Source: Tyzzerella sp. (lineage in GTDB: Bacteria; Bacillota; Clostridia; Lachnospirales; Lachnospiraceae). Taken from it: a DNA stretch of 64,000 nt. Position numbers and translations under genes: made by a program. Below are positions 1 to 64,000 of the stretch, one piece after another. The stretch is from assembly GCA_017410145.1 (NCBI GenBank), contig JAFQRJ010000003.1:38494-102493 (forward strand), read 5' to 3'. The notes below the pieces were generated by a model. That model was not told where the DNA came from. It made no database searches and was given only the letters and a program-made list of their open reading frames with translations. Each line of letters begins with the position of its first letter. The first letter of the stretch is position 1.

Positions 1-141
1 AGCCTGATCTGCTTCAGGTTTAAAGTTCAAGTAGTAAACTTTTCCTTTTGCTTCCTTGTCTCCTCCTTCTTTGCCACCGCATCCTGCTAATAACGATAAT
101 GCCATAACACTGATGAGAAGTACTGATAATAGTTTTTTCAT
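1..141 (-). CDS. ABC transporter solute-binding lipoprotein (N-terminal part only)
   Basis: Only the first 47 codons lie in the window; the gene runs off the left edge. The peptide starts MKKLLSVLLISVMALSLLAG and then C, a lipoprotein signal peptide with an LAGC lipobox, followed by a short Gly/Lys/Glu-rich linker and VYYLNFKPEADQA, the usual opening of carbohydrate-type extracellular solute-binding proteins. An AGGAGG-like site sits just before the ATG, and a perfect LacI-type operator lies about 22 bases upstream of the start codon. The role as a sugar ABC binding protein is inferred from the first strand motif and the operator; the substrate cannot be told. Confidence 0.62.
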   Translation of the reverse strand, partial: MKKLLSVLLISVMALSLLAGCGGKEGGDKEAKGKVYYLNFKPEADQA

Positions 142-163
142 GTTTTTCGTCCTCCTTTTTTTA

Positions 164-183
164 ATTTGGAAACGTTTCCAAAT
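164..183. promoter_or_regulatory. LacI/CcpA-type operator upstream of the sugar-binding lipoprotein gene
   Basis: A perfect 20-base palindrome, ATTTGGAAACGTTTCCAAAT, lies 22 bases before the lipoprotein start codon. Its central AACGTT and GGAAACG half-site match operators of LacI-family sugar repressors and resemble cre sites. It probably controls the leftward sugar transporter gene. No regulator gene is visible in the window. The 142-300 interval holds nothing else that I can support. Confidence 0.6.
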
Positions 184-300
184 ACCTTATATTACTTTTA
201 TATCTCTTTTTTATCTAATTTGCAATACCTTTTTGCATTTTTGTTAAAATCAGAGATTTTTCAGGTGTTTTTTTGTGTATTTTTCACAAAAACCGGCGGG

Positions 301-579
301 TTACATTGCACCCCACCAGTTCCTTCTATGTTCCATATGTAAATATTTTTCTCTTGTGGCCATACCCCCACGAATATGGCGTTCTGATTTGTTCACATCT
401 AACACTTTCCGAACCTCTACCATAAGTGTTGGATTAATTTTTTCTAATCGTTCAGAGACGTCTTTATGTACTGTACTTTTACTAATTCCAAATGCCTTTG
501 CTGTTTGTCTCACCGTCGCATTGTTCTCTATGATATAATTCGCAATCTCAATTGCCCGTTCTTCGATGTAATCCTTCAA
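301..579 (-). CDS. spoIIID: Sporulation transcription factor SpoIIID
   Basis: A 92-residue protein matching SpoIIID in length and sequence: an N-terminal helix (KDYIEERAIEIANYI), a helix-turn-helix around residues 22-45 with the signature SKSTVHKDVSERL, then INPTL and the RHIRGGMATREKY segment. SpoIIID is the mother-cell DNA-binding regulator that acts with sigma-E and switches on sigK-era genes. The start codon is TTG; there is no ATG in a better place, and an AGGGG Shine-Dalgarno lies 7 bases upstream. That Shine-Dalgarno is inside a 10-bp hairpin, described separately. The gene stands apart from the cation efflux gene upstream. Confidence 0.95.
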   Translation of the reverse strand: MKDYIEERAIEIANYIIENNATVRQTAKAFGISKSTVHKDVSERLEKINPTLMVEVRKVLDVNKSERHIRGGMATREKYLHMEHRRNWWGAM

Positions 580-586
580 AATAAAA

Positions 587-624
587 CCCCTGCATAAATC
601 GCTTTTTTACAATCTATGCAGGGG
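587..624 (-). promoter_or_regulatory. 10-bp hairpin covering the spoIIID ribosome-binding site
   Basis: Read leftward, CCCCTGCATA (624-615) pairs perfectly with TATGCAGGGG (596-587) across an 18-base loop; TTTTATT and the TTG start of spoIIID follow directly. The 3' arm carries the AGGGG Shine-Dalgarno of spoIIID, so the folded stem would hide it. It could also act as a weak terminator for the upstream cation efflux gene, since a short T-rich stretch follows. Both uses are possible; the sequence alone does not decide. Confidence 0.6.
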
Positions 625-650
625 AAATGTTTCGTATGACTAAGATTCTG

Positions 651-1547
651 TTAATGATGTCCATGATGATGACAACAACCCGAATGAGAATGAACATCCA
701 CCTGGCATTGTTCTTCATGGCAATGCTCAGAACTCGTCTCAATTTCTATTGTCACATGACCTATTCCGTGTTCACATAATTCCTCACGAATTTCTTTTTT
801 GATTTTAGATGGTTCACAATCGCTAACGATATGCATTGTAGCATAATGGTTATAACCATCCAGACTCCAAAGATGGATGTGATGAACATCTAATATGCCA
901 TCAATGTCTTCAACATGTTCTTTAATCTCTGCCACTTTGATATTTTGCGGTGCCTTTTCAAGAAACAGGTCAATAATGTCTTTCAAATTGATAAGGGCAT
1001 TGATAAATATAAAACACGAAACACCAATGGACATAATAGGATCAATTAAACCAAAGCCTGTAAACCTCATTACAACTGCACCAACCAGTACCACCAGCCA
1101 GCCAAAGACATCTTCCAGCATATGTAAATTAACAGCTCTTTGATTTAAAGAATCTCCCTCACGCGTGAAGAATGCTGCACAAAAATTCACACAGACACCT
1201 ACAAGTGCAAAGCCAATCATCCCGTTATAGTTAATTTCCATGGGTGCAATGATTCTGCGGACGGCATTGTATATCATGACAACCGAACCAATCATAAGAA
1301 TAAGAACTGTCATAAAACCTCCAATTACTGAATATCGCGCATATCCATAAGTATAGATTTCATCCGGCTGTTTCTTACTCTTTTTCTCCAAAAAATATGA
1401 AATGCCAATACTCATTGCATCGCCCAAATCATGAATAGCGTCAGATGCAATGGCCACACTACCGGTTATAATACCACCAATAAATTCAAAAATAGTAAAT
1501 GATAAATTCAAAATAAATGCAATGAAAATATTTTTTTCTGTTTTCAT
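651..1547 (-). CDS. CDF-family cation efflux transporter with His-rich tail
   Basis: A cation diffusion facilitator that exports Zn2+ or a similar divalent metal in exchange for protons. An upstream in-frame ATG at 1559 exists, but GGAGG lies between it and the ATG at 1547, so 1547 is the likely start (298 residues). Numbered from the upstream ATG, the metal site is formed by D40/H43/D47 (SDAIHDLGD) in helix 2 and H146/D150 (HMLED) in helix 5; about six membrane helices are followed by a cytoplasmic domain (VHHIHLWSLDG). The C-terminus ends in a His/Cys-rich metal tail, HSHSGCCHHHGHH. A TetR regulator is divergently transcribed next door and probably controls it. Confidence 0.9.
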   Translation of the reverse strand: MKTEKNIFIAFILNLSFTIFEFIGGIITGSVAIASDAIHDLGDAMSIGISYFLEKKSKKQPDEIYTYGYARYSVIGGFMTVLILMIGSVVMIYNAVRRIIAPMEINYNGMIGFALVGVCVNFCAAFFTREGDSLNQRAVNLHMLEDVFGWLVVLVGAVVMRFTGFGLIDPIMSIGVSCFIFINALINLKDIIDLFLEKAPQNIKVAEIKEHVEDIDGILDVHHIHLWSLDGYNHYATMHIVSDCEPSKIKKEIREELCEHGIGHVTIEIETSSEHCHEEQCQVDVHSHSGCCHHHGHH

Positions 1548-1590
1548 TCTTTCCTCCATTTGATTAAAATCTTAATTTATGATACATTAT

Positions 1591-1618
1591 ATTCGTTACT
1601 GAACATATTGTTCATTAA
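1591..1618. promoter_or_regulatory. Palindromic operator between efflux gene and TetR regulator (copy 1)
   Basis: ATTCGTTACTGAACA is followed by TAT and TGTTCA, giving the palindrome TGAACA-TAT-TGTTCA at 1600-1614, with flanking TTA/TAA also paired. The 15-base left part recurs 76 bases away. Position in the divergent intergenic region and symmetry point to a TetR-family operator. Confidence 0.5.
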
Positions 1619-1666
1619 TACTTTATCAAAATGAATTTGGGTTTCAAGATACGATATCAGCCATTT

Positions 1667-1681
1667 ATTCATTACTGAACA
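1667..1681. promoter_or_regulatory. Second copy of the operator half-site, near the tetR start
   Basis: ATTCATTACTGAACA differs from the 1591-1605 copy at one base. It lies about 28 bases before the TetR start codon, where a repressor would block autotranscription. Its right half is degenerate, unlike the first copy. Confidence 0.4.
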
Positions 1682-1708
1682 AATATTAAAAAATGTACGG
1701 AGAACATT

Positions 1709-2260
1709 ATGGATAGACGTCAAAGAAAAACAAGAGAAGCCATTTTCAGTGCATTTACTGAATTGCTTTCAAAAAAAGATTTTAACCAAATAACTGTTGG
1801 AGAAATTATAGATCGTGCAGATATAGGCAGAGCTACTTTCTATTCTCATTTTGAAACTAAAGATTTTTTACTGAAAGAATTCTGCGAAGAATTATTCTGT
1901 CATATATTCGATACCGAAAACAGTGTCCAAAACCATCATAAGCATATTTTCTCTTGTGATGGTTCTGGTTCTGTTTTTTTACACTTATTTCAACATTTGC
2001 AAAAAAATGATAATAACATCTTAGCTTTATTATCTTCGCAAAACAACGAATTGTTTATGAGATATTTCAAAAGTAATCTTGAATTACTTATTGAAAGTCA
2101 TTTTTCTTTGTTTGAATCTTCCAAAAACAAGAACATGCCCCTTTCCTTTTGGAAGAATCATATCATATCAACCTTTGTAGAAACCATAAAATGGTGGATT
2201 GACAATGGGATGAAGGAAAGTCCGGAATTGATAACGGAATACTTCTTTATGGTCGTGTAA
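1709..2260 (+). CDS. TetR/AcrR-family transcriptional regulator
   Basis: A 183-residue TetR-type repressor. The N-terminus holds the typical DNA-binding domain, residues 4-50: RKTREAIFSAFTELLSKKDF, then ITVGEIIDRADIGRATFYSHFETKDFLL, with the recognition helix ending in TFYSHF. The C-terminal ligand/dimer domain is not recognisable in detail. CGGAG lies 7 bases before the ATG. It is divergent from the cation efflux gene and shares a repeat-containing intergenic region with it, so it likely regulates that pump and itself. Its 3' end overlaps the converging GltS-like gene by 14 bases. Confidence 0.88.
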   Translation: MDRRQRKTREAIFSAFTELLSKKDFNQITVGEIIDRADIGRATFYSHFETKDFLLKEFCEELFCHIFDTENSVQNHHKHIFSCDGSGSVFLHLFQHLQKNDNNILALLSSQNNELFMRYFKSNLELLIESHFSLFESSKNKNMPLSFWKNHIISTFVETIKWWIDNGMKESPELITEYFFMVV

Positions 2261-3626
2261 TTTTAAAAATTTTACTCCTGAACAGTAAAATATTCATTCC
2301 TATGAAGAACACCACTAAAATCCCCAGTGTTAAATAAGGCTTCACCGGCGCCAATGTTGCAAGTAGCATCATCGGAAAACCAAATACAATGGCCGGAAAG
2401 TTCTGATAAACCATATTGTCAGCCGCAGGCGTTTTAAAATCACCGTCAATCTCACGAAGAAGAATTACGCCTGTACTTGCAGTTCCTGTGAGCATTCCGT
2501 ACATCATAAGGAATTGTTCTTGCTGGTATTCCGGAAATAAGGTTTTAGCCACAAAATGATTATAAAAATACGTAATAAACAAACCAACTACACCAAGAAT
2601 TAAAATGATTCCCCAATAGTTTTCTAAAATATCCAAACGAATTGCCGCAATACCCGCAACAACCATCACATCAAAGAAAAAGTTACTAATTCTTGTCATT
2701 AAAAAGTCATTAATGTACTCTTTCTCCGCAATACCATGCTTCTTTAATTGATTGATAATAATCTTAATCAATGTCCCCGCAAGTACACCAAGCAAAAAGT
2801 TGAAACCATAAATAACAGACTTCATACCCGGCAGTAGATTGCCCAAAAGGAACATTAACAAAAAGGTACACATATAAGCCACCATTACCAATGCAATCTG
2901 TATAGTCATTTTGTCAATACTGCCCTGCATTGGAATCTCATCCGCCTTTTGTACCTGCTCCGACTTGAGTGCTCCTTCTTCCGTTGCTCCCGCAATCTTT
3001 CTTTTTCTTTTTAGCAGGTTCAAATGCACAACACCACCAATACTTGCACTTAAAAAACCAAGTGCAGCAATCGTGAGCCCAAAGGTTTTCCCGCCTATGA
3101 AACCATGTTCTGTCTCATAAATTGTTCCATAGTTCATTGCCTGACCTGTCCCTTGCCCATAACCAAACGGTAACAGCACACCAGCTGCTTGGAAAAAGCC
3201 TTTGATAATAAAGGAAGCAATAATGGTAATTCCAAAACCAACAATTGCCTGAAGCAAATATGTGGAAACTGTAGTCACACCTGTGTTAAAGATTTCCGTG
3301 GTACGTTTTTTTGAAAGTTTCCCATTTTCTGTTTTGAAAGAGGAAGCAACAAATCCAAGTGCCAATGCATGATAGGTAACAATTTCAAGATTGTTATAAC
3401 CATTTGCTCCAAAAAATGTTTCCTCAAACAAAACATTACCCGTAATCATCTTATAAAGACTAGCGATTATTAACAAAATCCCTCCGCCAAGTACTGATGT
3501 TGGAATGAGTGACTGTTCCAAAATCTTAATTTTCTTTTTCATTGCATTGGCTGCCAACAGGCTTAGGAACAACACCGCCATAACGTTTAGCCATCCCCAT
3601 ACACTAAAGTCCCAAAAATTGTTCAT
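2247..3626 (-). CDS. GltS-like sodium/glutamate symporter family protein
   Basis: A 459-residue polytopic membrane protein with about 10-12 hydrophobic helices in two halves separated by a charged cytoplasmic loop near residues 210-235 (KRKRKIAGATEEGALK). Each half has a family-like motif: LPFGYGQGTGQAMNYGTIYE in the first and MLTGTASTGVILLREID in the second, resembling the re-entrant loops of the glutamate:Na+ symporter (ESS) family. The chain is longer than E. coli GltS (about 400). The substrate is therefore probably an anionic amino acid or dicarboxylate, but this is family-level inference. It overlaps the upstream acyltransferase gene by 23 bases and is likely co-transcribed with it. Confidence 0.72.
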   Translation of the reverse strand: MNNFWDFSVWGWLNVMAVLFLSLLAANAMKKKIKILEQSLIPTSVLGGGILLIIASLYKMITGNVLFEETFFGANGYNNLEIVTYHALALGFVASSFKTENGKLSKKRTTEIFNTGVTTVSTYLLQAIVGFGITIIASFIIKGFFQAAGVLLPFGYGQGTGQAMNYGTIYETEHGFIGGKTFGLTIAALGFLSASIGGVVHLNLLKRKRKIAGATEEGALKSEQVQKADEIPMQGSIDKMTIQIALVMVAYMCTFLLMFLLGNLLPGMKSVIYGFNFLLGVLAGTLIKIIINQLKKHGIAEKEYINDFLMTRISNFFFDVMVVAGIAAIRLDILENYWGIILILGVVGLFITYFYNHFVAKTLFPEYQQEQFLMMYGMLTGTASTGVILLREIDGDFKTPAADNMVYQNFPAIVFGFPMMLLATLAPVKPYLTLGILVVFFIGMNILLFRSKIFKITRP

Positions 3627-4803
3627 GTCCTTCTCCTTTGTTTACATTCTTATATCGATAATACATATGCACGTATTTAATTGCATTGAACCGTTTGTTT
3701 CCTTTTAACTGATAAACTTTTTTATCGTGATAGATATTCAGTTTATTTCGTCCAAGCACGGAAATGGCCGTCACTTCGTCAAACAGAAAAACTTTTTCAT
3801 CAATAATTATTCTATCTCCGTATAATTCAATCGATGCATTCTCTTTTATAGGTTCTTTATGTTTATACACAATTACCTCAGAAAAAGAAGCTGTTTCCCT
3901 GTACATTGGTTCTGCAACGTATTCATTTGGGTCCATTTTATTCACGAAAGTTTTCTGATACTCATACCAATCGTTTATGAAACGAAATGGGGATTCAAAA
4001 CCTACGCCTTGCAATTCTTTCGTTGGGAGATATTGATATTCACGGTTACATTTCTTACATGCAACCTTATCCCCATGACTTTCGAACACGGATAAACCAC
4101 AATGCGGACATATGTATAATAATCTTTCCAGATACTCTGCATTTTTCTTGTGATAGAAGTTATTTGTCACTTTCGCATCATTTACATACAACTCTTTTTG
4201 TATGATTTCATACAGCTCATCATTACTCATTTGCTTATATTCCTCCGGCATAATGACCCGAGAGAAATACGCTCGCATTTTTCCTCTGCGCGACTTGTCA
4301 CACCATCTTGGCTGAACCCCGTATCCATCTTCAATACGGAAAAATGCAATCGGTAAATTCAATGTTTTCGAAAGGGATGCAATTGCAGGATTCATGTACT
4401 CTGTTTTCCCGCTATACGTACGGTTTCCTTCCGGTGCAATGGCAATGGTTCCGCCTTCCTTGGCTACTTTGTAGCAATTTCTCACCGCTTGTATATCCGT
4501 CGTCTGCTTCTTGATTGGAATCGGTGCTATCAGATATCGAATCAAAGAAGATACCCAGCCAAGTGAGAAAATATCCTCTGTGGCAACATAGTATATTGGT
4601 CCTTTAAATGACATGCCAACAAAAAACTGGTCAAATACCATCTGATGATTTAACAAAATCAGATATGGTCTGTGCTGTTGGTCTTTCATTGGTTCAATTT
4701 TTATTCCAAATTTTAATCGACAATATGGATACATGACTATATATAAAAGATTTCTCACCACATGATGTCGAAAATGTATCCATTTTTTCTTTTTTTTGCT
4801 CAT
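3604..4803 (-). CDS. PlsC-type acyltransferase with C-terminal zinc ribbon
   Basis: A 399-residue protein. Residues about 45-200 are a glycerolipid acyltransferase domain: the catalytic NHQMVFD (H53-x4-D58) and the acyl-acceptor motif PEGNRT (124-129). It would transfer an acyl chain to a lysophospholipid or related alcohol at the membrane. Unlike plain PlsC (about 240 residues), it carries a four-cysteine zinc ribbon, CPHC (232/235) and CKKC (249/252), followed by about 140 residues with no recognised fold. TAGGA precedes the ATG by 7 bases. The gene overlaps the downstream GltS-like gene. A normal plsC occurs at 19.1 kb, so this one probably has a specialised substrate. Confidence 0.78.
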   Translation of the reverse strand: MSKKKKKWIHFRHHVVRNLLYIVMYPYCRLKFGIKIEPMKDQQHRPYLILLNHQMVFDQFFVGMSFKGPIYYVATEDIFSLGWVSSLIRYLIAPIPIKKQTTDIQAVRNCYKVAKEGGTIAIAPEGNRTYSGKTEYMNPAIASLSKTLNLPIAFFRIEDGYGVQPRWCDKSRRGKMRAYFSRVIMPEEYKQMSNDELYEIIQKELYVNDAKVTNNFYHKKNAEYLERLLYICPHCGLSVFESHGDKVACKKCNREYQYLPTKELQGVGFESPFRFINDWYEYQKTFVNKMDPNEYVAEPMYRETASFSEVIVYKHKEPIKENASIELYGDRIIIDEKVFLFDEVTAISVLGRNKLNIYHDKKVYQLKGNKRFNAIKYVHMYYRYKNVNKGEGHEQFLGL

Positions 4804-4865
4804 TTGTATTTCCTACCTTTGTCCTAATAACAATCTTTATTATACCTAATTCTTAATTTTATGTA

Positions 4866-4909
4866 AAGAAAAACGCCAGAGATAGTTTTTTATACTATTT
4901 CTGACGTTT
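4866..4909 (-). terminator. Terminator after the phosphopantetheinyl transferase gene
   Basis: Leftward, AAACGTCAGAAATAG pairs with CTATCTCTGGCGTTT around an A-rich loop, followed by TTCTTT. It lies 8 bases past the transferase stop and separates it from the acyltransferase gene. Confidence 0.75.
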
Positions 4910-4916
4910 CTTGTTT

Positions 4917-5510
4917 TTACAATTTTTCCCAGATTATTTCTGCAAACTCATTTTCTTTTGCACAGACTGTTATCTGATACCCCGGCACCTCATATTCTTT
5001 AAAATAACACCCCGTCATTTCCAATGTTTGAAGTGGTACACGAATGCCGGTTCCATTCATTTTCAGAAAACTTTCTTTTCTCGTCCAAAGACGATAAAAT
5101 TCACAATTATATTCATCACAGTCTAAGCCTTTTAAGTACGCCCTCTCCGCAGGTGAAAATGCACGTTCTTCTACCTGTTTCGGCGCATTCTTCACTCTTT
5201 CGATGTCACATCCCACCGGCCTTTGACTCACTGCGCAGATTACATAATTACCAGAATGCGAGAGGTTAAAGCAGATACCCTTCGCTATCAGTTTCCCATT
5301 TTCATCCGTTGCAAGTGTATCTTCTGAAACACCATGCCTGCAAAAGACTTGATGTAGCAGTAATCCTGCCCCCAGCCTTTGTAGTCTGTTTTGTTTTTGC
5401 TTTGTGTTCCGAATCTTCTTTTGCCGTTTCTCTGAAAGTTCTTCCATAATTTGAGCATTTTCTAACGGCTCCGGTAATGCAGAGATATCCGCTATATATA
5501 AGTATACCAT
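4917..5510 (-). CDS. 4'-phosphopantetheinyl transferase (Sfp/AcpT superfamily)
   Basis: A 197-residue enzyme that moves the 4'-phosphopantetheine arm of CoA to a carrier-protein serine. Seen: the NLSHSG motif (82-87), GCDIE with metal-binding D102/E104, and the family signature FYRLWTRKESFLK with W142, K145, E146 and K150. It is a little shorter than Sfp (about 224) but complete in all motifs. The start ATG is 2 bases after the stop of the foldase lipoprotein gene upstream, with only a weak Shine-Dalgarno, so translation is probably coupled. No PKS/NRPS genes are nearby, so a housekeeping or fatty-acid ACP target is as likely as a secondary-metabolite one. Confidence 0.88.
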   Translation of the reverse strand: MVYLYIADISALPEPLENAQIMEELSEKRQKKIRNTKQKQNRLQRLGAGLLLHQVFCRHGVSEDTLATDENGKLIAKGICFNLSHSGNYVICAVSQRPVGCDIERVKNAPKQVEERAFSPAERAYLKGLDCDEYNCEFYRLWTRKESFLKMNGTGIRVPLQTLEMTGCYFKEYEVPGYQITVCAKENEFAEIIWEKL

Positions 5511-5514
5511 GCTC

Positions 5515-6726
5515 TTACTCTGTTGCAGTTTCTGAAGATTCTTTTTCAGACTCTGTTCCTGTCTCAGTTCCGGTCTGAGTCTGGGTTTCTGTCTTCTTTG
5601 GTTCTACTATTTTGCAATTATCCCACAAGAAGTCCAAAATCATTTCTTGGAAGGTAGCTTTTCTTATCATTTCTTTCAATTCGTCTTCGTCATCGCTTTC
5701 TTCCTCTAGCTTTTCCTTGTACTCCTCCAAGTCATAACCAGCCAATTTTGCCTGTTTCTCCAAGAACGCATCAATATCCTTTTGTTTAACCTTAATCTTT
5801 TCTACTTTCGCAATTAAGTCCATTGACATCTGAAGTGCGTGTTGCATTTTTGCCATCTCTTCAATGGTAGTGCCGTACATAGAGGAAACAAATTCATCTA
5901 CTGTCATTCCATATGTAGATTCAACTTCCTCTACACTGGTGCCTGACATAGATGCCACGTAGCTCAGATACCCTTGATATTCTTGCTCGTAGTATTCTTT
6001 AGCCTCTTTCTTGTGCTCTTTTAAATCTTCCTTCGGATACTCTTTCACATCCCATTGCGCACTCAAAAGACCGAATAAACTAGAACGCATCTGATCTTCA
6101 GCCACTTCCTGATTGCTCTTCTCTAAATCAGCTTTCACTAATTTCTTATAATCTTCCACATTCTTGGCTTTTGGATTCAACTTCTTTGCAGTCTCATCTG
6201 TCAGCTCCGGAACTTTTACCTCTACAACCTTTTTCAATGTCATGGTGAAAACAACTGCTTTGCCAGCCATTTCTTCAGCAGCATAGTCCTCCGGAAAGGT
6301 CATTGGTACTTCAAATGTTTCATCGGCTTTATGTCCTACAATACCTTTCTGGAAATCCTCAAGCGGTTTGCCCGGCTTAACTTCTCCTAATATAAAAGTG
6401 TCTGAGCCTGTGCCACCCTCAAACGCCACTCCGTCTAATCTGCCCGCATAATCCACCGTTACCTGATCACCATTTTTAGCTCCACGGTCCTTTACTTCTT
6501 CATAGCTTGTCAATGTTTGAATGTCTGAATCAATAGCGCCTTGCACATCTTCGTCCGTAACAGCTATCGGCTCAACCTTTTCCACTTCAAGCCCTTTCCA
6601 CTTCTTTACCGTGATATAATCATTATAGACTTCTCCATTATCCCCAATCTTGTAACCTCTGCCACAACCTGTAGCCGTTGCAATCATAGTTAAAGCTAGG
6701 AATAATGCCATAATTCTCTTTTTCAT
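5515..6726 (-). CDS. Trigger-factor-like FKBP peptidyl-prolyl isomerase lipoprotein
   Basis: A 403-residue secreted foldase. It has a lipoprotein signal peptide (MKKRIMALFLALTMIATATG then C21), so it should sit on the outer face of the membrane. Residues about 83-170 form an FKBP-type domain (GDQVTVDYAGRLDGVAFEGG ... FTMTLKKV) and the following helical part, with EVPELTDETAKKL and a long charged stretch, resembles the trigger factor C-terminal chaperone. Ribosome-binding trigger factor itself is cytosolic, so this is the extracytoplasmic relative common in Lachnospiraceae. The last 25 residues are a Thr/Glu/Ser-rich disordered tail. CGGAGAA precedes the start. Likely co-transcribed with the downstream transferase. 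Confidence 0.85.
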   Translation of the reverse strand: MKKRIMALFLALTMIATATGCGRGYKIGDNGEVYNDYITVKKWKGLEVEKVEPIAVTDEDVQGAIDSDIQTLTSYEEVKDRGAKNGDQVTVDYAGRLDGVAFEGGTGSDTFILGEVKPGKPLEDFQKGIVGHKADETFEVPMTFPEDYAAEEMAGKAVVFTMTLKKVVEVKVPELTDETAKKLNPKAKNVEDYKKLVKADLEKSNQEVAEDQMRSSLFGLLSAQWDVKEYPKEDLKEHKKEAKEYYEQEYQGYLSYVASMSGTSVEEVESTYGMTVDEFVSSMYGTTIEEMAKMQHALQMSMDLIAKVEKIKVKQKDIDAFLEKQAKLAGYDLEEYKEKLEEESDDEDELKEMIRKATFQEMILDFLWDNCKIVEPKKTETQTQTGTETGTESEKESSETATE

Positions 6727-6837
6727 AGTAATTCTCCGTTTCTTATTAATATATTATTATATACGGGCAGAACCTGAAAATCTTCGATGCCCTTTCCGTA
6801 CATTATACCATATTTCTGAATTTTGAAAAGTATTATC

Positions 6838-6880
6838 TTGCACTTGCGACTAAAGAATGATAAACTATGATAATAGTTTA
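6838..6880 (+). promoter_or_regulatory. Promoter and overlapping dyad before the 6909 gene
   Basis: TTGCAC (6838-6843) and TAAACT (6861-6866) are separated by 17 bases. The -10 box is the left arm of a palindrome, TAAACTAT-GATA-ATAGTTTA (6861-6880), so a protein bound there would block the polymerase, or the transcript would begin with a hairpin. No regulator is identified. Confidence 0.5.
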
Positions 6881-6908
6881 CATAATTTATTTAGTTAGGA
6901 GGATTACC

Positions 6909-7343
6909 ATGAAAGGTTGGATTATTTTTGCAGTGGTAGTTGCTGTTTTAGTCGCAATCATTGCTGTGTTATATTTCTTAGGAAAAAAAGCTGAAAAGAA
7001 ACAAGCTGAGCAACAAGAACAAATGAAAGCAGTTGCACAGAACATTACCATGTTGATTATTGATAAGAAGCGTATGAAATTGAAGGAAGCAGGACTTCCG
7101 TCGGTTGTACTGGAAAACACACCAAAGTATCTCCGTGGAGCAAAGATGCCGATTGTAAAGGCAAAGGTTGGTCCTAAGGTGATGACTTTAATGTGTGACG
7201 ACAAGATTTTCCCATACGTACCTGTGAAGAAAGAAGTAAAGGCTGTTGTAAGTGGACTTTACATCACAGATGTTAAGGGAATTAGAGGTCCATTGGACGC
7301 ACCGCAAAAGAAAAAAGGATTCTTTGCGAAATTCAAGAAATAA
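6909..7343 (+). CDS. Small membrane-anchored protein of unknown function
   Basis: A 144-residue protein starting MKGWIIFAVVVAVLVAIIAV, a single N-terminal membrane helix with no signal cleavage site, followed by a Lys/Gln-rich linker (KKAEKKQAEQQEQ) and a basic soluble domain rich in Lys and Val, ending KKKGFFAKFKK. An upstream in-frame ATG at 6867 is possible, but TAGGAGGATTACC immediately before 6909 fixes this start. I do not recognise the domain. The topology would put the basic domain in the cytoplasm or outside depending on orientation; positive residues after the helix favour a cytoplasmic C-terminus. Own promoter and terminator make it a monocistron. Confidence 0.75.
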   Translation: MKGWIIFAVVVAVLVAIIAVLYFLGKKAEKKQAEQQEQMKAVAQNITMLIIDKKRMKLKEAGLPSVVLENTPKYLRGAKMPIVKAKVGPKVMTLMCDDKIFPYVPVKKEVKAVVSGLYITDVKGIRGPLDAPQKKKGFFAKFKK

Positions 7344-7357
7344 TGTTACAACGTGCA

Positions 7358-7394
7358 AGAGGTACGGATTGATTTTTCCGTACCTCTTTTTTTC
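7358..7394 (+). terminator. Intrinsic terminator
   Basis: AGAGGTACGG (7358-7367) pairs perfectly with CCGTACCTCT (7378-7387), followed by seven T. It ends the 6909 gene; the leftward neighbour at 7404 converges on it. Confidence 0.9.
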
Positions 7395-7403
7395 GTAATT
7401 CTA

Positions 7404-7862
7404 TTAAAATACAAAGTCTTCCGCCTCCTGCGGCCTTACATTAATACGAATCGTACAATCGGCCAATTTTTCACAATCCACATCCATTGCATATTCCACT
7501 TGAATGCTAATATTATCCTCTGTTTCGTCAACAACTAGCTTGCTTGTACATATTCCAAGATTAAGTCGCCCAAATGGTGTCTGGTAAACACATCGGTTCG
7601 TTTGATCCCTTTCAAAAATAAGATGCATATTTGTAACACCTTTTTTGATTACTTCTAAGGATTCTTTCCCATGAATTCTTATCTGCGTTTTTGTAACGCC
7701 CGGAATACCTTCCACCACTTCTTCCATAAAGATATAATGTTTCCCATCTTTAAAGTAATAAGTACCTGCACTAACGATTTCAATTGGCTCATCATCCATA
7801 TTCCCCACTGTATTCACAGCCATCTGAAGACCGGAAATACTCACTAATACATCCTTTGTCAT
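7404..7862 (-). CDS. DUF1934 (YwiB-like) beta-barrel protein
   Basis: A 152-residue protein of the DUF1934 family, with alternating beta strands: VLVSISGLQ, AGTYYFKDGKHYIFMEE, TKTQIRIHGKESLEVIKKG, FGRLNLGICTSKLVVDETED and ISIQVEYAMDVD. The family folds as a small calycin-like barrel with no known activity. It starts 7 bases after murI stops and its Shine-Dalgarno (AGGTG) overlaps the murI stop codon, so it belongs to the pfkA-murI transcription unit. Assignment rests on the FGRL and Y-D-C pattern near the C-terminus and is moderate to good. Confidence 0.78.
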   Translation of the reverse strand: MTKDVLVSISGLQMAVNTVGNMDDEPIEIVSAGTYYFKDGKHYIFMEEVVEGIPGVTKTQIRIHGKESLEVIKKGVTNMHLIFERDQTNRCVYQTPFGRLNLGICTSKLVVDETEDNISIQVEYAMDVDCEKLADCTIRINVRPQEAEDFVF

Positions 7863-7869
7863 GTCACAC

Positions 7870-8697
7870 CTAATATTCTTCTATGTTAATCTGTTTCGTA
7901 GTCTCAATATCGTATGGCAAAATTGAGTTCGCAAATTGTTTGAATTTGTCCGCAGCATCACTAACATAGAAAGAATAGGAACCATGATCCCCTTCTATAT
8001 CCGGATTTTCCATATCCATTTCCTTCAAGATTCGTTTCAAATCCATAGCCGTTTCATAAGCCGGATTCACCAACGTAATGTTTTCACCGACGTACTCCCG
8101 AATCTTAGAACGCAATAAAGGATAATGTGTACATCCCAAAATCAAGGCATCTATATCCGACTCTTTCATGCTAGCCAAATAATAATCAATTATTTCATCA
8201 GTCACTGGATGTTTCTTAAAACCTTCCTCTACCAGTGGCACAAACAAAGGGCAAGCTTTCGCAACAACCGAAACTTCGGAATCAATCTCCTGAATAATCT
8301 TTTCATACATGGAACTTTTCACAGTTGCTTCCGTTCCAATAACACCGATTTTTTTATTCTCAGTTACTTGCAGTGCTGCCTTCGCACCCGGTTCTACCAC
8401 CCCGATAATCGGAATATCGAACTCATCCTTCACTGTATCCAACGCCAGAGCACTGGCAGTGTTACATGCGATTACAATTGCTTTTACACCTTTGGTCTGC
8501 AAAAAATGAATAATCTGTCTGGAATAACGGATAATATTATCTTTCGATTTGCTACCATATGGAACACGTGCAGTATCGCCAAAATAGACAATGTCTTCTT
8601 TTGGCAGATTACGCATAATTTCCCTTGCCACGGTCAAGCCGCCAACTCCGGAATCGAATACACCAATTGGTGCTGTTTTTTTCATATCTATATCCAA
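7870..8697 (-). CDS. murI: Glutamate racemase
   Basis: Converts L-glutamate to the D-glutamate of peptidoglycan. The family's residues are present: IGVFDSGVGGLTV near the N-terminus, YFGDTARVPYG, the first catalytic cysteine in AIVIACNTAS and the second in LILGCTHYPLL. Length 275 is normal. The start is TTG at 8697: AAGGAG lies 8 bases before it, whereas the in-frame ATG four codons later would be over 20 bases away. pfkA ends 12 bases upstream and DUF1934 begins 7 bases downstream, so the three are likely one transcript. Confidence 0.95.
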   Translation of the reverse strand: MDIDMKKTAPIGVFDSGVGGLTVAREIMRNLPKEDIVYFGDTARVPYGSKSKDNIIRYSRQIIHFLQTKGVKAIVIACNTASALALDTVKDEFDIPIIGVVEPGAKAALQVTENKKIGVIGTEATVKSSMYEKIIQEIDSEVSVVAKACPLFVPLVEEGFKKHPVTDEIIDYYLASMKESDIDALILGCTHYPLLRSKIREYVGENITLVNPAYETAMDLKRILKEMDMENPDIEGDHGSYSFYVSDAADKFKQFANSILPYDIETTKQINIEEY

Positions 8698-8709
8698 GGC
8701 ATTTTCTCC

Positions 8710-9684
8710 TTACAAAATTTTTGCAATTTCCAATTGATATTCCGGAATCTCTTTGTTCATTTTAAGTGCATCGTTGATGTCGAAATCAATATAATGCCCA
8801 TCTCGGAAACCAACCACGCGATTCGTTTTACCTTCTACTATAAGATCTACTGCTTTTGCCCCCATAATGGATGCATACACTCTGTCTTTTACAGTCGGGC
8901 TTCCACCACGTTGTAAATGCCCAAGAATGGTAGCTCTAGTTTCCACGCCGGTAGCTTCTTCAATTCTCTTAGCCATATTGATAGAATCACCAACACCTTC
9001 TGCATTGATAATGATGTAGTGTTTCTTGCCACGTTTTCTGTTTTTAATAATATCATCGATCATAAGCTGCTCATCATAGCCATGTTGTTCCGGCATAAGG
9101 ATGTACTCTGCTCCATTTGCGATACCACACCATAGCGCAAGATATCCTGCATCACGCCCCATAACCTCAACAATACTACATCTTTCATGTGAGGTAGACG
9201 TATCACGAATTTTGTCAATAGCTTCCATGGCTGTGTTCGCTGCCGTATCAAACCCAATTGTGTATTCGGTACAAGCAATATCAAGGTCAATAGTTCCCGG
9301 GATACCTATCACGTTAATTCCGTAATCTGACAGTTTTTGGGCTCCTGCAAAAGAACCATCTCCACCGATTACCACCAATGCCTGGATTCCATATTTTTTC
9401 AAAATAGATGCTGCCTTCAACTGTCCTTCCGGCGTGCGCATTTGCTGACTTCTTGCTGTCTGCAAAATGGTTCCGCCACGCTGAATTGTATCTGCCACAT
9501 CTCGTCCTGACATATCTATAATTTCTTCCCTTAACAAACCATGATATCCTCGACGGATTCCACGTACTGTAAGTCCTTTTGCCAAGGCCGTCCTTACCAC
9601 TGCGCGGATGGCCGCATTCATTCCCGGTGCATCTCCACCGCTTGTTAAAACGCCAATTGTATTTATTTCATTATGATCCACCAT
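8710..9684 (-). CDS. pfkA: ATP-dependent 6-phosphofructokinase
   Basis: Phosphorylates fructose 6-phosphate in glycolysis. Seen are the nucleotide motif TSGGDAPGMNAAIR, GGDGS (Gly at the position that marks ATP rather than PPi use), the catalytic loop PGTIDLDIACTEYTIGFDTA with both aspartates, VMGRDAGYLAL and LGHLQRGGSP. The usual TIDND is TIDLD here. An ATG at 9702 is in frame, but GGAGGACAACT immediately before 9684 shows the real start (324 residues). It lies between dnaE and murI; glycolytic and wall genes are simply neighbours here. Confidence 0.94.
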   Translation of the reverse strand: MVDHNEINTIGVLTSGGDAPGMNAAIRAVVRTALAKGLTVRGIRRGYHGLLREEIIDMSGRDVADTIQRGGTILQTARSQQMRTPEGQLKAASILKKYGIQALVVIGGDGSFAGAQKLSDYGINVIGIPGTIDLDIACTEYTIGFDTAANTAMEAIDKIRDTSTSHERCSIVEVMGRDAGYLALWCGIANGAEYILMPEQHGYDEQLMIDDIIKNRKRGKKHYIIINAEGVGDSINMAKRIEEATGVETRATILGHLQRGGSPTVKDRVYASIMGAKAVDLIVEGKTNRVVGFRDGHYIDFDINDALKMNKEIPEYQLEIAKIL

Positions 9685-9725
9685 AGTTGTCCTCCGTTTC
9701 ATCTGTAGTTGCTATTATTTGCATT

Positions 9726-12700
9726 TTACACCTTTTCTATCTGTTTTTCTACCACTTTTATACGTTCTTTTCCGAAATAATCCATCAAACGTTCTTGAAC
9801 TTGTGGCGTTATCTCAATATTTCTATTGGCTGGAAGACGTTTTACTGCTTTTTCTTTCGCGCAATAGATTACAACCATATCTCTGCCTTCCGTTTCCTTT
9901 AACATTTCAAAAAGAACTTTTTCTTCTTTCTGATAGGTTGCGATATCCGGAAATTGAATCCAAAGTTCAGACGGCACATCCTCGAAAGAAATTATTAACT
10001 CGCAAATTAGTTTACTCGCATTGTCATCTTCCTCAGAAACACGACCCTTCACGAATACTTTGGAATCCTCCTCCAAATACTCCCTGTTCTTCTCATAATC
10101 TCTTGGGAATACAACAACCTCAACGGTTCCCATTAAGTCTTCAATGGTTAAAAAGGCCATGGTTTTGTTATTCTTGGTATGTTTAATAGTTTTTGCCGTA
10201 ATCATACCGCCAATAATTGCGCGTTCACCATCTCGCACCTTGGCACGCCCACTTTCTTCGTCCACTTGGAAATCCAGAGATGTGTTGGTAATACTTTTCT
10301 TCCATTTTGACTCATATTTCTGCATTGGATGCCCACTTACATAGATGCCAAGCACTTCTTTTTCGAATGCAAGAAGTGTTTCCTTCTCGTATTCTCCTAC
10401 GTCTGGCAGTGGAATATCGAACTCGACCTTTTGTTCTTCACTTACCATATCAAACAGGGTCATTTGTCCTGTCATGGAATATTTCTTTTCCTGATTTACC
10501 TGGTCAAGAATCTTTACATAAATCATCATGAACTGCTTGCGAGTTCCGCCGAGGCTATCCAAGGCACCTGCCTTAATAAAACTCTCTATGGTTCTTTTAT
10601 TCACTTCTTTTCCGGATAAACGTTCAATAAAATCTTTCAAATGTTTAAACGGACCATTGGCCTTTCGCTCGGCCACAATTGCCTCAATTACTGGACGGCC
10701 TACACTTTTAATCGCAGCTAACCCATAGCGGATATTGGAACCATCTACAGAAAAACTTCCTTCTCCGGAATTAATATCCGGTGGCAAAATATTGATACCC
10801 ATCTGGCGGCAGGTATAGATATATTCAGAAACCTTTCCTGCATTATCAATTACTGAGGTCATAAGAGCCGCCATAAGTTCTACCGGATAGTAATATTTTA
10901 AATACGCCGTCTGATAAGAAACAATGGCATATGCGGCTGCGTGGGATTTGTTAAACGCATACTTGGCAAAATCAATCATTTCATCGTAAATTTTGTGTGC
11001 CGCGGACTCGGAAATACCATTTGCAATACATCCTTTTATGCCTTCTGCTTCGCTGCCGTATACAAATTTTTGTCGACCTTCCTCCATGTCCTTTATCTTC
11101 TTTTTGGACATTGCACGTCGCAGAACATCGCTTTGTCCCAAAGTATAGCCTGCCAAATCACGCACAATCTGCATAACCTGCTCCTGATATACGATACAAC
11201 CATAGGTCGCCTTTAAGATAGGCTCTAACTGTGGACAATCATACACAATGGCAGATTGGTCATTTTTCCCTTTAATATACTGTGGAATAAAATCCATCGG
11301 ACCCGGTCGATACAAGGCAATACCGGCGATAATATCTTCCAAACTTTGCGGCTTCAATTCCTTCATGAAACTCTTCATTCCGGCACTTTCCAACTGGAAC
11401 ACGCCGTCTGTTTTCCCGGTTCCAATGGATTCCAGCACTTGCTTATCGTCGTAATCGATGCAGTCCATATCGATGTGTTTTCCGGTATTTTGTTCAATCA
11501 ACCGCACCGCATCTCGAATAACGGTCAGCGTTCGAAGTCCAAGAAAGTCCATCTTAAGAAGACCCAAACGCTCTAATGTAGTCATAACAAACTGAGTAGT
11601 AACAGAGCCATCTGAACCCAGAGACAGTGGAACATACTCATCTACCGGATTTTCACAAATCACAACTCCTGCTGCATGCATAGAGGAATGTCTCGGCAGA
11701 CCCTCCAGACGTTTAGATACATCAATCAGTTCTTTTACCTGTTCATCCTTCTCATACAAGTTCCGAAGTTCACTATTTTTTTCTAATGCACTCTCCAATG
11801 TAATATTTAATTCCGTCGGAATCATTTTTGAAATGCTGTCACACATTGCATATGGCAAATCCATAACACGACCAACGTCTCGGATAACCGCTTTTGCTTT
11901 CAGTGTACCAAAGGTAACAATCTGGGCAACATTTTCTGCACCATATTTCCGCACTACATAATCAATGACTTCCTGTCTTCTTTCATAACAGAAATCGATA
12001 TCAATATCCGGCATGGATACACGTTCCGGATTCAAAAAACGTTCAAATAGCAGTTGGTAACGAATCGGGTCAATATTGGTAATTCCAAGACAATAAGAGA
12101 CGATGCTACCTGCTGCCGAACCACGTCCCGGTCCAACCATAATGCCATTTGTACGGGCATAATTAATAAAATCCCACACAATAAGAAAATAATCCACGTA
12201 CCCCATGTTTCGGATTGTGTTTAATTCAAAGTTCAGGCGGTCGGTAAGTTCACCTTCCGGATGTTCATATTTTTTATGCAGACCTTCAAAACAAAGTTTG
12301 TTTAAATATTCCCAAGCCGTATACCCATCCGGAACATCATATTTCGGCAATTTTGTCACACCAAACTCGATAACAACATTACATCTGTCTGCAATCTTCT
12401 GCGTGTTCTCAATCGCCTGCAATGCATAAGGGAAAAGCTCACGCATTTCGTCTTCTGACTTCACGTAATACTGTCCGCCCTCATAACGCATGCGGTCTTC
12501 GTCTGCCAGTTTCTTCCCTGTCTGAATACACAATAAGATATCATGCGGTTTTTCATCCTCCGCATATGTATAATGCACGTCGTTGGTAGCTACCAGTTCA
12601 ATCCCTGTCTCCTGGGACAAACGCACCAACTGCTGATTTACCAGCTGTTGTTCTTGCATACCATGGTCCTGAAGTTCTAAAAAGAAATTCCCTTTTCCAA

Positions 12701-13199
12701 AAACATGCTCATAGCGTTTGGCTGTTTCCAATGCTTCCGCATACATACCACGAAGCAAGTTCTTTTGCACCTCTCCCGCAAGACACGCACTAAGTGCAAT
12801 AATACCCTCATGGTACTGCTCTAAGAGTTCCATATCTACTCGTGGCTTGTAATAATAACCGTCTACAAAACCTTTGGAAACAATCTTCATTAGATTCTGG
12901 TACCCTTTATTATTCTCTGCCAAAAGTACCAAGTGATAATAACGTTCTTCGCTGTTATTTCCCGGCGTTTTATCAAAACGAGAGCCCGGTGCCACATATA
13001 CTTCACACCCTAAAATCGGCTTGATTTCCGCATCTTTTGCAGCCTTATAAAAATCAATCACGCCGTACATAACTCCATGATCTGTAATAGCAGCACTGTT
13101 CATTCCAAGGGCCTTCACTCTGGCAACATATTCTTCTATCTTATTCGAACCGTCCAACAAACTATATTCCGTGTGGACATGTAAATGTACAAAACTCAT
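9726..13199 (-). CDS. dnaE: DNA polymerase III alpha subunit, DnaE type
   Basis: A 1157-residue replicative polymerase subunit. The N-terminus is a PHP domain (VHLHVHTEYSLLDG, residues 4-17). The palm carries GPGRGSAAGS and the catalytic PDIDIDF near residue 396; the finger and helix-hairpin regions follow (YQEQVMQI, NKSHAAAYA), then an OB domain near residue 985 (IIGGMITAKTIK). It lacks the internal exonuclease of PolC, so it is the DnaE form that in Firmicutes works beside PolC. Its ATG follows the cvfB stop directly, and the AAGGTGA in cvfB's last codons is its ribosome site. Confidence 0.96.
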   Translation of the reverse strand: MSFVHLHVHTEYSLLDGSNKIEEYVARVKALGMNSAAITDHGVMYGVIDFYKAAKDAEIKPILGCEVYVAPGSRFDKTPGNNSEERYYHLVLLAENNKGYQNLMKIVSKGFVDGYYYKPRVDMELLEQYHEGIIALSACLAGEVQKNLLRGMYAEALETAKRYEHVFGKGNFFLELQDHGMQEQQLVNQQLVRLSQETGIELVATNDVHYTYAEDEKPHDILLCIQTGKKLADEDRMRYEGGQYYVKSEDEMRELFPYALQAIENTQKIADRCNVVIEFGVTKLPKYDVPDGYTAWEYLNKLCFEGLHKKYEHPEGELTDRLNFELNTIRNMGYVDYFLIVWDFINYARTNGIMVGPGRGSAAGSIVSYCLGITNIDPIRYQLLFERFLNPERVSMPDIDIDFCYERRQEVIDYVVRKYGAENVAQIVTFGTLKAKAVIRDVGRVMDLPYAMCDSISKMIPTELNITLESALEKNSELRNLYEKDEQVKELIDVSKRLEGLPRHSSMHAAGVVICENPVDEYVPLSLGSDGSVTTQFVMTTLERLGLLKMDFLGLRTLTVIRDAVRLIEQNTGKHIDMDCIDYDDKQVLESIGTGKTDGVFQLESAGMKSFMKELKPQSLEDIIAGIALYRPGPMDFIPQYIKGKNDQSAIVYDCPQLEPILKATYGCIVYQEQVMQIVRDLAGYTLGQSDVLRRAMSKKKIKDMEEGRQKFVYGSEAEGIKGCIANGISESAAHKIYDEMIDFAKYAFNKSHAAAYAIVSYQTAYLKYYYPVELMAALMTSVIDNAGKVSEYIYTCRQMGINILPPDINSGEGSFSVDGSNIRYGLAAIKSVGRPVIEAIVAERKANGPFKHLKDFIERLSGKEVNKRTIESFIKAGALDSLGGTRKQFMMIYVKILDQVNQEKKYSMTGQMTLFDMVSEEQKVEFDIPLPDVGEYEKETLLAFEKEVLGIYVSGHPMQKYESKWKKSITNTSLDFQVDEESGRAKVRDGERAIIGGMITAKTIKHTKNNKTMAFLTIEDLMGTVEVVVFPRDYEKNREYLEEDSKVFVKGRVSEEDDNASKLICELIISFEDVPSELWIQFPDIATYQKEEKVLFEMLKETEGRDMVVIYCAKEKAVKRLPANRNIEITPQVQERLMDYFGKERIKVVEKQIEKV

Positions 13200-14021
13200 T
13201 TATTTCACCTTTATCGTATTTTCGCCAATCTCTATCTTACCTTCTTTTAAGAGTCTTCCCACTGCACGTTTGAATGCATTTTTGCTTAGATTGAATTCTC
13301 TTTTAATTACTTCCGGGTCCGCCTTGTCTGTAAATGAAAGACTTCCGCCATACTCTTTAAGCCTATTCCAAATCATTTCTGCATCTTTATCCATCTGCAT
13401 CGGTATCTTATCTCTCACACTTAAATCTAGTTTTCCGTCTGCTTTTACTGCAGTTACACGGGCTTTCACAGTTTGTCCCACTCGCATTCTTCCGTAGACC
13501 TCTTTCTTTGGAATCAGCGCAGAATACTGATTATCCACAGCCACGAACACCCCGAACTCATCGCTTGTGTCATAGACAATTCCTTCTACCATATCATCCT
13601 TTTGATACGGGGAGTCTGTGCTAAGAAGTTCATAAACCTTCATGGTTGCACAAAGTCGTTCGCTCTTATCAATATAAAGGGAAACCAAGCACTTGTCCCC
13701 CGGCATCACCTTTGCCGTCTGCTGTTTAAACGGAAGAAATAAATCCTTTTCCAATCCCCAATTTAGAAAGGCTCCGAATTTGTTCGTATCTGCCACCTCA
13801 AGGACCGCCAATTCCCCGATTTCCACTTTCGGCTCGTTGGTGGTTGCAATTAATCGGTCATCAGAATCTTTATATAGAAATACTTCCACTGGGTCCCCTG
13901 GTTCTATCCCTGCCGGGACTTGTTTTTTTGGAAGTAACACTCTTTCTTCGTCATTTCCAAGATATACTCCAAAGTCTACTTTTTTCACTACGGTAAGTAC
14001 CTGTTTCTTGCCTAATCTCAT
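13200..14021 (-). CDS. cvfB: CvfB/YitL-like S1 RNA-binding protein
   Basis: A 273-residue protein made of successive S1-like OB folds: VVKKVDFGVYLGNDEERVLL (about 11-30), AVLEVADTNKFGAFLNWGLEKDLFLP (about 72-97) and GIVYDTSDEFGVFVAVDNQYSALIP (about 147-171), then a C-terminal winged-helix-like segment (FNLSKNAFKRAVGRLLKEGKI). This architecture is that of CvfB, an RNA-binding regulator of virulence and stress genes in Staphylococcus. The gene starts 3 bases past the thioesterase stop and ends against the dnaE start. Target RNAs are unknown. Confidence 0.85.
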   Translation of the reverse strand: MRLGKKQVLTVVKKVDFGVYLGNDEERVLLPKKQVPAGIEPGDPVEVFLYKDSDDRLIATTNEPKVEIGELAVLEVADTNKFGAFLNWGLEKDLFLPFKQQTAKVMPGDKCLVSLYIDKSERLCATMKVYELLSTDSPYQKDDMVEGIVYDTSDEFGVFVAVDNQYSALIPKKEVYGRMRVGQTVKARVTAVKADGKLDLSVRDKIPMQMDKDAEMIWNRLKEYGGSLSFTDKADPEVIKREFNLSKNAFKRAVGRLLKEGKIEIGENTIKVK

Positions 14022-14024
14022 GTC

Positions 14025-14735
14025 TTAGTTTTCTCCTATAAATTCTATAATTGCATATATTGTATCTTCTGTATCATACAGTGCCGTAAAAATATTGTTA
14101 TCTTTCTTACCACTCTTTAATACCATCTTGTCGCCATATACTGCTGCTTTTTTATACTCTACACGAAGCCCTGTTACACAAAAGTCTTCCGGCAATGCCT
14201 CACATGCCAACTCAATATATTTGGCGTTGTTCACGTGATTGTTCGTATCAATATGATACTTGTGCGCCCAAAAAGTGTCAACCGGCTGCATATCGTTCGG
14301 AAGCTGGATTTTTCTGGACACATTTTCAATTGGAAGTGGCTCCTCTACCCCATAAACTTCTTTTTCCGCTTCTTCCGGTTTCACCGGTCTTCCCGTCTGC
14401 GTATCCACATAAACCCAAAGGCTATGAGCAAGGGCAAGCTCCTCTCCGTCTGCTGTCTTTAACACAAAATCCCTAGGTCCAAATACGCCTTTAAAACCGG
14501 TTGCCCATGTAAAAACTTCTATTTTTTCACCAACCTCTGGGCAACGTCTGATAAAAACTTGCCATGAATTTAATATCCAGGCTCTTTTTTTCTCTTTTAA
14601 ATAGTCAAATCCAACACCCAATTGTTCTGAATTTTCAGTGGTACAATCTTGAAAATAATTAATGATTGCTGAAATCTTCAGTTTGTTATCCCTACCGCAC
14701 TCACTGTAACGGACACGGTTTTCTATTTTGTACAT
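14025..14735 (-). CDS. Acyl-ACP thioesterase (FatA/FatB family)
   Basis: A hot-dog fold thioesterase that frees fatty acids from acyl carrier protein. Seen are the first hot-dog unit (RYSECGRDNKLKISAIINYF, SWQVFIRRCPEVGEKIEVFTW, LAHSLWVYVDTQTGRP) and the second with DTNNHVNNAKYIE, which carries the catalytic Asn/His, then GLRVEYKKAAVYGDKM. The open frame begins at 14774, but GGAGGAAATATTA precedes the ATG at 14735, giving 236 residues, normal for the bacterial family. It sits between spoIIR and cvfB, an arrangement I take to be typical of this clade. Confidence 0.87.
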   Translation of the reverse strand: MYKIENRVRYSECGRDNKLKISAIINYFQDCTTENSEQLGVGFDYLKEKKRAWILNSWQVFIRRCPEVGEKIEVFTWATGFKGVFGPRDFVLKTADGEELALAHSLWVYVDTQTGRPVKPEEAEKEVYGVEEPLPIENVSRKIQLPNDMQPVDTFWAHKYHIDTNNHVNNAKYIELACEALPEDFCVTGLRVEYKKAAVYGDKMVLKSGKKDNNIFTALYDTEDTIYAIIEFIGEN

Positions 14736-14774
14736 TAATATTTCCTCCACACCTTCTATATGGTCGCCTTGCAT

Positions 14775-15365
14775 TTAGAAGAAAAACCAACCTATTTTGA
14801 AACGTGTTCTTGTGGTCACCATCTCGTATGTGTCTTCCTCCAGCACTTCTTTCAAATCTTTCTTTCCTGCATCCGGAACGACTGCATTTACTGCATCAAT
14901 AAAACAAAGATTTGGATATAGCACACACCACCAATTCTGACCCTTAGCCTGTCCGATTTCAATACGGAGGGCCTCGTACTCCCCTGCCGGAAATGTAATA
15001 TCACCGTAAGTCTTATCCGGAAAATCACAAGTTGTCACTTCTGCGGTAACAGGATAATCATACCCCTCTTCTTCTACTATCTGCTGAGCCAGCGCTGCAA
15101 TTTCATCCAGATTGTCTCTTGCCCATTTTTTTGTTGTGTTTACACTGTCCGATTCCGGCAATTCCTGTCTCATGTAAGTAATAACCTCTTCTTTGACTTT
15201 CATCTTCAAAGCCTGGTCTTTCTCACTATCGCTGTTTGCCAATACGTGAAAACGAAAAACTTCCCTTGCTAATTCCTCCTGCATATCGTTTCTCTTTGCA
15301 TTTACAATAAATCCCGTAATGAAAAAGGACATTAAAATTCCTACTACTGCACATATTTTTTTCAT
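14775..15365 (-). CDS. spoIIR: Stage II sporulation protein R
   Basis: SpoIIR is made in the forespore and secreted to trigger SpoIIGA to process pro-sigma-E in the mother cell. The 196-residue chain has an uncleaved or cleaved N-terminal signal helix (MKKICAVVGILMSFFITGFI), the family motif FRFHVLANSDSEKDQALKMK (38-57), FPAGEYEALRIEIG and the signature GQNWWCVLYPNLCFID. GGGAGG lies before the ATG but is within a hairpin (separate entry). It is followed immediately by the thioesterase frame. A forespore sigma-F promoter would be expected in the 66-base gap upstream; I could not identify one confidently. Confidence 0.95.
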   Translation of the reverse strand: MKKICAVVGILMSFFITGFIVNAKRNDMQEELAREVFRFHVLANSDSEKDQALKMKVKEEVITYMRQELPESDSVNTTKKWARDNLDEIAALAQQIVEEEGYDYPVTAEVTTCDFPDKTYGDITFPAGEYEALRIEIGQAKGQNWWCVLYPNLCFIDAVNAVVPDAGKKDLKEVLEEDTYEMVTTRTRFKIGWFFF

Positions 15366-15374
15366 ACTTATGTA

Positions 15375-15397
15375 CCTCCCATTTTATTTATTGGGAG
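15375..15397 (-). promoter_or_regulatory. Hairpin covering the spoIIR Shine-Dalgarno
   Basis: Leftward, CTCCCA (15397-15392) pairs with TGGGAG (15381-15376) around a 10-base A/T loop. The 3' arm is most of the GGGAGG ribosome site of spoIIR. No T-run follows, so it is not a terminator. The stem is only 6 bp, so its strength is uncertain. Confidence 0.45.
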
Positions 15398-15431
15398 TGT
15401 GCTCACTTTTCAGAATTTTATTCGTTCAAAT

Positions 15432-16106
15432 CTATTTTTTTGTTCGAATAGTATCACTTACCGTTCTTGCCTGATTTTCAATATGTGTACTGACAGCCAC
15501 CTTTGCTGCTACCTTATCATGCTTTTCAATACATTCGATAATGTGGTCATGCTCTGCAAGAAGAATCGGATGCACTTCTTTTCGTTTTAAATACTCCACA
15601 CGATAACGATACATTTGCTCTCGCAGGTTATAGAGAAGCTGAATCAATCTCTGATTATCTGTTGCCAGATAAATGATATCGTGAAATTTCACATCCGCTT
15701 CTGCAAATTCTGTTACATCGCCTCCCTGCAATGCCACTTCAAACTGCTTGGCTGCTTCTTTTAAGCTCTGAATATCCTCATTGGAAATCCGGTCACACGC
15801 AAGGTCAACCGCCAATTCTTCCAAAGCTCCTCGCACTTCCAACACATCGCGCAAACTTTTCTCTGTAATCTCTGCCACTTCTGCGCCCCGCCTTGGAATC
15901 ATGAGAACAAGACCTTCCAATTCCAATTTACGAATTGCCTCTCGAATCGGGGTACGGCTCACACCCAATTTATTCGCCAGTTGAATCTCCATTAAACGCT
16001 CACCCGGCTTTAATTCCCCTCGCAAAATAGCTTGTCGGAGTGTGTTAAATACCACATCCCGCAATGGCAAAAATTCATTCATATTTACCTCAAAATCTGT
16101 TCCCAT
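15432..16106 (-). CDS. GntR/FadR-type transcriptional regulator (FCD domain)
   Basis: A 224-residue regulator. Residues about 10-75 are the GntR winged helix (LRDVVFNTLRQAILRGEL ... LANKLGVSRTPIREAIRKLE), and the rest is the all-helical FCD ligand domain with metal-type residues in ADVKFHDIIYLAT and LLAEHDHIIECIE. Effectors are typically organic acids or acyl-CoAs, unknown here. Start choice: the terminal AGG AGG Arg codons of ispE form the Shine-Dalgarno and the ATG comes 2 bases after the ispE stop, so the longer frame to 16157 is discarded and translation is coupled to ispE. Confidence 0.88.
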   Translation of the reverse strand: MGTDFEVNMNEFLPLRDVVFNTLRQAILRGELKPGERLMEIQLANKLGVSRTPIREAIRKLELEGLVLMIPRRGAEVAEITEKSLRDVLEVRGALEELAVDLACDRISNEDIQSLKEAAKQFEVALQGGDVTEFAEADVKFHDIIYLATDNQRLIQLLYNLREQMYRYRVEYLKRKEVHPILLAEHDHIIECIEKHDKVAAKVAVSTHIENQARTVSDTIRTKK

Positions 16107-16108
16107 GT

Positions 16109-16984
16109 TTACCTCCTCGTATTGTGTACATTCGCCAGATATGCCTGTTTTACACAACTCATTTGTCTTAACTTTTGCTGGGCAGCCTTTGCCACTTTTC
16201 GGTCCTCAAAGATACCGAACACGGTTGGACCACTTCCACTCATCATAGCATTTAAGGCTCCTGCCTCTTTCATTGCATCCTTAATCGTTTCGATAACAGG
16301 ATATTTTTCTATGGTCACACTTTCCAATACATTCCCCATAGCTGCTGCAACCTGTCTTACATCTTGCTGTTTCAGTCCCATAAGCACACCGTCGATATCC
16401 GGATGCTCTACAATCTCCTTTGCATCCAGGGCCTCATATACCATTTTTGTTGACACACTAATTCCCGGCTTAGCCACAAGAATATAACATTTTGGCATCG
16501 GATCTAATGGTGACAGTTTCTCACCAATTCCTTCCGCAAGAGCTGTTCCCCGCATGACACAATACGGCACATCGGCCCCAAGTGACACCCCGCGCTCCAT
16601 CAAATCCTTCTGTTTTAATCCCAAATCAAACAATCGATTCATTCCCACCAGTACCGCTGCCGCATTGGAACTTCCGCCCGCCATACCGGCAGCGACTGGG
16701 ATTCTCTTATCTAATTTGATATGAACACCTTCTTGTATATCAAACTCGTCTATTAATAGTTTTGCCGCTTTGTAAGCAATATTATTCTGATCAATCGGGA
16801 GGTATGGTAGATTGGTTTCCACTTGAATTCCCGCTGCTTTCGTCTTAGTCAGAGTTACATTATCATACAGATAAATAGTCTGCATAACCATGCGGACATC
16901 GTGATAACCATTATCACGCTTCCCAAGTACATCCAAGCCTAAATTAATTTTGGCAAGTGCTTTTAATTCCACGGTATTTTCCAT
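16109..16984 (-). CDS. ispE: 4-diphosphocytidyl-2-C-methyl-D-erythritol kinase
   Basis: Phosphorylates CDP-methylerythritol in the MEP isoprenoid pathway. GHMP-kinase motifs are visible: LKALAKINLGLDVLGKRDNGYHD at the N-terminus, the ATP loop IPVAAGMAGGSSNAAAVL, and the C-terminal MSGSGPTVFGIF. 291 residues is standard. GCAGGAGG precedes the start. It is the first gene of a two-gene coupled unit with the FCD regulator; whether that regulator senses an isoprenoid is unknown. Confidence 0.95.
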   Translation of the reverse strand: MENTVELKALAKINLGLDVLGKRDNGYHDVRMVMQTIYLYDNVTLTKTKAAGIQVETNLPYLPIDQNNIAYKAAKLLIDEFDIQEGVHIKLDKRIPVAAGMAGGSSNAAAVLVGMNRLFDLGLKQKDLMERGVSLGADVPYCVMRGTALAEGIGEKLSPLDPMPKCYILVAKPGISVSTKMVYEALDAKEIVEHPDIDGVLMGLKQQDVRQVAAAMGNVLESVTIEKYPVIETIKDAMKEAGALNAMMSGSGPTVFGIFEDRKVAKAAQQKLRQMSCVKQAYLANVHNTRR

Positions 16985-17038
16985 CTCTTTCCTCCTGCCT
17001 TCTTGCTTTGTATCTCTTTGTATCTTGTATACACACCC

Positions 17039-18598
17039 TTATAGTATACTCATATTTTCCTTAAAAATCAATAACCTGTCACCTGCTTTTAGCTTTTCTC
17101 CACTCACATCATTCAGTTCTTTAATCGCATCAACGCTCGTGCTGTAACGCTTTGCAAGGGACCACAAATCATCCTCCGGTTTTACGATATATCCAACGAT
17201 GCTTGGTCGCTTTTCCACTTCTTCCAACGAAAGCGGATGAACCTTTACTTGATGAATCATTTTGCGAGTTTGGCTTCTCTTAAAAAAACCGTGAAATGCA
17301 AGAGCTGCCTTTACTTCAATCTCATCGCCACCTTGCAATGTAATACTCAATTGTTCCAAAACAGCCGAAATATGGAAAGTCAGGTTTTCTTCTGCTTCTG
17401 CACATTCCATCAGATGGGAAAAAGGAACCACACCCTGCCATGTATCAAACGGCATATTATCATTGGCTTTCACAAACAGGAAGTTAATGTACAAAACCCC
17501 TTCAACCAACACGCCATCTTCTTTTACCACAGTACGTTCCACATGAATGGCACCGCTGCTGTGACATATTTGCAGTATTTCATTTTTTAATTCCGGTACA
17601 GACACCCGCTCCATGACTTTGCATTTAGAATTATTTTGTAAAACCAGCTGTTCATACTCAACATCCTTTGTTTCTAAAACACAGTTACAATCCAAAGAGT
17701 ACATATCTTCTAGGATTTCCACTTCTTCTTCCTCATATGCAGCAAGACACACCTGCAGGGTTCCTTCAATACCAACAATTCGCATTTCTCCATCTTCATC
17801 TACGCGAATGTCCGTATGTACTTCCTCCAAATTAGCCTGCACATAATGATACATGGTTTCGTCTACACCATAGCACTCAATACGCCCTTGATATGGTACG
17901 ACTTGTTCTATCCAATCAATTTTTCCATCCGGTGATTCGTAAAAACAAAAAGCCAACAACTCACCGGTCAACTGAAGCTCATCCACTGCAAGTTTGGTAT
18001 CCAGTTTTCGATTTACAACGTCGGTCCATAGCATGATGCCAATCGTTTCTTTGGTTCCCGGCAATACCAATTCTTCTTTAATACGATAGGTGTCTTTTTT
18101 TGATGTGTGTAGTTTTAACAACTCTATGCTCTCTTGCTTTTTGTAAATATTTCCTCCCGCTTCCACATCGGTTGGAATCTCCTCTATCCTTTGCTTTTCT
18201 GATTCCAATTCCATTTCTACCATTGCTTTTATTCGCAGTTTTCGAGAATGTACAATATGAGGTTTTAATTCCACTCGTACCGATTTTATATCCAGATTTT
18301 TATCTGCCCCGTCTTCTGCGTACACCATTTCTACAAATGGAATTTTACCCTCTAAACAAGAGAAGGTAGGTTCAAAGCCCTCCGCTACATACAGAATCTG
18401 AAACTCAACCTTTCCCTGCACCCTCAGGTAGTTTTCCACAGGTTTGACCTCGTCAATTCGGACACGTCCATCACTCATAACGATGCTTTGCACATCATTT
18501 TTGATATCCGGCACATTAAAATCTTCGTCCAACATGAACTGATTGGTCAGTCTTCGCTCTACACAATTTGTCTCAATTTGTTTTGTAATTACTTCCAT
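17039..18598 (-). CDS. SPOCS (DUF3794) domain protein with C-terminal LysM
   Basis: A 519-residue probable spore coat or cortex protein. Three DUF3794/SPOCS beta-rich units are visible, for example FMLDEDFNVPDIKNDVQSIV followed by DEVKPVENYLRVQGKVEFQILYV near residues 22-75, and repeats of the same pattern around 165-270 and 335-440. The C-terminus (about 470-515) is a LysM peptidoglycan-binding motif: GYIVKPEDDLWSLAKRYSTS, IKELNDVSGEKLKAGDRLLIF. No signal peptide, which fits assembly on the forespore surface from the mother cell. It follows a PrcB-like gene in the opposite transcription order, that is, it is upstream of that gene by 12 bases. Confidence 0.87.
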   Translation of the reverse strand: MEVITKQIETNCVERRLTNQFMLDEDFNVPDIKNDVQSIVMSDGRVRIDEVKPVENYLRVQGKVEFQILYVAEGFEPTFSCLEGKIPFVEMVYAEDGADKNLDIKSVRVELKPHIVHSRKLRIKAMVEMELESEKQRIEEIPTDVEAGGNIYKKQESIELLKLHTSKKDTYRIKEELVLPGTKETIGIMLWTDVVNRKLDTKLAVDELQLTGELLAFCFYESPDGKIDWIEQVVPYQGRIECYGVDETMYHYVQANLEEVHTDIRVDEDGEMRIVGIEGTLQVCLAAYEEEEVEILEDMYSLDCNCVLETKDVEYEQLVLQNNSKCKVMERVSVPELKNEILQICHSSGAIHVERTVVKEDGVLVEGVLYINFLFVKANDNMPFDTWQGVVPFSHLMECAEAEENLTFHISAVLEQLSITLQGGDEIEVKAALAFHGFFKRSQTRKMIHQVKVHPLSLEEVEKRPSIVGYIVKPEDDLWSLAKRYSTSVDAIKELNDVSGEKLKAGDRLLIFKENMSIL

Positions 18599-18610
18599 TC
18601 CTGCTCTCCT

Positions 18611-19030
18611 TTACTGAAATACAACATTCTTGTCGATAAACTCTGTTTTGATTACGATATAGGCTTTCGTCTCCCTCTCTATAATCTTTTCATCTTTTGC
18701 AGGTCCGATTAAATTCGTATGTATGTAGATTGCATTTTCACTTTCGTAAAGTTCCTTCACTTGAATACTGTAGCCTGTGGCTGGCTGCTCCCCATACCCT
18801 ACGGCAATATATAGGTCTCCGTTATCAGCGTAGGTCAGTTTAAACGGTTTGTCTTCTTTTTCGTCAATCATCTCCTCTAAGGCTTCCGGTATATCATCTT
18901 CATCTACCACAGTAAAATCAATATCTCTGAGTTTTTTCGTGCTGATGGTTTGTGCTGAGCAAGCAGTGAACAACATCATAATGAACGCACTCAAACATAA
19001 GAGTAGTATGGCTGGATTTTTCTTTTTCAT
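18611..19030 (-). CDS. PrcB-like lipoprotein
   Basis: A small lipoprotein, 139 residues. The signal peptide MKKKNPAILLLCLSAFIMML ends in a TAC lipobox. The soluble part matches the PrcB C-terminal family (YADNGDLYIAVGYGEQPATGYSI, then a hydrophobic strand and NLIGPAKDEKII). In Treponema, PrcB is part of a surface protease complex; here only the domain is shared. An ATG at 19045 is in frame, but GGAG 5 bases before 19030 favours the shorter form. Correction of order: transcription is leftward, so this gene stands downstream of plsC and upstream of the SPOCS-LysM gene's 5' side is not shared; it ends 12 bases from that gene's start. Confidence 0.72.
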   Translation of the reverse strand: MKKKNPAILLLCLSAFIMMLFTACSAQTISTKKLRDIDFTVVDEDDIPEALEEMIDEKEDKPFKLTYADNGDLYIAVGYGEQPATGYSIQVKELYESENAIYIHTNLIGPAKDEKIIERETKAYIVIKTEFIDKNVVFQ

Positions 19031-19080
19031 TGTAACTCCACTCATAGTTTCTCTACTATCTTACGCAGAGTGGCAAAGAA

Positions 19081-19108
19081 AAAGACCTGAACTTTCATTC
19101 AGATCTTT
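19081..19108 (-). terminator. Terminator overlapping the plsC stop codon
   Basis: Leftward, AAAGATCTGAA pairs with TTCAGGTCTTT around TGAAAG and runs into TTCTTT. The plsC stop codon lies in the 5' arm of the stem. Confidence 0.75.
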
Positions 19109-19833
19109 TTGGCATTCTTCTTTATTGTATCTTCAATTATCTTCTGGCACGTTGCCCCAATATGTTTCTGCTCTTCCCTATCCAAATCTTTCGGATAAAT
19201 TGGTTTCCCATATTCTAAAATGACATGTGTCTTTTTTATCCTTGGCAAATGATTTTCAAAAATATCAGCCGTGTTGTTTATAGACACCGGGACAATCGGG
19301 CATCCGGTTTTCAATGCGATTTTAAAGGAACCTTCCTTAAACGGAAGCATACTGAGTTCTTCTCCTTTGTTGCGTGTTCCTTCCGGGAAAATAAAGATTG
19401 AGACCCCTTGTTTCACATACTCGATTGCCTGCAAAATAGTTTTCATTCCTTGTTTGATGTCCTTGCGGTCAAGAAATAGACAGTATAAATATCGCATCCA
19501 CACACGGAAGGATGGCACCTTGTTCATGGTATCCTTAGAGACAAATCCGGTCAAATTCTCACACTGTACATATGCAATGAGAATATCGAAAAAGCCTCGG
19601 TGATTACCTACATAAAGGGCTGCTTCCTTCGGCATATTCTCCTTTCCAATTACCGTGATTTTAACCCCACTAATCCACAGCACAACTCTGAATGCCCACT
19701 GTACAATACGAAGGGAGCTTATGTCCTTCGCCTTTTTATTAAATTTTCCAACAATCCATTCTATGAAGAACAAAATGTAAGAAAACAACAAGAACAACAC
19801 CACAAATAATACTGCAATGATAAATCGAATCAT
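19099..19833 (-). CDS. plsC: 1-acyl-sn-glycerol-3-phosphate acyltransferase
   Basis: A 244-residue membrane enzyme that acylates lysophosphatidic acid to phosphatidic acid. It begins with a hydrophobic anchor (MIRFIIAVLFVVLFLLFSYI) and has all four acyltransferase blocks: VGNHRGFFD (H-x4-D), the LDRKD/arginine block, IFPEGTRNKG and CPIVPVSINN. Standard length. GGAGAGGAAG precedes the start by about 8 bases. malQ ends 17 bases upstream, so it may share the malQ promoter. Confidence 0.92.
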   Translation of the reverse strand: MIRFIIAVLFVVLFLLFSYILFFIEWIVGKFNKKAKDISSLRIVQWAFRVVLWISGVKITVIGKENMPKEAALYVGNHRGFFDILIAYVQCENLTGFVSKDTMNKVPSFRVWMRYLYCLFLDRKDIKQGMKTILQAIEYVKQGVSIFIFPEGTRNKGEELSMLPFKEGSFKIALKTGCPIVPVSINNTADIFENHLPRIKKTHVILEYGKPIYPKDLDREEQKHIGATCQKIIEDTIKKNAKKI

Positions 19834-19850
19834 ATGTTTATCTTCCTCTC

Positions 19851-21353
19851 CTATCTTCCATAGATGCGTGTGATGTTACACAGCGCCTTTGCAAGTCCCT
19901 CTGACAACGCATCCTTTCTATAACGCCATGACCAATTGTCTGTTCCAACCCCCGGCGTATTCATGCGTCCTTCTTCACCAATTCCCAGTATATCCTGCAT
20001 CGGGAAAATGGCATATGTAGCAATCGTACCCATACAAGTACGGATAAAATCCCAATGGATATTATATCCATCTGTATTCATATAATAGCGAACCTTGTCT
20101 CTAGAATATTCAGAAGCATTCGCATACCAACCTTTCGTGGTATTATTATCATGTGTCCCTGTATAGCACACGCAGTTTGTCGTATCAAACTGATGTGGTA
20201 AGAACGTACTTTCATCACCCGCATCAAATCCAAACTGTAGCACCCTCATACCTGGAAGCTTAAAACGGTCTCGAAGTGCTTCCACCTCCGGTGTAATAAT
20301 TCCCAAATCTTCTGCAATAATAGGAAGGTCTTCGCCTAATTCCTTCCCAAATGCGAGAAATAACTCTTCTCTCGGACCAGGAACCCATTTCCCATTGATT
20401 GCGGTTTCCTCTCCATATGGAACTGCCCAATAGCTTTCCAAACCACGAAAATGATCAATACGCAAATAGTCCGTTAATTTCAACTGATGGCGTACTCTTT
20501 GAACCCACCATTTAAACCCATCCTTCTTCTGTGCCTTCCAGTCATAAAGTGGATTGCCCCAAAGCTGACCGGTTGCTGAGAAATAGTCCGGTGGTACTCC
20601 TGCAACCACAACAGGATAACCTTCGCTGTCCAATTGAAACAATTCTTGATTGGCCCACACGTCTGCGCTATCCAATGATACGAATAGTGGAATATCTCCA
20701 ATGATTTCAATGTCATTTTCATTGGCATACTCTTTTAATTCTAACCACTCTTTGTGGAACATAAACTGCACAAAATAATAATATTTTACTTCTTCCTTCA
20801 AAAGCTCCTGCAATTTTTCTTTCACTTCGGCTGTCGGCCTGCGGTATTCTTCTTTCCAAGCAAGCCACTCTCTGCCCTCATGCATATCTTTGCACGCCAT
20901 GTAAAGCGCATAATCGCCGAGCCAGTCCATGTTATCTGCCAAGAAGTCCTCATACTCCTCCAACAGCACCTTATCAGCCTTCTCCTGAAATCGTGAAGCT
21001 GCCAGTCTTAATATCCTTGTCTTCCAAGGAATAATTGCACCATAATCTACTTTATCCTCTTGACCAACTGGACAGTCGTTAAGTTCCCACACTTCCAACA
21101 ACCCCAATTTCATCAAACATTCCGGGCTTATCAATAATGGCTGTCCTGCAAATGCAGAAAAACCTTGATATGGAGAATCTCCAAACCCAGTTGGGGTCAA
21201 TGGCAAAGTCTGCCACAAATGCTGTCCGGATGCCTTTAAAAAATCTATAAAATCGTAGGCTGCCTGTCCCAAATCTCCAATCCCATACGGTGATGGAAGT
21301 GAAGTTGGGTGGAGCAATATGCCTGAAACTCTTGCTTTTTTTACATTACTCAT
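19851..21353 (-). CDS. malQ: 4-alpha-glucanotransferase (amylomaltase, GH77)
   Basis: A 500-residue cytoplasmic enzyme that transfers maltooligosaccharide chains and releases glucose. Family landmarks: GILLHPTSLPSPYGIGDLG at the N-terminus, GDIPLFVSLDSADVWANQELFQLD, the nucleophile region LRIDHFRGLESYWAVPYGEE, the acid/base IIAEDLGIITPEVEALRD, and YTGTHDNNTTKGW. Length agrees with bacterial GH77. It has its own promoter, divergent from pncB. It suggests starch or glycogen use, in keeping with the sugar lipoprotein at the left edge. Confidence 0.95.
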   Translation of the reverse strand: MSNVKKARVSGILLHPTSLPSPYGIGDLGQAAYDFIDFLKASGQHLWQTLPLTPTGFGDSPYQGFSAFAGQPLLISPECLMKLGLLEVWELNDCPVGQEDKVDYGAIIPWKTRILRLAASRFQEKADKVLLEEYEDFLADNMDWLGDYALYMACKDMHEGREWLAWKEEYRRPTAEVKEKLQELLKEEVKYYYFVQFMFHKEWLELKEYANENDIEIIGDIPLFVSLDSADVWANQELFQLDSEGYPVVVAGVPPDYFSATGQLWGNPLYDWKAQKKDGFKWWVQRVRHQLKLTDYLRIDHFRGLESYWAVPYGEETAINGKWVPGPREELFLAFGKELGEDLPIIAEDLGIITPEVEALRDRFKLPGMRVLQFGFDAGDESTFLPHQFDTTNCVCYTGTHDNNTTKGWYANASEYSRDKVRYYMNTDGYNIHWDFIRTCMGTIATYAIFPMQDILGIGEEGRMNTPGVGTDNWSWRYRKDALSEGLAKALCNITRIYGR

Positions 21354-21389
21354 ATCGTGATCCTCATTCTTTTCATTTACAATATAGAT

Positions 21390-21418
21390 ATTATACTAGA
21401 CTATTTTTCCAAAGGCAA
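21390..21418 (-). promoter_or_regulatory. malQ promoter
   Basis: Leftward TTGCCT (21418-21413), 17 bases, then TATAAT (21395-21390). The -10 lies inside copy 1 of a near-repeat found twice in this divergent region. Confidence 0.65.
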
Positions 21419-21429
21419 CTTTTTTGAAA

Positions 21430-21458
21430 TTTACATTTGCAATATAGAGTGTTATACT
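21430..21458 (+). promoter_or_regulatory. pncB promoter
   Basis: TTTACA (21430-21435), 17 bases, TATACT (21453-21458), about 45 bases before the pncB start codon. It drives pncB and probably ddl and murF. Confidence 0.65.
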
Positions 21459-21503
21459 AATAAGAAAGACTTTTACAAAGTAGAAAAAAGGAGTTGAAGA
21501 AAC

Positions 21504-22952
21504 ATGAGCAGAAATCTCACTTTACTAACAGATCTTTATGAATTGACAATGATGCAGGGATACTTTGAACGCCAAGCAAACGACATTGTTGTGTTTGACA
21601 TGTTTTTCCGTTCAAATCCTAACAAATCCGGATACTCGATTGCCGCAGGACTAGACCAGGTAATTCAGTATATAAAAGATTTAAACTTTACCTATGACGA
21701 TGTTGCGTATTTACGTAGTTTAGGCATCTTTAGCGAAGAATTCTTAAACTACCTTAGTGGCTTTCATTTTAGCGGAAATCTTTATGCGATTCCGGAAGGA
21801 ACCGTCGTTTTCCCAAGAGAACCTCTTATTAAAGTGGTTGCACCGATTATGGAAGCTCAATTAATAGAGACCGCAATTTTAAATATTGTAAATCACCAAT
21901 CTCTGATTGCAACCAAAGCGGCTCGCGTGGTTTATGCTGCCGAAGGCGATGGTATTATGGAGTTTGGTCTTAGACGTGCCCAAGGACCGGATGCCGGACT
22001 TTATGGTGCAAGAGCAGCCATGATTGGTGGATGTATCGGAACCTCCAACGTTCTGGCAGGACAAATGTTTGACGTCCCTGTAAAAGGTACCCACGCCCAT
22101 AGTTGGATTATGAGTTTCCCGGATGAATATACGGCATTTAAAACGTATGCCAATTTATATCCAAGTGCTTGTATTTTACTTGTTGATACCTATGACACTC
22201 TAAAATCCGGTGTGCCGAACGCAATTCGCGTGTTTACCGAGATGCAAAAAGCCGGCATCCCTCTTACAAACTACGGTATCCGCCTCGACAGCGGAGACCT
22301 TGCATATTTATCTAAGAAAGCTCGTAAAATGTTAGATGAGGCAGGGTTTGAAACTGCTGTCATTTCCGCATCCAACGACTTGGATGAATTCTTAATTCAC
22401 GATTTAAAAATCCAAGGTGCAAAAATCACTTCTTGGGGTGTAGGTACGAACTTGATAACTTCGAAGGATTGTCCTTCTTTTGGTGGCGTATATAAACTGG
22501 CTGCCATTCAACAAGAAGACGGCACTTTTATCTCCAAAATTAAGCTTTCTGAAAACTCAGAAAAGATTACAAACCCAGGAAACAAAACCGTTTATCGTAT
22601 CTATGACAATGAGACAGGCAAGATGCGTGCCGACTTGATTTGCTTTGCTGATGAGACCTTTGATGAAACACAAGATTTGAAAATATTTGACCCGATGGAA
22701 CCTTGGAAAAAAACAAAACTTTACGGCGGAACTTACCACATGCGTGAAATTCTTGTTCCTGTTTTCATTAATGGTCAATGCGTATACGAATCTCCGAGTG
22801 TTATGGAGATTGCAGCATACTGCAAACAAGAAAAAGACACCTTGTGGGATGAAACGAAACGTCTCTTTAACCCACATAAGGTTTATATTGATTTGTCTCA
22901 GAAATTATTCGATGAGAAACAAGCTTTATTAAATCAAATGGATAAGGAATAA
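21504..22952 (+). CDS. pncB: Nicotinate phosphoribosyltransferase
   Basis: Makes nicotinate mononucleotide from nicotinate and PRPP in NAD salvage. The 482-residue chain has LLTDLYELTMMQGYF, EFGLRRAQGPDAGLYGARAA, KGTHAHSWIMSFPDE with the catalytic His, GIRLDSGDLAYLSKKAR and the PRPP-site ITSWGVGTNLITS. This long form is the one common in Firmicutes. AAGGAG lies 9 bases before the ATG. ddl begins 18 bases after the stop with its own ribosome site, so the three rightward genes are likely one operon. Confidence 0.95.
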   Translation: MSRNLTLLTDLYELTMMQGYFERQANDIVVFDMFFRSNPNKSGYSIAAGLDQVIQYIKDLNFTYDDVAYLRSLGIFSEEFLNYLSGFHFSGNLYAIPEGTVVFPREPLIKVVAPIMEAQLIETAILNIVNHQSLIATKAARVVYAAEGDGIMEFGLRRAQGPDAGLYGARAAMIGGCIGTSNVLAGQMFDVPVKGTHAHSWIMSFPDEYTAFKTYANLYPSACILLVDTYDTLKSGVPNAIRVFTEMQKAGIPLTNYGIRLDSGDLAYLSKKARKMLDEAGFETAVISASNDLDEFLIHDLKIQGAKITSWGVGTNLITSKDCPSFGGVYKLAAIQQEDGTFISKIKLSENSEKITNPGNKTVYRIYDNETGKMRADLICFADETFDETQDLKIFDPMEPWKKTKLYGGTYHMREILVPVFINGQCVYESPSVMEIAAYCKQEKDTLWDETKRLFNPHKVYIDLSQKLFDEKQALLNQMDKE

Positions 22953-22970
22953 TAAAGGAGTATTGTAAAT

Positions 22971-24026
22971 ATGAAAATCGTTGTTTTAGCTGGTGGTTTA
23001 AGCACTGAACGTGATGTATCACTTGCATCCGGTGCCGGAATCTGTAAAACTTTAAGAGAAAGAGGTCACGATGCTTTTCTTCTTGATGTATATTTAGGTT
23101 TCCCGAAGGCCCCGGAAAACTTAGAAAAGGTGTTTTCACTTCCAAATGCCGGGCTTGAAATTGCAGAAGGAATCAAAACAACAGAGCCGGACTTGGCTGC
23201 TATTAAAGCTTCCAGAGAAGACCAGACCGATTGCTTTGTGGGACCAAATGTCATTGAAATATGCCGCCTGGCAGATATTGTTTTTATGGCCCTTCACGGT
23301 GATGTTGGGGAAAATGGTAAATTACAGGCTACATTCGATATTCTGGGAATCCGCTATACCGGTCCAAATTATTTAGGAAGTGCTCTCGCAATGGATAAAG
23401 GCATTGCGAAACAGATCTTTAAGACATCCGGCGTCCCTACGCCCCTTGGATGCGCCCTAAAAAAAGCGGATAGAAATAAGTCCCTGTCTGATTTGGGCTT
23501 AAAACTTCCGGTGGTTGTAAAACCTTGTTCCGGAGGATCTAGTATTGGTGTGTATATTGTACATACAGAAGATGAATATTATAATGCAATCCAGAACTCT
23601 TTCTGCTACGAGGACGAGGTTGTAATTGAACCTTATATCAAAGGACGGGAATTTGCCTGTGGCATTATTGACGGCAAAGCACTTCCTGTCATTGAAATTA
23701 TTCCTAAAACCGGATTCTTCGATTATGCCAACAAATATCAGGCCGGAGCAACGGAAGAAATCTGTCCGGCGCAGATTCCGGAAGAAGTTGCTGAAAGAAT
23801 CCAACGTGCAACAGAGCTTGCATTTCAGTCACTGAAATTAGATGTGTACTCCCGTGCAGATTTTCTCTGGGATGAAAATGACGATATTTATTGTCTGGAG
23901 GTAAACACCCTCCCAGGTATGACTTCTGCGAGCTTGCTTCCGCAGGAAGCTGCCGCTGCAGGTATTCCATACGGAGAACTCTGCGAACTTATTATCAAAA
24001 AATCATTAGAACGTTACAACGTCTAA
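22971..24026 (+). CDS. ddl: D-alanine--D-alanine ligase
   Basis: ATP-grasp enzyme that joins two D-alanines for the peptidoglycan stem. Seen are the N-terminal LAGGLSTERDVSLASG, FMALHGDVGENG, the ATP-binding VVKPCSGGSSIGVYIV, and the C-terminal metal/ligand site YCLEVNTLPGMTSASLLPQEA. 351 residues. It stands directly before murF, whose substrate is its product, which supports a coherent wall-precursor pair. Confidence 0.95.
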   Translation: MKIVVLAGGLSTERDVSLASGAGICKTLRERGHDAFLLDVYLGFPKAPENLEKVFSLPNAGLEIAEGIKTTEPDLAAIKASREDQTDCFVGPNVIEICRLADIVFMALHGDVGENGKLQATFDILGIRYTGPNYLGSALAMDKGIAKQIFKTSGVPTPLGCALKKADRNKSLSDLGLKLPVVVKPCSGGSSIGVYIVHTEDEYYNAIQNSFCYEDEVVIEPYIKGREFACGIIDGKALPVIEIIPKTGFFDYANKYQAGATEEICPAQIPEEVAERIQRATELAFQSLKLDVYSRADFLWDENDDIYCLEVNTLPGMTSASLLPQEAAAAGIPYGELCELIIKKSLERYNV

Positions 24027-24040
24027 TTGGAGGAAAAACC

Positions 24041-25408
24041 ATGAAAGCAATGTCTTTAAAAGAAATCGCTGCTGCATGTGGCGGACATTACTATGGAGAA
24101 GAATCTAAGTTAAATAAAAAAGTAAGCGGTGTTGCAATTGACAGTCGCAAAATTGAAGAAGGCTATTTATTTATTCCAATAAAAGGTGCTCGCGTAGACG
24201 GGCACACTTTTATTTCTCAAGTTATGGAAAAAGGAGCACTTTGTACCTTAAGTGAGAAACCTTTGGATACAGAATCAGATACCTACATATTAGTAGAATC
24301 CTGCGAACAGGCCTTGAAAGACTTGGCAGAGCACTATCGCAATGCACTTGATATCAAGGTAATTGGTATTACAGGCAGCGTTGGCAAAACAAGCACCAAA
24401 GAAATGATTGCCTCAGTACTTTCACAAAAATACAATGTACTAAAGACGGCAGGCAACTTCAACAATGAAATCGGGCTTCCGCTGACCATTTTCAACATTC
24501 GCAAAGAGCACCAAGTGGCAGTTTTGGAAATGGGTATCAGTGATTTTGGAGAAATGCATCGCCTTGCAAAAATGGCAAGACCGGACATCTGTGTTATTAC
24601 AAATATCGGACTTTGCCATTTGGAAAACTTAATTGACCGGGATGGCATTCTGAAAGCAAAAACAGAAATGTTTGACTTTGCCAGACCAAGCGCTAAATTT
24701 ATTCTAAACGGCGATGACGATAAATTAATCACGGTAAAAGAATGGGAAGGACGTAATCCGATTTACTTTGGATTATCCACAGAGCTTGATGCTTATGCAA
24801 AAGATATCCACAGTCTTTCACTCAAAGGAACAGCCTGCACCATTTGTCTTGAGGATAACTCCTTCGCGGTTACAATTCCGATTCCGGGGCACCATATGGT
24901 GTACAACGCATTAGCCGGAGCCTTGGTCGGTCGCGAACTTGGTCTGAATCCTGAAGAAATCAAAGCCGGGATTGAGGCACTTGTCCCGGTATCCGGACGA
25001 AACAACTTGATAGAAACAGAAAAGTTCCTCATCATTGACGACTGCTATAATGCAAACCCAATTTCAACAAAAGCCTCCTTAGATGTACTGGCAACTGCGG
25101 ACACTCGTAAAGTCGCTATCTTAGGGGATATGTTTGAACTTGGGGAAAACGAAAAGGAACTTCATTACAATGTTGGACGGCACGCTGCCCAAAAAGAAAT
25201 AGATGTATGTATTTGTATTGGAAATCTCTCACAAGAGACAGCCAGAGGTGCTACTTCTTGTTCCAACTGCCAAGTAAAGCATTTTGAAACAAAGAAAGAT
25301 TTTTTAGCACAAGCAGGTGCCTTGCTTAAAACAGGAGATACCATTCTCGTAAAAGCTTCTCATGGAATGGAATTTCCTGAGATTGTGGAGAATTTGCAAA
25401 AATACTAA
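24041..25408 (+). CDS. murF: UDP-N-acetylmuramoyl-tripeptide--D-alanyl-D-alanine ligase
   Basis: Adds D-Ala-D-Ala to UDP-MurNAc-tripeptide. The 455-residue chain has the Mur-ligase P-loop GITGSVGKTSTKEM, NFNNEIGLPLTI, VLEMGISDFGEM, NIGLCHLENL and the C-terminal IIDDCYNANPISTKASLDVL. The open frame extends upstream to 23891 inside ddl, but TTGGAGGAAAAACC lies right before the ATG at 24041. It is 14 bases from the ddl stop. Confidence 0.95.
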   Translation: MKAMSLKEIAAACGGHYYGEESKLNKKVSGVAIDSRKIEEGYLFIPIKGARVDGHTFISQVMEKGALCTLSEKPLDTESDTYILVESCEQALKDLAEHYRNALDIKVIGITGSVGKTSTKEMIASVLSQKYNVLKTAGNFNNEIGLPLTIFNIRKEHQVAVLEMGISDFGEMHRLAKMARPDICVITNIGLCHLENLIDRDGILKAKTEMFDFARPSAKFILNGDDDKLITVKEWEGRNPIYFGLSTELDAYAKDIHSLSLKGTACTICLEDNSFAVTIPIPGHHMVYNALAGALVGRELGLNPEEIKAGIEALVPVSGRNNLIETEKFLIIDDCYNANPISTKASLDVLATADTRKVAILGDMFELGENEKELHYNVGRHAAQKEIDVCICIGNLSQETARGATSCSNCQVKHFETKKDFLAQAGALLKTGDTILVKASHGMEFPEIVENLQKY

Positions 25409-25429
25409 TGAAATAACATAAGCTTATAA

Positions 25430-25463
25430 AAAGGGAACGACCTATAAGAAAGTCGTTCCCTTT
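25430..25463. terminator. Bidirectional terminator between murF and pepD
   Basis: AAAGGGAACGAC (25430-25441) pairs with GTCGTTCCCTTT (25452-25463). Rightward it ends murF; leftward it is followed by TTTAT and ends pepD. Confidence 0.85.
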
Positions 25464-25477
25464 CATCATTTATATCA

Positions 25478-26923
25478 TTATTTCTCAGCCAAAACAGCCT
25501 TTATAAATTCCCATACTCTCGCAATGGAGCTAATGCTAATCACTTCATCCGGTGTGTGAACATCTGCCATGTTTGGACCTATGGAAATACAATCTAATCC
25601 TTCAATCTTTGAAGATAAAATTCCACATTCCAATCCCGCGTGAATCACCTCAACCTTCGGTGTCTCGCCGTATTGTCTTTCATAAATCTTTACGCACAAG
25701 TCGCGAAGACGAGACTCTCTTGCATACGCCCATCCCGGATAATCCCCGTGATAATTCACCGTACCGCCAAGCATTTCGGTAAACTGTTCCAATCTGGAGG
25801 TCAAATAATCCTTTGCTGATGCCACGGAACTTCGCACAGCAAAGCTGGTGCTTATACCTTCTTCATCCACCTTCACAACCCCCATATTCAAAGATGTTTC
25901 TACCAATCCAGGTAAGTCTTGGCTCATTGTCTGTACGCCATTTGGCATCAGATTAAGAGCAGTAATCATTTTTTCCTTAGACACATCAGAAAGCACCTTA
26001 CACACAGAAACGTCCTTCACCTCTAACACAAGGGCAACATGTGGATCAGCCACAGCAAACTCCTCACTGATGACCGCGTTAAATTCTACGACCGCATTTT
26101 TAAGAGTTTCTATATCTTTTTCTTCTACTATGAAGCTGGCATTGGCGTTCTTCGGAATGACATTATCTTTCACACCCCCCGCCATGCCTACAATATCAAA
26201 ACTTACTTTATCTTTCAAAAACAGGAAGAATCTTCCCAACATTACATTGCTGTTTGCACGTCCTTTGTGAATCTCAATTCCTGAGTGACCACCCAAGAAT
26301 CCTGTAGTTTTGATTTCACAAATCACGCCACTCTTTTCCACCATATCAGTAGGAATCAAACTGTCTACTCTCACCCCACCTGCACATCCTGCGGTAAAAA
26401 CTCCCTCATCTTCCGAATCGATGTTCAGCAAACGTTTTGCCCTACAGCATGACAGATCAATGGCTGTCGCACCTTCTAAACCAACCTCTTCGCACACAGT
26501 CAGCACCAATTCCAATCGTGGGCGCGGAATCTCTTTGGAATCCAGCAACGCAAGACCATAAGCAATCGCAATTCCATCATCTCCGCCGAGCGTGGTTCCA
26601 TCTGCGGTAATAGAATCACCATCCACCATAATACGAATGCTTTCACGCTCCATGTCAATCTCACATTCCGGAACTTTATCCCCCACCATATCCAAATGGC
26701 CTTGTATAATAATTGGCTCTACATCTTCATACCCTTCGGTGGCCTCGCCTATGATAATCACGTTGCCAAGTTCATCCTGTTCATAATACAAATTTCGTTC
26801 CTTCGCAAATGCCACACAATAATCACTCAATGCTTTCTCATGGTATGAAATATGTGGAATACCGCAAATTTCTTCAAAAAATCCAAGCACTTCTGCCGGT
26901 TCATATCCACTTAAAACTTTCAT
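25478..26923 (-). CDS. pepD: Aminoacyl-histidine dipeptidase (peptidase family M20)
   Basis: A 481-residue zinc dipeptidase of the PepD/carnosinase type. Motifs: QGHLDMVGDK (metal His and Asp), TTLGGDDGIAIAYGLALL (bridging Asp), LTVCEEVGLEGA (catalytic and metal Glu), LNIDSEDEGVFTAGCAGG and a C-terminal VIHAGLECGIL with the last metal His. GGAGGAGTAATA precedes the ATG at 26923, so the frame's upstream ATG at 26941 is rejected. It lies alone between two terminated units. Confidence 0.93.
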   Translation of the reverse strand: MKVLSGYEPAEVLGFFEEICGIPHISYHEKALSDYCVAFAKERNLYYEQDELGNVIIIGEATEGYEDVEPIIIQGHLDMVGDKVPECEIDMERESIRIMVDGDSITADGTTLGGDDGIAIAYGLALLDSKEIPRPRLELVLTVCEEVGLEGATAIDLSCCRAKRLLNIDSEDEGVFTAGCAGGVRVDSLIPTDMVEKSGVICEIKTTGFLGGHSGIEIHKGRANSNVMLGRFFLFLKDKVSFDIVGMAGGVKDNVIPKNANASFIVEEKDIETLKNAVVEFNAVISEEFAVADPHVALVLEVKDVSVCKVLSDVSKEKMITALNLMPNGVQTMSQDLPGLVETSLNMGVVKVDEEGISTSFAVRSSVASAKDYLTSRLEQFTEMLGGTVNYHGDYPGWAYARESRLRDLCVKIYERQYGETPKVEVIHAGLECGILSSKIEGLDCISIGPNMADVHTPDEVISISSIARVWEFIKAVLAEK

Positions 26924-26985
26924 TATTACTCCTCCAAACATCCATTTTACATTCCATTATATTTTCATATAAAACAAATGATTCG

Positions 26986-27756
26986 TCAACGCTTTTCCAC
27001 AAAATCATAGGATAAATGCTCTAGGATTGTACGTTTGTATCTCAAAAATTCCTCTGTCAAATGAAAGTCTTTTCTTCTTGGTTTTGGTTCCTTAATTACA
27101 ATCTCTTTTGTAATCACCCCCGGCTTTCCTGTCAAAAGATAAATACGGTCAGACAGCAAAATTGCCTCATCAATATCGTGGGTGACAAATATGGTGGATA
27201 ATTGAATTTTTTCCATTACATCCAAATACCATTCATGAATTGCCTGCTTTGTAAGCATATCCAACGCAGAAAATGGTTCATCTAATAGTGCCACCTTTTT
27301 ACCTCTCTTGATGGAAAAAAGATACGTGCGAAGAAGTGCTGCCCGCTGTTTCATGCCGCCTGAAATCTGTGCAGGATATTTCTTTTCTGTGCCTTCTAAT
27401 CCAAACTCTGCAAAATAAGGAACTGCTATCTGCCTTGCTTCTTTTTTCTTCATGCCAAGAACCCTCAGAGGCAATGCCACATTATCCAAAATAGTGCGAT
27501 ATGGTAACAGCAAATCCTTCTGCAACATATAACTTACAGTTCCGGCTTGTCCTGTCACTTTCTCTCCATCCAGCCACACATCTCCCTCGTCCGGAATGCT
27601 AAGACCCGCAATGATATTAAAAAGTGTGGTCTTCCCGCCACCGCTAACTCCTAAAAGAGAAACAAGTTCTCCCTCATGTAGTTCTAAAGATATATTTTCA
27701 ATTATTTTCTCCGAGTCGAAGGACTTTGATACACCCTCCACTTTTAGTACTGACAT
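26986..27756 (-). CDS. thiZ: ABC transporter ATPase for thiamine precursor uptake
   Basis: A 256-residue ATP-binding subunit of the nitrate/sulfonate/taurine-type ABC family. Walker A is GVSGGGKTT (36-44), the Q-loop SYMLQKDLLLPY, signature ISGGMKQRAALLR and Walker B VALLDEPFSALD, followed by FVTHDIDEA. It is the last gene of the operon that starts with a TPP riboswitch, so it should power uptake of HMP-type thiamine precursors (ThiXYZ). Function is from context; the ATPase alone would not show it. Confidence 0.83.
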   Translation of the reverse strand: MSVLKVEGVSKSFDSEKIIENISLELHEGELVSLLGVSGGGKTTLFNIIAGLSIPDEGDVWLDGEKVTGQAGTVSYMLQKDLLLPYRTILDNVALPLRVLGMKKKEARQIAVPYFAEFGLEGTEKKYPAQISGGMKQRAALLRTYLFSIKRGKKVALLDEPFSALDMLTKQAIHEWYLDVMEKIQLSTIFVTHDIDEAILLSDRIYLLTGKPGVITKEIVIKEPKPRRKDFHLTEEFLRYKRTILEHLSYDFVEKR

Positions 27757-27803
27757 GTTGCCTCCTCATATATGTCGCTGCACAACCAGCGCAAAATATC
27801 GCT

Positions 27804-28796
27804 TTAATTAATTGGCAGATACATATTTGAAAATCCTGTATTCTCCGGAATATCTGTTTCCACCAAATTACGTTCATTCAACCACTTGTAAAAATTATTC
27901 CAACGTTCTTCGTCGATATAACCCCATTGCTTTGCTTCTGCCTGGTACTCCTCTGCCAAATATTTTTGGCTGGCTTTCACAAGTTCTTCATCCAGTTCTG
28001 GATTTGCTTTGCAAAGAATTTCTGCCGCTTCCACCGGATTTTCAATTGCAAATTCATACCCTTTAGTCACAGCATTTAAAAATGCCTTTGCCGTCTCTGG
28101 ATTTTCCTTCAGAAAATCATTTCCCGCAATAATAACCGGTGTATAGTAATCGAATACCGGATCAATATCTGCAAATGCAAAATAATCTGTGTCCAATTGT
28201 TCCAATTCCGTTTTCACACCAGCCCATCCGTAGAATATCCAGATAGAATCCACCGATTTTGATTTTAATGCAGTCACTTCATCTGTAACGGTACTAGGAA
28301 TTTTTTGAATCTTATCAAAATCTCCGCCATCTTTTTCAACTACTTGCCGAAGTGTTGCCAACTCAATCGGGCCATTCCATGTGGCATACGTATGCCCTTC
28401 CATTCCTTTCGGTCTATCCATACCCTCACCCTTGCGCGAGATAATTCCTGATGTGTTGTGTTGGATAATCGCTGCAACCGCTGTGATTGGAAGTTTTTCC
28501 TCTCCCACTAAAGCCGGTGCCATAGAATCTTGGAATGAAACTCCGAATTCCGCTTTTCCGGATGCAACCAAAACTTCTGCACCATCCTCCGGTGGCTGCA
28601 CAATTTCTACTTCAAGTCCTGCGTTCTCAAAGTAACCTTTTTCCTGTGCCACATAAATTCCCGTATGATTGGTGTTCGGAGTCCAATCTAGTACAAATGT
28701 TATTTTTTCTCCATTCGTTTTCGGTGCATTTCCACATGCAACCAATGATAACATCGTCATCGCTGCCACTAATAGTAATAATATCCTTCTTTTCAT
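27804..28796 (-). CDS. thiY: NMT1/THI5-like substrate-binding lipoprotein
   Basis: A 330-residue lipoprotein (signal MKRRILLLLVAAMTMLSLVA then C) with FVLDWTPNTNHTGIYVAQEKGYF, the hallmark of NMT1/THI5-like binding proteins that capture pyrimidine precursors of thiamine. GEKYFENAGLEVEIVQ-type and GVSFQDSMAPAL elements follow. The start is fixed by a 4-base ATGA overlap with the permease stop; the frame's longer form to 28826 would lie in the permease gene. It sits between permease and ATPase in the TPP-riboswitch operon, which supports a formylaminopyrimidine or HMP ligand. Confidence 0.87.
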   Translation of the reverse strand: MKRRILLLLVAAMTMLSLVACGNAPKTNGEKITFVLDWTPNTNHTGIYVAQEKGYFENAGLEVEIVQPPEDGAEVLVASGKAEFGVSFQDSMAPALVGEEKLPITAVAAIIQHNTSGIISRKGEGMDRPKGMEGHTYATWNGPIELATLRQVVEKDGGDFDKIQKIPSTVTDEVTALKSKSVDSIWIFYGWAGVKTELEQLDTDYFAFADIDPVFDYYTPVIIAGNDFLKENPETAKAFLNAVTKGYEFAIENPVEAAEILCKANPELDEELVKASQKYLAEEYQAEAKQWGYIDEERWNNFYKWLNERNLVETDIPENTGFSNMYLPIN

Positions 28797-29563
28797 AATC
28801 CATTCTCCCTTTCCCAAGGCATACATTTCTTCTGTAAGAAGTCAACACCTTTCATTAACAAAAGGCTGATAATCGAAATCAAAAAAATGACAGCAAACAT
28901 CTTATCAAAAGAAAATGCCTTTTTTACTCGTGTCATATATACGCCTAATCCATTAAAACCACCAAGCCATTCTGAAATGACTGCTCCCACAACTGCATAA
29001 GAAGCCGAGATACGCAGTCCCGCAAAAAACTCAGATAACGCTCCCGGAAATTTAATATAACCAAAAATCTGCCATCTACCCGCTCCCATTGCACGAAGCA
29101 GATTAATGGAATCTTTATCTGCTGAGTTGAAACCATTTAACAAGCCCACTGCAATTGGGAAAAAGGTCGTGATAACAATGAGAATGACTTTCGGGGTCAT
29201 CTCATATCCAAACCAAAGTACCAAAAGTGGTGCGATAGCAACCGTTGGAACAGTCTGCGTTAAAACAATCAAAGGATAAAATGCTTTATATAGTCCTTCA
29301 TACTGGTCCATCAGAACTGCCATCACAAATCCCAACAAGATTCCAAGCGCCAGTCCAATAAAGGCCTCCGCCAAGGTAACCAGCGAATGTTCCATCAAAG
29401 TTGGAAATTCCCTAATAAATACTTGCACCACCTGAACAGGTGATGGCAACATAAAAGGATCCACAAGTCCCGTTGCAGAAGCCGTCTGCCATATTATTAA
29501 AATCAATACAATTGCGGAGCATGACCAGATTTTACTGGTGATGTTTTGTAACTTTCTTTTCAA
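28793..29563 (-). CDS. thiX: ABC transporter permease for thiamine precursor
   Basis: A 256-residue permease with six hydrophobic segments and the binding-protein-dependent transport signature around residues 160-195 (RAMGAGRWQIFGYIKFPGA, a degenerate EAA loop). The N-terminal LVDPFMLPSPVQV is typical of the SsuC/TauC/ThiX group. It overlaps the upstream thiamine-binding gene by 32 bases and the downstream lipoprotein by 4, so all four products are translated together. Confidence 0.85.
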   Translation of the reverse strand: MKRKLQNITSKIWSCSAIVLILIIWQTASATGLVDPFMLPSPVQVVQVFIREFPTLMEHSLVTLAEAFIGLALGILLGFVMAVLMDQYEGLYKAFYPLIVLTQTVPTVAIAPLLVLWFGYEMTPKVILIVITTFFPIAVGLLNGFNSADKDSINLLRAMGAGRWQIFGYIKFPGALSEFFAGLRISASYAVVGAVISEWLGGFNGLGVYMTRVKKAFSFDKMFAVIFLISIISLLLMKGVDFLQKKCMPWERENGL

Positions 29564-29828
29564 TGGTTAATACTTCTCCTTCTGGTCTATACGTAATCTT
29601 TACATACGCAGAAACAGATTCTGCTCCTGCTCTTACTGCTACTTTTTGACATTCCTTGATAATGTCCATCAATTTGTCATAGTCCCCTTCGATAGATGTC
29701 TCACATGGACCCACATAGTAACTTAATCCGGTAGATTTAATATAATCAATCACTTCATCTACAATTCGAATTAATTCGTCGTCATTATCTGCCTTTGGCA
29801 GAACTTGAATTGCTACACTTGCATTCAT
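29532..29828 (-). CDS. MTH1187/YkoF-like thiamine-binding protein (DUF77)
   Basis: A 98-residue alpha/beta protein of the thiamine-binding MTH1187 family: ASVAIQVLPKADNDDELIRIVDEVIDYIK, then GLSYYVGPCETSIEGDYDKLMDIIKECQ and AYVKITYRPEG. Such proteins commonly lead ThiXYZ operons; their role is thought to be thiamine or precursor binding in the cytoplasm. GGAGCG lies before the ATG. It is the first gene after the TPP riboswitch terminator, which strengthens the thiamine link. Confidence 0.85.
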   Translation of the reverse strand: MNASVAIQVLPKADNDDELIRIVDEVIDYIKSTGLSYYVGPCETSIEGDYDKLMDIIKECQKVAVRAGAESVSAYVKITYRPEGEVLTIEKKVTKHHQ

Positions 29829-29849
29829 AATTATTCGCTCCTTTTTTTA

Positions 29850-29882
29850 ATAAAAAAATACCTAGGCTAATGCCTAGGTATT
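29850..29882 (-). terminator. Riboswitch-controlled terminator of the thiamine operon
   Basis: Leftward, AATACCTAGGC pairs perfectly with GCCTAGGTATT around a 4-base loop and runs into seven T. It lies between the TPP aptamer and the first gene, the expected place for an expression platform. Confidence 0.85.
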
Positions 29883-29907
29883 AAAATACACGTATTCTTT
29901 AACGAAT

Positions 29908-30005
29908 CTCTATCTTCCTACGCTGGCATTATCCAGATCAGGTTCTTGGGTTCAAGATGATCACATCTCGTCTCAGCCGGCTCAATTACCAGCGCCCCTT
30001 TCAGT
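29908..30005 (-). ncRNA. TPP riboswitch (thi box)
   Basis: Leftward the conserved elements are GGGGCGCTGG, GGCTGAGA, GAACCTGATCTGGATAATGCC and AGCGTAGGAAG, in that order and spacing. Together with the downstream terminator and thiamine uptake genes this is a clear TPP aptamer: TPP binding should shut off the operon. Confidence 0.95.
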
Positions 30006-30015
30006 TGTCTATGTA

Positions 30016-30044
30016 AGTTTATCATTCGATAAACAATTTGTCAA
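30016..30044 (-). promoter_or_regulatory. Promoter of the TPP-riboswitch operon
   Basis: Leftward TTGACA (30044-30039), 17 bases, TAAACT (30021-30016). The -35 abuts the stop codon of the DUF4432 gene. Confidence 0.75.
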
Positions 30045-31013
30045 TTACTTATCAATTGCATTAATTTTTACTTTGTAAATTTTCTTTTCGCCCGGTTGCA
30101 AAAACTTGAGCATACCATTCTTACGCATTACATCACGTCCATCCGGATAGCAGTTTCCGCATTCAAGACCAAGAACATAATCACGTGCACCCATCATCTT
30201 CCATTCCACAAAGGCATCTAGCTCTGTGGCATCAAATTCCATAGAAAGCCCAAGGTTTAATTTTGGTTGATAGATGCTTGCCCTACCATTCTCATCCGCA
30301 AATTTGTGATAATAGCAACGCTCTTGATATCCCTCAGTTGGCTTTTGCATATGCATCCAATTTTCGATGTCGTTTGCCGCATGGTCATCTCTAGCCACTA
30401 CCTCTGCTGCCGGAACTGTAATAATACTATCCTCATCAAGAAGCGGATATCCCATATTGATGTGATACAAAATTTCCATTGGTTCTACTCTGTCCCCTGT
30501 ATTCTCTATGGTATCACAGATTTCAAATGAGTTTTCTGTTGTAAAAACAATAATCTTTCTGCTCAAACGCAACTTTCTTCCAAAAAGAACTTCGTCCCTT
30601 ACAAATCCATGCACAATCAGTTTCCCTTCTTCTTCTGTCCAATATGCATGTTCGCACGGAGTGTTGGCAATGGAACCATGCAATGGTAATTCCTCACCCT
30701 CATCATTACAAGGAGAACCTACTGCTTGAAGCCCACAAGTTGTTAGAAACCCTGCTGTAAATGACTGTAACCAATTGTCACCAACATTATCGTAATATGC
30801 CGGTGCTACGTAACCACATGGGGACATATAACTCATATTAACCCCCTTAAAACGAAGCCTCGTTATGTCACACGCACGGTCCGGCGATACTGTCAGCTCA
30901 AGACCTTTACCATTATTAATTACGTAAAGACGCATGCCGTCCCCTTTTCCACCAACCAAACGGTGCTCTTCTACTCCATATAGTTGAGATTCATGTCCAA
31001 TGTATAAATTCAT
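30045..31013 (-). CDS. DUF4432 aldose 1-epimerase family protein
   Basis: A 322-residue galactose-mutarotase-like beta-sandwich protein. Seen are LTVSPDRACDITRLRFKGVNMSYMSP, GWLQSFTAGFLTTCGLQ-type (here DNWLQSFTAGFLTTCGLQAVG), LPLHGSIANTPCEHA, ILYHINMGYPLLDEDSII and the C-terminal LGLECGNCYPDGRD. DUF4432 proteins are sugar-interconverting epimerase relatives, often beside carbohydrate catabolic genes; none is adjacent here. GGGAGG precedes the start. Monocistronic; no terminator of its own is visible, the TPP leader follows. Confidence 0.82.
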   Translation of the reverse strand: MNLYIGHESQLYGVEEHRLVGGKGDGMRLYVINNGKGLELTVSPDRACDITRLRFKGVNMSYMSPCGYVAPAYYDNVGDNWLQSFTAGFLTTCGLQAVGSPCNDEGEELPLHGSIANTPCEHAYWTEEEGKLIVHGFVRDEVLFGRKLRLSRKIIVFTTENSFEICDTIENTGDRVEPMEILYHINMGYPLLDEDSIITVPAAEVVARDDHAANDIENWMHMQKPTEGYQERCYYHKFADENGRASIYQPKLNLGLSMEFDATELDAFVEWKMMGARDYVLGLECGNCYPDGRDVMRKNGMLKFLQPGEKKIYKVKINAIDK

Positions 31014-31147
31014 AATCTTCCTCCCACAATCTCTTATTTCTTTCCTATTTAATTCAAATTATAATCAATGCCCCCCTTTTTTTCAATAGATATTTTGTGC
31101 TATACTATTGTAGTGATTACCACAATTTGACAGAGAGGAATTATAAT

Positions 31148-31717
31148 ATGCTATTCAAATTATTTTATACATTTGCCAAAATAGGGCTTTTTACGTTTGG
31201 CGGTGGCTACGGCATGATTGCCATTGTACAAGATGAGTGTGTAGAGAAAAAGAGATGGATTACGGAAGACGAATTTGCAACAGTCCTTACAATTGCAGAA
31301 TCAACACCGGGACCAATTGCCATTAACTGCGCCACCTATACCGGCTATGCGCAAGGCGGAATTTGGGGGGCAATTGCCGCAACTTTCGGTGTGGTATTAC
31401 CGTCCTTTGTCATCATATTTTTAATATCTTCATTTTTTGACAACCTTCTGGCATATCCGATTGTTGCAAATGCCTTTCGCGGAATTCAGATTGGTGTGGG
31501 CCTTATTATCTTCAGAGCCGGCTACAATATGTTTAAGAAAATGAAAAAGAATGCATTTTCCATTGTTATCTTGGCATCTGCACTTCTCATTATGCTTGCA
31601 ATTAATTTCTTCGCCTTGAATTTCTCAACCATTTATCTGCTCATTATAGCAGGCCTGTTGGGAGTTATATTCTATCGTATTCAGAAAATTCGTGAAGGGA
31701 AGAAGGTGGAATCATGA
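31148..31717 (+). CDS. Chromate-transporter family protein, first of a pair
   Basis: A 189-residue single-domain CHR protein: FAKIGLFTFGGGYGMIAIVQ, RWITEDEFATVLTIAESTPG, PIAINCATYTGY and six hydrophobic helices. Short CHR proteins come in pairs and work as heterodimers; the substrate may be chromate or another oxyanion. The frame extends to 31097, but GAGAGGAATTATA before 31148 marks the start. A TATACT box at 31101 and an imperfect dyad (ATTGTAGTGATTACCACAAT, 31107-31126) lie upstream. ATGA overlap with the next gene shows coupling. Confidence 0.88.
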   Translation: MLFKLFYTFAKIGLFTFGGGYGMIAIVQDECVEKKRWITEDEFATVLTIAESTPGPIAINCATYTGYAQGGIWGAIAATFGVVLPSFVIIFLISSFFDNLLAYPIVANAFRGIQIGVGLIIFRAGYNMFKKMKKNAFSIVILASALLIMLAINFFALNFSTIYLLIIAGLLGVIFYRIQKIREGKKVES

Positions 31718-32304
31718 TTTATTTGGATTTGTTTTTAGGATTTTTGAAAGTAGGACTCTTCTCTTTTGGAGGTGCATATGGGGCTATCCCTGTGATCCGC
31801 GAAGTTGTTACGGCAAACGGCTGGGTGTCTGAAGAAAAATTTGCTTACCTTTTGGCAATTAGCGAAAGCACACCGGGACCTATTATGGTTAACACTGCAA
31901 CCTATATCGGAAATGAAGTTGGCAGCCAAGCATATGGCATGTGGGGTGGTTTACTCGGTTCGGCCATTGCAACCTTTACGGTATGTATGCCGGCATTTAT
32001 TATTATTTTAGTTCTCTCTATGATACTGAAAAATGCACTGAAAAATCCATATGTACTCGCAGTATTAGACGGAATTAAACCTTGTATTATCGGTATCATT
32101 ATAGCAACCGGACTTCACATGATGATTGAAAATTGTATTGCAAATGGAATGAGCATTCCAAAAAACTGGCAGACATTTATTATTATGGCTGTTGTATTAG
32201 TAGCAATGTTTGTGTACAAAAAACTTAAGAAAAAAGCAATCTCACCAATTCTTCTGATTGCAGTTTCAGCAATCAGCGGAATAATTGTGTATGGAATTGT
32301 CTGA
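31714..32304 (+). CDS. Chromate-transporter family protein, second of a pair
   Basis: A 196-residue partner of the preceding gene: FLKVGLFSFGGAYGAIPVIR, GWVSEEKFAYLLAISESTPG, PIMVNTATYIGNEVGS. It overlaps the first by ATGA. In two-gene CHR systems the halves have opposite membrane topology. I infer an inner-membrane heterodimer; metal or oxyanion specificity cannot be read from the sequence. Confidence 0.88.
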   Translation: MIYLDLFLGFLKVGLFSFGGAYGAIPVIREVVTANGWVSEEKFAYLLAISESTPGPIMVNTATYIGNEVGSQAYGMWGGLLGSAIATFTVCMPAFIIILVLSMILKNALKNPYVLAVLDGIKPCIIGIIIATGLHMMIENCIANGMSIPKNWQTFIIMAVVLVAMFVYKKLKKKAISPILLIAVSAISGIIVYGIV

Positions 32305-32341
32305 CAATTAAAATATTTTTAATATTTTTTCAGATTTACTA

Positions 32342-32370
32342 TTGACATTTGTTTAAAAGTGCGATATTAT
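32342..32370 (+). promoter_or_regulatory. Strong promoter of a very short transcription unit
   Basis: TTGACA (32342-32347), exactly 17 bases, TATTAT (32365-32370). It is one of the best sigma-A promoters in the window, but no ordinary gene follows it. Confidence 0.8.
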
Positions 32371-32376
32371 ACAGTT

Positions 32377-32533
32377 AACAAAAGAGAAAACTTTTAAAAA
32401 CAGGAGGTCAGTCCAATGAAATAAGGACTACTAAAACAAAAGTCAATAGAAAGTGAGGTTATATAGTGAAACTTCTAGAAATTCATTAAAGAGCCATTCA
32501 ATTTGTAAAGAAAGATTGAATGGCTCTATTATT
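32377..32533 (+). ncRNA. Short transcript with two minute ORFs (2 and 7 codons)
   Basis: From the predicted start near 32377 to the terminator is about 155 bases. A consensus AGGAGG (32402-32407) lies 8 bases before ATG AAA TAA (32416-32424). That start-stop ORF sits exactly in the 10-base loop of a 5-bp hairpin, AGTCC (32410-32414) with GGACT (32425-32429). A second GAGG (32455-32458) is 7 bases before GTG, giving MKLLEIH and stop (32466-32489), which abuts the terminator stem. It may be a regulatory RNA, a leader-like remnant or a decayed gene. No function is known to me. Confidence 0.5.
32490..32527. terminator. Bidirectional terminator before cotJC end
   Basis: AGAGCCATTCAA (32490-32501) pairs perfectly with TTGAATGGCTCT (32516-32527), followed by ATTATTTT rightward. 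It ends the short rightward unit and also lies 13 bases past the leftward cotJC stop. Confidence 0.85.
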
Positions 32534-32539
32534 TTGCTT

Positions 32540-33151
32540 TTATGACCTCTCGATTTGCTTATCAAACTCAGGATTAAAGAAATAGTAATTTTTAGAATCC
32601 AATAGGTTCTTTGTTCTTTCAAGAGCTTCACCAAATCTCTGGAAATGCACAACTTCTCTAGCACGCAAGAATTTTAACGGGTCGCGGACTTCCGGGTCTT
32701 TAATCATACGCAGCAAGTTGTCATAGACTGTTCTTGCTTTTTGCTCTGCAGCCAGGTTCTCGTGTAAATCCGTGATTGCATCACCCTTTGACTGAAATTC
32801 AAGTGAAGTAAACGGTACACCTGCTGCTGCCTGTGGAAAAAGTGCCGCTGTATGGTCAATATAATATGCATCAAACCCTGCTGCTTTTGCCTCTTCTACG
32901 GTTAAATTCTTCGTCAGCTGATATACCATTGCACAAATGATTTCCATATGTGCAAGCTCCTCTGTACCTATATCTGTCAAAAGTCCGCCAACACGTTTGT
33001 CCGGCATGGTATAACGCTGTGCCAGATAGCGCATTGAAGCCGACAGCTCACCGTCCGGTCCGCCATATTGACTAATAATAAGCTGTGCCGTTTTCGGACA
33101 GGTTTTTGTAATATTTACCGGATACTGTAAACGTTTCTCATATACCCACAT
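32540..33151 (-). CDS. cotJC: Spore coat protein CotJC (manganese catalase family)
   Basis: A 203-residue inner-coat protein of the Mn-catalase fold. Characteristic are MWVYEKRLQYPVNI, the metal-helix segments LTDIGTEELAHMEII and AEQKARTVYDNLLRM, and FLRAREVVHFQRFGEAL. CotJC is made under sigma-E in the mother cell; catalase activity is plausible, as Glu and His metal residues (E in EELAH, E in AREVVH) are retained. Its ATG overlaps the preceding stop (TAATG), so it is translationally coupled to the CotJA-CotJB fusion. Confidence 0.95.
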   Translation of the reverse strand: MWVYEKRLQYPVNITKTCPKTAQLIISQYGGPDGELSASMRYLAQRYTMPDKRVGGLLTDIGTEELAHMEIICAMVYQLTKNLTVEEAKAAGFDAYYIDHTAALFPQAAAGVPFTSLEFQSKGDAITDLHENLAAEQKARTVYDNLLRMIKDPEVRDPLKFLRAREVVHFQRFGEALERTKNLLDSKNYYFFNPEFDKQIERS

Positions 33152-33591
33152 TACTTACACACTCCTTCCCATGGTATTTTTCCCTCCGGCCAGCAGTAAC
33201 ATTCTGAACCCGGATTTTTTTCATAAATGACATCCATACAAACCTCTGCAAGTGGATAAAATTCCATAGCAAATTCTTTCATAAGTGTTCTTTTTTTCTT
33301 TAGCATTGTCTTTAACATGCTAAGTCCTGTCTGATCTTCCGGATGAGTATCCATATAAAGACGCAAATCATCTAAAACAAAACCGGTTTGCTGAATTTGT
33401 CTCAACATGGTTTCTTCTCGACTAAATTGTAATTTCTCATTTTCCAGTTCATTATCCAACACAGTAGCGAAAAACTGTCTGTTTAATTCCGGGAAAATAG
33501 TTCCCATGCGAAGTGCCTGTTCTTCATCATAGACTTCATTCCATTCCTGTATTGGAACAGATGCTATTGCAAGATGCTTCTCTTTCTCCAT
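33151..33591 (-). CDS. CotJA-CotJB fusion spore coat protein
   Basis: A 146-residue protein joining two normally separate coat components. Residues about 12-45 (PIQEWNEVYDEEQALRMGTI, FPELNRQFFA) look like CotJA, which has the GTIFPEL core; residues about 60-146 (MLRQIQQTGFVLDDLRLYMD, THPEDQTG, ... WPEGKIPWEGVCK) are CotJB with its THP and PWEG landmarks. The order A-B-C equals that of the three-gene cotJABC operon of Bacillus. The frame is continuous with no stop between the two parts. The start comes right at the amidohydrolase stop, with GGGAG upstream in that gene. Confidence 0.78.
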   Translation of the reverse strand: MEKEKHLAIASVPIQEWNEVYDEEQALRMGTIFPELNRQFFATVLDNELENEKLQFSREETMLRQIQQTGFVLDDLRLYMDTHPEDQTGLSMLKTMLKKKRTLMKEFAMEFYPLAEVCMDVIYEKNPGSECYCWPEGKIPWEGVCK

Positions 33592-34764
33592 TCAAAAAAC
33601 TCCCTTCTTTTTATTTTGCTCCCACACATAGTATACCTGACCGTCAATGATGGTATACAAGGTTTCTGTAAATACCTCCATCGGATTTCCGTTAAAAATG
33701 GCAATATCTGCATCTTTGCCTTTTTTTAGACTGCCCACTCTGTCATCCACCCGGCATATTCGGGCAGCATTGATGGTAATTGCTTTCAAACCTTCTTCTA
33801 CCGGCAATCCATGCTTTACTGCAACTCCAGCGCAAAGTGGTAAATACTGAAGCATGGTTACGGGATGGTCCGTGGTAATTGCAAATAAAATTCCTGCTTT
33901 GTTTAATACTTCGTTTGTACGGAAGTTCATATTTTTTACTTCAATTTTAGATCTAGAGGTAAGTTCCGGCCCTACTATCACCGGAAAACCAGATGCTTTT
34001 ATTTCGTCTGCAATTAAATGACTTTCTGTCCCATGGTCAATGGTGATATCAACCTCAAATTCTCTGGCAATCCGAATGGCAGTCAAGATGTCATCTGCCC
34101 TATGAGCATGTGCTTTTAATGGTATCTCCCGCTTAAAAACAGGAATCCACGGTTCCATTTGAAAATCCTCATTTTGTAGCATACCATTTTCTTTGTCCTG
34201 TACATATTGCTTTGCTTTATACAATGTCTCTCGAAGAAGTGCCCCTATTCCCATCCTTGTAGACGGTAGCTGGTCTTTATCACCGTATGCTGTTTTGGGA
34301 TTCTCTCCAAAAGCCACTTTCATGGCTGCAGGATGCTTTACTATCATTTCATCCATACAGCGCCCTTGGGTTTTCATAAAAACAAATTGACCTCCAACCA
34401 CATTGGAGCTCCCCGGTCCAACCATAACAGCAGTAATTCCTGCCTCAATTGCATCATGAAATGCAGGGTCCATAGGATTTACCGCATCTATGGCACGAAG
34501 TGCAGGCGTAATGGGATTCGTCCCTTCATTACAATCATCTCCGACAATCCCCCATTTTTCTTCCGTAATTCCAATATGGCAGTGTGCTTCAATCAGCCCC
34601 GGCATAACCCAAGCACCCTTTACGTCCAATACTTCTTCATCTTCACCAGGTGCAAGGGCAGACATGTTACCTACTTCTTCAATCAATTTCCCATTTATCC
34701 GAATATAACCACATTCAAAGTTCTTATCCTCCATGGTAAGAATTTTTCCATTTATAATTAACAT
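33592..34764 (-). CDS. Amidohydrolase-superfamily metal-dependent hydrolase
   Basis: A 390-residue cytoplasmic hydrolase of the imidazolonepropionase/dihydroorotase-like group. Landmarks: a beta-sandwich N-terminus (MLIINGKILTMEDKN), VMPGLIEAHCHIGI with the HxH metal ligands near residue 62-64, LKAHAHRADDI, DITIDHGTESHLI, FAITTDHPVTMLQ with the catalytic Asp, and AARICRVDDRVGSLKKGKDADIAI at the C-terminus. The substrate is unknown. It is immediately upstream of, and apparently co-transcribed with, the cotJ genes. Its GGGG ribosome site is in a hairpin. Confidence 0.85.
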   Translation of the reverse strand: MLIINGKILTMEDKNFECGYIRINGKLIEEVGNMSALAPGEDEEVLDVKGAWVMPGLIEAHCHIGITEEKWGIVGDDCNEGTNPITPALRAIDAVNPMDPAFHDAIEAGITAVMVGPGSSNVVGGQFVFMKTQGRCMDEMIVKHPAAMKVAFGENPKTAYGDKDQLPSTRMGIGALLRETLYKAKQYVQDKENGMLQNEDFQMEPWIPVFKREIPLKAHAHRADDILTAIRIAREFEVDITIDHGTESHLIADEIKASGFPVIVGPELTSRSKIEVKNMNFRTNEVLNKAGILFAITTDHPVTMLQYLPLCAGVAVKHGLPVEEGLKAITINAARICRVDDRVGSLKKGKDADIAIFNGNPMEVFTETLYTIIDGQVYYVWEQNKKKGVF

Positions 34765-34769
34765 AAAAC

Positions 34770-34815
34770 TACCCCGCTTCTGAAGATTTATAAATAATAT
34801 CTCCCAAACGGGGTA
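34770..34815 (-). promoter_or_regulatory. Hairpin covering the amidohydrolase ribosome site
   Basis: Leftward, TACCCCG (34815-34809) pairs with CGGGGTA (34776-34770), with extra pairing AGAT/ATCT inside the 32-base loop. The 3' arm holds the only Shine-Dalgarno-like GGGG of the amidohydrolase, 5 bases before its ATG. It also lies just past the AAA ATPase stop at 34825 and could be a weak terminator, but no T-run follows beyond TTTT. Confidence 0.45.
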
Positions 34816-34824
34816 AAATATGTA

Positions 34825-36312
34825 TTACAATAATTCTTTTACTTTCTCGGAATCGAAAATCACTTGTGAAACATGATCTACTTCTATCTGATACAAGGCA
34901 TTTGCAGCAATATGTTCAGCGGCCTGCTCCAAATCACGAACTCCTTCGATGTTTACAAAATGTGCCACTAAAGCATCAAGAGCCTCCTCTGTTACAATAC
35001 ATTCATTTTCATTCAGCCCTATACGCTTTAAAACCTTTGGAAATGCAAATTTGGAAAAAATAACTTTCTTCTCCTCATCTGTGTAACCCGGAATTTCAAT
35101 TACGGCAAACCGTGACATCAATGGTGCACTAATCTGGCTCTTGTCGTTGGCTGTTGCAATTGGGTATACACCGCTTGTCGGAATCATACATTCCATATAA
35201 TTGTCCGTAAATCCAAGATTATCGAGAAGAGTCAAAAGTACGTCTGCCGGATTGCCGTTACCTTTGCCTGATGCAGCTTTGTCAAGCTCATTAATAATGA
35301 ACACAAGATTGGATTCTCCCGCCATGGAAAACGCTTCCATTATAATACCCGGTTTTGCATTGGAATAGATACGAGAGCTTCCGGTCAACTGTTCCGGATC
35401 GTTAATGGAACTCATATCCAAAGATGTCCAAGGTAACTTCAGAATACGGGCAACCGCATATGCAATCTGTGATTTCCCTGTTCCTGCAGGTCCGATTAAC
35501 AGGATACCATACGCCGGAAGCGTGTGTGTCCGATTAATCTGTATAATCGTTTCAATAATACGCTGTTTCACACGTTCCATGCCGTATAACTCTTCATCTA
35601 AGATTTTCCGTGCCTCCTGCGGGTCAATGGCTTCAAAATAATCATTTTTCCACTGAATGTTCATCATAATAGAAAGTGCACGCTGGGCATGACGTCGTTC
35701 CTCCGGTGTTACCTCATGGGAATGAGCCACCGCAAGATTCCTTCTAGCCCACAGTCGAATGTTATCCGGCAAAGTTTTTCCTGCACAACTCATGAAATCA
35801 GAAATGCTCTGCAAACTTGTAAGTTTCATATCGTCCCCGGTTTCATCAAGTTCCTCATCCTCATCCAAATCACCTTGCGGAGCATTGCTGGCAAATAATC
35901 GTTCAATCATGTATTGCAAAAATCCATCCTCTGCAGAAAGTTTCCCGCTTCCGCTGGATGCCATTTCTCTAATTTTATAAACCGCATATCCATCTTCTTG
36001 ATTCTCTCCCGAAAGCCGCACACTAATATGGTTCTTTCCAAGCCATTTAACCAGGGATACAAAGCGCGCATCTATCTGCAATATGTTTGCACTTATACTA
36101 CCATCTTTCTCTTTAAATTCAAAAGCTGTCTTTCTGCTTTGGTTTGCAAAAAAACCGCAGGAGTAATGTTCCCATTTTCTCTCTTTATTATCTAATACCA
36201 GAATTGGGGTTTCCGTTGTTGCCGACCTTTCGTTGGAATGAAAGGTGGTGTATGTACAAACGAATTCCCCATCATTTTCATTTGATGTGTTCGTGAAATC
36301 AAATACCGGCAT
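34825..36312 (-). CDS. Lon-like AAA+ ATPase without protease domain
   Basis: A 495-residue protein. Residues about 1-130 are an unassigned N-domain, 130-165 an acidic linker, 205-260 helical, and 240-470 a Lon-type AAA+ module: YGMERVKQRIIETI, Walker A GPAGTGKS (274-281), Walker B region VFIINELDKA (337-346), sensor 1 ATAND (386-390), arginine finger MSRF (R401) and sensor 2 GVRDLEQ (R459). Lon's C-terminal Ser-Lys protease domain is absent; the chain ends about 25 residues after the AAA lid. The first Walker B acid is Asn (N341) with E342 kept. It should be an unfoldase or remodeller rather than a protease. Good AAGGAG site; monocistronic. Confidence 0.75.
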   Translation of the reverse strand: MPVFDFTNTSNENDGEFVCTYTTFHSNERSATTETPILVLDNKERKWEHYSCGFFANQSRKTAFEFKEKDGSISANILQIDARFVSLVKWLGKNHISVRLSGENQEDGYAVYKIREMASSGSGKLSAEDGFLQYMIERLFASNAPQGDLDEDEELDETGDDMKLTSLQSISDFMSCAGKTLPDNIRLWARRNLAVAHSHEVTPEERRHAQRALSIMMNIQWKNDYFEAIDPQEARKILDEELYGMERVKQRIIETIIQINRTHTLPAYGILLIGPAGTGKSQIAYAVARILKLPWTSLDMSSINDPEQLTGSSRIYSNAKPGIIMEAFSMAGESNLVFIINELDKAASGKGNGNPADVLLTLLDNLGFTDNYMECMIPTSGVYPIATANDKSQISAPLMSRFAVIEIPGYTDEEKKVIFSKFAFPKVLKRIGLNENECIVTEEALDALVAHFVNIEGVRDLEQAAEHIAANALYQIEVDHVSQVIFDSEKVKELL

Positions 36313-36365
36313 AATTTCTTCTCCTTTTGCTATTATACAAGTCTTCTGCGAAATATATTTTCCTA

Positions 36366-37016
36366 CTATTTCATTTTCTTTAATTTCTGCACATTCGCAA
36401 TCACAATCAACTTCATTCCCTTTTCCAATGGCATCTGTGGGTCTATATCCGTAACTACCGCACCAACTTGACGAATTGCAACCACGTTCATAGAATATTT
36501 TTTACGTAAGTCTAATTGTAGAAGTGTCTTTCCTTCCCATTCACGTTTCACATCCATCTCCACCATAGAAACGTCATCGGAAAGTTCAATTAAATCCGCA
36601 AATCCGGAACTTAATATATTTTTCGCAAGTCTTGTTCCCGATTCTTTTTCTGGGAAAACAACCCGGTCTGCCCCAACGCGGCTCAGTATCTTCTGATGCA
36701 TCTCGTTAGAGCATTTTGCAATAACTGTTTTTACGCCATACTCCTTGCATAAGGTTACTGCCATGACACTGGCTTCCAAATTGCTTGCCATTGCAACAAT
36801 CACCACATCTACGTTTGCAATCCCCAATTTTTCAAACACTTCAGGGTCTGTAATATCCGCACATTTACAGATAGGAATATCTGCGCTGGCATCATTCACA
36901 AAATCCTCGTTTTCATCAATTGCGATAACCTCGGCACCGCTTTTCACTAACTCTTCTGCCACGGCTCTTCCGTATCTTCCAAGACCGAAAACCGCATATG
37001 TTCGATTAATACTCAT
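36366..37016 (-). CDS. ktrA: KtrA/TrkA-type potassium uptake regulatory subunit
   Basis: A 216-residue cytoplasmic gating subunit. Residues 1-140 are the RCK/TrkA-N Rossmann domain (YAVFGLGRYGRAVAEEL, then IAIDENEDFV with the acidic residue that favours NAD(H) or nucleotides), and 140-216 the TrkA-C domain (VEMDVKREWEGKTLLQLDLR). It forms an octameric ring on KtrB, and in many Firmicutes its C-domain binds c-di-AMP. It starts 24 bases after the ktrB stop, so the two subunits are co-transcribed. Confidence 0.93.
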   Translation of the reverse strand: MSINRTYAVFGLGRYGRAVAEELVKSGAEVIAIDENEDFVNDASADIPICKCADITDPEVFEKLGIANVDVVIVAMASNLEASVMAVTLCKEYGVKTVIAKCSNEMHQKILSRVGADRVVFPEKESGTRLAKNILSSGFADLIELSDDVSMVEMDVKREWEGKTLLQLDLRKKYSMNVVAIRQVGAVVTDIDPQMPLEKGMKLIVIANVQKLKKMK

Positions 37017-37040
37017 TTTCTCTCCTTTTTATCCGACAGA

Positions 37041-38399
37041 TTAACCTACACTAATTTCTTCTGTCGGATTCTTAATAATATTTTTCTTTTCCCTCTTGAA
37101 ATTAAATGCTATAGCAAGAGAGATTGGACCCACACGTCCTAAATACATGGTTGCTATAATAATTAATTTCCCGTAACCATTTAAAATCGACGTAAGATTT
37201 CTCGTGAGTCCTACTGTCGCCGTAGCACTGACCGTTTCATAAACAATATCCAAGGCATCTGCATTCGTTACCACCGAAAGTAGAATTGTGGAAACAAACA
37301 TAATGGCAAAGGACATGCTGGTTACTGCTGCCGCCTTGCTTACTGCTTCTTTGGATAACGTTCTTCCAAACAAATTCACTTCTTTTTGATTGCGAATTGT
37401 CGCAAATGCTGAAGCTATGAGCACAACAAAGGTCACCGTCTTAATACCGCCAGCAGTTCCAACAGGGGAACCTCCGATAAACATTAACAGCAGGCAAATA
37501 ATTGCTGATGCATTGCTTAAATTTTCTTGAGGTATCGTAGCAAAACCGGCTGTCCTTGTTGTCACCGATTGGAAGAAAGCTACTTCTAACTTTTCAAGAA
37601 ACGTAAATTGACCAATCGTATTCGGATTTCTATATTCAAACAGTAGGATCAGAATACCTCCAACCAGAATAAGTCCTGCCGTCGCGCTAATTGCAATTTT
37701 ACTGTGCAAGGTGAGGGTTCTCCAAAACTTCACCTTCTTCGTGCGTTTTTCTTTACTCACGCGCATCAAATCCCACCAAACAATATAGCCCAGTCCACCA
37801 AGAATAATCAGCAGGCAAGTGGTAATATTAATGATTGGGTTTAGCGTATAGTTACACAAACTATTTTCCGCAATAATATCAATTCCCGCATTGCAAAAAG
37901 CAGATATGGATGTAAACACGGATATCCAGATGCCCTTTAGGCCAAACTGCGGCACAAATACCGTCATATAGAGGCAAGCGCCAATTCCTTCTATAATGAG
38001 CGTTCCTTTTATTACTTTTTTGACAAATGTTTCTAAGCCTGACAAAGTATTCAGATTAAACGCATCCTGTAAAAGTAATCTGTCAGCCAGTCCCATTCGC
38101 TTATGAAGGAAGACTGTTATACTTGCCATAATTGTAATAATGCCTAGCCCACCGATTTGTATTAAAACCAGAATGACTATGTGCCCAAACAAACTCCATG
38201 CCGTGACTGTAGGTACTACTACTAGTCCGGTAACACACGTGGCTGTAGTAGCTGTAAATAGCGCATCGATAAATGGTGTCGCTTGCCCGCTTGCGGAACT
38301 AATTGGCAAGGTTAATAAGACACTTCCAACCAGAATAGCTGTCAAAAAGCTCAATAAAATATAATGTGTGGTTGTTATCGTAAATCGGGATTTCTTCAT
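37041..38399 (-). CDS. ktrB: KtrB/TrkH-type potassium transporter membrane subunit
   Basis: A 452-residue K+ channel-like transporter with four membrane-pore-membrane repeats. Selectivity-loop glycines are visible in each: TCVTGLVVVPT, SAFCNAGIDI, TRTAGFATIP and TATVGLTRNLT; the central GTAGGIKTVTF gating loop is also present. K+ uptake is driven with Na+ in the Ktr type. Its start overlaps the maf stop by 4 bases (ATGA). Confidence 0.93.
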   Translation of the reverse strand: MKKSRFTITTTHYILLSFLTAILVGSVLLTLPISSASGQATPFIDALFTATTATCVTGLVVVPTVTAWSLFGHIVILVLIQIGGLGIITIMASITVFLHKRMGLADRLLLQDAFNLNTLSGLETFVKKVIKGTLIIEGIGACLYMTVFVPQFGLKGIWISVFTSISAFCNAGIDIIAENSLCNYTLNPIINITTCLLIILGGLGYIVWWDLMRVSKEKRTKKVKFWRTLTLHSKIAISATAGLILVGGILILLFEYRNPNTIGQFTFLEKLEVAFFQSVTTRTAGFATIPQENLSNASAIICLLLMFIGGSPVGTAGGIKTVTFVVLIASAFATIRNQKEVNLFGRTLSKEAVSKAAAVTSMSFAIMFVSTILLSVVTNADALDIVYETVSATATVGLTRNLTSILNGYGKLIIIATMYLGRVGPISLAIAFNFKREKKNIIKNPTEEISVG

Positions 38400-38992
38400 T
38401 GCATTCCAACCCCTTCTATGTCTTTTAATATATTATAAATATAGGAAATCGGAAGACCTACCACATTAAAGTAATCTCCCTCGATTTTCTCTATATGAAT
38501 TGCAAATCCACTTTGAATCCCGTAGCTTCCTGCCTTGTCCATTACATTATCGCTTTCAATATATTTCCAAATCTCCTCATCTGTCATCGAATTGACATAT
38601 ACATCTGTTTTCACTGCATGATTAACAACCGTTTCATTGCCTTCTTCATCATAACTCAGAATAGCCACGCCTGTGTAAACTTGATGCTTATCACCTTGGA
38701 AACTTTGAATCATTGCAAATGCATCCTCTTTTGAACTTGGTTTACCCAGAATAGCGCCCTGATAGGCAACAACTGTATCTGCTCCTATCACTACCAGATC
38801 TTTCGCTTCATTCTGCTCGGCAATATCCCTTGCTTTTAAAAGTGCCAGTTCCTTTACAATATCATCCGGTGTTTCACTGATATAAGTTTCTTCTTTATGA
38901 CTCACTTGAACTTCGAATTCGTACCCTGCCTGCTGCATTAGTTCTCGTCTTCTCGGCGAAGCAGATGCCAGGATTATTTTCTTTTTCTGCAT
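38396..38992 (-). CDS. maf: Maf-type nucleoside triphosphate pyrophosphatase
   Basis: A 198-residue house-cleaning enzyme that hydrolyses dTTP, UTP or modified pyrimidine nucleotides. Motifs: IILASASPRRRELMQQAGYEFEV at the N-terminus, VIGADTVVAYQGAILGKP with the catalytic Asp, and DKAGSYGIQSGFAIHIEKIEGDYFNVVGLP. AGAGGAG precedes the ATG. It leads the maf-ktrB-ktrA unit; there is no obvious metabolic link to K+ transport. Confidence 0.94.
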   Translation of the reverse strand: MQKKKIILASASPRRRELMQQAGYEFEVQVSHKEETYISETPDDIVKELALLKARDIAEQNEAKDLVVIGADTVVAYQGAILGKPSSKEDAFAMIQSFQGDKHQVYTGVAILSYDEEGNETVVNHAVKTDVYVNSMTDEEIWKYIESDNVMDKAGSYGIQSGFAIHIEKIEGDYFNVVGLPISYIYNILKDIEGVGMQ

Positions 38993-39074
38993 GATTCATC
39001 TCCTCTTAACAAATTTAAGAAATTTTTACCAATTCAAACAAATATTGCTCACAATTGCAGCATATAATGTAAAT

Positions 39075-39169
39075 ATCAAATGAAGACAACGGTTGCACTT
39101 AAGTATTTATTTACGACCGTTGGACTTCGACTAAAAATTACATGCTGGCATGTTAGCCAGCATTTTTTT
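39075..39169 (+). ncRNA. Candidate small RNA between maf and the PH-domain gene
   Basis: A TATAAT (39063-39068) without a clear -35 is followed by a stem GAAG+CAACGGT (39082-39093) with ACCGTTG+CTTC (39116-39128), 11 pairs with a small internal bulge, and then by a strong rightward terminator. No ORF fits between. About 95 bases long. It could instead be the leader of the leftward maf operon, as the stem is symmetric. Not a family I recognise. Confidence 0.35.
39142..39169 (+). terminator. Intrinsic terminator, T-run rightward
   Basis: ATGCTGGC (39142-39149) pairs with GCCAGCAT (39156-39163), then seven T. The T-run reaches into the stop codon of the leftward PH-domain gene. It can also serve as that gene's terminator (leftward it is followed by GTAATTTTTAG). 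Confidence 0.75.
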
Positions 39170-39545
39170 ATTCATCCGCCAAATCTTCCTCTATATCATC
39201 TGCACCGATATTTACTGTATTAATCGTTCTGCGTTTCAATCTGGCCTCATCTGATGCTTGAAGTAAAAATTCTTTAATTGTTCTTCCGTTCTTGATGTGT
39301 TTCAGCACAATAATAGGATTTGTGGTGTCACCTGTATGACATGTGATTGTACTTAATTTAAAAATTCTTTCAATCAATGTCATTGTCATTGATACATCTT
39401 GAATCTTGTACATATAGCAGTCGTTCTCCGTAATTTTGAAAAAACCTTCTTTAATATTCAACATATCCTCTGTAATGGTGTATGTTGTAAAGTAAATTGG
39501 CAGTGCAAATAATGCCGTACGTTTCTTTTCTACAAATTGAATCAT
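39168..39545 (-). CDS. Bacterial PH-domain (bPH2/DUF304-like) protein
   Basis: A 125-residue protein whose middle is a bacterial pleckstrin-homology-like domain: FTTYTITEDMLNIKEGFFKI, NDCYMYKIQDVSMTMTLIER, IFKLSTITCHTGD, NPIIVLKHIKNGRTIKEFLL. These are the strands of the YdbS-type bPH2 fold, but without the membrane helices that normally precede it. Role unknown. The acidic C-terminus reads GADDIEEDLADE. TCAGGAGGT precedes the start. Confidence 0.75.
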   Translation of the reverse strand: MIQFVEKKRTALFALPIYFTTYTITEDMLNIKEGFFKITENDCYMYKIQDVSMTMTLIERIFKLSTITCHTGDTTNPIIVLKHIKNGRTIKEFLLQASDEARLKRRTINTVNIGADDIEEDLADE

Positions 39546-39650
39546 GGTATGTACCTCCTGATATTAAAAACTACTAATAGTATATCACAAAAGCATAAAT
39601 ATGTCTCTTTAAAATACAGAAATAAGGTGCCACACATGTGACACCTTTTT

Positions 39651-40436
39651 CTACACAATATCTTTCTTAGTATATTTCCAATATGCAATCCCAATCCCTG
39701 CAACTGCATATACCATTCCTATTGCAATAAGCTTCACGTCTAATTCAACGTTTGCGACAATGCTTGCACCGTCTGTATAAGCAAACGGAGTGAAATGTTT
39801 CAAAAACTCTGCACTTTCCGTAAGGTTAGAGATAAGATTCAAGAAATACATCATGACAGCAATCCCAAGACCAATTCCCAGACTTCCACGTTTTAAAAAT
39901 GCAGAGATTCCGAAACATATTCCGGTTATTTCTATCTGCAACAAGAAATTCGCTATATGAAGCAAATTCACTTCTTTCCAAGGAATCGTTTCTCCAACCG
40001 CAACCATTGATAAAATGGAAACTGTATAAACGACCACATTTAAGATTAAAATCTGTGCAAATACTGCCAACAATTTTTGAGTAACAACCTTCGCTCTGCT
40101 AATTGGATGCGATAGCAAAAATTCCACTGTACGGTCTTTCTCCTCTTTCGCCAGAACACCTGCACCGCAGAGTGCAGCGAAAAACGCACCACCTAAACCA
40201 AGTGTATTACCGCACTCGATAGAGTAATAACCGAGCAAAGTGCCAAAGTTTAGCTGGTCCATCCCAAAGGCAGCTGAAAAGCTCCCCATGTCAGCAAAAA
40301 CATCGCTGATACTCTCCATTTCTCCCTTCATTTCCGGATAAATAAAAATGCAGATGGCAAGCATAAAGGTAATTGCTCCCGTCCAGATAAGAAGCGAAAT
40401 GCGATTTTGTCTTAATTCATGTTTTAACAATATCAT
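39651..40436 (-). CDS. ABC-2 type export permease
   Basis: A 261-residue membrane subunit with six hydrophobic segments. The N-terminus MILLKHELRQNRISLLIWTG is the usual cytoplasmic lead of ABC-2 permeases, and GVLAKEEKDRTVEFLLSHPISRAKVV is their conserved cytosolic loop. It shares a TAATG overlap with the ATPase gene and is the last of the sdpR-sdpI-ATPase-permease unit. Probably exports a peptide or lipid-like antimicrobial. Confidence 0.83.
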   Translation of the reverse strand: MILLKHELRQNRISLLIWTGAITFMLAICIFIYPEMKGEMESISDVFADMGSFSAAFGMDQLNFGTLLGYYSIECGNTLGLGGAFFAALCGAGVLAKEEKDRTVEFLLSHPISRAKVVTQKLLAVFAQILILNVVVYTVSILSMVAVGETIPWKEVNLLHIANFLLQIEITGICFGISAFLKRGSLGIGLGIAVMMYFLNLISNLTESAEFLKHFTPFAYTDGASIVANVELDVKLIAIGMVYAVAGIGIAYWKYTKKDIV

Positions 40437-41314
40437 TACGCCTCACCTCCGTCTACATAATAGTGCATAAAGATTTCTTCCAAATCAGGCTGGGAAATTG
40501 ACAAATCCTGAATTGGCTGCTTTGATAGCACCTCCAACAATTGTTTAATCTCTCCGCCATACAAAAATGTCAGCCCATTCTCTGTTTGGCGTAAATCGCG
40601 CACCTGACCAAGCTCCTTTATATTTACATTTCCCTGTACATGAACACGTTTCGCGTTGGTCTGAGACAATGACTCTACACTATCACACGCAATAAGCCTT
40701 CCTTCACGAATAATTCCGGCACATGTACAATTTCTTTGTACCTCTGCCAAAATGTGAGAAGATAAAAATATAGTCGTTCCTTCCGCATTTCGCTCCCGAA
40801 GAATTTGGAAGAATTCCCTTTGCATAAGCGGGTCTAAGCCGCTGGTCGGCTCATCCAAAATAAGAAGCTCCGGTTTATGTTGAAGGGCACACACAATAGA
40901 TACCTTCTTCTTATTTCCATAAGATAATTCTTCTACCTTTTTATTCACATCCAGTTGTAACCTATCGCAAAGCACCTTGGCTTCTTCAGTACAATCCATA
41001 CCACGCAAATCCGCTGATAATTTCAACACATCCTTTACACGCATCCCAGCATAGAACATGGTCTCTGATGGCATATAGCCAACTCTCTTTAATATCTCCG
41101 TCTTATCCTGCACAATATCTAATCCCAGTACTGTGGCAGAACCACTGCTGCATTTAATTAAGCCTAACATGGTACGAATACAAGTGCTTTTCCCAGCCCC
41201 ATTTGGGCCTATAAAACCGAAAAATTCTCCTTTTTTTACTTCTAGATTTAAATCCACAATTCCTCTGGATTTCCCGTAATATTTGGTTAAATTTATTGTC
41301 TGAATTGCATACAT
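40436..41314 (-). CDS. ABC transporter ATPase (export type)
   Basis: A 292-residue ATPase: Walker A GFIGPNGAGKST, Q-loop YMPSE, signature LSYGNKKKVSIV, Walker B LLILDEPTSGLD and FLSSHILAE. The C-terminal 80 residues hold the extra domain of drug/bacteriocin exporters. A GTG at 41323 is in frame, but it lies within the sdpI stop region and GCGGTGA before ATG 41314 fits better. The partner permease follows; an SdpI-like immunity protein precedes. Confidence 0.85.
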   Translation of the reverse strand: MYAIQTINLTKYYGKSRGIVDLNLEVKKGEFFGFIGPNGAGKSTCIRTMLGLIKCSSGSATVLGLDIVQDKTEILKRVGYMPSETMFYAGMRVKDVLKLSADLRGMDCTEEAKVLCDRLQLDVNKKVEELSYGNKKKVSIVCALQHKPELLILDEPTSGLDPLMQREFFQILRERNAEGTTIFLSSHILAEVQRNCTCAGIIREGRLIACDSVESLSQTNAKRVHVQGNVNIKELGQVRDLRQTENGLTFLYGGEIKQLLEVLSKQPIQDLSISQPDLEEIFMHYYVDGGEA

Positions 41315-41315
41315 A

Positions 41316-41969
41316 TTATTCACCGCTTTTCATTTTATTTCTGTGCAATAGATAAGAATAAGCCATCGGCACAATCATTGCCACAGAAAGAATGATGATT
41401 AAAATGACAACCATAATGCTTGTCGGAGCGAGTATGCATAGCAGCATAATAAAGCCACTGACTACCCAGAGTTTTCCACCAAGACGATGCGTTTTATTCC
41501 AGTTTTCCTCATCATATAAAGTCCAAGGAAGTTTAATACCCATAGTATAGTTCTGCTTACATTTCGGCAAATAATTTCCAATAATAATAAACATAAGTCC
41601 CATAAGAATCAGCATGATTGTATCCACCTTGAATTCCATTCCAAGCGCAGTTCCATAAGTCAAAACTCCTACCAGAACAGAAAGGACCGGACAAATCCAG
41701 AACACGAGTTGAAACAGTTTCTCTGAATAATTTTGTCTTTTCGGATCTGCGTTTGACACCAACAGGCAAAACCAATGTATAACAAACAAAAACGCCGGCA
41801 TCCCAAACACAGCAAACCCCTTACTGCTCCAACCATCTACCACACCTTCCGCATTCCAGTGTGTAGGAACCTTATCCGGCAATTTTCCCCATAAAATTAA
41901 TCCAATTAAAATTGGAAGCAAAATAATAATTGATGTTAGTATTAATTTCCCTTTATTCTTTTTAATCAT
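41316..41969 (-). CDS. SdpI-family membrane protein (immunity-like)
   Basis: A 217-residue protein with about five to six membrane helices. The N-terminal part matches DUF1648 (LPDKVPTHWNAEGVVDGWSSKG, a motif found before the first loop) and the C-terminal the SdpI domain (GNYLPKCKQNYTMGIKLPWTLYDEENWNKTHRLGGK). In B. subtilis SdpI protects the cell from the SdpC toxin and acts as signal transducer to SdpR. No sdpC-like gene is in the window. Overlaps sdpR by 8 bases. Confidence 0.87.
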   Translation of the reverse strand: MIKKNKGKLILTSIIILLPILIGLILWGKLPDKVPTHWNAEGVVDGWSSKGFAVFGMPAFLFVIHWFCLLVSNADPKRQNYSEKLFQLVFWICPVLSVLVGVLTYGTALGMEFKVDTIMLILMGLMFIIIGNYLPKCKQNYTMGIKLPWTLYDEENWNKTHRLGGKLWVVSGFIMLLCILAPTSIMVVILIIILSVAMIVPMAYSYLLHRNKMKSGE

Positions 41970-42237
41970 TGTTCGTTTCCCCTTTCAAATCTGTAATCCA
42001 AAGCATAATCTCTTCCAATACAGATGCATTTAATTCATAAATAATAAACTTCCCATCTCTTTCGTCCCGTATTAAGCCTGCATCTTTTAATACTGACAAA
42101 TGCCTGGAAATTGATGCACCTGTTACATCAAAATGCTCTGTAATCTCACCTGCAGACATTTTTCCCTTCTTCAATAAATTTAAAATCTCTCGACGAATGG
42201 GGTCTGCAAGGGCTTTCAGTGTATTTTGTATGCCCAT
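41962..42237 (-). CDS. ArsR/SdpR-family transcriptional repressor
   Basis: A 91-residue winged-helix repressor: LADPIRREILNLLKKGKMSA, GEITEHFDVTGASISRHLSVLKDAGLIRDERDGKF. No ArsR metal cysteines, so it resembles SdpR autorepressors. The open frame begins at 42261, but AGAGGTGA before ATG 42237 and an operator covering 42258-42281 favour the shorter start. With SdpI it makes the SdpRI signalling pair. Confidence 0.87.
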   Translation of the reverse strand: MGIQNTLKALADPIRREILNLLKKGKMSAGEITEHFDVTGASISRHLSVLKDAGLIRDERDGKFIIYELNASVLEEIMLWITDLKGETNND

Positions 42238-42257
42238 CTCATCACCTCTCACATTTA

Positions 42258-42311
42258 ACATTTAACCTAATTGTTAAATGTATTGTAACAAGAAAGGCTG
42301 ACATTTGTCAA
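42258..42311 (-). promoter_or_regulatory. sdpR promoter with overlapping inverted-repeat operator
   Basis: Leftward TTGACA (42311-42306), 18 bases, TACAAT (42287-42282). Just downstream is the perfect inverted repeat ACATTTAAC-N6-GTTAAATGT (42258-42281), which would cover the transcription start. A typical ArsR/SdpR autorepression site. Confidence 0.7.
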
Positions 42312-42327
42312 CCTTTTATAAATATAT

Positions 42328-42912
42328 TTATAACCAACTGCTGATAAATATTTCAAGTCCTATGAGTATTAAAATCACACCACCTAAAATGCCCGCTTTT
42401 CCGGCAAGCTTCATACCTGCTTTTCTTCCGATAAACAGACCAACCATACAAATGATAAAAGTAACCAAGCCAATCAACAAGGATGCCAACAAGGCAGATG
42501 AAAAGTCGTAATATGAGATAACAAAGCCTACTGAAAGGGCATCGATAGACGTAGCTATCCCCTGTATAAACAGACCCCAAAGACCGATTTTGTTGCCATC
42601 GCATGCGTCCCCCTCATTTTTTACACCTTCGCATATCATACTTCCGCCAATATAACCAAGGAGTGCAAGTGCAATCCATGGTATCAGGACGCCAAATGCT
42701 TGAAAATACTGCAGCATGGTATGCACACATATCCACCCTGTCAGTGGCATAAATGCCTGAAAGAATGCAAAGATTCCGGCAACACCACACATTTTTCGCT
42801 TCCTCATACACGGTTCATTCAGTCCATTTGCAAGCGATACCGAAAAAGCATCCATTGCCAATCCGACACCTAACAAAATGTTACTGATAAAAAATGTGAT
42901 TCCAAATTTCAT
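42328..42912 (-). CDS. mntP: Manganese efflux pump MntP
   Basis: A 194-residue six-helix membrane pump. The paired signature AMDAFSVSLANG near the N-terminus and GIATSIDALSVGF in the middle place the two conserved aspartates. The open frame runs another 62 codons upstream, but that stretch has no membrane helix, and CAGGAGGACTTTTAAAT marks the ATG at 42912. A TTGACA-N17-AATAAT promoter is only about 30 bases upstream, which leaves no room for the manganese (yybP-ykoY) riboswitch often linked to this gene. Confidence 0.92.
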   Translation of the reverse strand: MKFGITFFISNILLGVGLAMDAFSVSLANGLNEPCMRKRKMCGVAGIFAFFQAFMPLTGWICVHTMLQYFQAFGVLIPWIALALLGYIGGSMICEGVKNEGDACDGNKIGLWGLFIQGIATSIDALSVGFVISYYDFSSALLASLLIGLVTFIICMVGLFIGRKAGMKLAGKAGILGGVILILIGLEIFISSWL

Positions 42913-42945
42913 ATTTAAAAGTCCTCCTGTGTAAAAGCAGAATGT

Positions 42946-42974
42946 ATTATTACACAGCTTCCATATTTTGTCAA
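42946..42974 (-). promoter_or_regulatory. mntP promoter
   Basis: Leftward TTGACA (42974-42969), 17 bases, AATAAT (42951-42946). Directly upstream of the -35 is a stem CGGCTT/AAGCCG with inner GGT/ACC (42977-43002). Its role is unknown. Confidence 0.6.
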
Positions 42975-43048
42975 GGCGGCTTAGTGGTTCAGACCAAAGC
43001 CGTCTCTCCATCGCTTCTCTGACTTGACGACATATTTCAAGAAAACGG

Positions 43049-43098
43049 TTGACATATTTTCCCACCCGTTGTACCATTGTATTAGCACAATAATACAA
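43049..43098 (+). promoter_or_regulatory. Promoter and palindromic operator of the YtrA-type regulator operon
   Basis: TTGACA (43049-43054), 17 bases, TACCAT (43072-43077). Overlapping the start is the perfect inverted repeat TTGTATTA-GCACAA-TAATACAA (43077-43098), the size and place of a GntR/YtrA autoregulatory operator. Confidence 0.68.
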
Positions 43099-43111
43099 GG
43101 AGATGATTATA

Positions 43112-43471
43112 TTGGCTTGGAGTTTTACATCAGACAGACCAGTGTATCTTCAAATTGCAGACCGCATTATAAAATCCGTGTTATCGGGTGAATATCAGTC
43201 TGGCGAGCAAATACCTGCCGTCCGCCAATTAGCTCTTGAAGCAGCGGTAAATCCGAACACCGTACAGCATGCCTTTGCAGAACTTGAACACGAGGGAATC
43301 ATTATTTCCAAAGGCACAATGGGACGATATGTAACGGAAGATGCACAAGTAGTTGAAGTCTGTCGCAAAAAAATGGCACATCAGATTGTTAAGAACTTTG
43401 CCGAAAGCATGAGTCAGCTTTCCATCAGCAAAGAAGAAACAATCGCAATGATTGAGGAGGCGATGAAATGA
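43112..43471 (+). CDS. GntR/YtrA-family transcriptional regulator
   Basis: A 119-residue regulator: SFTSDRPVYLQIADRIIKSV, GEQIPAVRQLALEAAVNPNT, VQHAFAELEHEGIIISKG, then a short helical dimer tail. This short GntR class (YtrA/YhcF) regulates ABC exporters that respond to cell-wall antibiotics. The ATG at 43103 abuts its AAGGAG, so the TTG at 43112, 9 bases downstream and matching the usual M-x-W start of the family, is the likely start. ATGA overlap with the ATPase gene. Confidence 0.86.
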   Translation: MAWSFTSDRPVYLQIADRIIKSVLSGEYQSGEQIPAVRQLALEAAVNPNTVQHAFAELEHEGIIISKGTMGRYVTEDAQVVEVCRKKMAHQIVKNFAESMSQLSISKEETIAMIEEAMK

Positions 43472-44169
43472 ATATTCTAGAATGTAAGAACTTGACAAAA
43501 GCATACAAAAAGAACGTTCCGGTTCTTTCGAATTTAAATTTGGAAATCCCTGCCGGAAGAATTGTGGGTCTGCTCGGACCTAACGGTTGCGGAAAATCTA
43601 CACTCATCAAGTTGATTGCAGGACTTTTGCAACCAAACAGTGGTGAAATTATAGTAGGCGGCCATCCGGTTGGCGAAAAAAGTAAAGCACTCATTTCTTA
43701 TCTTCCGGAACGTACTTATTTCAGTTCCGGCATGAGGGTATCCGAGCTTGTAAAATACTTTGATGAGTTCTATGAAGATTTTGATTCTGAACGTGCATAC
43801 AAGTTGTTGTCTGACCTAGACATCAATCCAAAAGCGAACCTTAAAACGCTTTCGAAAGGTACAAAAGAAAAGGTACAGTTAATACTTGTAATGTCACGTA
43901 ATGCGAAACTGTATCTTTTGGATGAACCAATTGCCGGTGTTGACCCTGCTGCAAGAGAATATATCTTAAGCACCATTGTAGGCAACTACAATCCTGAGGC
44001 TTCCATTATTATTACAACACACTTAATTACAGATGTTGAGCAAGTGTTGGATGACTTCGTTTTTCTTGGTTTTGGCGGAACAATTCTACGGTCTGGAAAT
44101 GCAGAGGAAGTCCGAAATGAAAGTGGCAAATCGTTAGACGAATTGTTTAAGGAGGTGTTCAGATGTTAA
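43468..44169 (+). CDS. ABC transporter ATPase, YtrB-like
   Basis: A 233-residue ATPase: Walker A GLLGPNGCGKST, YLPERTYF Q-loop region, signature LSKGTKEKVQLI, Walker B LYLLDEPIAGVD and TTHLITDVEQ. Short, lacking the regulatory tail of bigger exporters. It is flanked by a YtrA-type regulator and a membrane subunit, so it is an antibiotic-response or lipid-export type ATPase by analogy. Confidence 0.86.
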   Translation: MNILECKNLTKAYKKNVPVLSNLNLEIPAGRIVGLLGPNGCGKSTLIKLIAGLLQPNSGEIIVGGHPVGEKSKALISYLPERTYFSSGMRVSELVKYFDEFYEDFDSERAYKLLSDLDINPKANLKTLSKGTKEKVQLILVMSRNAKLYLLDEPIAGVDPAAREYILSTIVGNYNPEASIIITTHLITDVEQVLDDFVFLGFGGTILRSGNAEEVRNESGKSLDELFKEVFRC

Positions 44170-44990
44170 AGAAGCTTTTAAAATATGATTTCATATCAGT
44201 ATTTAAATACTGGTGGATTGCCGCACTTTCTTCCTTTGTTCTCTCTTTTGTCGGTGGCGGATGTATTACCGTCCTAAATACTGACCGAGAACTTCCACAG
44301 ATTGTGTACCCATTTACAATCATTGGGTTAATTTTGGTAATTCTCAGTTTTGTAGTTTTCTCCATTTTATCAGTCATTCTTGTTTATGTGAGATTCTATA
44401 AAAACTTTTTTACAGACGAAGGCTACCTAACATTTACCCTTCCTGTAAAACGTACGCAGCTTTTAAATTCAAAGCTCATCATGGGCGTTTCAACCATTTT
44501 TATTACTGCAACCGTATGTATTATAAATGTACTCATTATGGTTTGTATTGGTTTTTCTGATACAATATTTTCAAAATTCTACTGGGAAGGATTTGGAAGT
44601 GTCATAAACGCAATTATTGATGAGTTAGGGGCTTACCTTATTATTTATGTGATAGAGGTTTTCGTTATTGTTATTTTGTCTGTTATATTTTCAGCCCTGT
44701 TTATATTCTGCTGCATAACGTTTGCATCAATTATTACAAAAAAGGCAAAAGTCATTACTGCAATCGGAATTTACTATGTGGCAAATGGTATTTTCTCATT
44801 TGTGGGACAAATGTTTTATCTATTTGGAATCACAAGTCTTGCAGGCTGGTTAAGTGAATTGCCTGCAGGAAGCGAATACGGGGTTATTGCACTTATTTTA
44901 TTAGGACTCATCTGTTTCTTCGGAGTGTTCTGCACTTTGCTTTACACCCTGCAGTATTGGATGATCGACCGCAAACTAAATTTGAGTTAA
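44163..44990 (+). CDS. ABC exporter membrane subunit
   Basis: A 275-residue protein with six hydrophobic segments and an N-terminal cytoplasmic lead MLKKLLKYDFISVFKYW typical of ABC-2 membrane subunits; FYKNFFTDEGYLTFTLPVKRTQLLNSKLI is the conserved cytosolic loop. TAAGGAGGTGTTCAG before the start is a near-ideal ribosome site. It overlaps the ATPase by 7 bases. Substrate unknown. Confidence 0.8.
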   Translation: MLKKLLKYDFISVFKYWWIAALSSFVLSFVGGGCITVLNTDRELPQIVYPFTIIGLILVILSFVVFSILSVILVYVRFYKNFFTDEGYLTFTLPVKRTQLLNSKLIMGVSTIFITATVCIINVLIMVCIGFSDTIFSKFYWEGFGSVINAIIDELGAYLIIYVIEVFVIVILSVIFSALFIFCCITFASIITKKAKVITAIGIYYVANGIFSFVGQMFYLFGITSLAGWLSELPAGSEYGVIALILLGLICFFGVFCTLLYTLQYWMIDRKLNLS

Positions 44991-45003
44991 GGAGGAAAGA
45001 ACC

Positions 45004-45933
45004 ATGAAAAAATTAATAACTACAATTATTACAACAATATTACTCTTCTCCTGTCTCGGACTTACAGCTTTTGCAAATCCTGCATCGGTCACAATTTCCG
45101 ATGATTATCAAAAAATTACTTTAGACGGGAATACATATTCGCGCTTCAATGCTTCTGCGATGGATGTAGAATACTTTGACTCCGATATACTAGTTGAATT
45201 AAACGCAACACAGCAAGAAACAATAGATGACGTTTCTCTTCAGACAGATGCCGACGCTACATTCATTTACGCAAATATCCACTTTAAAGATGGCGCTGTT
45301 TTATCCGTTGAGTTTTTGAGAGATGATTATTTAGAAACTTATCATGAGATTTCTGCTAGTGAAAACGGAACATATATTATCGACTTTGAATATCCGGAAG
45401 GCAATACTGTAGCCGTAGAAAAATCGGACCTTTTTGGTAATAGCGTGGTTTTAACTGAGGACGAACTTGGTTGGTGTGACTACTACCCTGTAATAACCCA
45501 AAGTAACGATGGAATTTTGACCGCTGATAAAGGCTCGTTAATCATCATTGAGGACAAATATTATTACGTAAATTACGAGGAAATTGACGCAGAGAATTGG
45601 CATGATTTTAACCCATATGAATATGTGAATCTGCCAGCATATGAGATTTCAGACACTGCGCTTATCGCAAAAATTCAAGAAGCTGAAGATGCTTACTATT
45701 CTGATGACTTTGGATTTTTGCTAGACGACAGCTTAACCAAGGGTGTCTCCGCAGTCTTCTTAATTTTTGTATTTGCTATCATTCCATTTGCGATTTTTGT
45801 CGTATTCTTGATTTTAGCGTTTCGTTCAAAAACGGTTTATAAGAAAATGTTCCGTCTGATTTACATCTTATCAGCAGCAGAACTTGCAGTATTTACACTT
45901 ATAACAGTACTTGTTTTAACAGGCAGGTCTTGA
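45004..45933 (+). CDS. Secreted/membrane ectoprotein of the YtrA-type operon
   Basis: A 309-residue protein not matched to a family. A signal peptide (MKKLITTIITTILLFSCLGL, then TAFA cleavage) leads an acidic, Tyr-rich ectodomain of about 220 residues (for instance YYYVNYEEIDAENWHDFNPY), followed by two hydrophobic segments near residues 247-272 and 283-306 that would anchor it with a short basic loop between. It follows the ABC genes by 13 bases with its own AAGGAGG and ends at a strong terminator, so it belongs to the same response unit. Perhaps a ligand-sensing or accessory subunit. Confidence 0.65.
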   Translation: MKKLITTIITTILLFSCLGLTAFANPASVTISDDYQKITLDGNTYSRFNASAMDVEYFDSDILVELNATQQETIDDVSLQTDADATFIYANIHFKDGAVLSVEFLRDDYLETYHEISASENGTYIIDFEYPEGNTVAVEKSDLFGNSVVLTEDELGWCDYYPVITQSNDGILTADKGSLIIIEDKYYYVNYEEIDAENWHDFNPYEYVNLPAYEISDTALIAKIQEAEDAYYSDDFGFLLDDSLTKGVSAVFLIFVFAIIPFAIFVVFLILAFRSKTVYKKMFRLIYILSAAELAVFTLITVLVLTGRS

Positions 45934-45948
45934 TTCCTTTTGAGAATC

Positions 45949-45981
45949 AAAAACGGTAGTGCATTGCACTACCGTTTTTTT
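45949..45981 (+). terminator. Intrinsic terminator, possibly two-sided
   Basis: AAAACGGTAGTGCA pairs perfectly with TGCACTACCGTTTT, followed by T. It ends the ectoprotein gene; its T-run overlaps the stop codon of the leftward Asp-rich gene. Confidence 0.88.
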
Positions 45982-46432
45982 AGAAGAATGGACTCCAGCC
46001 TGTTTCTTCATCATCTTTAACATTTTCGTCGTTATTTTCTTTGTTATCTTCTTTATCGTCTTCTTTATTGTCTTCCTTATCTGAGCCTTCGTATTCCGGA
46101 TGCTTTGGATCTTCCTTGTCAAGTGTTCCATCGTTGTCATCATCATCGTCTTTATCATCTTTCACACCATCGTTGTCATCATCATCATCTTTCTTATCCG
46201 GAGTGCCGTCTTCATCTGTATCCTTATTATCATCTTCATCGTCTGACATGAAATCTTCAAAATCAATGCTGTCTCCTTCACCGCTTTCCTCTACTTGAAG
46301 ACCACCTTCTACGCCTGTATTCTCTTTATCTTTATCTTTCTCATTATCTTTGCCACAGAATACAAGTGCCAACACGATAGCCACTACTAAAACAACAATT
46401 CCAATTATGTATTTAATACTTTTCTTATTCAT
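45980..46432 (-). CDS. Membrane-anchored acidic protein with calcium-type Asp repeats
   Basis: A 150-residue protein: an N-terminal membrane helix (IKYIIGIVVLVVAIVLALVF) and a long, extremely acidic tail. Residues about 71-108 hold three or so thrombospondin type-3-like Ca2+ repeats: DTDEDGTPDKKDDDDDNDGV and KDDKDDDDDNDGTLDKEDP, following D-x-D-x-DG-x-x-D. The remaining tail is Asp/Glu/Asn/Lys repeats ending GWSPFF. GAAAGGAAG precedes the ATG. It probably binds calcium outside the membrane; a cell-surface role is inferred. Low-complexity composition makes any homology assignment weak. Confidence 0.6.
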   Translation of the reverse strand: MNKKSIKYIIGIVVLVVAIVLALVFCGKDNEKDKDKENTGVEGGLQVEESGEGDSIDFEDFMSDDEDDNKDTDEDGTPDKKDDDDDNDGVKDDKDDDDDNDGTLDKEDPKHPEYEGSDKEDNKEDDKEDNKENNDENVKDDEETGWSPFF

Positions 46433-46525
46433 GATATACTTCCTTTCGTATCAAAACAATTTTAAATATTATAACACCTATATAAAAAAAAATCTATAAT
46501 ATCTTACTTTTTTTTGAAAATAGTG

Positions 46526-46556
46526 TATAATGAGGTGAGAAATAATGAGGTGACAA
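46526..46556 (+). repeat. 15-bp tandem duplication containing -10 box and two ribosome sites
   Basis: ATAATGAGGTGAGAA (46527-46541) is followed directly by ATAATGAGGTGACAA (46542-46556). The first copy begins within a TATAAT (46526-46531) and each contains GAGGTGA and a 3-codon ORF ATG AGG TGA. The second copy is the working Shine-Dalgarno, about 6 bases before the gene start at 46560. Confidence 0.7.
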
Positions 46557-46559
46557 AAT

Positions 46560-47288
46560 ATGAATTTTATTGTTAAACTGGCAGACATTTGTATAGAAAT
46601 AAATAGTGTGTATCCGGAATTGAAGAATTTTTTAAAGGATTATCTTGTAAGTGACACAACTCCTGATTTTTCAATTACTATAAACGAGGATGAAATCCTT
46701 GCAGAACGGGAGGCAACATCCGACAAACAGTTTTCTCTTACTTACCTGGAAACACTTGCAACCTTGCGTAAACTGGCTGAGATACTACCTTCATACAATC
46801 GCATCCTCATGCATGGTGCATCCATATCATATCATGGACAAGCGTATCTTTTCACAGCCCCGAGTGGGACAGGAAAGAGTACACATATCCGTCTGTGGAA
46901 GAAGTATCTTGGAGATGATGTCAAAATCGTAAATGGTGATAAGCCTTTCATCTCTTTGGACGGGGAACCTTCTATATACGGCTCTCCTTGGGCGGGAAAG
47001 GAAAATTGGCACCGAAACTGTTGTATGCCACTGAAAGGAATCTGTTTCGTACAGCGCGGAACTGAGAATTCTATTCGAAACATCGAACCATTTGAATGCC
47101 TCTCCCTTTTATTCAAACAAGTGTATCTTCCGAGCAGTGCAGAAGCCGCTGGCCTGACATTAGAATTAGTTGATGCATTGACTAAAAAAGTACCATTGTA
47201 TCTGCTGACCTGTGATATGTCTGAGGAAGCTGTTCAATGTAGTTTTGAAGGATTGACCGGGCTTACATATCCGTCATCTACGAAATAA
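46560..47288 (+). CDS. HPr-kinase-like P-loop protein (orphan)
   Basis: A 242-residue protein resembling the HPr kinase/phosphorylase C-terminal or PEPCK-like kinases found in peptide-maturation clusters. Visible: an N-terminal all-beta/alpha part (1-80), MHGASISYHG, Walker A TAPSGTGKST (99-108), NGDKPFISL (125-133), GSPWAGKENWHRN (141-153) and LKGICFVQRG. No radical SAM, PqqD-like or precursor peptide gene lies beside it, so the substrate is unknown. The 5' region has a tandem ribosome-site duplication. Confidence 0.68.
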   Translation: MNFIVKLADICIEINSVYPELKNFLKDYLVSDTTPDFSITINEDEILAEREATSDKQFSLTYLETLATLRKLAEILPSYNRILMHGASISYHGQAYLFTAPSGTGKSTHIRLWKKYLGDDVKIVNGDKPFISLDGEPSIYGSPWAGKENWHRNCCMPLKGICFVQRGTENSIRNIEPFECLSLLFKQVYLPSSAEAAGLTLELVDALTKKVPLYLLTCDMSEEAVQCSFEGLTGLTYPSSTK

Positions 47289-47323
47289 AAAAGCACCCTC
47301 CTTACTGGGTGTCCAGTAGGGAG
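47289..47323 (-). terminator. lysS terminator
   Basis: Leftward, CTCCCTACTGG pairs with CCAGTAAGGAG (one G-T pair) around a 4-base loop; GGTGC then six T follow. It lies 27 bases past the lysS stop and abuts the convergent HPr-kinase-like gene. Confidence 0.7.
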
Positions 47324-47350
47324 AGTACCTATCAAATTTCTTTTTGAGTA

Positions 47351-48847
47351 TTATTTATCCAACGTCTTCATCGTTGGGAACAACAACACATCTCTGATCG
47401 CTGCGCTGTCTGTAAGAAGCATACACATACGGTCAATACCAAATCCGATACCGCCTGTTGGTGGCATACCGATTTCCAATGCATTCAAGAAATCTTCGTC
47501 CGTTGTATTGGCTTCTTCATCTCCTGCTGCCAAAAGTGCTTCCTGCGCTTTGAAACGTTCTCTCTGGTCGATTGGGTCGTTAAGCTCTGAGTAAGCGTTT
47601 GCCATTTCCCATCCGTTCATAAAGAACTCAAAACGTTCTGTGTATTCCGGATTTTCCGGTTTCTTCTTTGTAAGTGGAGAAATCTCAATTGGATGATCCA
47701 TTACAAAGGTCGGTTGAATCAAGTGCTCTTCTGCATATTCTTCAAAGAATAACGCTAAGATATCACCTTTTCCGTGACGTTCTTCATATTCCACATGATG
47801 CTCTTTTGCAACTGCTCTTGCTTCTTCCAATGTGTGAATTTCATTCCAGTCTACGCCTGCATATTTCTTAACAGCGTCTACCATTGTAATTCTCTCAAAT
47901 GGCTTTCCAAGGTCCATTTCAACACCGTTGTAAACAATCGTTGTTGTTCCAAGAACCTCTTTTGCTACATGACGGTAAAGATTTTCTGTTAAGTCCATCA
48001 TTCCGTTGTAGTCTGTATATGCCTGATATAATTCCATCAATGTAAATTCCGGATTATGTCTTGTATCAAGTCCCTCGTTACGGAATACACGTCCGATTTC
48101 GTATACGCGTTCCATTCCACCAACGATTAATCTCTTTAAGTATAATTCAAGAGAGATACGAAGTTTGAAATCTTCATCCAATGCGTTAAAATGTGTTTCA
48201 AACGGTCTTGCTGCTGCTCCACCGGCATTTGCAACAAGCATTGGTGTCTCTACTTCGAGGAAGCCTTGGCCGTCTAAATATCTTCTGATTGCACTTAAGA
48301 TTTTAGAACGCTTGATAAATGTATCTTTTACTTCCGGATTCATAATAAGGTCTACGTATCTCTGACGATAACGTAAATCTGTATTGGTAAGTCCATGATA
48401 TTTTTCCGGTAAAATCTGAAGGCTCTTAGATAATAAAGTTACTTCTTCAGCGTGGATAGAGATTTCACCCATCTTTGTGCGGAATACATCCCCCTTAATA
48501 CCTACGATATCACCGATATCCATTTTCTTAAATGCTTTGTATTCTTCTTCACCGATATTATCTCTTGCAACGTATGACTGGATGGTCCCTTCCAAATCTT
48601 GAACATGACAGAAAGAAGCTTTTCCCATAACACGTTTTGACATGATACGTCCTGCAATTGATACCTTCTTGCCTTCTAATTCATCAAAGTTATCTTTGAT
48701 GAATTGGCTATGTGCATCTGCATCATATTTTGTAATCACAAACGGGTCTTGTCCATTCGCCTGTAATTCCGCTAATTTCTCACGACGTACTTTTCTTAGT
48801 TGGTTAATATCTTGTTCCTGTACTTGTACATTATTTTGTTCAGCCAC
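47351..48847 (-). CDS. lysS: Lysyl-tRNA synthetase, class II
   Basis: A 498-residue enzyme that charges tRNA-Lys. N-terminal OB-fold anticodon domain ([26 protein letters not shown]) and the class II motifs: [10 protein letters not shown] (motif 1), [20 protein letters not shown] (motif 2) and [15 protein letters not shown] (motif 3). The start codon is GTG, 6 bases after GAGGAGGAATA. greA ends 26 bases upstream, giving the common greA-lysS pair. Confidence 0.96.
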
Positions 48848-48872
48848 GTCTATTCCTCCTCATCTACCGTAT

Positions 48873-49355
48873 CTAGACACTTCTGTCAATCTTTAATACT
48901 TTGTACTCCATTGTTCCTGCTTGAGCTTCTACAACAATGCTATCGCCCACAGCTTTTCCCAGCAAAGCTTTTCCAAGTGGTGATTCGTTTGAAATCTTGC
49001 CGGACAAACTGTTTGCCTCTGTAGAACCAACAATCTTGTATTCTACCTCTTCTTCAAATTCCTCATCATACAATAAAACGGTACATCCAACGCTAATTTT
49101 ATCAAGATCTACTTCTTCTTCGTCCACTACATCTGCATTTTTCAAAATCTTTTCGATTTCCTCAATGCGCGCCTCGATATCGCGTTGTTCATCTTTTGCT
49201 GCATCATATTCAGCATTTTCTGACAAGTCACCTTGTTCTCTGGCTTCTTTGATTTTCTGAGCCACCTCTTTACGTCTTACCACCTTCAGTTCTTCCAGTT
49301 CATTTTCCAAAACCTTCAGACCCGTATAAGTAAGAATAGTTCTCTTTGCTGTCAT
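48873..49355 (-). CDS. greA: Transcription elongation factor GreA
   Basis: A 160-residue factor that rescues backtracked RNA polymerase. An N-terminal coiled coil carries the acidic tip residues ([18 protein letters not shown]), and the C-terminal globular domain has [17 protein letters not shown]. Standard length. A consensus promoter lies about 85 bases upstream, at the end of the dus gene. Confidence 0.96.
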
Positions 49356-49440
49356 GTTTCGTACTTCCTTTCTGACATATTTTTCCTTTTATATATTTCT
49401 CGATTCCCTCGATAAATCAATCTATTCTCACAATTTCAAC

Positions 49441-49469
49441 ATTATACATGAATGGGGTATTTATGTCAA
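49441..49469 (-). promoter_or_regulatory. Consensus promoter of greA-lysS, with -35 in the dus stop
   Basis: Leftward TTGACA (49469-49464), exactly 17 bases, TATAAT (49446-49441). The -35 bases are the final codons of dus (TTG ACA TAA). Confidence 0.8.
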
Positions 49470-50426
49470 TCTTTTTTTCAACAAGTCCTCAAGTTCCTCG
49501 TAAGACTCTACCGCGTTAATCTCTCCTCGTAATTTTGCGGAATTTGGAAGACCTGTGGTGTACCATGCCACATGCTTTCTCATTTCACGAATTCCCAAAT
49601 AATCTCCTTTATACTGCATCTGAAGTCTTGCATGTCTGAGCATCATTTCCTTCAGTTCCTCATGGCTTGGACGAGCAGGCATCTGACCAGTCTTTTCATA
49701 TTCGCGCAGTTCTGAGAATAACCAAGGATTCCCTTGCGCACCTCGCCCAATCATAACACCATCGCATCCCGTCTTTTGCATCATGGCGAGTGCACTTTCG
49801 CCGGATGTCACATCACCATTTCCGATTACAGGAATAGAAACTGCATCTTTCACTTGACGAATAATATCCCAATCTGCTTTCCCGGAATAGTATTGTTCTC
49901 TGGTTCTGCCGTGTACCGCAACTGCTGCTCCACCGGCATCTTCGATAATCTTTGCAATTTCTACTGCATTTATACTCTCATCGTTAAATCCTTTGCGAAT
50001 TTTTACAGTAACCGGCTTTTGAATGGCTTTCACAGTCTTCTCCACAATCTCATGAACCAGTTTCGGTTGGTTCATCAAAGCTGAGCCCTCGCCGTTTTTT
50101 ACAATCTTCGGAACCGGGCATCCCATATTAATATCCAAAATTGCAAATGGTAATTCTTCAATTTGCTTTGCCACCTCGCTCATTACTTCCGGGTCTGAAC
50201 CAAAAAGCTGCAAAGACACCGGTTCTTCTTCCGGATGAATTTCCAATAAAGCCTTTGTGTTTTTATTATGATATTGAATTGCTTTTGCACTAATCATTTC
50301 CATACACAAAAGTCCCGCCCCTTGCTCTTTGCATAGCAAGCGAAATGGCAGGTCTGTTACGCCTGCCATAGGTGCCAAAATATATGGATTTGAAAGTTCG
50401 ACATTTCCAATCTTCAATTTTTTCAT
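49461..50426 (-). CDS. dus: tRNA-dihydrouridine synthase
   Basis: A 321-residue FMN enzyme that reduces uridine to dihydrouridine in tRNA D-loops. Seen: LAPMAGVTDLPFRLLCKEQG, EMISAKAI, the catalytic Cys in DINMGCPVPKIVKNGEGSALM, PVTVKIRKGFND and VAVHGRTREQYYSGKADWDII. It starts 2 bases after coaX ends. DusB-like, but subfamily is not certain from the sequence. Confidence 0.94.
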   Translation of the reverse strand: MKKLKIGNVELSNPYILAPMAGVTDLPFRLLCKEQGAGLLCMEMISAKAIQYHNKNTKALLEIHPEEEPVSLQLFGSDPEVMSEVAKQIEELPFAILDINMGCPVPKIVKNGEGSALMNQPKLVHEIVEKTVKAIQKPVTVKIRKGFNDESINAVEIAKIIEDAGGAAVAVHGRTREQYYSGKADWDIIRQVKDAVSIPVIGNGDVTSGESALAMMQKTGCDGVMIGRGAQGNPWLFSELREYEKTGQMPARPSHEELKEMMLRHARLQMQYKGDYLGIREMRKHVAWYTTGLPNSAKLRGEINAVESYEELEDLLKKRLT

Positions 50427-50427
50427 T

Positions 50428-51201
50428 TTATTCTTCTGCTTTCTTACATTTTTCGTAAATCATACGCAGGCCTTCCAACGTAAGCAATGGGTCATAAATG
50501 TCAATCACATCTGTCTCCGGCACAATAATATTTCCAAGTCCGCCAGTTGCAACTACGATTGCATCCTCATAACCGTTTTCCTTCATTTTCTTGACAATAT
50601 ACTCTGTCTGACCAATATATCCAAACACAAGACCGCCCTGCATGCTGGATACGGTTTCTTTTGCTATGATGGAATTCGGTTTGCGAATCTCAATTTCAGG
50701 CAACATAGCAGCACCGCCCCAGAGTGCTCTCGCCGATGTTCTGATACCTGGCGAAATCACACCACCTTCAAACACACCGTCTGCTGTAACAATGTCGTAG
50801 GTGGTAGCCGTTCCAAAATCGATAACAATCACCGGACCGCCATATTTCTCGTATGCCGCAACCGCATCTACAATACGGTCAGGTCCTATCTCCTTCGGGT
50901 GTTCTGTATTAATTTTTAATCCCATCTCTAAAGTGCTTGGCACGAAAGGTCTGACGTGAAAATATTTGATAATCGCACTGGTCAAAGAGTGCATCACATC
51001 CGGCACTACAGAAGATACAATCACATCTGTAATATCTTTGATATCAAAATCCCGATGTTCTAACAAAGCACAAAGCTGGATACCATATTCGTCGGATGTT
51101 CTAGGCTGTTTTGCTGTGGCACGAAAAGTGGCCTTGATTTCCTTACCGTCAAACACACCCAAGGTAATATGTGTATTCCCAACATCAACTACTAATAACA
51201 T
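50428..51201 (-). CDS. coaX: Type III pantothenate kinase
   Basis: A 257-residue first enzyme of CoA synthesis, the CoA-insensitive type. Motifs: [51 protein letters not shown] and [22 protein letters not shown] before the ATG is in the last codons of the upstream gene, whose stop it overlaps by 1 base. BirA follows the same cofactor theme one gene further upstream. Confidence 0.95.
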
Positions 51202-51530
51202 TATACTTCCTCCCCTAAAAAGAATACTTTATAGTATAATTGTAACGCTTCTAATAGTTCTTCTTTGGTTCTTTGAAGTTCTTTGATTTTTAAATGACTA
51301 CCAATTTCATCAAAGAAGAAATCATTCTCCTCACTTGACACTTCAAACATAAGTTCTCCATTTTCTTCAAAAACCAGTGTAAGTGTTCCTCCTACATCTT
51401 CCGTGAATAACACACACATAATTTTCAATTCATCTTTGATATTCTCCGGAAGCGCTTCAAAATCCGGGTTTAAATAAAATTTCTGTTCATAGGAATTCGC
51501 GCCACACAGTATCATCTTTTCTTCGTACAT
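51201..51530 (-). CDS. Small acidic protein, probably DUF6145
   Basis: A 109-residue acidic protein, [20 protein letters not shown], then [20 protein letters not shown]. It looks like a conserved Lachnospiraceae family I know as DUF6145; no function is known. It is tightly packed between birA and coaX, with its Shine-Dalgarno ATAGGAGG overlapping the birA stop, so it may concern CoA or biotin metabolism by position only. Confidence 0.62.
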
Positions 51531-51538
51531 AGTTCCTC

Positions 51539-52294
51539 CTATATGTACCCGTACACTCCTCGCACGGACACTTCACCGGCATACACTTGTTTTATGGTAC
51601 CGTCTTCTAATCGTACCAGCAATTCGCCTTTTTCATTAACGCCAAGTGCATATGCCGTATATTCATTTCCTGTTTCCAAAATGCATACTTCTCGATTCTT
51701 GTTCACAAGGATGGCATTATAATCTTCCTGCAAGAACTTCAAGTCGCCTGCTTTCACAAACCGTTCATACATTTCCATAAATCTTTCCAAGATATCGGTA
51801 ATTATCGCGTCTTTTTCCATGAGTTTTCCACATTCCAGAAAGAGAGAGGTTGCTTTATCCACAAGTTCTTCTGAAAATGCGGATGTATTCACATTCACTC
51901 CAACTCCAACCACAACGTGGTCTATCTCCGAACCATTCAGCTGCATCTCTGTCAGAATACCACATAATTTTTTCCCGGAAATCACCAAATCGTTGGGCCA
52001 TTTAATCTGCACATCTGAAAACCCTCTCTTCCGAAGTGCATCTGCCACACTATAAGCCATCACCAGCGTAAGCATAGGCGCCTTATCTGTTTCAAAAGTT
52101 GGTCGTAGCAAAACAGACATATAAATACTGTCCCCCACCGGAGATTCCCATATGCGGCCACGTCTGCCTTTTCCGGCGGTCTGGCATTCTGCAACCACAA
52201 CAGTGCCATGCTCCGCCCCATCTCGCGCCAATTCGGATATCTTGGTGTTTGTGGAATCCAATTGTTTATAATATCGAATGTTTTTATTCTCCAA
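51539..52294 (-). CDS. birA: Biotin--protein ligase, single-domain type
   Basis: A 251-residue enzyme that activates biotin and attaches it to carboxylase BCCP. Motifs: [49 protein letters not shown] and VGVGVNVN. It lacks the N-terminal helix-turn-helix of the E. coli form, so it is not a repressor. The start is TTG, inside the last codons of the OTC part upstream (11-base overlap), with a weak GGTGG ribosome site. Confidence 0.92.
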
Positions 52295-54320
52295 GTGTAG
52301 CCACCATTACTGCTTTGATTGTATGCAGACGATTTTCTGCTTCATCAAACACAACATCTGCAAATCTTTCAAACACATCCTCTGTTACTTCATTTCCTTT
52401 TACAGCCGGCAGACAGTGCATGAAAATCGTACCTTCTTTTCCTGTCCGTTCCATCAACTGCTGGTTAATTTGATATGGATGTAACAATGCAATTCGCTCT
52501 ACTGTCTTGTCTTCTTCACCCATAGAGCACCAAACATCTGTATACAATACGTCAGCGCCTTCCACTGCATCTACCGCATCAGTGATTGTAACTGTGGCAC
52601 CGGACTCATTGGCATATCCCTTACACAATTCTACAAGGCTTTCCTCCGGCCACAATTCCTTCGGCGCAATAATTGCAAAATTCACACCAACCTTGGCACA
52701 TCCAATCATAAGACTGTTAGCCATATTATTACGTCCATCACCCAAATATACGAAGTTCAGGCCCTTCACATATCCAAAATGCTCCTTCATTGTAAGAAAA
52801 TCAGCAAGTATCTGTGTCGGATGGTATTCATCGGTCAAACCATTCCACACCGGCACTCCACTGTACTGAGCGAGCTGCTCTACATGCTCGTGCTTGAAAC
52901 CACGAAATTCAATTCCGTCAAACATACGTCCCAATACGCGTGCTGTATCCTTTACACTTTCTTTATAACCCAATTGAATATCATGCTGGGAAAGATACGT
53001 CGGGATACCTCCTTCATCCTGTGCACCTACTGTAAATGCACAGCGGGTTCTCGTAGAAGGTTTTTCAAAAATCAACGCAATGTTCTTTCCCTTCAACGAA
53101 TTTCCGGTGATTCCTCTCTTTTTCTTTTCTTTCAAATCTGCAGCCAGATCCACCAAATACATAATCTCATCAGCTGTAAAATCTTTCAATGTCAAAAAAT
53201 TTCGTCCTTTTAAGTTCATCTCATAATCCTTTCTCATGCCCATAAACATATGCACAAAACGTGGTAAATTCATTTTATCTCTACGCAGCTTGTATTGTCT
53301 GTATACCTCACACTCCAACTCACTTACAGTATAAATCCGATACTTTGGTACATGAAGCAACTTTGCACTCGCCTCAAGCATTGCAAGATAGAAGTCCATA
53401 TCTGTAAATTTGCGCGACAATCTCAAAACAAAGGCAATCTCTGCTTTTTCAATTTCACTCAAACTCTCTAGTATCTTTTCATAATACCACTGTTCGCGCG
53501 TTTGTTCAATATAATAAATTTGACCTATTAGGCCGTAAATCATCCGCTTGGCATCGAAATATCCAAGTCTGAAATTTCGTTTACTGCGGCGTTTGTCAAA
53601 TTCAATGATACTTCCAAGCTTAACCTTTGGGGCTATCTCATATAGCATTGCACCTTCCCGAGCTTTGACCCTTTGTACCCGTCCCGGGCCATAGATGCGG
53701 ATTTGAATAATATCCTTATACCCACGTTCTAACAAAGAATTGACCGGGAAATTGTTGATAATTCCTCCGTCTATATATGTTTGTCCGTGTAGTTTTTCAT
53801 TTTTAAATCCAAACAAATACGCACTGGCTAAAAGAAAATCTTCCAAAAGCCCATCTGGAATGTCGTGGATACTAAGGTCGATTTCCTTCATTTGTGTAAT
53901 TGAAAAGGTTAAAAGACACAATTCAATCCCCGACTCACGAATCTTCTTTTCATCGACATGTTGGTGTATTAGGTTCCGCAGAGGAGTAATGTCAACGCCA
54001 CCCTCCGAAATAATTTCCAGGCCTTTTCGCAAAATGTCACGAATTGAATTTTCACCACTAAACAAGCCTTCCATCCACGCATCATCCACATCCATAACAT
54101 GGGAAAATGTAATTTCGTTCCAAATCTGTTCCGCCTGTTCCATATCTCCCATACATATGAGAGCTCCATTTAACGCACCCACTGATGTACCCGCCACGGC
54201 ATTCACCTTGACGCCGGCTTCAGAAAGGGCCTTCCACGCCCCCATCTGATATGCGCCTCTGGCACCACCACCATCAAGGACAATACCATACTCTTTTGTC
54301 AAATCAATTACCGGATTCAT
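52284..54320 (-). CDS. Patatin-like phospholipase fused in frame to ornithine carbamoyltransferase
   Basis: One 678-codon frame with two complete enzymes. Residues about 10-340: patatin lipase, with oxyanion loop [10 protein letters not shown] (16-25), nucleophile GTSVG (S46) and catalytic DGG (D184). Residues 368-678: ornithine carbamoyltransferase, [19 protein letters not shown], carbamoyl-phosphate site STRTR (422-426), HPTQ (500-503), ornithine loop SMG (599-601) and HCLP (635-638). Residue 368 is a Met with AAAGGA 7 bases upstream (53227-53232), exactly where free OTC begins, so OTC may also be made separately. It could be a real fusion, or two genes fused because the patatin stop was lost. 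The OTC part would synthesise citrulline in arginine metabolism. Confidence 0.85.
53217..53232 (-). promoter_or_regulatory. Internal ribosome site and start codon for ornithine carbamoyltransferase
   Basis: Leftward AAAGGA (53232-53227), 7 bases, ATG (53219-53217) encoding Met368 of the long frame. The sequence after it, [14 protein letters not shown], is the normal N-terminus of the enzyme. Confidence 0.65.
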
Positions 54321-54342
54321 GTGAACACCCCCATTTATGATG

Positions 54343-54368
54343 TAAAAGGAGTGTACTTAAGTACACCC
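54343..54368 (-). terminator. Terminator after the SPFH gene
   Basis: Leftward, a self-complementary GAGTGTACTTAAGTACACTC is followed by CTTTTAC. It separates the SPFH/NfeD unit from the patatin-OTC gene. Confidence 0.65.
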
Positions 54369-54384
54369 CCTCTGTTCGTATCTC

Positions 54385-55317
54385 CTATTCTTCCTTTGCC
54401 ACTTCAACAATCGATTTCGCAAGTCCTGCGATACCTTGAAGCTCTGATGGAATAATAATCTTTGTTGCTTTTCCATCTGCTGCCTTTTCAAATGCTTCTA
54501 AGCTCTTAATGGTAAGCACTGCCTGGTCTGCTCCCGCTTCTTTCAAGAAACGGATACCATCTGCATTTGCCTGTTGTACTTTTAAGATAGCTTCTGCTTC
54601 ACCTTCCGCTTCGCGAATTCTTCTTTCCTTTTCTGCTTCTGCTCGAAGAATTGCAGACTGTTTCTCAGCCTCCGCTTCCAAAATCACAGACTGTTTGTTA
54701 CCTTCCGCCACAAGAATCGTTGATTTCTTTTCACCTTCTGCACGAAGAATGGCTTCACGACGTTCACGTTCTGCTTTCATCTGTTTTTCCATGGCATCCT
54801 GAATCGCTGCCGGTGGAATAATGTTCTTAAGTTCCACACGATTCACCTTGATACCCCAAGGGTCTGTTGCCACATCCAATGAAGCACGCATTTTCGTATT
54901 AATGGTCTCTCTGGAAGTCAATGTCTGGTCTAACTCTAAATCACCGATGATGTTACGAAGGGTTGTGGCCGTCAGATTCTCAATGGCCATAATCGGATTG
55001 GCAACACCATAGCAGAATAATTTCGGGTCGGTAATCTGATAAAATACAACCGTATCAATTCTCATTGTAACGTTATCTTTTGTAATAACCGGTTGTGGTG
55101 CAAAGTCCACTACTTGCTCTTTCAAATCTACTCTTCTTGCCACACGTTCAATAATTGGAATCTTGAAATGTAAACCTACACCCCAAGTCGCCTGATAAGC
55201 ACCCAGTCTTTCCACTACCAAAGCCTGTGCCTGTTCCACAATCTTCACACATGAGAGCAACAATGCTACAACAATAACTACTAAAACTATCCCTAAGAAT
55301 CCTATAATACCTTCCAT
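54385..55317 (-). CDS. SPFH/Band 7 (stomatin-like) membrane protein
   Basis: A 310-residue protein with an N-terminal membrane helix (IIGFLGIVLVVIVVALLLSC), then a SPFH domain (VVERLGAYQATWGVGLHFKI, VDLKEQVVDFAPQPVITKDN) and a long charged Ala/Glu coiled coil with repeats such as ILRAEGEKKSTILVAEG. Such proteins build membrane microdomains and oligomeric cages with a C-terminal conserved segment. It is paired with NfeD, 3 bases apart, as in bacteria generally. Confidence 0.92.
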   Translation of the reverse strand: MEGIIGFLGIVLVVIVVALLLSCVKIVEQAQALVVERLGAYQATWGVGLHFKIPIIERVARRVDLKEQVVDFAPQPVITKDNVTMRIDTVVFYQITDPKLFCYGVANPIMAIENLTATTLRNIIGDLELDQTLTSRETINTKMRASLDVATDPWGIKVNRVELKNIIPPAAIQDAMEKQMKAERERREAILRAEGEKKSTILVAEGNKQSVILEAEAEKQSAILRAEAEKERRIREAEGEAEAILKVQQANADGIRFLKEAGADQAVLTIKSLEAFEKAADGKATKIIIPSELQGIAGLAKSIVEVAKEE

Positions 55318-55320
55318 AAA

Positions 55321-55755
55321 TTAAGCCTCCTCTTTCTTCACAATCAATTTCACACCTTGAATTCCTTCAATGGATACAACTGTACCTGCTTCAATAACCG
55401 CTGTCACGTCTTCTACTTTCGCAGCCCATTCCATTCCGTTTACTTCCACACGGCCCGTACCGCGGAGCGTGTCAATGGTTTCCAGTACAACTGCCTTCTG
55501 ACCAATCAATCTATCCACATTTGTCTTTTGACGTTCCTTGTTGAAAAACTGAATCGCTATCGGTCTGGTAAGAACTAACAACAAAATGGATACCAATAAG
55601 AACACGACAATCTGTACCGGCAGGCCAGCTCCTGCAAAGGCAAGAATAAATGCAATAAGTGCTCCGCCTGCAAACCACACCGTTGTCAATCCCATTGTAA
55701 ATATCTCAATAATTAAAAGTACTACAAATAGAATTAACCAAAATATTGTTTCCAT
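55321..55755 (-). CDS. NfeD family membrane protein
   Basis: A 144-residue protein with two to three N-terminal membrane helices (IFWLILFVVLLIIEIFTMGL, LVSILLLVLTRPIAI) and a C-terminal OB fold (QKAVVLETIDTLRGTGRVEV, then MEWAAKVED). NfeD proteins partner with SPFH proteins, here the gene immediately downstream. Short form without the ClpP-like protease domain. Confidence 0.9.
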   Translation of the reverse strand: METIFWLILFVVLLIIEIFTMGLTTVWFAGGALIAFILAFAGAGLPVQIVVFLLVSILLLVLTRPIAIQFFNKERQKTNVDRLIGQKAVVLETIDTLRGTGRVEVNGMEWAAKVEDVTAVIEAGTVVSIEGIQGVKLIVKKEEA

Positions 55756-55829
55756 ACTTTCCGCCTCACTTTCAACTTCTTGATATACATATTTTACTAC
55801 ACTCGACTTTAGAATTCAATAAAACAAAA

Positions 55830-55861
55830 AAAGAGACAGAATTTATTTTTTCTGTCTCTTT
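55830..55861. terminator. Terminator after the SleB-like gene
   Basis: AAAGAGACAGAA (55830-55841) pairs with TTCTGTCTCTTT (55850-55861). Leftward it runs into TTTTTTG, an ideal terminator for the hydrolase gene. Confidence 0.85.
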
Positions 55862-55873
55862 AAAACTCCCCTA

Positions 55874-56686
55874 TTAACTGAAGTAATGGTCGCCCAATTT
55901 AAAGCTACCTCTTCTTGTATTAAAGAAAAGCGCACCATTTACCGGGTCTTTTCCTTCTAATGCATCCTGTGCTGCATCAAAACATGAACTTGGAATCTTG
56001 CCGCTTCTAAGAACACGCGCAAGTTTTCCTGTCATTGCAGGTGTAAATTGTCCTCTTTGATAAATAACTCCTTCTAAAGAGTTTGGAAAACGTCTGCTTT
56101 CAATACGGTTTAAAACAACTGCACCTACTGCAACCTTCCCATCGTATGGCTGATTTCCTGCTTCACAGAAAATAATTGCTGCCAATAATTTTACATCGCC
56201 CTGCTTTTTTTGTTCTGCTTGAATTTCCTGTATAGTCTTCGCATCTTTTGTACCACCAGCACAAACTACTTTTGCTCGCTCGACTGCTGCGCTACCGAAC
56301 AAAAGGGATGCTGTTTTTACATAACCCACAACAGCTCCTGAGGAAATCTTTGACCATTCGGTTCCTTCTTCCACTACAGTCACTACTGTGTTCTTATACA
56401 GCTTACCGATTACAGAACCATTTACTGCTGCATATACATCCAATTCACCGTCTGTATTTGCAAGTGCTTTTCCGTACCATTCTTGTGTATCAACTGCGGT
56501 GCTTGCCATTGCAGATATTTGTTCCAATCCTGTAGCAAGCGCTTCCACTTCCATTTCGAAATTTATTGTTTCCATTGCTTGAGCTTCAGATTTCGAATCA
56601 GCGGCAAATACTTCAAATTCTGCTGTGAATAACAAGCAGAGAGCAAGTAAAAGACCGACAATCCTTCTCTTTTCTCCGAAAAACAT
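55874..56686 (-). CDS. SH3-domain cell wall hydrolase, SleB/CwlJ type
   Basis: A 270-residue secreted hydrolase. A signal peptide (IVGLLLALCLLFTAEFEVFA) is followed by a helical spacer, an SH3b domain (about 79-135: DGELDVYAAVNGSVIGKLYK, EWSKISSGAVVGYVKTASLL) and the SleB/CwlJ catalytic domain (LLAAIIFCEAGNQPYDGKVA, VGAVVLNRIESRRFPNSLEG, VIYQRGQFTP). It cleaves peptidoglycan, often the spore cortex at germination, but vegetative homologues exist in this family. Tandem 11-base repeats lie upstream. Confidence 0.88.
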   Translation of the reverse strand: MFFGEKRRIVGLLLALCLLFTAEFEVFAADSKSEAQAMETINFEMEVEALATGLEQISAMASTAVDTQEWYGKALANTDGELDVYAAVNGSVIGKLYKNTVVTVVEEGTEWSKISSGAVVGYVKTASLLFGSAAVERAKVVCAGGTKDAKTIQEIQAEQKKQGDVKLLAAIIFCEAGNQPYDGKVAVGAVVLNRIESRRFPNSLEGVIYQRGQFTPAMTGKLARVLRSGKIPSSCFDAAQDALEGKDPVNGALFFNTRRGSFKLGDHYFS

Positions 56687-56750
56687 AATAACCTCCTAAT
56701 TTTGTAACAATTTTACCTGTACCTATTACATTATTATGCACGTATAATTC

Positions 56751-56784
56751 AATTTTATTACAAATTGTTACATAATTGTTACAT
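56751..56784. repeat. Three tandem 11-12-bp repeats upstream of the SleB-like gene
   Basis: AATTTTATTACA (56751-56762, imperfect) is followed by two perfect AATTGTTACAT copies (56763-56773 and 56774-56784). An 11-bp period equals one helical turn and is the hallmark of OmpR/PhoP-family binding sites. A short palindrome CGCAACAGTTGCG is next at 56791-56803. An OmpR-type response regulator is encoded 0.9 kb away. Confidence 0.55.
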
Positions 56785-56862
56785 TTCTTTCGCAACAGTT
56801 GCGATATTATCATGTTTTTTTTCGTATGTCAAGCATTAGATTGTATTTTTTTTAGTACAATT

Positions 56863-57636
56863 TTATCTTCTCTGCCTAAAAACTTCAAACATTAGGACCG
56901 AGGCAGCTATGGCTGCATTCAAAGATTCTACCTGTCCTTGCATTGGAATTTTTACCCAAATATCAGCCTTTTTGGCCACTTCCTCTCTTAGTCCGTTGCC
57001 CTCATTTCCAATTAAAATTGCGGTTCCGGCAGAATAGTCTTCTTGGTCATAAAATTTTTCTCCATTTAGATGGGCCGCGTATGATTTTACACCGTTTTTT
57101 CTAAAAATATCCAATAAATTCGGAATATCTTCTATATATATATATGGCACGCGATAAATGGAGCCCATTGTGGAACGAATGGTCTTTGGATTGTAGATAT
57201 CCACACAATCTTTACTCATAAAAACCGCATCCACACCTGCTGCTTCTGCTGTACGAACAATGGTACCCATATTCCCCGGGTCCTGCAAATTATCCAATAC
57301 AATAAAGTGTGGATTTTCCACCTTGAACAACTCATTCAAATCATATTTTTCACGTTTTACCACACAAAGAATTCCTTGCGGTGTCTTTGTATCGGAAACA
57401 TGTCCAAAGACCTGTTCCGATAGGATTTCATATGGAAAATCCTGCAAATTTAGTTCGAGTTTCTTCCTATTAAAAAGAGACTCTGAAATATATACTTTTT
57501 CCACACGATTTTTCGGTACTTCGGCAAACATACGAAGCCCCTCAACCACAAACACATTTTCCTCGTCTCGAGCCTTGGCTTTCTTCTGTAATTGAAGCAA
57601 CCTTTTTATCTGTGGATTACTTGTACTTGTTATCAT
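56863..57636 (-). CDS. SpoU/TrmH-family RNA 2'-O-methyltransferase
   Basis: A 257-residue SPOUT methyltransferase. The N-terminal substrate-binding part is ITSTSNPQIKRLLQLQKKAK, then FVVEGLRMFAEVP; the knotted catalytic domain has FIVLDNLQDPGNMGTIVRTA (motif 1), AILIGNEGNGL (motif 2) and VKIPMQGQVESLNAAIAASVLMFE (motif 3). It likely methylates 23S rRNA ribose. It begins 30 bases after the response regulator. Confidence 0.9.
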   Translation of the reverse strand: MITSTSNPQIKRLLQLQKKAKARDEENVFVVEGLRMFAEVPKNRVEKVYISESLFNRKKLELNLQDFPYEILSEQVFGHVSDTKTPQGILCVVKREKYDLNELFKVENPHFIVLDNLQDPGNMGTIVRTAEAAGVDAVFMSKDCVDIYNPKTIRSTMGSIYRVPYIYIEDIPNLLDIFRKNGVKSYAAHLNGEKFYDQEDYSAGTAILIGNEGNGLREEVAKKADIWVKIPMQGQVESLNAAIAASVLMFEVFRQRR

Positions 57637-57666
57637 TTTCTCTTCCTTTCTCTCTAATCCTGAAAG

Positions 57667-58356
57667 CTAAACTTTAAACCGATATCCCACGCCCCAGATG
57701 GTTTCAATGTATTGTGGTTTTGAGGTATCAAATTCAATCTTTTCGCGAATCTTTTTAATATGAACTGTTACAGTCGCGATATCACCAATGGATTCCATAT
57801 CCCAGATTTCACTGAAAAGCTCGTCCTTCGTATATACATGATTTGGATGCGCCGCTAGAAACGTGAGCAAATCAAATTCCTTGGTTGTAAACGCCTTCTC
57901 CTGCCCATTAATCCAAACACGACGTGCCGTTGTATCAATCTTAAGCCCACGGATCTCAATGACTTTGTTTTCTTCTACCGCGCTTCCCACCAGTCTCTCA
58001 TATCTTGCCATGTGCGCTTTCACTCTGGCAACCAATTCACTTGGGCTAAATGGTTTTGTCATGTAGTCGTCAGCTCCCAGTCCAAGCCCGCGAATCTTAT
58101 CAATGTCATCCTTCTTAGCAGACACCATAATAATCGGTGTGTTCTTCTCTGCACGAACCTGACGACAAATTTCAAATCCGTCCACTCCAGGTAACATCAA
58201 ATCCAGAATCACTAAATCATAGTCTTCTGTGAGCCCCTTTTTCAGCCCTATTTCACCGTCATTGGCAACTTCCACTTCAAAGCCACTTAATTCCAAATAA
58301 TCCTTTTCAAGTTCCGCAATTGCGCCTTCATCTTCAATAATTAATATTCTACTCAT
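57667..58356 (-). CDS. OmpR-family response regulator
   Basis: A 229-residue regulator with a receiver domain (ILIIEDEGAIAELE, phosphoacceptor in YDLVILDLMLPGVDG, VSAKKDDIDKIRGLGLGADDY) and a winged-helix domain (LKIDTTARRVWINGQEKAFT, VYTKDELFSEIWDMES, VHIKKIREKIEFD, VWGVGYRF). It overlaps the sensor kinase gene by 8 bases, and the kinase is transcribed first, the reverse of the common order. Possible target: the repeats at 56751-56784. Confidence 0.93.
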   Translation of the reverse strand: MSRILIIEDEGAIAELEKDYLELSGFEVEVANDGEIGLKKGLTEDYDLVILDLMLPGVDGFEICRQVRAEKNTPIIMVSAKKDDIDKIRGLGLGADDYMTKPFSPSELVARVKAHMARYERLVGSAVEENKVIEIRGLKIDTTARRVWINGQEKAFTTKEFDLLTFLAAHPNHVYTKDELFSEIWDMESIGDIATVTVHIKKIREKIEFDTSKPQYIETIWGVGYRFKV

Positions 58357-59839
58357 TCGCCGGTACCTCCTGATACTTTCTTATTACAAAATACATTACC
58401 GTTCCTATTCCCTCTTTACTCGTTGCCCATATTTTTCCGCCATGTTCTTCAATAATCTTCTTTACAATTGAAAGACCAATGCCGCTACCCCCTGTTGCAG
58501 AGTTTCGCGAAGCATCTGTTCGATAAAAACGCTCGAAAATATGAGGCAGTTCCTTTGCTCCGATTCCTTTTCCGTTATCTTCTATTTCAACTTGAACGAA
58601 GTCACCAACATCTTTAACACAAAGGCGAATGACTTTCTGTGGTTTGTTCATGTATTTGGTTGAATTCGAGACAATATTATTAATCACTCTTTTTAATTGC
58701 TCTGCATCTGCAATAATCTTAACATTTGTATCCACATAATTCAAATAGTCAAACTGAATCTGGCGCGCTTCCAAATCGATCTTCAAATCCGTGGCGCAAT
58801 CATCAAAATAGTCATTCACTGATATCGTGCTAAAGTTATACGGAATACGATTGGAGTCAATCTTGGAATATAAGGTAAGTTCATTAATCAACATATCCAT
58901 ATCATTCGCCTTATTATAAATCGTGCGAATGTATCTCTCCATTTTCTCAGGCGTATCCGCCACACCATCCATAATTCCTTCTACATAGCCTTTAATCGCC
59001 GTAATCGGCGTTTTTAGGTCATGAGAGATATTACTAATCAATTCCTTGCTTCTCTTGTCATATTCCACTTTTTCAGAGCTACTCTCCTTCAATCGAATTC
59101 GCATTTCCTCAAAGTCACGGCAAAGCTGTCCGATCTCATCTTCCGTCTCAACCTCCAACTCAAAATCCAAGTTGCCATCCTTAATGTTCTGGGTTGCTAT
59201 TTTCATCCTTCCGAGAGGAATAGCAACGCCTCGATAAATCCAAATAATAAGAAGTCCAGCTGTCAACGCAAGAATAATCACCACCATAAATGCCATATCC
59301 GCCATAAAGTGACGTACTTCCGGAATGGCGTCATTGACATTGGTTATGATAAATGCACTGCCCTTTGCCCCGTCAGAGTATAGGAAATCCACTTGTTTCA
59401 CCAGTATCTGAAGGTCTCCTCCAAAATAGGTACCGTTTTCAGAAGAAGAATCCAAAGCGCCATACTCCGGCAGTTTTCCCCACACCCGTTCTACTTCATA
59501 TATTCCACTATAAACAGCCGCATCATCCTTTCGTACAACTAGATACGAATTCATAGTTCTTAACTCCTGATTAATATCATTTAAATAAGAAACATCTTCC
59601 ATCTGCGATGCGTCACGATTCGTGGTAATCTTTAATTGCTGATATGTGGATTCCGTTACCTGGTTCAAGGTGTTAATTGGATTGATAAATACCTTATAGT
59701 CAGCATCATGAATCCCATAGTTTTTCTCAATGGAACGGAGCTGAAGGGTAGCAAAACCTGCAATAACAGCCAATGATAGAATTACCGGTAAAATCATAAC
59801 CGTGATAAAGCTTATAATCAATCGTGTCTTTAATTTCAT
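58349..59839 (-). CDS. Two-component sensor histidine kinase
   Basis: A 496-residue kinase: membrane helix 1 (LIISFITVMILPVILSLAVI), an extracytoplasmic sensor of about 150 residues, helix 2 (MVVIILALTAGLLIIWIY), a HAMP domain (PLGRMKIATQNIKDGNLDFE), HisKA with the phospho-His in LISNISHDLKTPITAIKGYV, and HATPase motifs (NNIVSNSTKYM, VEIEDNGKGIGAKELPHIFE, GGSGIGLSIVKKIIEEHGG). A GTG at 59848 is in frame, but AAGGG 8 bases before ATG 59839 favours that start. Ligand unknown. Confidence 0.92.
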   Translation of the reverse strand: MKLKTRLIISFITVMILPVILSLAVIAGFATLQLRSIEKNYGIHDADYKVFINPINTLNQVTESTYQQLKITTNRDASQMEDVSYLNDINQELRTMNSYLVVRKDDAAVYSGIYEVERVWGKLPEYGALDSSSENGTYFGGDLQILVKQVDFLYSDGAKGSAFIITNVNDAIPEVRHFMADMAFMVVIILALTAGLLIIWIYRGVAIPLGRMKIATQNIKDGNLDFELEVETEDEIGQLCRDFEEMRIRLKESSSEKVEYDKRSKELISNISHDLKTPITAIKGYVEGIMDGVADTPEKMERYIRTIYNKANDMDMLINELTLYSKIDSNRIPYNFSTISVNDYFDDCATDLKIDLEARQIQFDYLNYVDTNVKIIADAEQLKRVINNIVSNSTKYMNKPQKVIRLCVKDVGDFVQVEIEDNGKGIGAKELPHIFERFYRTDASRNSATGGSGIGLSIVKKIIEEHGGKIWATSKEGIGTVMYFVIRKYQEVPANE

Positions 59840-59869
59840 AATACACACCCTTATTTCGTAATTAACATT

Positions 59870-59878
59870 ATTATAGCA
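59870..59878 (-). promoter_or_regulatory. Extended -10 promoter of the kinase-regulator operon
   Basis: Leftward TGCTATAAT, an extended -10 element, about 30 bases before the kinase start. No good -35 is visible. Confidence 0.5.
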
Positions 59879-59945
59879 TGTGCACAGGGGTATTACACCA
59901 AAGCAAATGGAAATTTTTATAAACTTTTTCTAAAACAATTCATAA

Positions 59946-59993
59946 CAAAAGCCAAGGACCTCTCCGATGAATCAAACAGAAAGGTCCTTGGCT
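59946..59993 (-). terminator. metK terminator
   Basis: Leftward, AGCCAAGGACCT pairs perfectly with AGGTCCTTGGCT over a 20-base loop, followed by TTTTGTT. Confidence 0.85.
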
Positions 59994-60009
59994 GATATTG
60001 CACTCTCTT

Positions 60010-61197
60010 TTACAAATACGCTTTCAACGCATCCACTTTATCTAATTTTTCCCACGGTAAATCCAAATCATTACGTCCAAAGTGACCATAAGCTGCTGTT
60101 TGCTTGTAAATTGGACGACGTAAATCTAACATCTTGATAATTCCTGCCGGTCTTAAATCAAAGTTTTCTCTTACGATGTCTACCAATTTCTCCTCAGATA
60201 ATTTACCTGTTCCAAATGTGTCAATCATAATAGATGTTGGCTGAGCAACTCCAATTGCATACGACAATTGAATTTCACACTTGTCAGCAAGCCCTGCTGC
60301 AACGATGTTTTTCGCTGCATAACGTGCTGCATATGCCGCTGAACGGTCTACCTTGGTACAATCCTTACCAGAGAAAGCACCGCCGCCGTGACGAGCCATT
60401 CCGCCGTATGTGTCAACGATAATCTTACGTCCTGTAAGTCCACTGTCTCCGTGTGGTCCACCAATTACAAAACGTCCTGTTGGATTGATAAAGAACTTCG
60501 TGTTATCATCAATCAATTCAGCCGGAAGCACCGCATCAAACACATATTTTTTCACATCTTCATGGATTTGCTCTTGTGTTACATCCGGGTCATGTTGTGT
60601 TGATAATACAACTGCATCCAGTCTTGCCGGTTTTCCGTTTTCATCATATTCTACAGTAACCTGTGACTTTCCATCCGGACGAAGGTAAGTCAAAACACCA
60701 TTCTTGCGGACTTCTGTCAGCTTTCTTGTTAATTTATGTGCGAGTGAGATTGGATATGGCATCAATTCTTCTGTTTCATTTGAGGCATATCCGAACATCA
60801 TACCTTGGTCTCCGGCACCGATTGCTTCAATTTCCTCATCTGACATTCTATTCTCTTTTGCTTCCAATGCCTTATCAACACCCATAGCAATATCCGTTGA
60901 TTGCTCGTCAATGGCTGTGATAACGCCACAAGTGTGAGCATCAAATCCATATTTTCCTCTGTTGTATCCAATTTCATCCACCGTATCTCTCACGATTTTT
61001 TGAATATCAACATAAGCACTTGTCGTTATTTCTCCCATAACTAATACCAATCCTGTCGTAATTGCTGTTTCACAGGCAACACGGCTCATTGGGTCTTGTT
61101 CCAATAAAGCATCCAAAACTGCATCTGAAATCTGGTCACAGATTTTATCCGGATGACCTTCTGTTACTGATTCTGAAGTAAATAATAATCTTTCCAT
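60010..61197 (-). CDS. metK: S-adenosylmethionine synthetase
   Basis: A 395-residue enzyme that makes SAM from methionine and ATP. Landmarks: [20 protein letters not shown], the ATP-loop [12 protein letters not shown], the P-loop-like [19 protein letters not shown] and [21 protein letters not shown]. Standard length. GAAAGGAAAG precedes the start. A SAM-I riboswitch and terminator lie upstream, so expression falls when SAM is plentiful. Confidence 0.97.
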
Positions 61198-61239
61198 TTT
61201 TCTTTCCTTTCTTCGTTTGTTTCTCTTATAATCAGACTA

Positions 61240-61269
61240 AAAAAACAGTCCGTATAAGCGGACTGTTTT
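61240..61269 (-). terminator. SAM-riboswitch terminator upstream of metK
   Basis: Leftward, ACAGTCCG pairs with CGGACTGT around CTTATA, followed by seven T. It is the expression platform for the SAM aptamer. Confidence 0.88.
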
Positions 61270-61289
61270 ATATCACTCATAATACAATC

Positions 61290-61386
61290 CTCTTATTGTT
61301 CGATTACTCGCTCAGGTTGGCACCTTCCGTCTCAGGGGTTGCCGTGGCTTCACAGATCCTTTTACCTCCACCACTCTGAATAAGAG
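61290..61386 (-). ncRNA. SAM-I riboswitch (S box)
   Basis: Leftward P1 CTCTTATT pairs with AATAAGAG at the ends of a 97-base element that has AGAGTGGTGGAGG, GATCTGTGAAGCC, CGGCAACC, and GGAAGGTGCCAACCTG, the ordered hallmarks of the S box. SAM binding should lead to termination before metK. Confidence 0.96.
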
Positions 61387-61408
61387 ATTTTATTTTGTTT
61401 CGTTGATG

Positions 61409-61437
61409 ATAATATCATTAATTACTATATACGTCAA
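61409..61437 (-). promoter_or_regulatory. metK promoter
   Basis: Leftward TTGACG (61437-61432), 17 bases, TATTAT (61414-61409). It begins the SAM leader. Confidence 0.72.
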
Positions 61438-61456
61438 GGTATATTTTAAAACGTCA

Positions 61457-62230
61457 TTATTTTCCACGATATGGTTGGTCCGCCGGATAGCCTCCCGCAA
61501 TCTTCTGCATCGCTCTTTGCACTGCATCTCGAGAGTTTTTCCAATCCTCATCTTTGTACCGATAGTCGAACTTTTTCTCTAACCAATCGATTTCTTCCAA
61601 AACACGCTCCATATTGGCTTCCATTTGTGAAAATAATACACCTCGCAATTCCTTCTGTTCTTTTTCGTTGAGATACAGTGGAGCCGCATCTAAAATATCT
61701 GCCAAATGATGAAGACATAGGCCTTTTCCCTCTTTCACCAAGTTCATAAAATCTTTATCATTCTTTTTATATAAGTAGAAAAAGGTTGCTATGTACCTCT
61801 CATAATTACGTTTAATGTGATTGCAGATATAGCAAGAGTCTTCTTTTGCATGAATCCAGCGACTGACATTGTTCACGTCACCGGCATGCCCGGTATCCTT
61901 TCTAAGCTTGTCTATCATTCCAAGTTTTAAAGAATTTGAATAATTCTTCATTTCCTTTTTCATTTCTTTGAGCAACACTTGCAACCTGGTATCCAAAATC
62001 AATGCATTTGCCAATGTCTCACCGTATGTAAACATTTTCTGATAGTGTTCCCTGCAAAAGCCCATCTGGTCTGTCTCCGCTCGCACGTGGTCTTGCATAT
62101 AGGAGGCTTGCGGACCCAACACAAAATCAAGGGCGTTCTGTTCCACATTCCTTTCAATATAGCAAAATGGGCATTCGTCATTCGCACGAAAGGCATCCAT
62201 TAACGGAATAGTGTATAATTGTTCTTTCAT
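61457..62230 (-). CDS. DUF6062 cysteine-pair protein
   Basis: A 257-residue protein with paired Cys/His motifs: CPFCYIE (21-27), FCREHY, CYICNHI and LCLHHL, likely metal (zinc or iron) sites. The rest is alpha-helical (LKEMKKEMKNYSNSLKLGM). It matches the DUF6062 family common in gut Firmicutes; function unknown. The start ATG lies within a run of seven AT repeats that separates it from GGAGG by 12 bases. No partner gene; it lies between metK and tRNA-Cys. Confidence 0.65.
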   Translation of the reverse strand: MKEQLYTIPLMDAFRANDECPFCYIERNVEQNALDFVLGPQASYMQDHVRAETDQMGFCREHYQKMFTYGETLANALILDTRLQVLLKEMKKEMKNYSNSLKLGMIDKLRKDTGHAGDVNNVSRWIHAKEDSCYICNHIKRNYERYIATFFYLYKKNDKDFMNLVKEGKGLCLHHLADILDAAPLYLNEKEQKELRGVLFSQMEANMERVLEEIDWLEKKFDYRYKDEDWKNSRDAVQRAMQKIAGGYPADQPYRGK

Positions 62231-62242
62231 ATATATATATAT
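62229..62242. repeat. (AT)7 tract between Shine-Dalgarno and start codon of the DUF6062 gene
   Basis: Seven uninterrupted AT units include the A and T of the start codon; GGAGG (62247-62243, leftward) lies directly beyond. Repeat number sets the ribosome-site spacing, 12 bases here. Confidence 0.75.
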
Positions 62243-62260
62243 CCTCCGTCTTACACAACA

Positions 62261-62291
62261 AAAGCTCAGAAATCAATCATTTCCGAGCTTT
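62261..62291 (-). terminator. tRNA-Cys terminator
   Basis: Leftward, AAAGCTCGGAAAT pairs with ATTTCTGAGCTTT around a 5-base loop (one mismatch pair), starting 5 bases past the tRNA. Confidence 0.75.
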
Positions 62292-62295
62292 CAAA

Positions 62296-62367
62296 AGGCG
62301 CAGACCGGATTTGAACCGGTGGATACTGGTGTTGCAGACCATTGCCTTACCACTTGGCTACTGCGCC
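62296..62367 (-). tRNA. tRNA-Cys, anticodon GCA
   Basis: Leftward cloverleaf of 72 bases: acceptor GGCGCAG pairs with CTGCGCC, discriminator T. The anticodon loop is CTGCAAC, so GCA (Cys), and the T arm is CCGGTTCAAATCCGG. No genomic CCA. The whole unit is followed by a hairpin terminator. Confidence 0.96.
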
Positions 62368-62435
62368 ACATCACATTATCAATTTATTCTGATAATGTAT
62401 TTATTATAACAAAAAAAATGTTTTTGTCAATCAAT

Positions 62436-62464
62436 TTGACAGTTCTTTCAATTCCATATATACT
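62436..62464 (+). promoter_or_regulatory. bioY promoter
   Basis: TTGACA (62436-62441), 17 bases, TATACT (62459-62464). GGAG follows about 12 bases before the bioY start. Confidence 0.72.
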
Positions 62465-62494
62465 CACATTAATATTATACGGAGTTTATTAAAC

Positions 62495-63031
62495 ATGAAT
62501 AAGAAATTTTTAACGATACAGGAGTTATGCGTTATTGGTCTTTCTACTGCTCTAATCTGCGTGATAGCACCAATTTCCATACCGATGCCCCTTGGTATTC
62601 CGCTTACATTACAAACGTTTATTCTCTCGTTGGTTTCAATCATACTAGGCCCAAAACAGGGCACGATTGCAACATTAATTTACATGATACTGGGTGCTTT
62701 TGGGTTGCCGGTTTTTTCTAATTTTACAGGAGGTTGGCAAGTGATAACCGGTCCTACTGGGGGATTCATTCTATCATTCCCACTCATGGCATACTTCGTG
62801 GGTTTGGGAGCCGACAAACGCCCCCGTTTCAAAGGTTTTTCCCTACTGTGCGTTCTCGCAGGTAATATGTTAAATCTACTTTGTGGAGCAGCAATGTTTT
62901 GCCTTTTGAGTAAAAGCACGTTTGTCGCAGGTCTGACTGCCTGTGTAATTCCGTTTCTTCCTATTACAGTTATTAAAATGGTCCTTTCTTGGATAATTGG
63001 TTTAAATATTAAACGGAGAATAGTTGACTGA
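62495..63031 (+). CDS. bioY: Biotin transporter substrate-binding subunit BioY
   Basis: A 178-residue membrane protein with six helices; the S-component of an ECF or stand-alone biotin transporter. Landmarks: SIPMPLGIPLTLQTFILSLV, LGPKQGTIATLIYMILGAFG, GLPVFSNFTGGWQVITGPTGG (the family signature). The E. coli-type BirA repressor is not present here (BirA in this window lacks the DNA-binding domain), so biotin control is by another means. It has its own promoter. Confidence 0.93.
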   Translation: MNKKFLTIQELCVIGLSTALICVIAPISIPMPLGIPLTLQTFILSLVSIILGPKQGTIATLIYMILGAFGLPVFSNFTGGWQVITGPTGGFILSFPLMAYFVGLGADKRPRFKGFSLLCVLAGNMLNLLCGAAMFCLLSKSTFVAGLTACVIPFLPITVIKMVLSWIIGLNIKRRIVD

Positions 63032-63092
63032 TAATTGTTTTGATTTTATAATAATGTCATACTATTTAATACATAGAAAGGAGTCTTTTTAT

Positions 63093-63854
63093 ATGGGACG
63101 TTTAGATGGAAAAGTTGCTATTATCACAGGAAGTAACTCTGGTGTAGGTGCTGCTACTGCAAAATTATTTGCAAAAGAGGGAGCAAAAGTTGTTATCAGT
63201 GCTCGTCGTCTTCCACAACTTGAAGAAGTTGCTGAAGAAATTCGTGCAAACGGCGGAGAAGTGCTGATTGTACAAACTGATGTGTCTAAAGTGGACGATG
63301 TAGAAAATCTAGTTGCTAAGACTGTTGAAGCATATGGCAAAATTGATGTGTTAGTAAATAATGCAGGTGTTCTTGAAGCTGGACTGAAACCAATCGAATG
63401 CTATGAGGATGAAGATTTGGAATGGGTGCTCGGAATCAACACGAAAGGAACTCTTTACTGTACAAGAGCCGTTGTAAAAGAAATGATGAAGAACAATTAT
63501 GGTTCTATTATCAACTTAGACTCCGTTGCAGGTGCGTTCGGAACCGGAGGTGCTGCTTACGCTACAAGTAAAGCTGCGATCATCGGTATGACAAAACATA
63601 CTGCACTTCGTTTTGCAGGTACAGGAATCCGTTGTAACTCAGTAAACCCAAGTACAATTGCTACTCCAATGGCAAAAACTGATCCTGCAACATTAAACCA
63701 AGACATGTTCGGACAAATGAGAAAACACATGAACCTATCAGTACCTGTTAGTATGCCGGAAGACATCGCCAACATTTTATTATTCTTAGCGAGTGATGAA
63801 TCTCGTGCGATCACCGGTCAAGTTATTGTATCTGACTTTGGTGCAACGTTATAA
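63093..63854 (+). CDS. Short-chain dehydrogenase/reductase
   Basis: A 253-residue classical SDR. The nucleotide motif is TGSNSGVG (12-19), R38-R39 after strand 2 suggest NADP(H), NNAG (89-92), and the catalytic residues are S144, Y156 and K160 (AYATSK). The substrate could be a 3-ketoacyl or sterol/bile acid alcohol; nothing nearby decides. AAAGGAGTCTTTTTAT precedes the ATG at 63093, so the frame's upstream extension is rejected. Confidence 0.88.
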   Translation: MGRLDGKVAIITGSNSGVGAATAKLFAKEGAKVVISARRLPQLEEVAEEIRANGGEVLIVQTDVSKVDDVENLVAKTVEAYGKIDVLVNNAGVLEAGLKPIECYEDEDLEWVLGINTKGTLYCTRAVVKEMMKNNYGSIINLDSVAGAFGTGGAAYATSKAAIIGMTKHTALRFAGTGIRCNSVNPSTIATPMAKTDPATLNQDMFGQMRKHMNLSVPVSMPEDIANILLFLASDESRAITGQVIVSDFGATL

Positions 63855-63864
63855 TAATCAAGGG

Positions 63865-63911
63865 GCTGTCGCATTAACGAATAAAAATTCGTGAGTGCGG
63901 CAGCACTTTTT
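63865..63911 (+). terminator. Terminator of the SDR gene
   Basis: GCTGTCGCA (63865-63873) pairs with TGCGGCAGC (63896-63904), with inner ACGAAT/ATTCGT, followed by TTTTT. The last 89 bases of the window hold nothing that I recognise. Confidence 0.75.
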
Positions 63912-64000
63912 ATGCCCATTTTTGTCTTTGTGTGGATAAAATCTGTTTTGAAACTTCAAATGTGGAAAAGAAAGTGTACTTAAAGAAACCTTATCAATTA

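Follow-up and report, generated by a model that had tools for sequence, protein, structure and literature searches.

A patatin-like lipase and an ornithine carbamoyltransferase in one open frame in Lachnospiraceae, with a conserved internal start that probably also yields the free carbamoyltransferase

The window analysed here, a stretch of 64,000 nucleotides from Tyzzerella sp. (Lachnospiraceae; contig JAFQRJ010000003.1), contains on its minus strand, at 52284..54320, a single stop-free frame of 678 codons plus a stop codon, in which a patatin-like lipase (residues 1–367) is joined directly to an ornithine carbamoyltransferase (OTC, residues 368–678). The start signal of the second gene is kept within this shared frame, such that one gene probably yields both the fusion and the free enzyme. 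In other words, a single mRNA would give two products, a patatin–OTC fusion and a free OTC, a reading to which we assign a probability of about 0.75 from sequence comparison.

Both halves are recognisable in full (Table 1). The frame holds GGGARG, GTSVG and DGG, of which we take GTSVG to be the patatin nucleophile motif (the GxSxG serine) and DGG the catalytic aspartate motif, together with STRTR, HPTQ, SMG and HCLP, which are presumably the OTC motifs. The OTC half moreover matches OTCace_N (residues 373–513, 1.5e-49) and OTCace (residues 519–674, 7.2e-54), both above the Pfam cut-off. The patatin and OTC motifs are intact in all 27 of the fused genes checked, and GTSVG is invariant across 20 aligned fused rows. 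Values of dN/dS lie at 0.03–0.17 for patatin (13 pairs) and 0.01–0.06 for OTC (the 11 of these pairs that are comparable), some pairs having saturated dS; both halves evolve under constraint. An earlier note on this DNA had described the two sets of motifs in a single 678-codon frame, an AAAGGA 7 bases ahead of the OTC methionine and an OTC of normal N-terminus after the join, all of which is borne out by the frame, by the Pfam and motif checks, and by the positions and the TIGR00658 score in Table 1.

Table 1. Features of the fused frame and its surroundings, in window coordinates.
Feature	Position	Strand	Remark
birA-like gene	51539..52294	-	presumed biotin ligase, named from its sequence; overlaps the OTC stop by 11 nt
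OTC part, 311 residues, normal N-terminus	52284..53219	-	TIGR00658, 434.4 bits against a cut-off of 280.85
TTA leucine codon, second after the ATG	53211..53213	-	
Internal ATG, putative start of free OTC	53217..53219	-	ATG 63, GTG 1, ATC 1 among 65 fused genes
Spacer TTATGAG	53220..53226	-	between AAAGGA and ATG
AAAGGA, Shine–Dalgarno-like, inside patatin codons	53227..53232	-	7 nt upstream of the ATG
Patatin part, residues 1–367	53220..54320	-	without its own stop codon
Pfam Patatin domain (PF01734), residues 13–196	53733..54284	-	6e-29, 102.1 bits against a cut-off of 27.7
DGG	53763..53771	-	motif check
GTSVG	54177..54191	-	
Hairpin between SPFH and patatin genes	54344..54373	-	z -2.9, 70 nt folded
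SPFH gene, upstream	54385..55317	-	presumed SPFH (stomatin-like) family; adjoins patatin at part of the loci
NfeD-like gene, upstream	55321..55755	-	presumed NfeD-like family; present at part of the loci

The fusion is not confined to the window and recurs across a group of gut bacteria. The full-length unbroken frame occurs in eight of the ten genomes of the genus that were searched, the window's own among them, such that the possibility raised in the earlier note, that most close relatives would have a stop codon between patatin and OTC, is not what is found. The two exceptions are G009, in which patatin and OTC lie apart, and G005, in which patatin continues in frame into a BirA-like part and OTC is absent. 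Across the family, a search with patatin alone gave a match in 156 of 397 genomes, and the fusion is present in at least 20 of the 397, that is, in 18 genera out of 334 sampled. The loci fetched from these searches comprise 72 patatin places (E down to ~1e-76; a fragment in G144 and weaker places were left out) and eight genus loci, which with the window make 81 rows, 27 of them fused. Open frames span 684–872 aa at the fused places and 370–481 aa at the other fetched places, with 641 aa for the BirA fusion of G005. A further genome scan with two peptide patterns confirmed 186 relatives, the best 80 of which (one, L141, running off its contig) divide into 58 fused, 17 split and five other loci. 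Of these fused loci, 38 add to those already counted; the record titles include Coprococcus comes, Dorea phocaeensis, Dorea sp. D27, Faecalicatena contorta, Mediterraneibacter massiliensis, M. glycyrrhizinilyticus, Sellimonas caecigallum and Sporofaciens musculi. Altogether 65 distinct fused genes were found (27 + 38), which differ from one another within the first 300 patatin residues, and the PxF motif and the OTC methionine lie 15 residues apart in 57 of them and 16–17 in two, the motif not being found in six. An order-wide survey of 246 genomes returned 24 with a patatin match at E<=1e-60; in none of the 20 of these that lie outside the family is patatin in an open frame longer than 447 aa. 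A distant patatin (34%) was seen in a 570-aa open frame at G315:C11:35937-36713.

In this regard, the idea that an assembly or sequencing error joined two genes, for which the 67.8% completeness of the window's genome assembly might speak, has next to no probability: it is already refuted because relatives carry the same frame, in 65 distinct genes that include those of the single-contig genomes G094, G240 and G331 and of AP025573.1 (L152), titled a complete genome. An assembly artefact and a chance open frame are both ruled out by these 65 copies.

The evidence for a second product lies in the conservation of the internal start. The fourth codon before the OTC methionine, the third base of which sits inside the Shine–Dalgarno core, encodes K, E, R or G; all 62 rows with K, E or R have G as the third base, which ranks it first of 144 columns. 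On the careful tree this codon has undergone at least 12 residue changes against a single third-base change, a contrast that ranks first of 423 variable codon columns (median 22). The second codon after the start is the leucine codon TTA in 63 of the 65 fused genes, though TTA makes up 8.9% of leucine codons and the next best of 26 leucine columns reaches 46%; the starts of split OTC genes have TTA in 41 of 52. The start codon itself is ATG or GTG in 64 of 65. An SD-like 4-mer is present at the junction in all 65 fused genes, and a match to a stricter set in 58; that stricter set is matched by 47% of synonymous recodings and by 14% of ATGs elsewhere in frame. Pairing with the anti-SD sequence stands at -7.25 kcal/mol at the junction. 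Synonymous recodings give -5.43 kcal/mol in the pool, where none of 300 reaches so low a value, and the figure at 1539 other in-frame ATGs is -2.92 kcal/mol. The pooled test alone is decisive, since within single genomes the median share of recodings with pairing of this strength is 32%. Split OTC starts (-9.67, n=39) and patatin starts (-8.05) pair more strongly than the junction does. Local RNA folding at the internal start is unusually weak, at -4.3 kcal/mol, where 1417 other in-frame ATGs give -13.6 and split OTC starts -5.7. Taken together, the synonymous sites, the start codon and the weak folding show that the internal OTC start is under selection.

It could be supposed instead that only the fusion is made, the internal start being unused and its conservation a relic or a protein constraint. 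A protein constraint does not explain the pattern, because the synonymous sites are conserved across the deep clade while the residues vary, and we regard a fusion as the sole product as very improbable. A case that speaks for it is L192 (Candidatus Dorea intestinavium, 4001-6049), which has ATC in place of ATG at the join and whose fused gene is the sole OTC match in its genome; against this, a TTG lies two codons further on behind GAGGGA, such that the OTC start may possibly have shifted. The GTG start belongs to L053 (genome G254), where the second leucine codon is CTG. That genome has a second, free OTC (58%; G254:C33:1455-3683) lying 30 nt after arcA, and argG is matched there by a fragment only, which fits a relaxed need for the internal start, as a single case in an assembly that is 77% complete. 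An internal promoter inside the patatin sequence could be another source of free OTC; promoter-like sites occur near the level of chance (11 found, 8.3 expected). Of the two alternatives offered in the earlier note, an OTC placed on a membrane or internal initiation, it is thus the second that stands, being well supported by the synonymous-site conservation; the first is considered below.

The two-product reading can be set out as follows. A patatin-like lipase gene would have lost its stop codon in the ancestor of the group and so come into frame with the next gene, probably an anabolic OTC, the ribosome-binding site of which came to sit in the last patatin codons. Ribosomes loading at the patatin start meet no stop codon and would have to read through, giving a fusion of ~76 kDa, while those loading at the internal AAGGA-ATG would give a free OTC of ~35 kDa, as the selection on that site suggests (both masses are estimates from length). 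The cell would then probably have two forms of OTC and little or no free patatin. Mixed OTC trimers may perhaps form, the trimers and any benefit being a guess.

The role of the OTC can be judged from the rest of the genome. In 24 of the 26 fused genomes searched there is no good OTC match besides the fused gene, other matches having at most ~32% identity; the two exceptions are the second OTC of G254 and a fragment in G113 (47%). In G000 the next OTC match stands at 27%, and an OTC was sought in the genomes G005 and G014 and none was found. Of 13 genomes, 11 have argG above its cut-off and one has arcA, which makes an anabolic role for the fused OTC probable.

On the careful patatin tree all 65 fused rows fall within one clade of 71 rows (support 100/100), the six other members of which are the split genes L132 and L074, L072 without an OTC, and L060, L170 and L173, in which patatin is fused to BirA. 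Because these exceptions are nested, a tree that forces the 65 fused rows into a clade free of exceptions is rejected (p-AU 1e-44). The fewest state changes on the patatin tree number six, which fits one gain and five losses, with the qualification that L132, its fork being open, may be ancestrally split instead of re-split. The split of L074 consists in an in-frame stop and that of L132 in a frameshift. The existence of these two split relatives, and of others without an OTC at the locus, means that the fusion is dispensable.

The OTC half, moreover, has not stayed the same. Two deep types, one of about 311 and one of about 330 residues, stand out on the OTC tree, and fused and split genes occur in both. 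The 23 short-type fused rows do not form a patatin clade apart from the 42 of the long type (rejected, p-AU 8e-124), which implies exchange of the OTC half at the same junction. At least six switches of OTC type are needed on the patatin tree, and the frame is never lost in them. The partner itself has also changed, BirA taking the place at loci without an OTC in two separate lineages, L060/L146 and L170/L173. The patatin frame of L060 closes with GGAAGGGATTATGTGACGGATTTG, which may be the remnant of an OTC start, and BirA follows; the BirA part of L170 and L173 is longer and its start, as we take it, resembles the usual N-terminal part of BirA. The genome of L173 has a separate free OTC (55% identity), and an OTC match was sought in the genome of L170 and none was found. 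In L181 and L072 the patatin and BirA genes overlap by ATGA. In the extracted loci the patatin of the BirA fusions runs from 4001 in L146 and from 4001 in L170 and L173.

A fixed partnership of lipase and OTC is doubtful, because the OTC halves have been exchanged and BirA serves as partner in two lineages, and it was set aside as the main idea on these grounds. In terms of a functional (Rosetta-stone) fusion, the partner is not constant, given BirA in two lineages and at least six changes of OTC type, while separate neighbouring parts do exist elsewhere, as 52 distinct split patatin–OTC pairs. Fifty of these pairs have gaps between -4 and 165 nt; most gaps are of 15 nt or more, and a 4-nt overlap is found in just three of the 52. 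With so few short overlaps, the step before fusion can only be inferred.

These observations bear on the suggestion that the protein is a bifunctional enzyme or a membrane anchor, in which patatin would recruit OTC to the membrane by binding lipid, or the lipase would be clustered by trimers of OTC. Both halves are indeed intact and constrained, and SPFH and NfeD-like genes lie upstream at part of the loci, the order NfeD–SPFH–patatin–OTC–BirA–CoaX, whole or partial, being common to fused and split loci. The use of BirA as a partner and the swapping of the OTC half between deep types both count against the suggestion, as does the fact that, of the 50 fused loci in the best-80 set whose flanks are complete, 36 have no SPFH or NfeD match, such that a link with these genes is not universal. 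We consider the suggestion unlikely, and we know of no pathway link between the lipase and OTC.

Whether the fusion itself is selected is a separate matter, on which we are less sure than on the two-product mechanism. The last 12 codons before the OTC methionine have undergone at least 209 residue changes, with one in-frame stop (that of L074) against 8–13 expected, giving P(<=1) of 2e-5 to 2e-3. The depletion is weaker over fewer codons (P 0.004–0.05 for the last five, 0.03–0.14 for the last three) and under a high transition bias, and the L132 frameshift is excluded from the count. Because the counts are minimum values from parsimony on a single tree, the depletion is suggestive of selection against in-frame stops at the junction. 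The fusion to BirA in lineages without an OTC at the locus also points towards a selected fusion; relatives with split genes and the switch of partner count against selection for the fusion itself. The open frame has long been kept, perhaps as a tie between the synthesis of both proteins, or perhaps because patatin gains a bulky soluble C-terminal partner, rather than because both reactions form one pathway.

The same two-product mechanism is shared by a neutral account, in which the patatin stop was lost once, OTC already started itself, and the frame then drifted, the fusion protein being made and having no role. The strongly selected internal start is in keeping with this account, since with such a start the supply of OTC need not depend on the fusion; so is the want of a fixed partner seen in the BirA fusions and the OTC exchange, and so are the split L132 and L074, which lie inside the clade or at its edge. 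It fits poorly with the single in-frame stop amid so many residue changes, with the presence of the frame in at least 18 genera, and with the fusion of patatin to BirA in two lineages where the locus has no OTC. On balance, neutral loss of the stop is a serious contender that we nevertheless judge somewhat improbable. A selected counterpart can be proposed more tentatively still, namely a device in which patatin without a stop takes the next oligomeric enzyme, OTC or BirA, as its C-terminal partner; were the partner to keep its own start, mixed OTC trimers would carry one or a few lipase arms, in a ratio set by the two ribosome sites.

Several other searches concern the locus at large. The hairpin between the SPFH and patatin genes is seen in five of the eight genus loci folded (the window, L125, L126, L127 and L130; z -2.6 to -4.2), with differing sequences and a similar shape, L128, L129 and L131 having no hairpin or another fold. 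Rfam at gathering thresholds gave no match in window positions 50000–58000. A defence role for the patatin was considered and set aside, the PADLOC matches being just weak ones (best 1.6e-5). Matches to patatin-type NCBIfam models are far below cut-off, and among phage families there is no match for the patatin and one, of unknown function, for OTC.

What emerges is a clear example from nature of two adjacent genes in one frame, the second with its own ribosome site, accompanied within a single family (at least 18 genera) by natural controls in the form of split relatives, loss of OTC and BirA as a partner. This makes the question of selected against tolerated gene fusion by stop loss directly testable. 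There is also a practical consequence, in that gene callers may report what is likely the only OTC of a genome as a protein of 680–700 residues and miss the likely free enzyme. No description of a patatin–OTC fusion was found in the literature searched, which largely omits subscription papers, and the main text of PMC4921024 contains neither patatin nor carbamoyltransferase.

Compared with ordinary OTCs (TIGR00658), the OTC half is a whole enzyme with its motifs, the closest solved chain, 1vlv, matching residues 1–309; it differs in the lipase of 367 residues at its N-terminus and in having SPFH, patatin and birA-like genes as neighbours. The patatin half similarly has the Patatin domain and the GGGARG, GTSVG and DGG motifs of patatin-like phospholipases, with PlpD (5fqu) as the closest solved chain, matching residues 10–214, and differs in that it has no stop codon of its own and runs into OTC. 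Split relatives such as those of Blautia parvula (L208), Oliverpabstia (L199) and Diplocloster (L195/L196) share the gene order and have homologous parts, with the difference that patatin and OTC are separate genes at the gaps given above. Short overlaps and translational coupling of neighbouring genes are known, as part of the text of PMC10666635 sets out, and SpaO/SctQ-type genes are described in part of the text of PMC13059759 as giving a long and a short product via internal translation initiation. The patatin–OTC gene resembles the latter in its one frame, its conserved internal start and its putative C-terminal second product; it differs in that a whole metabolic enzyme would be the short product and two unrelated enzymes would be joined in the long one.
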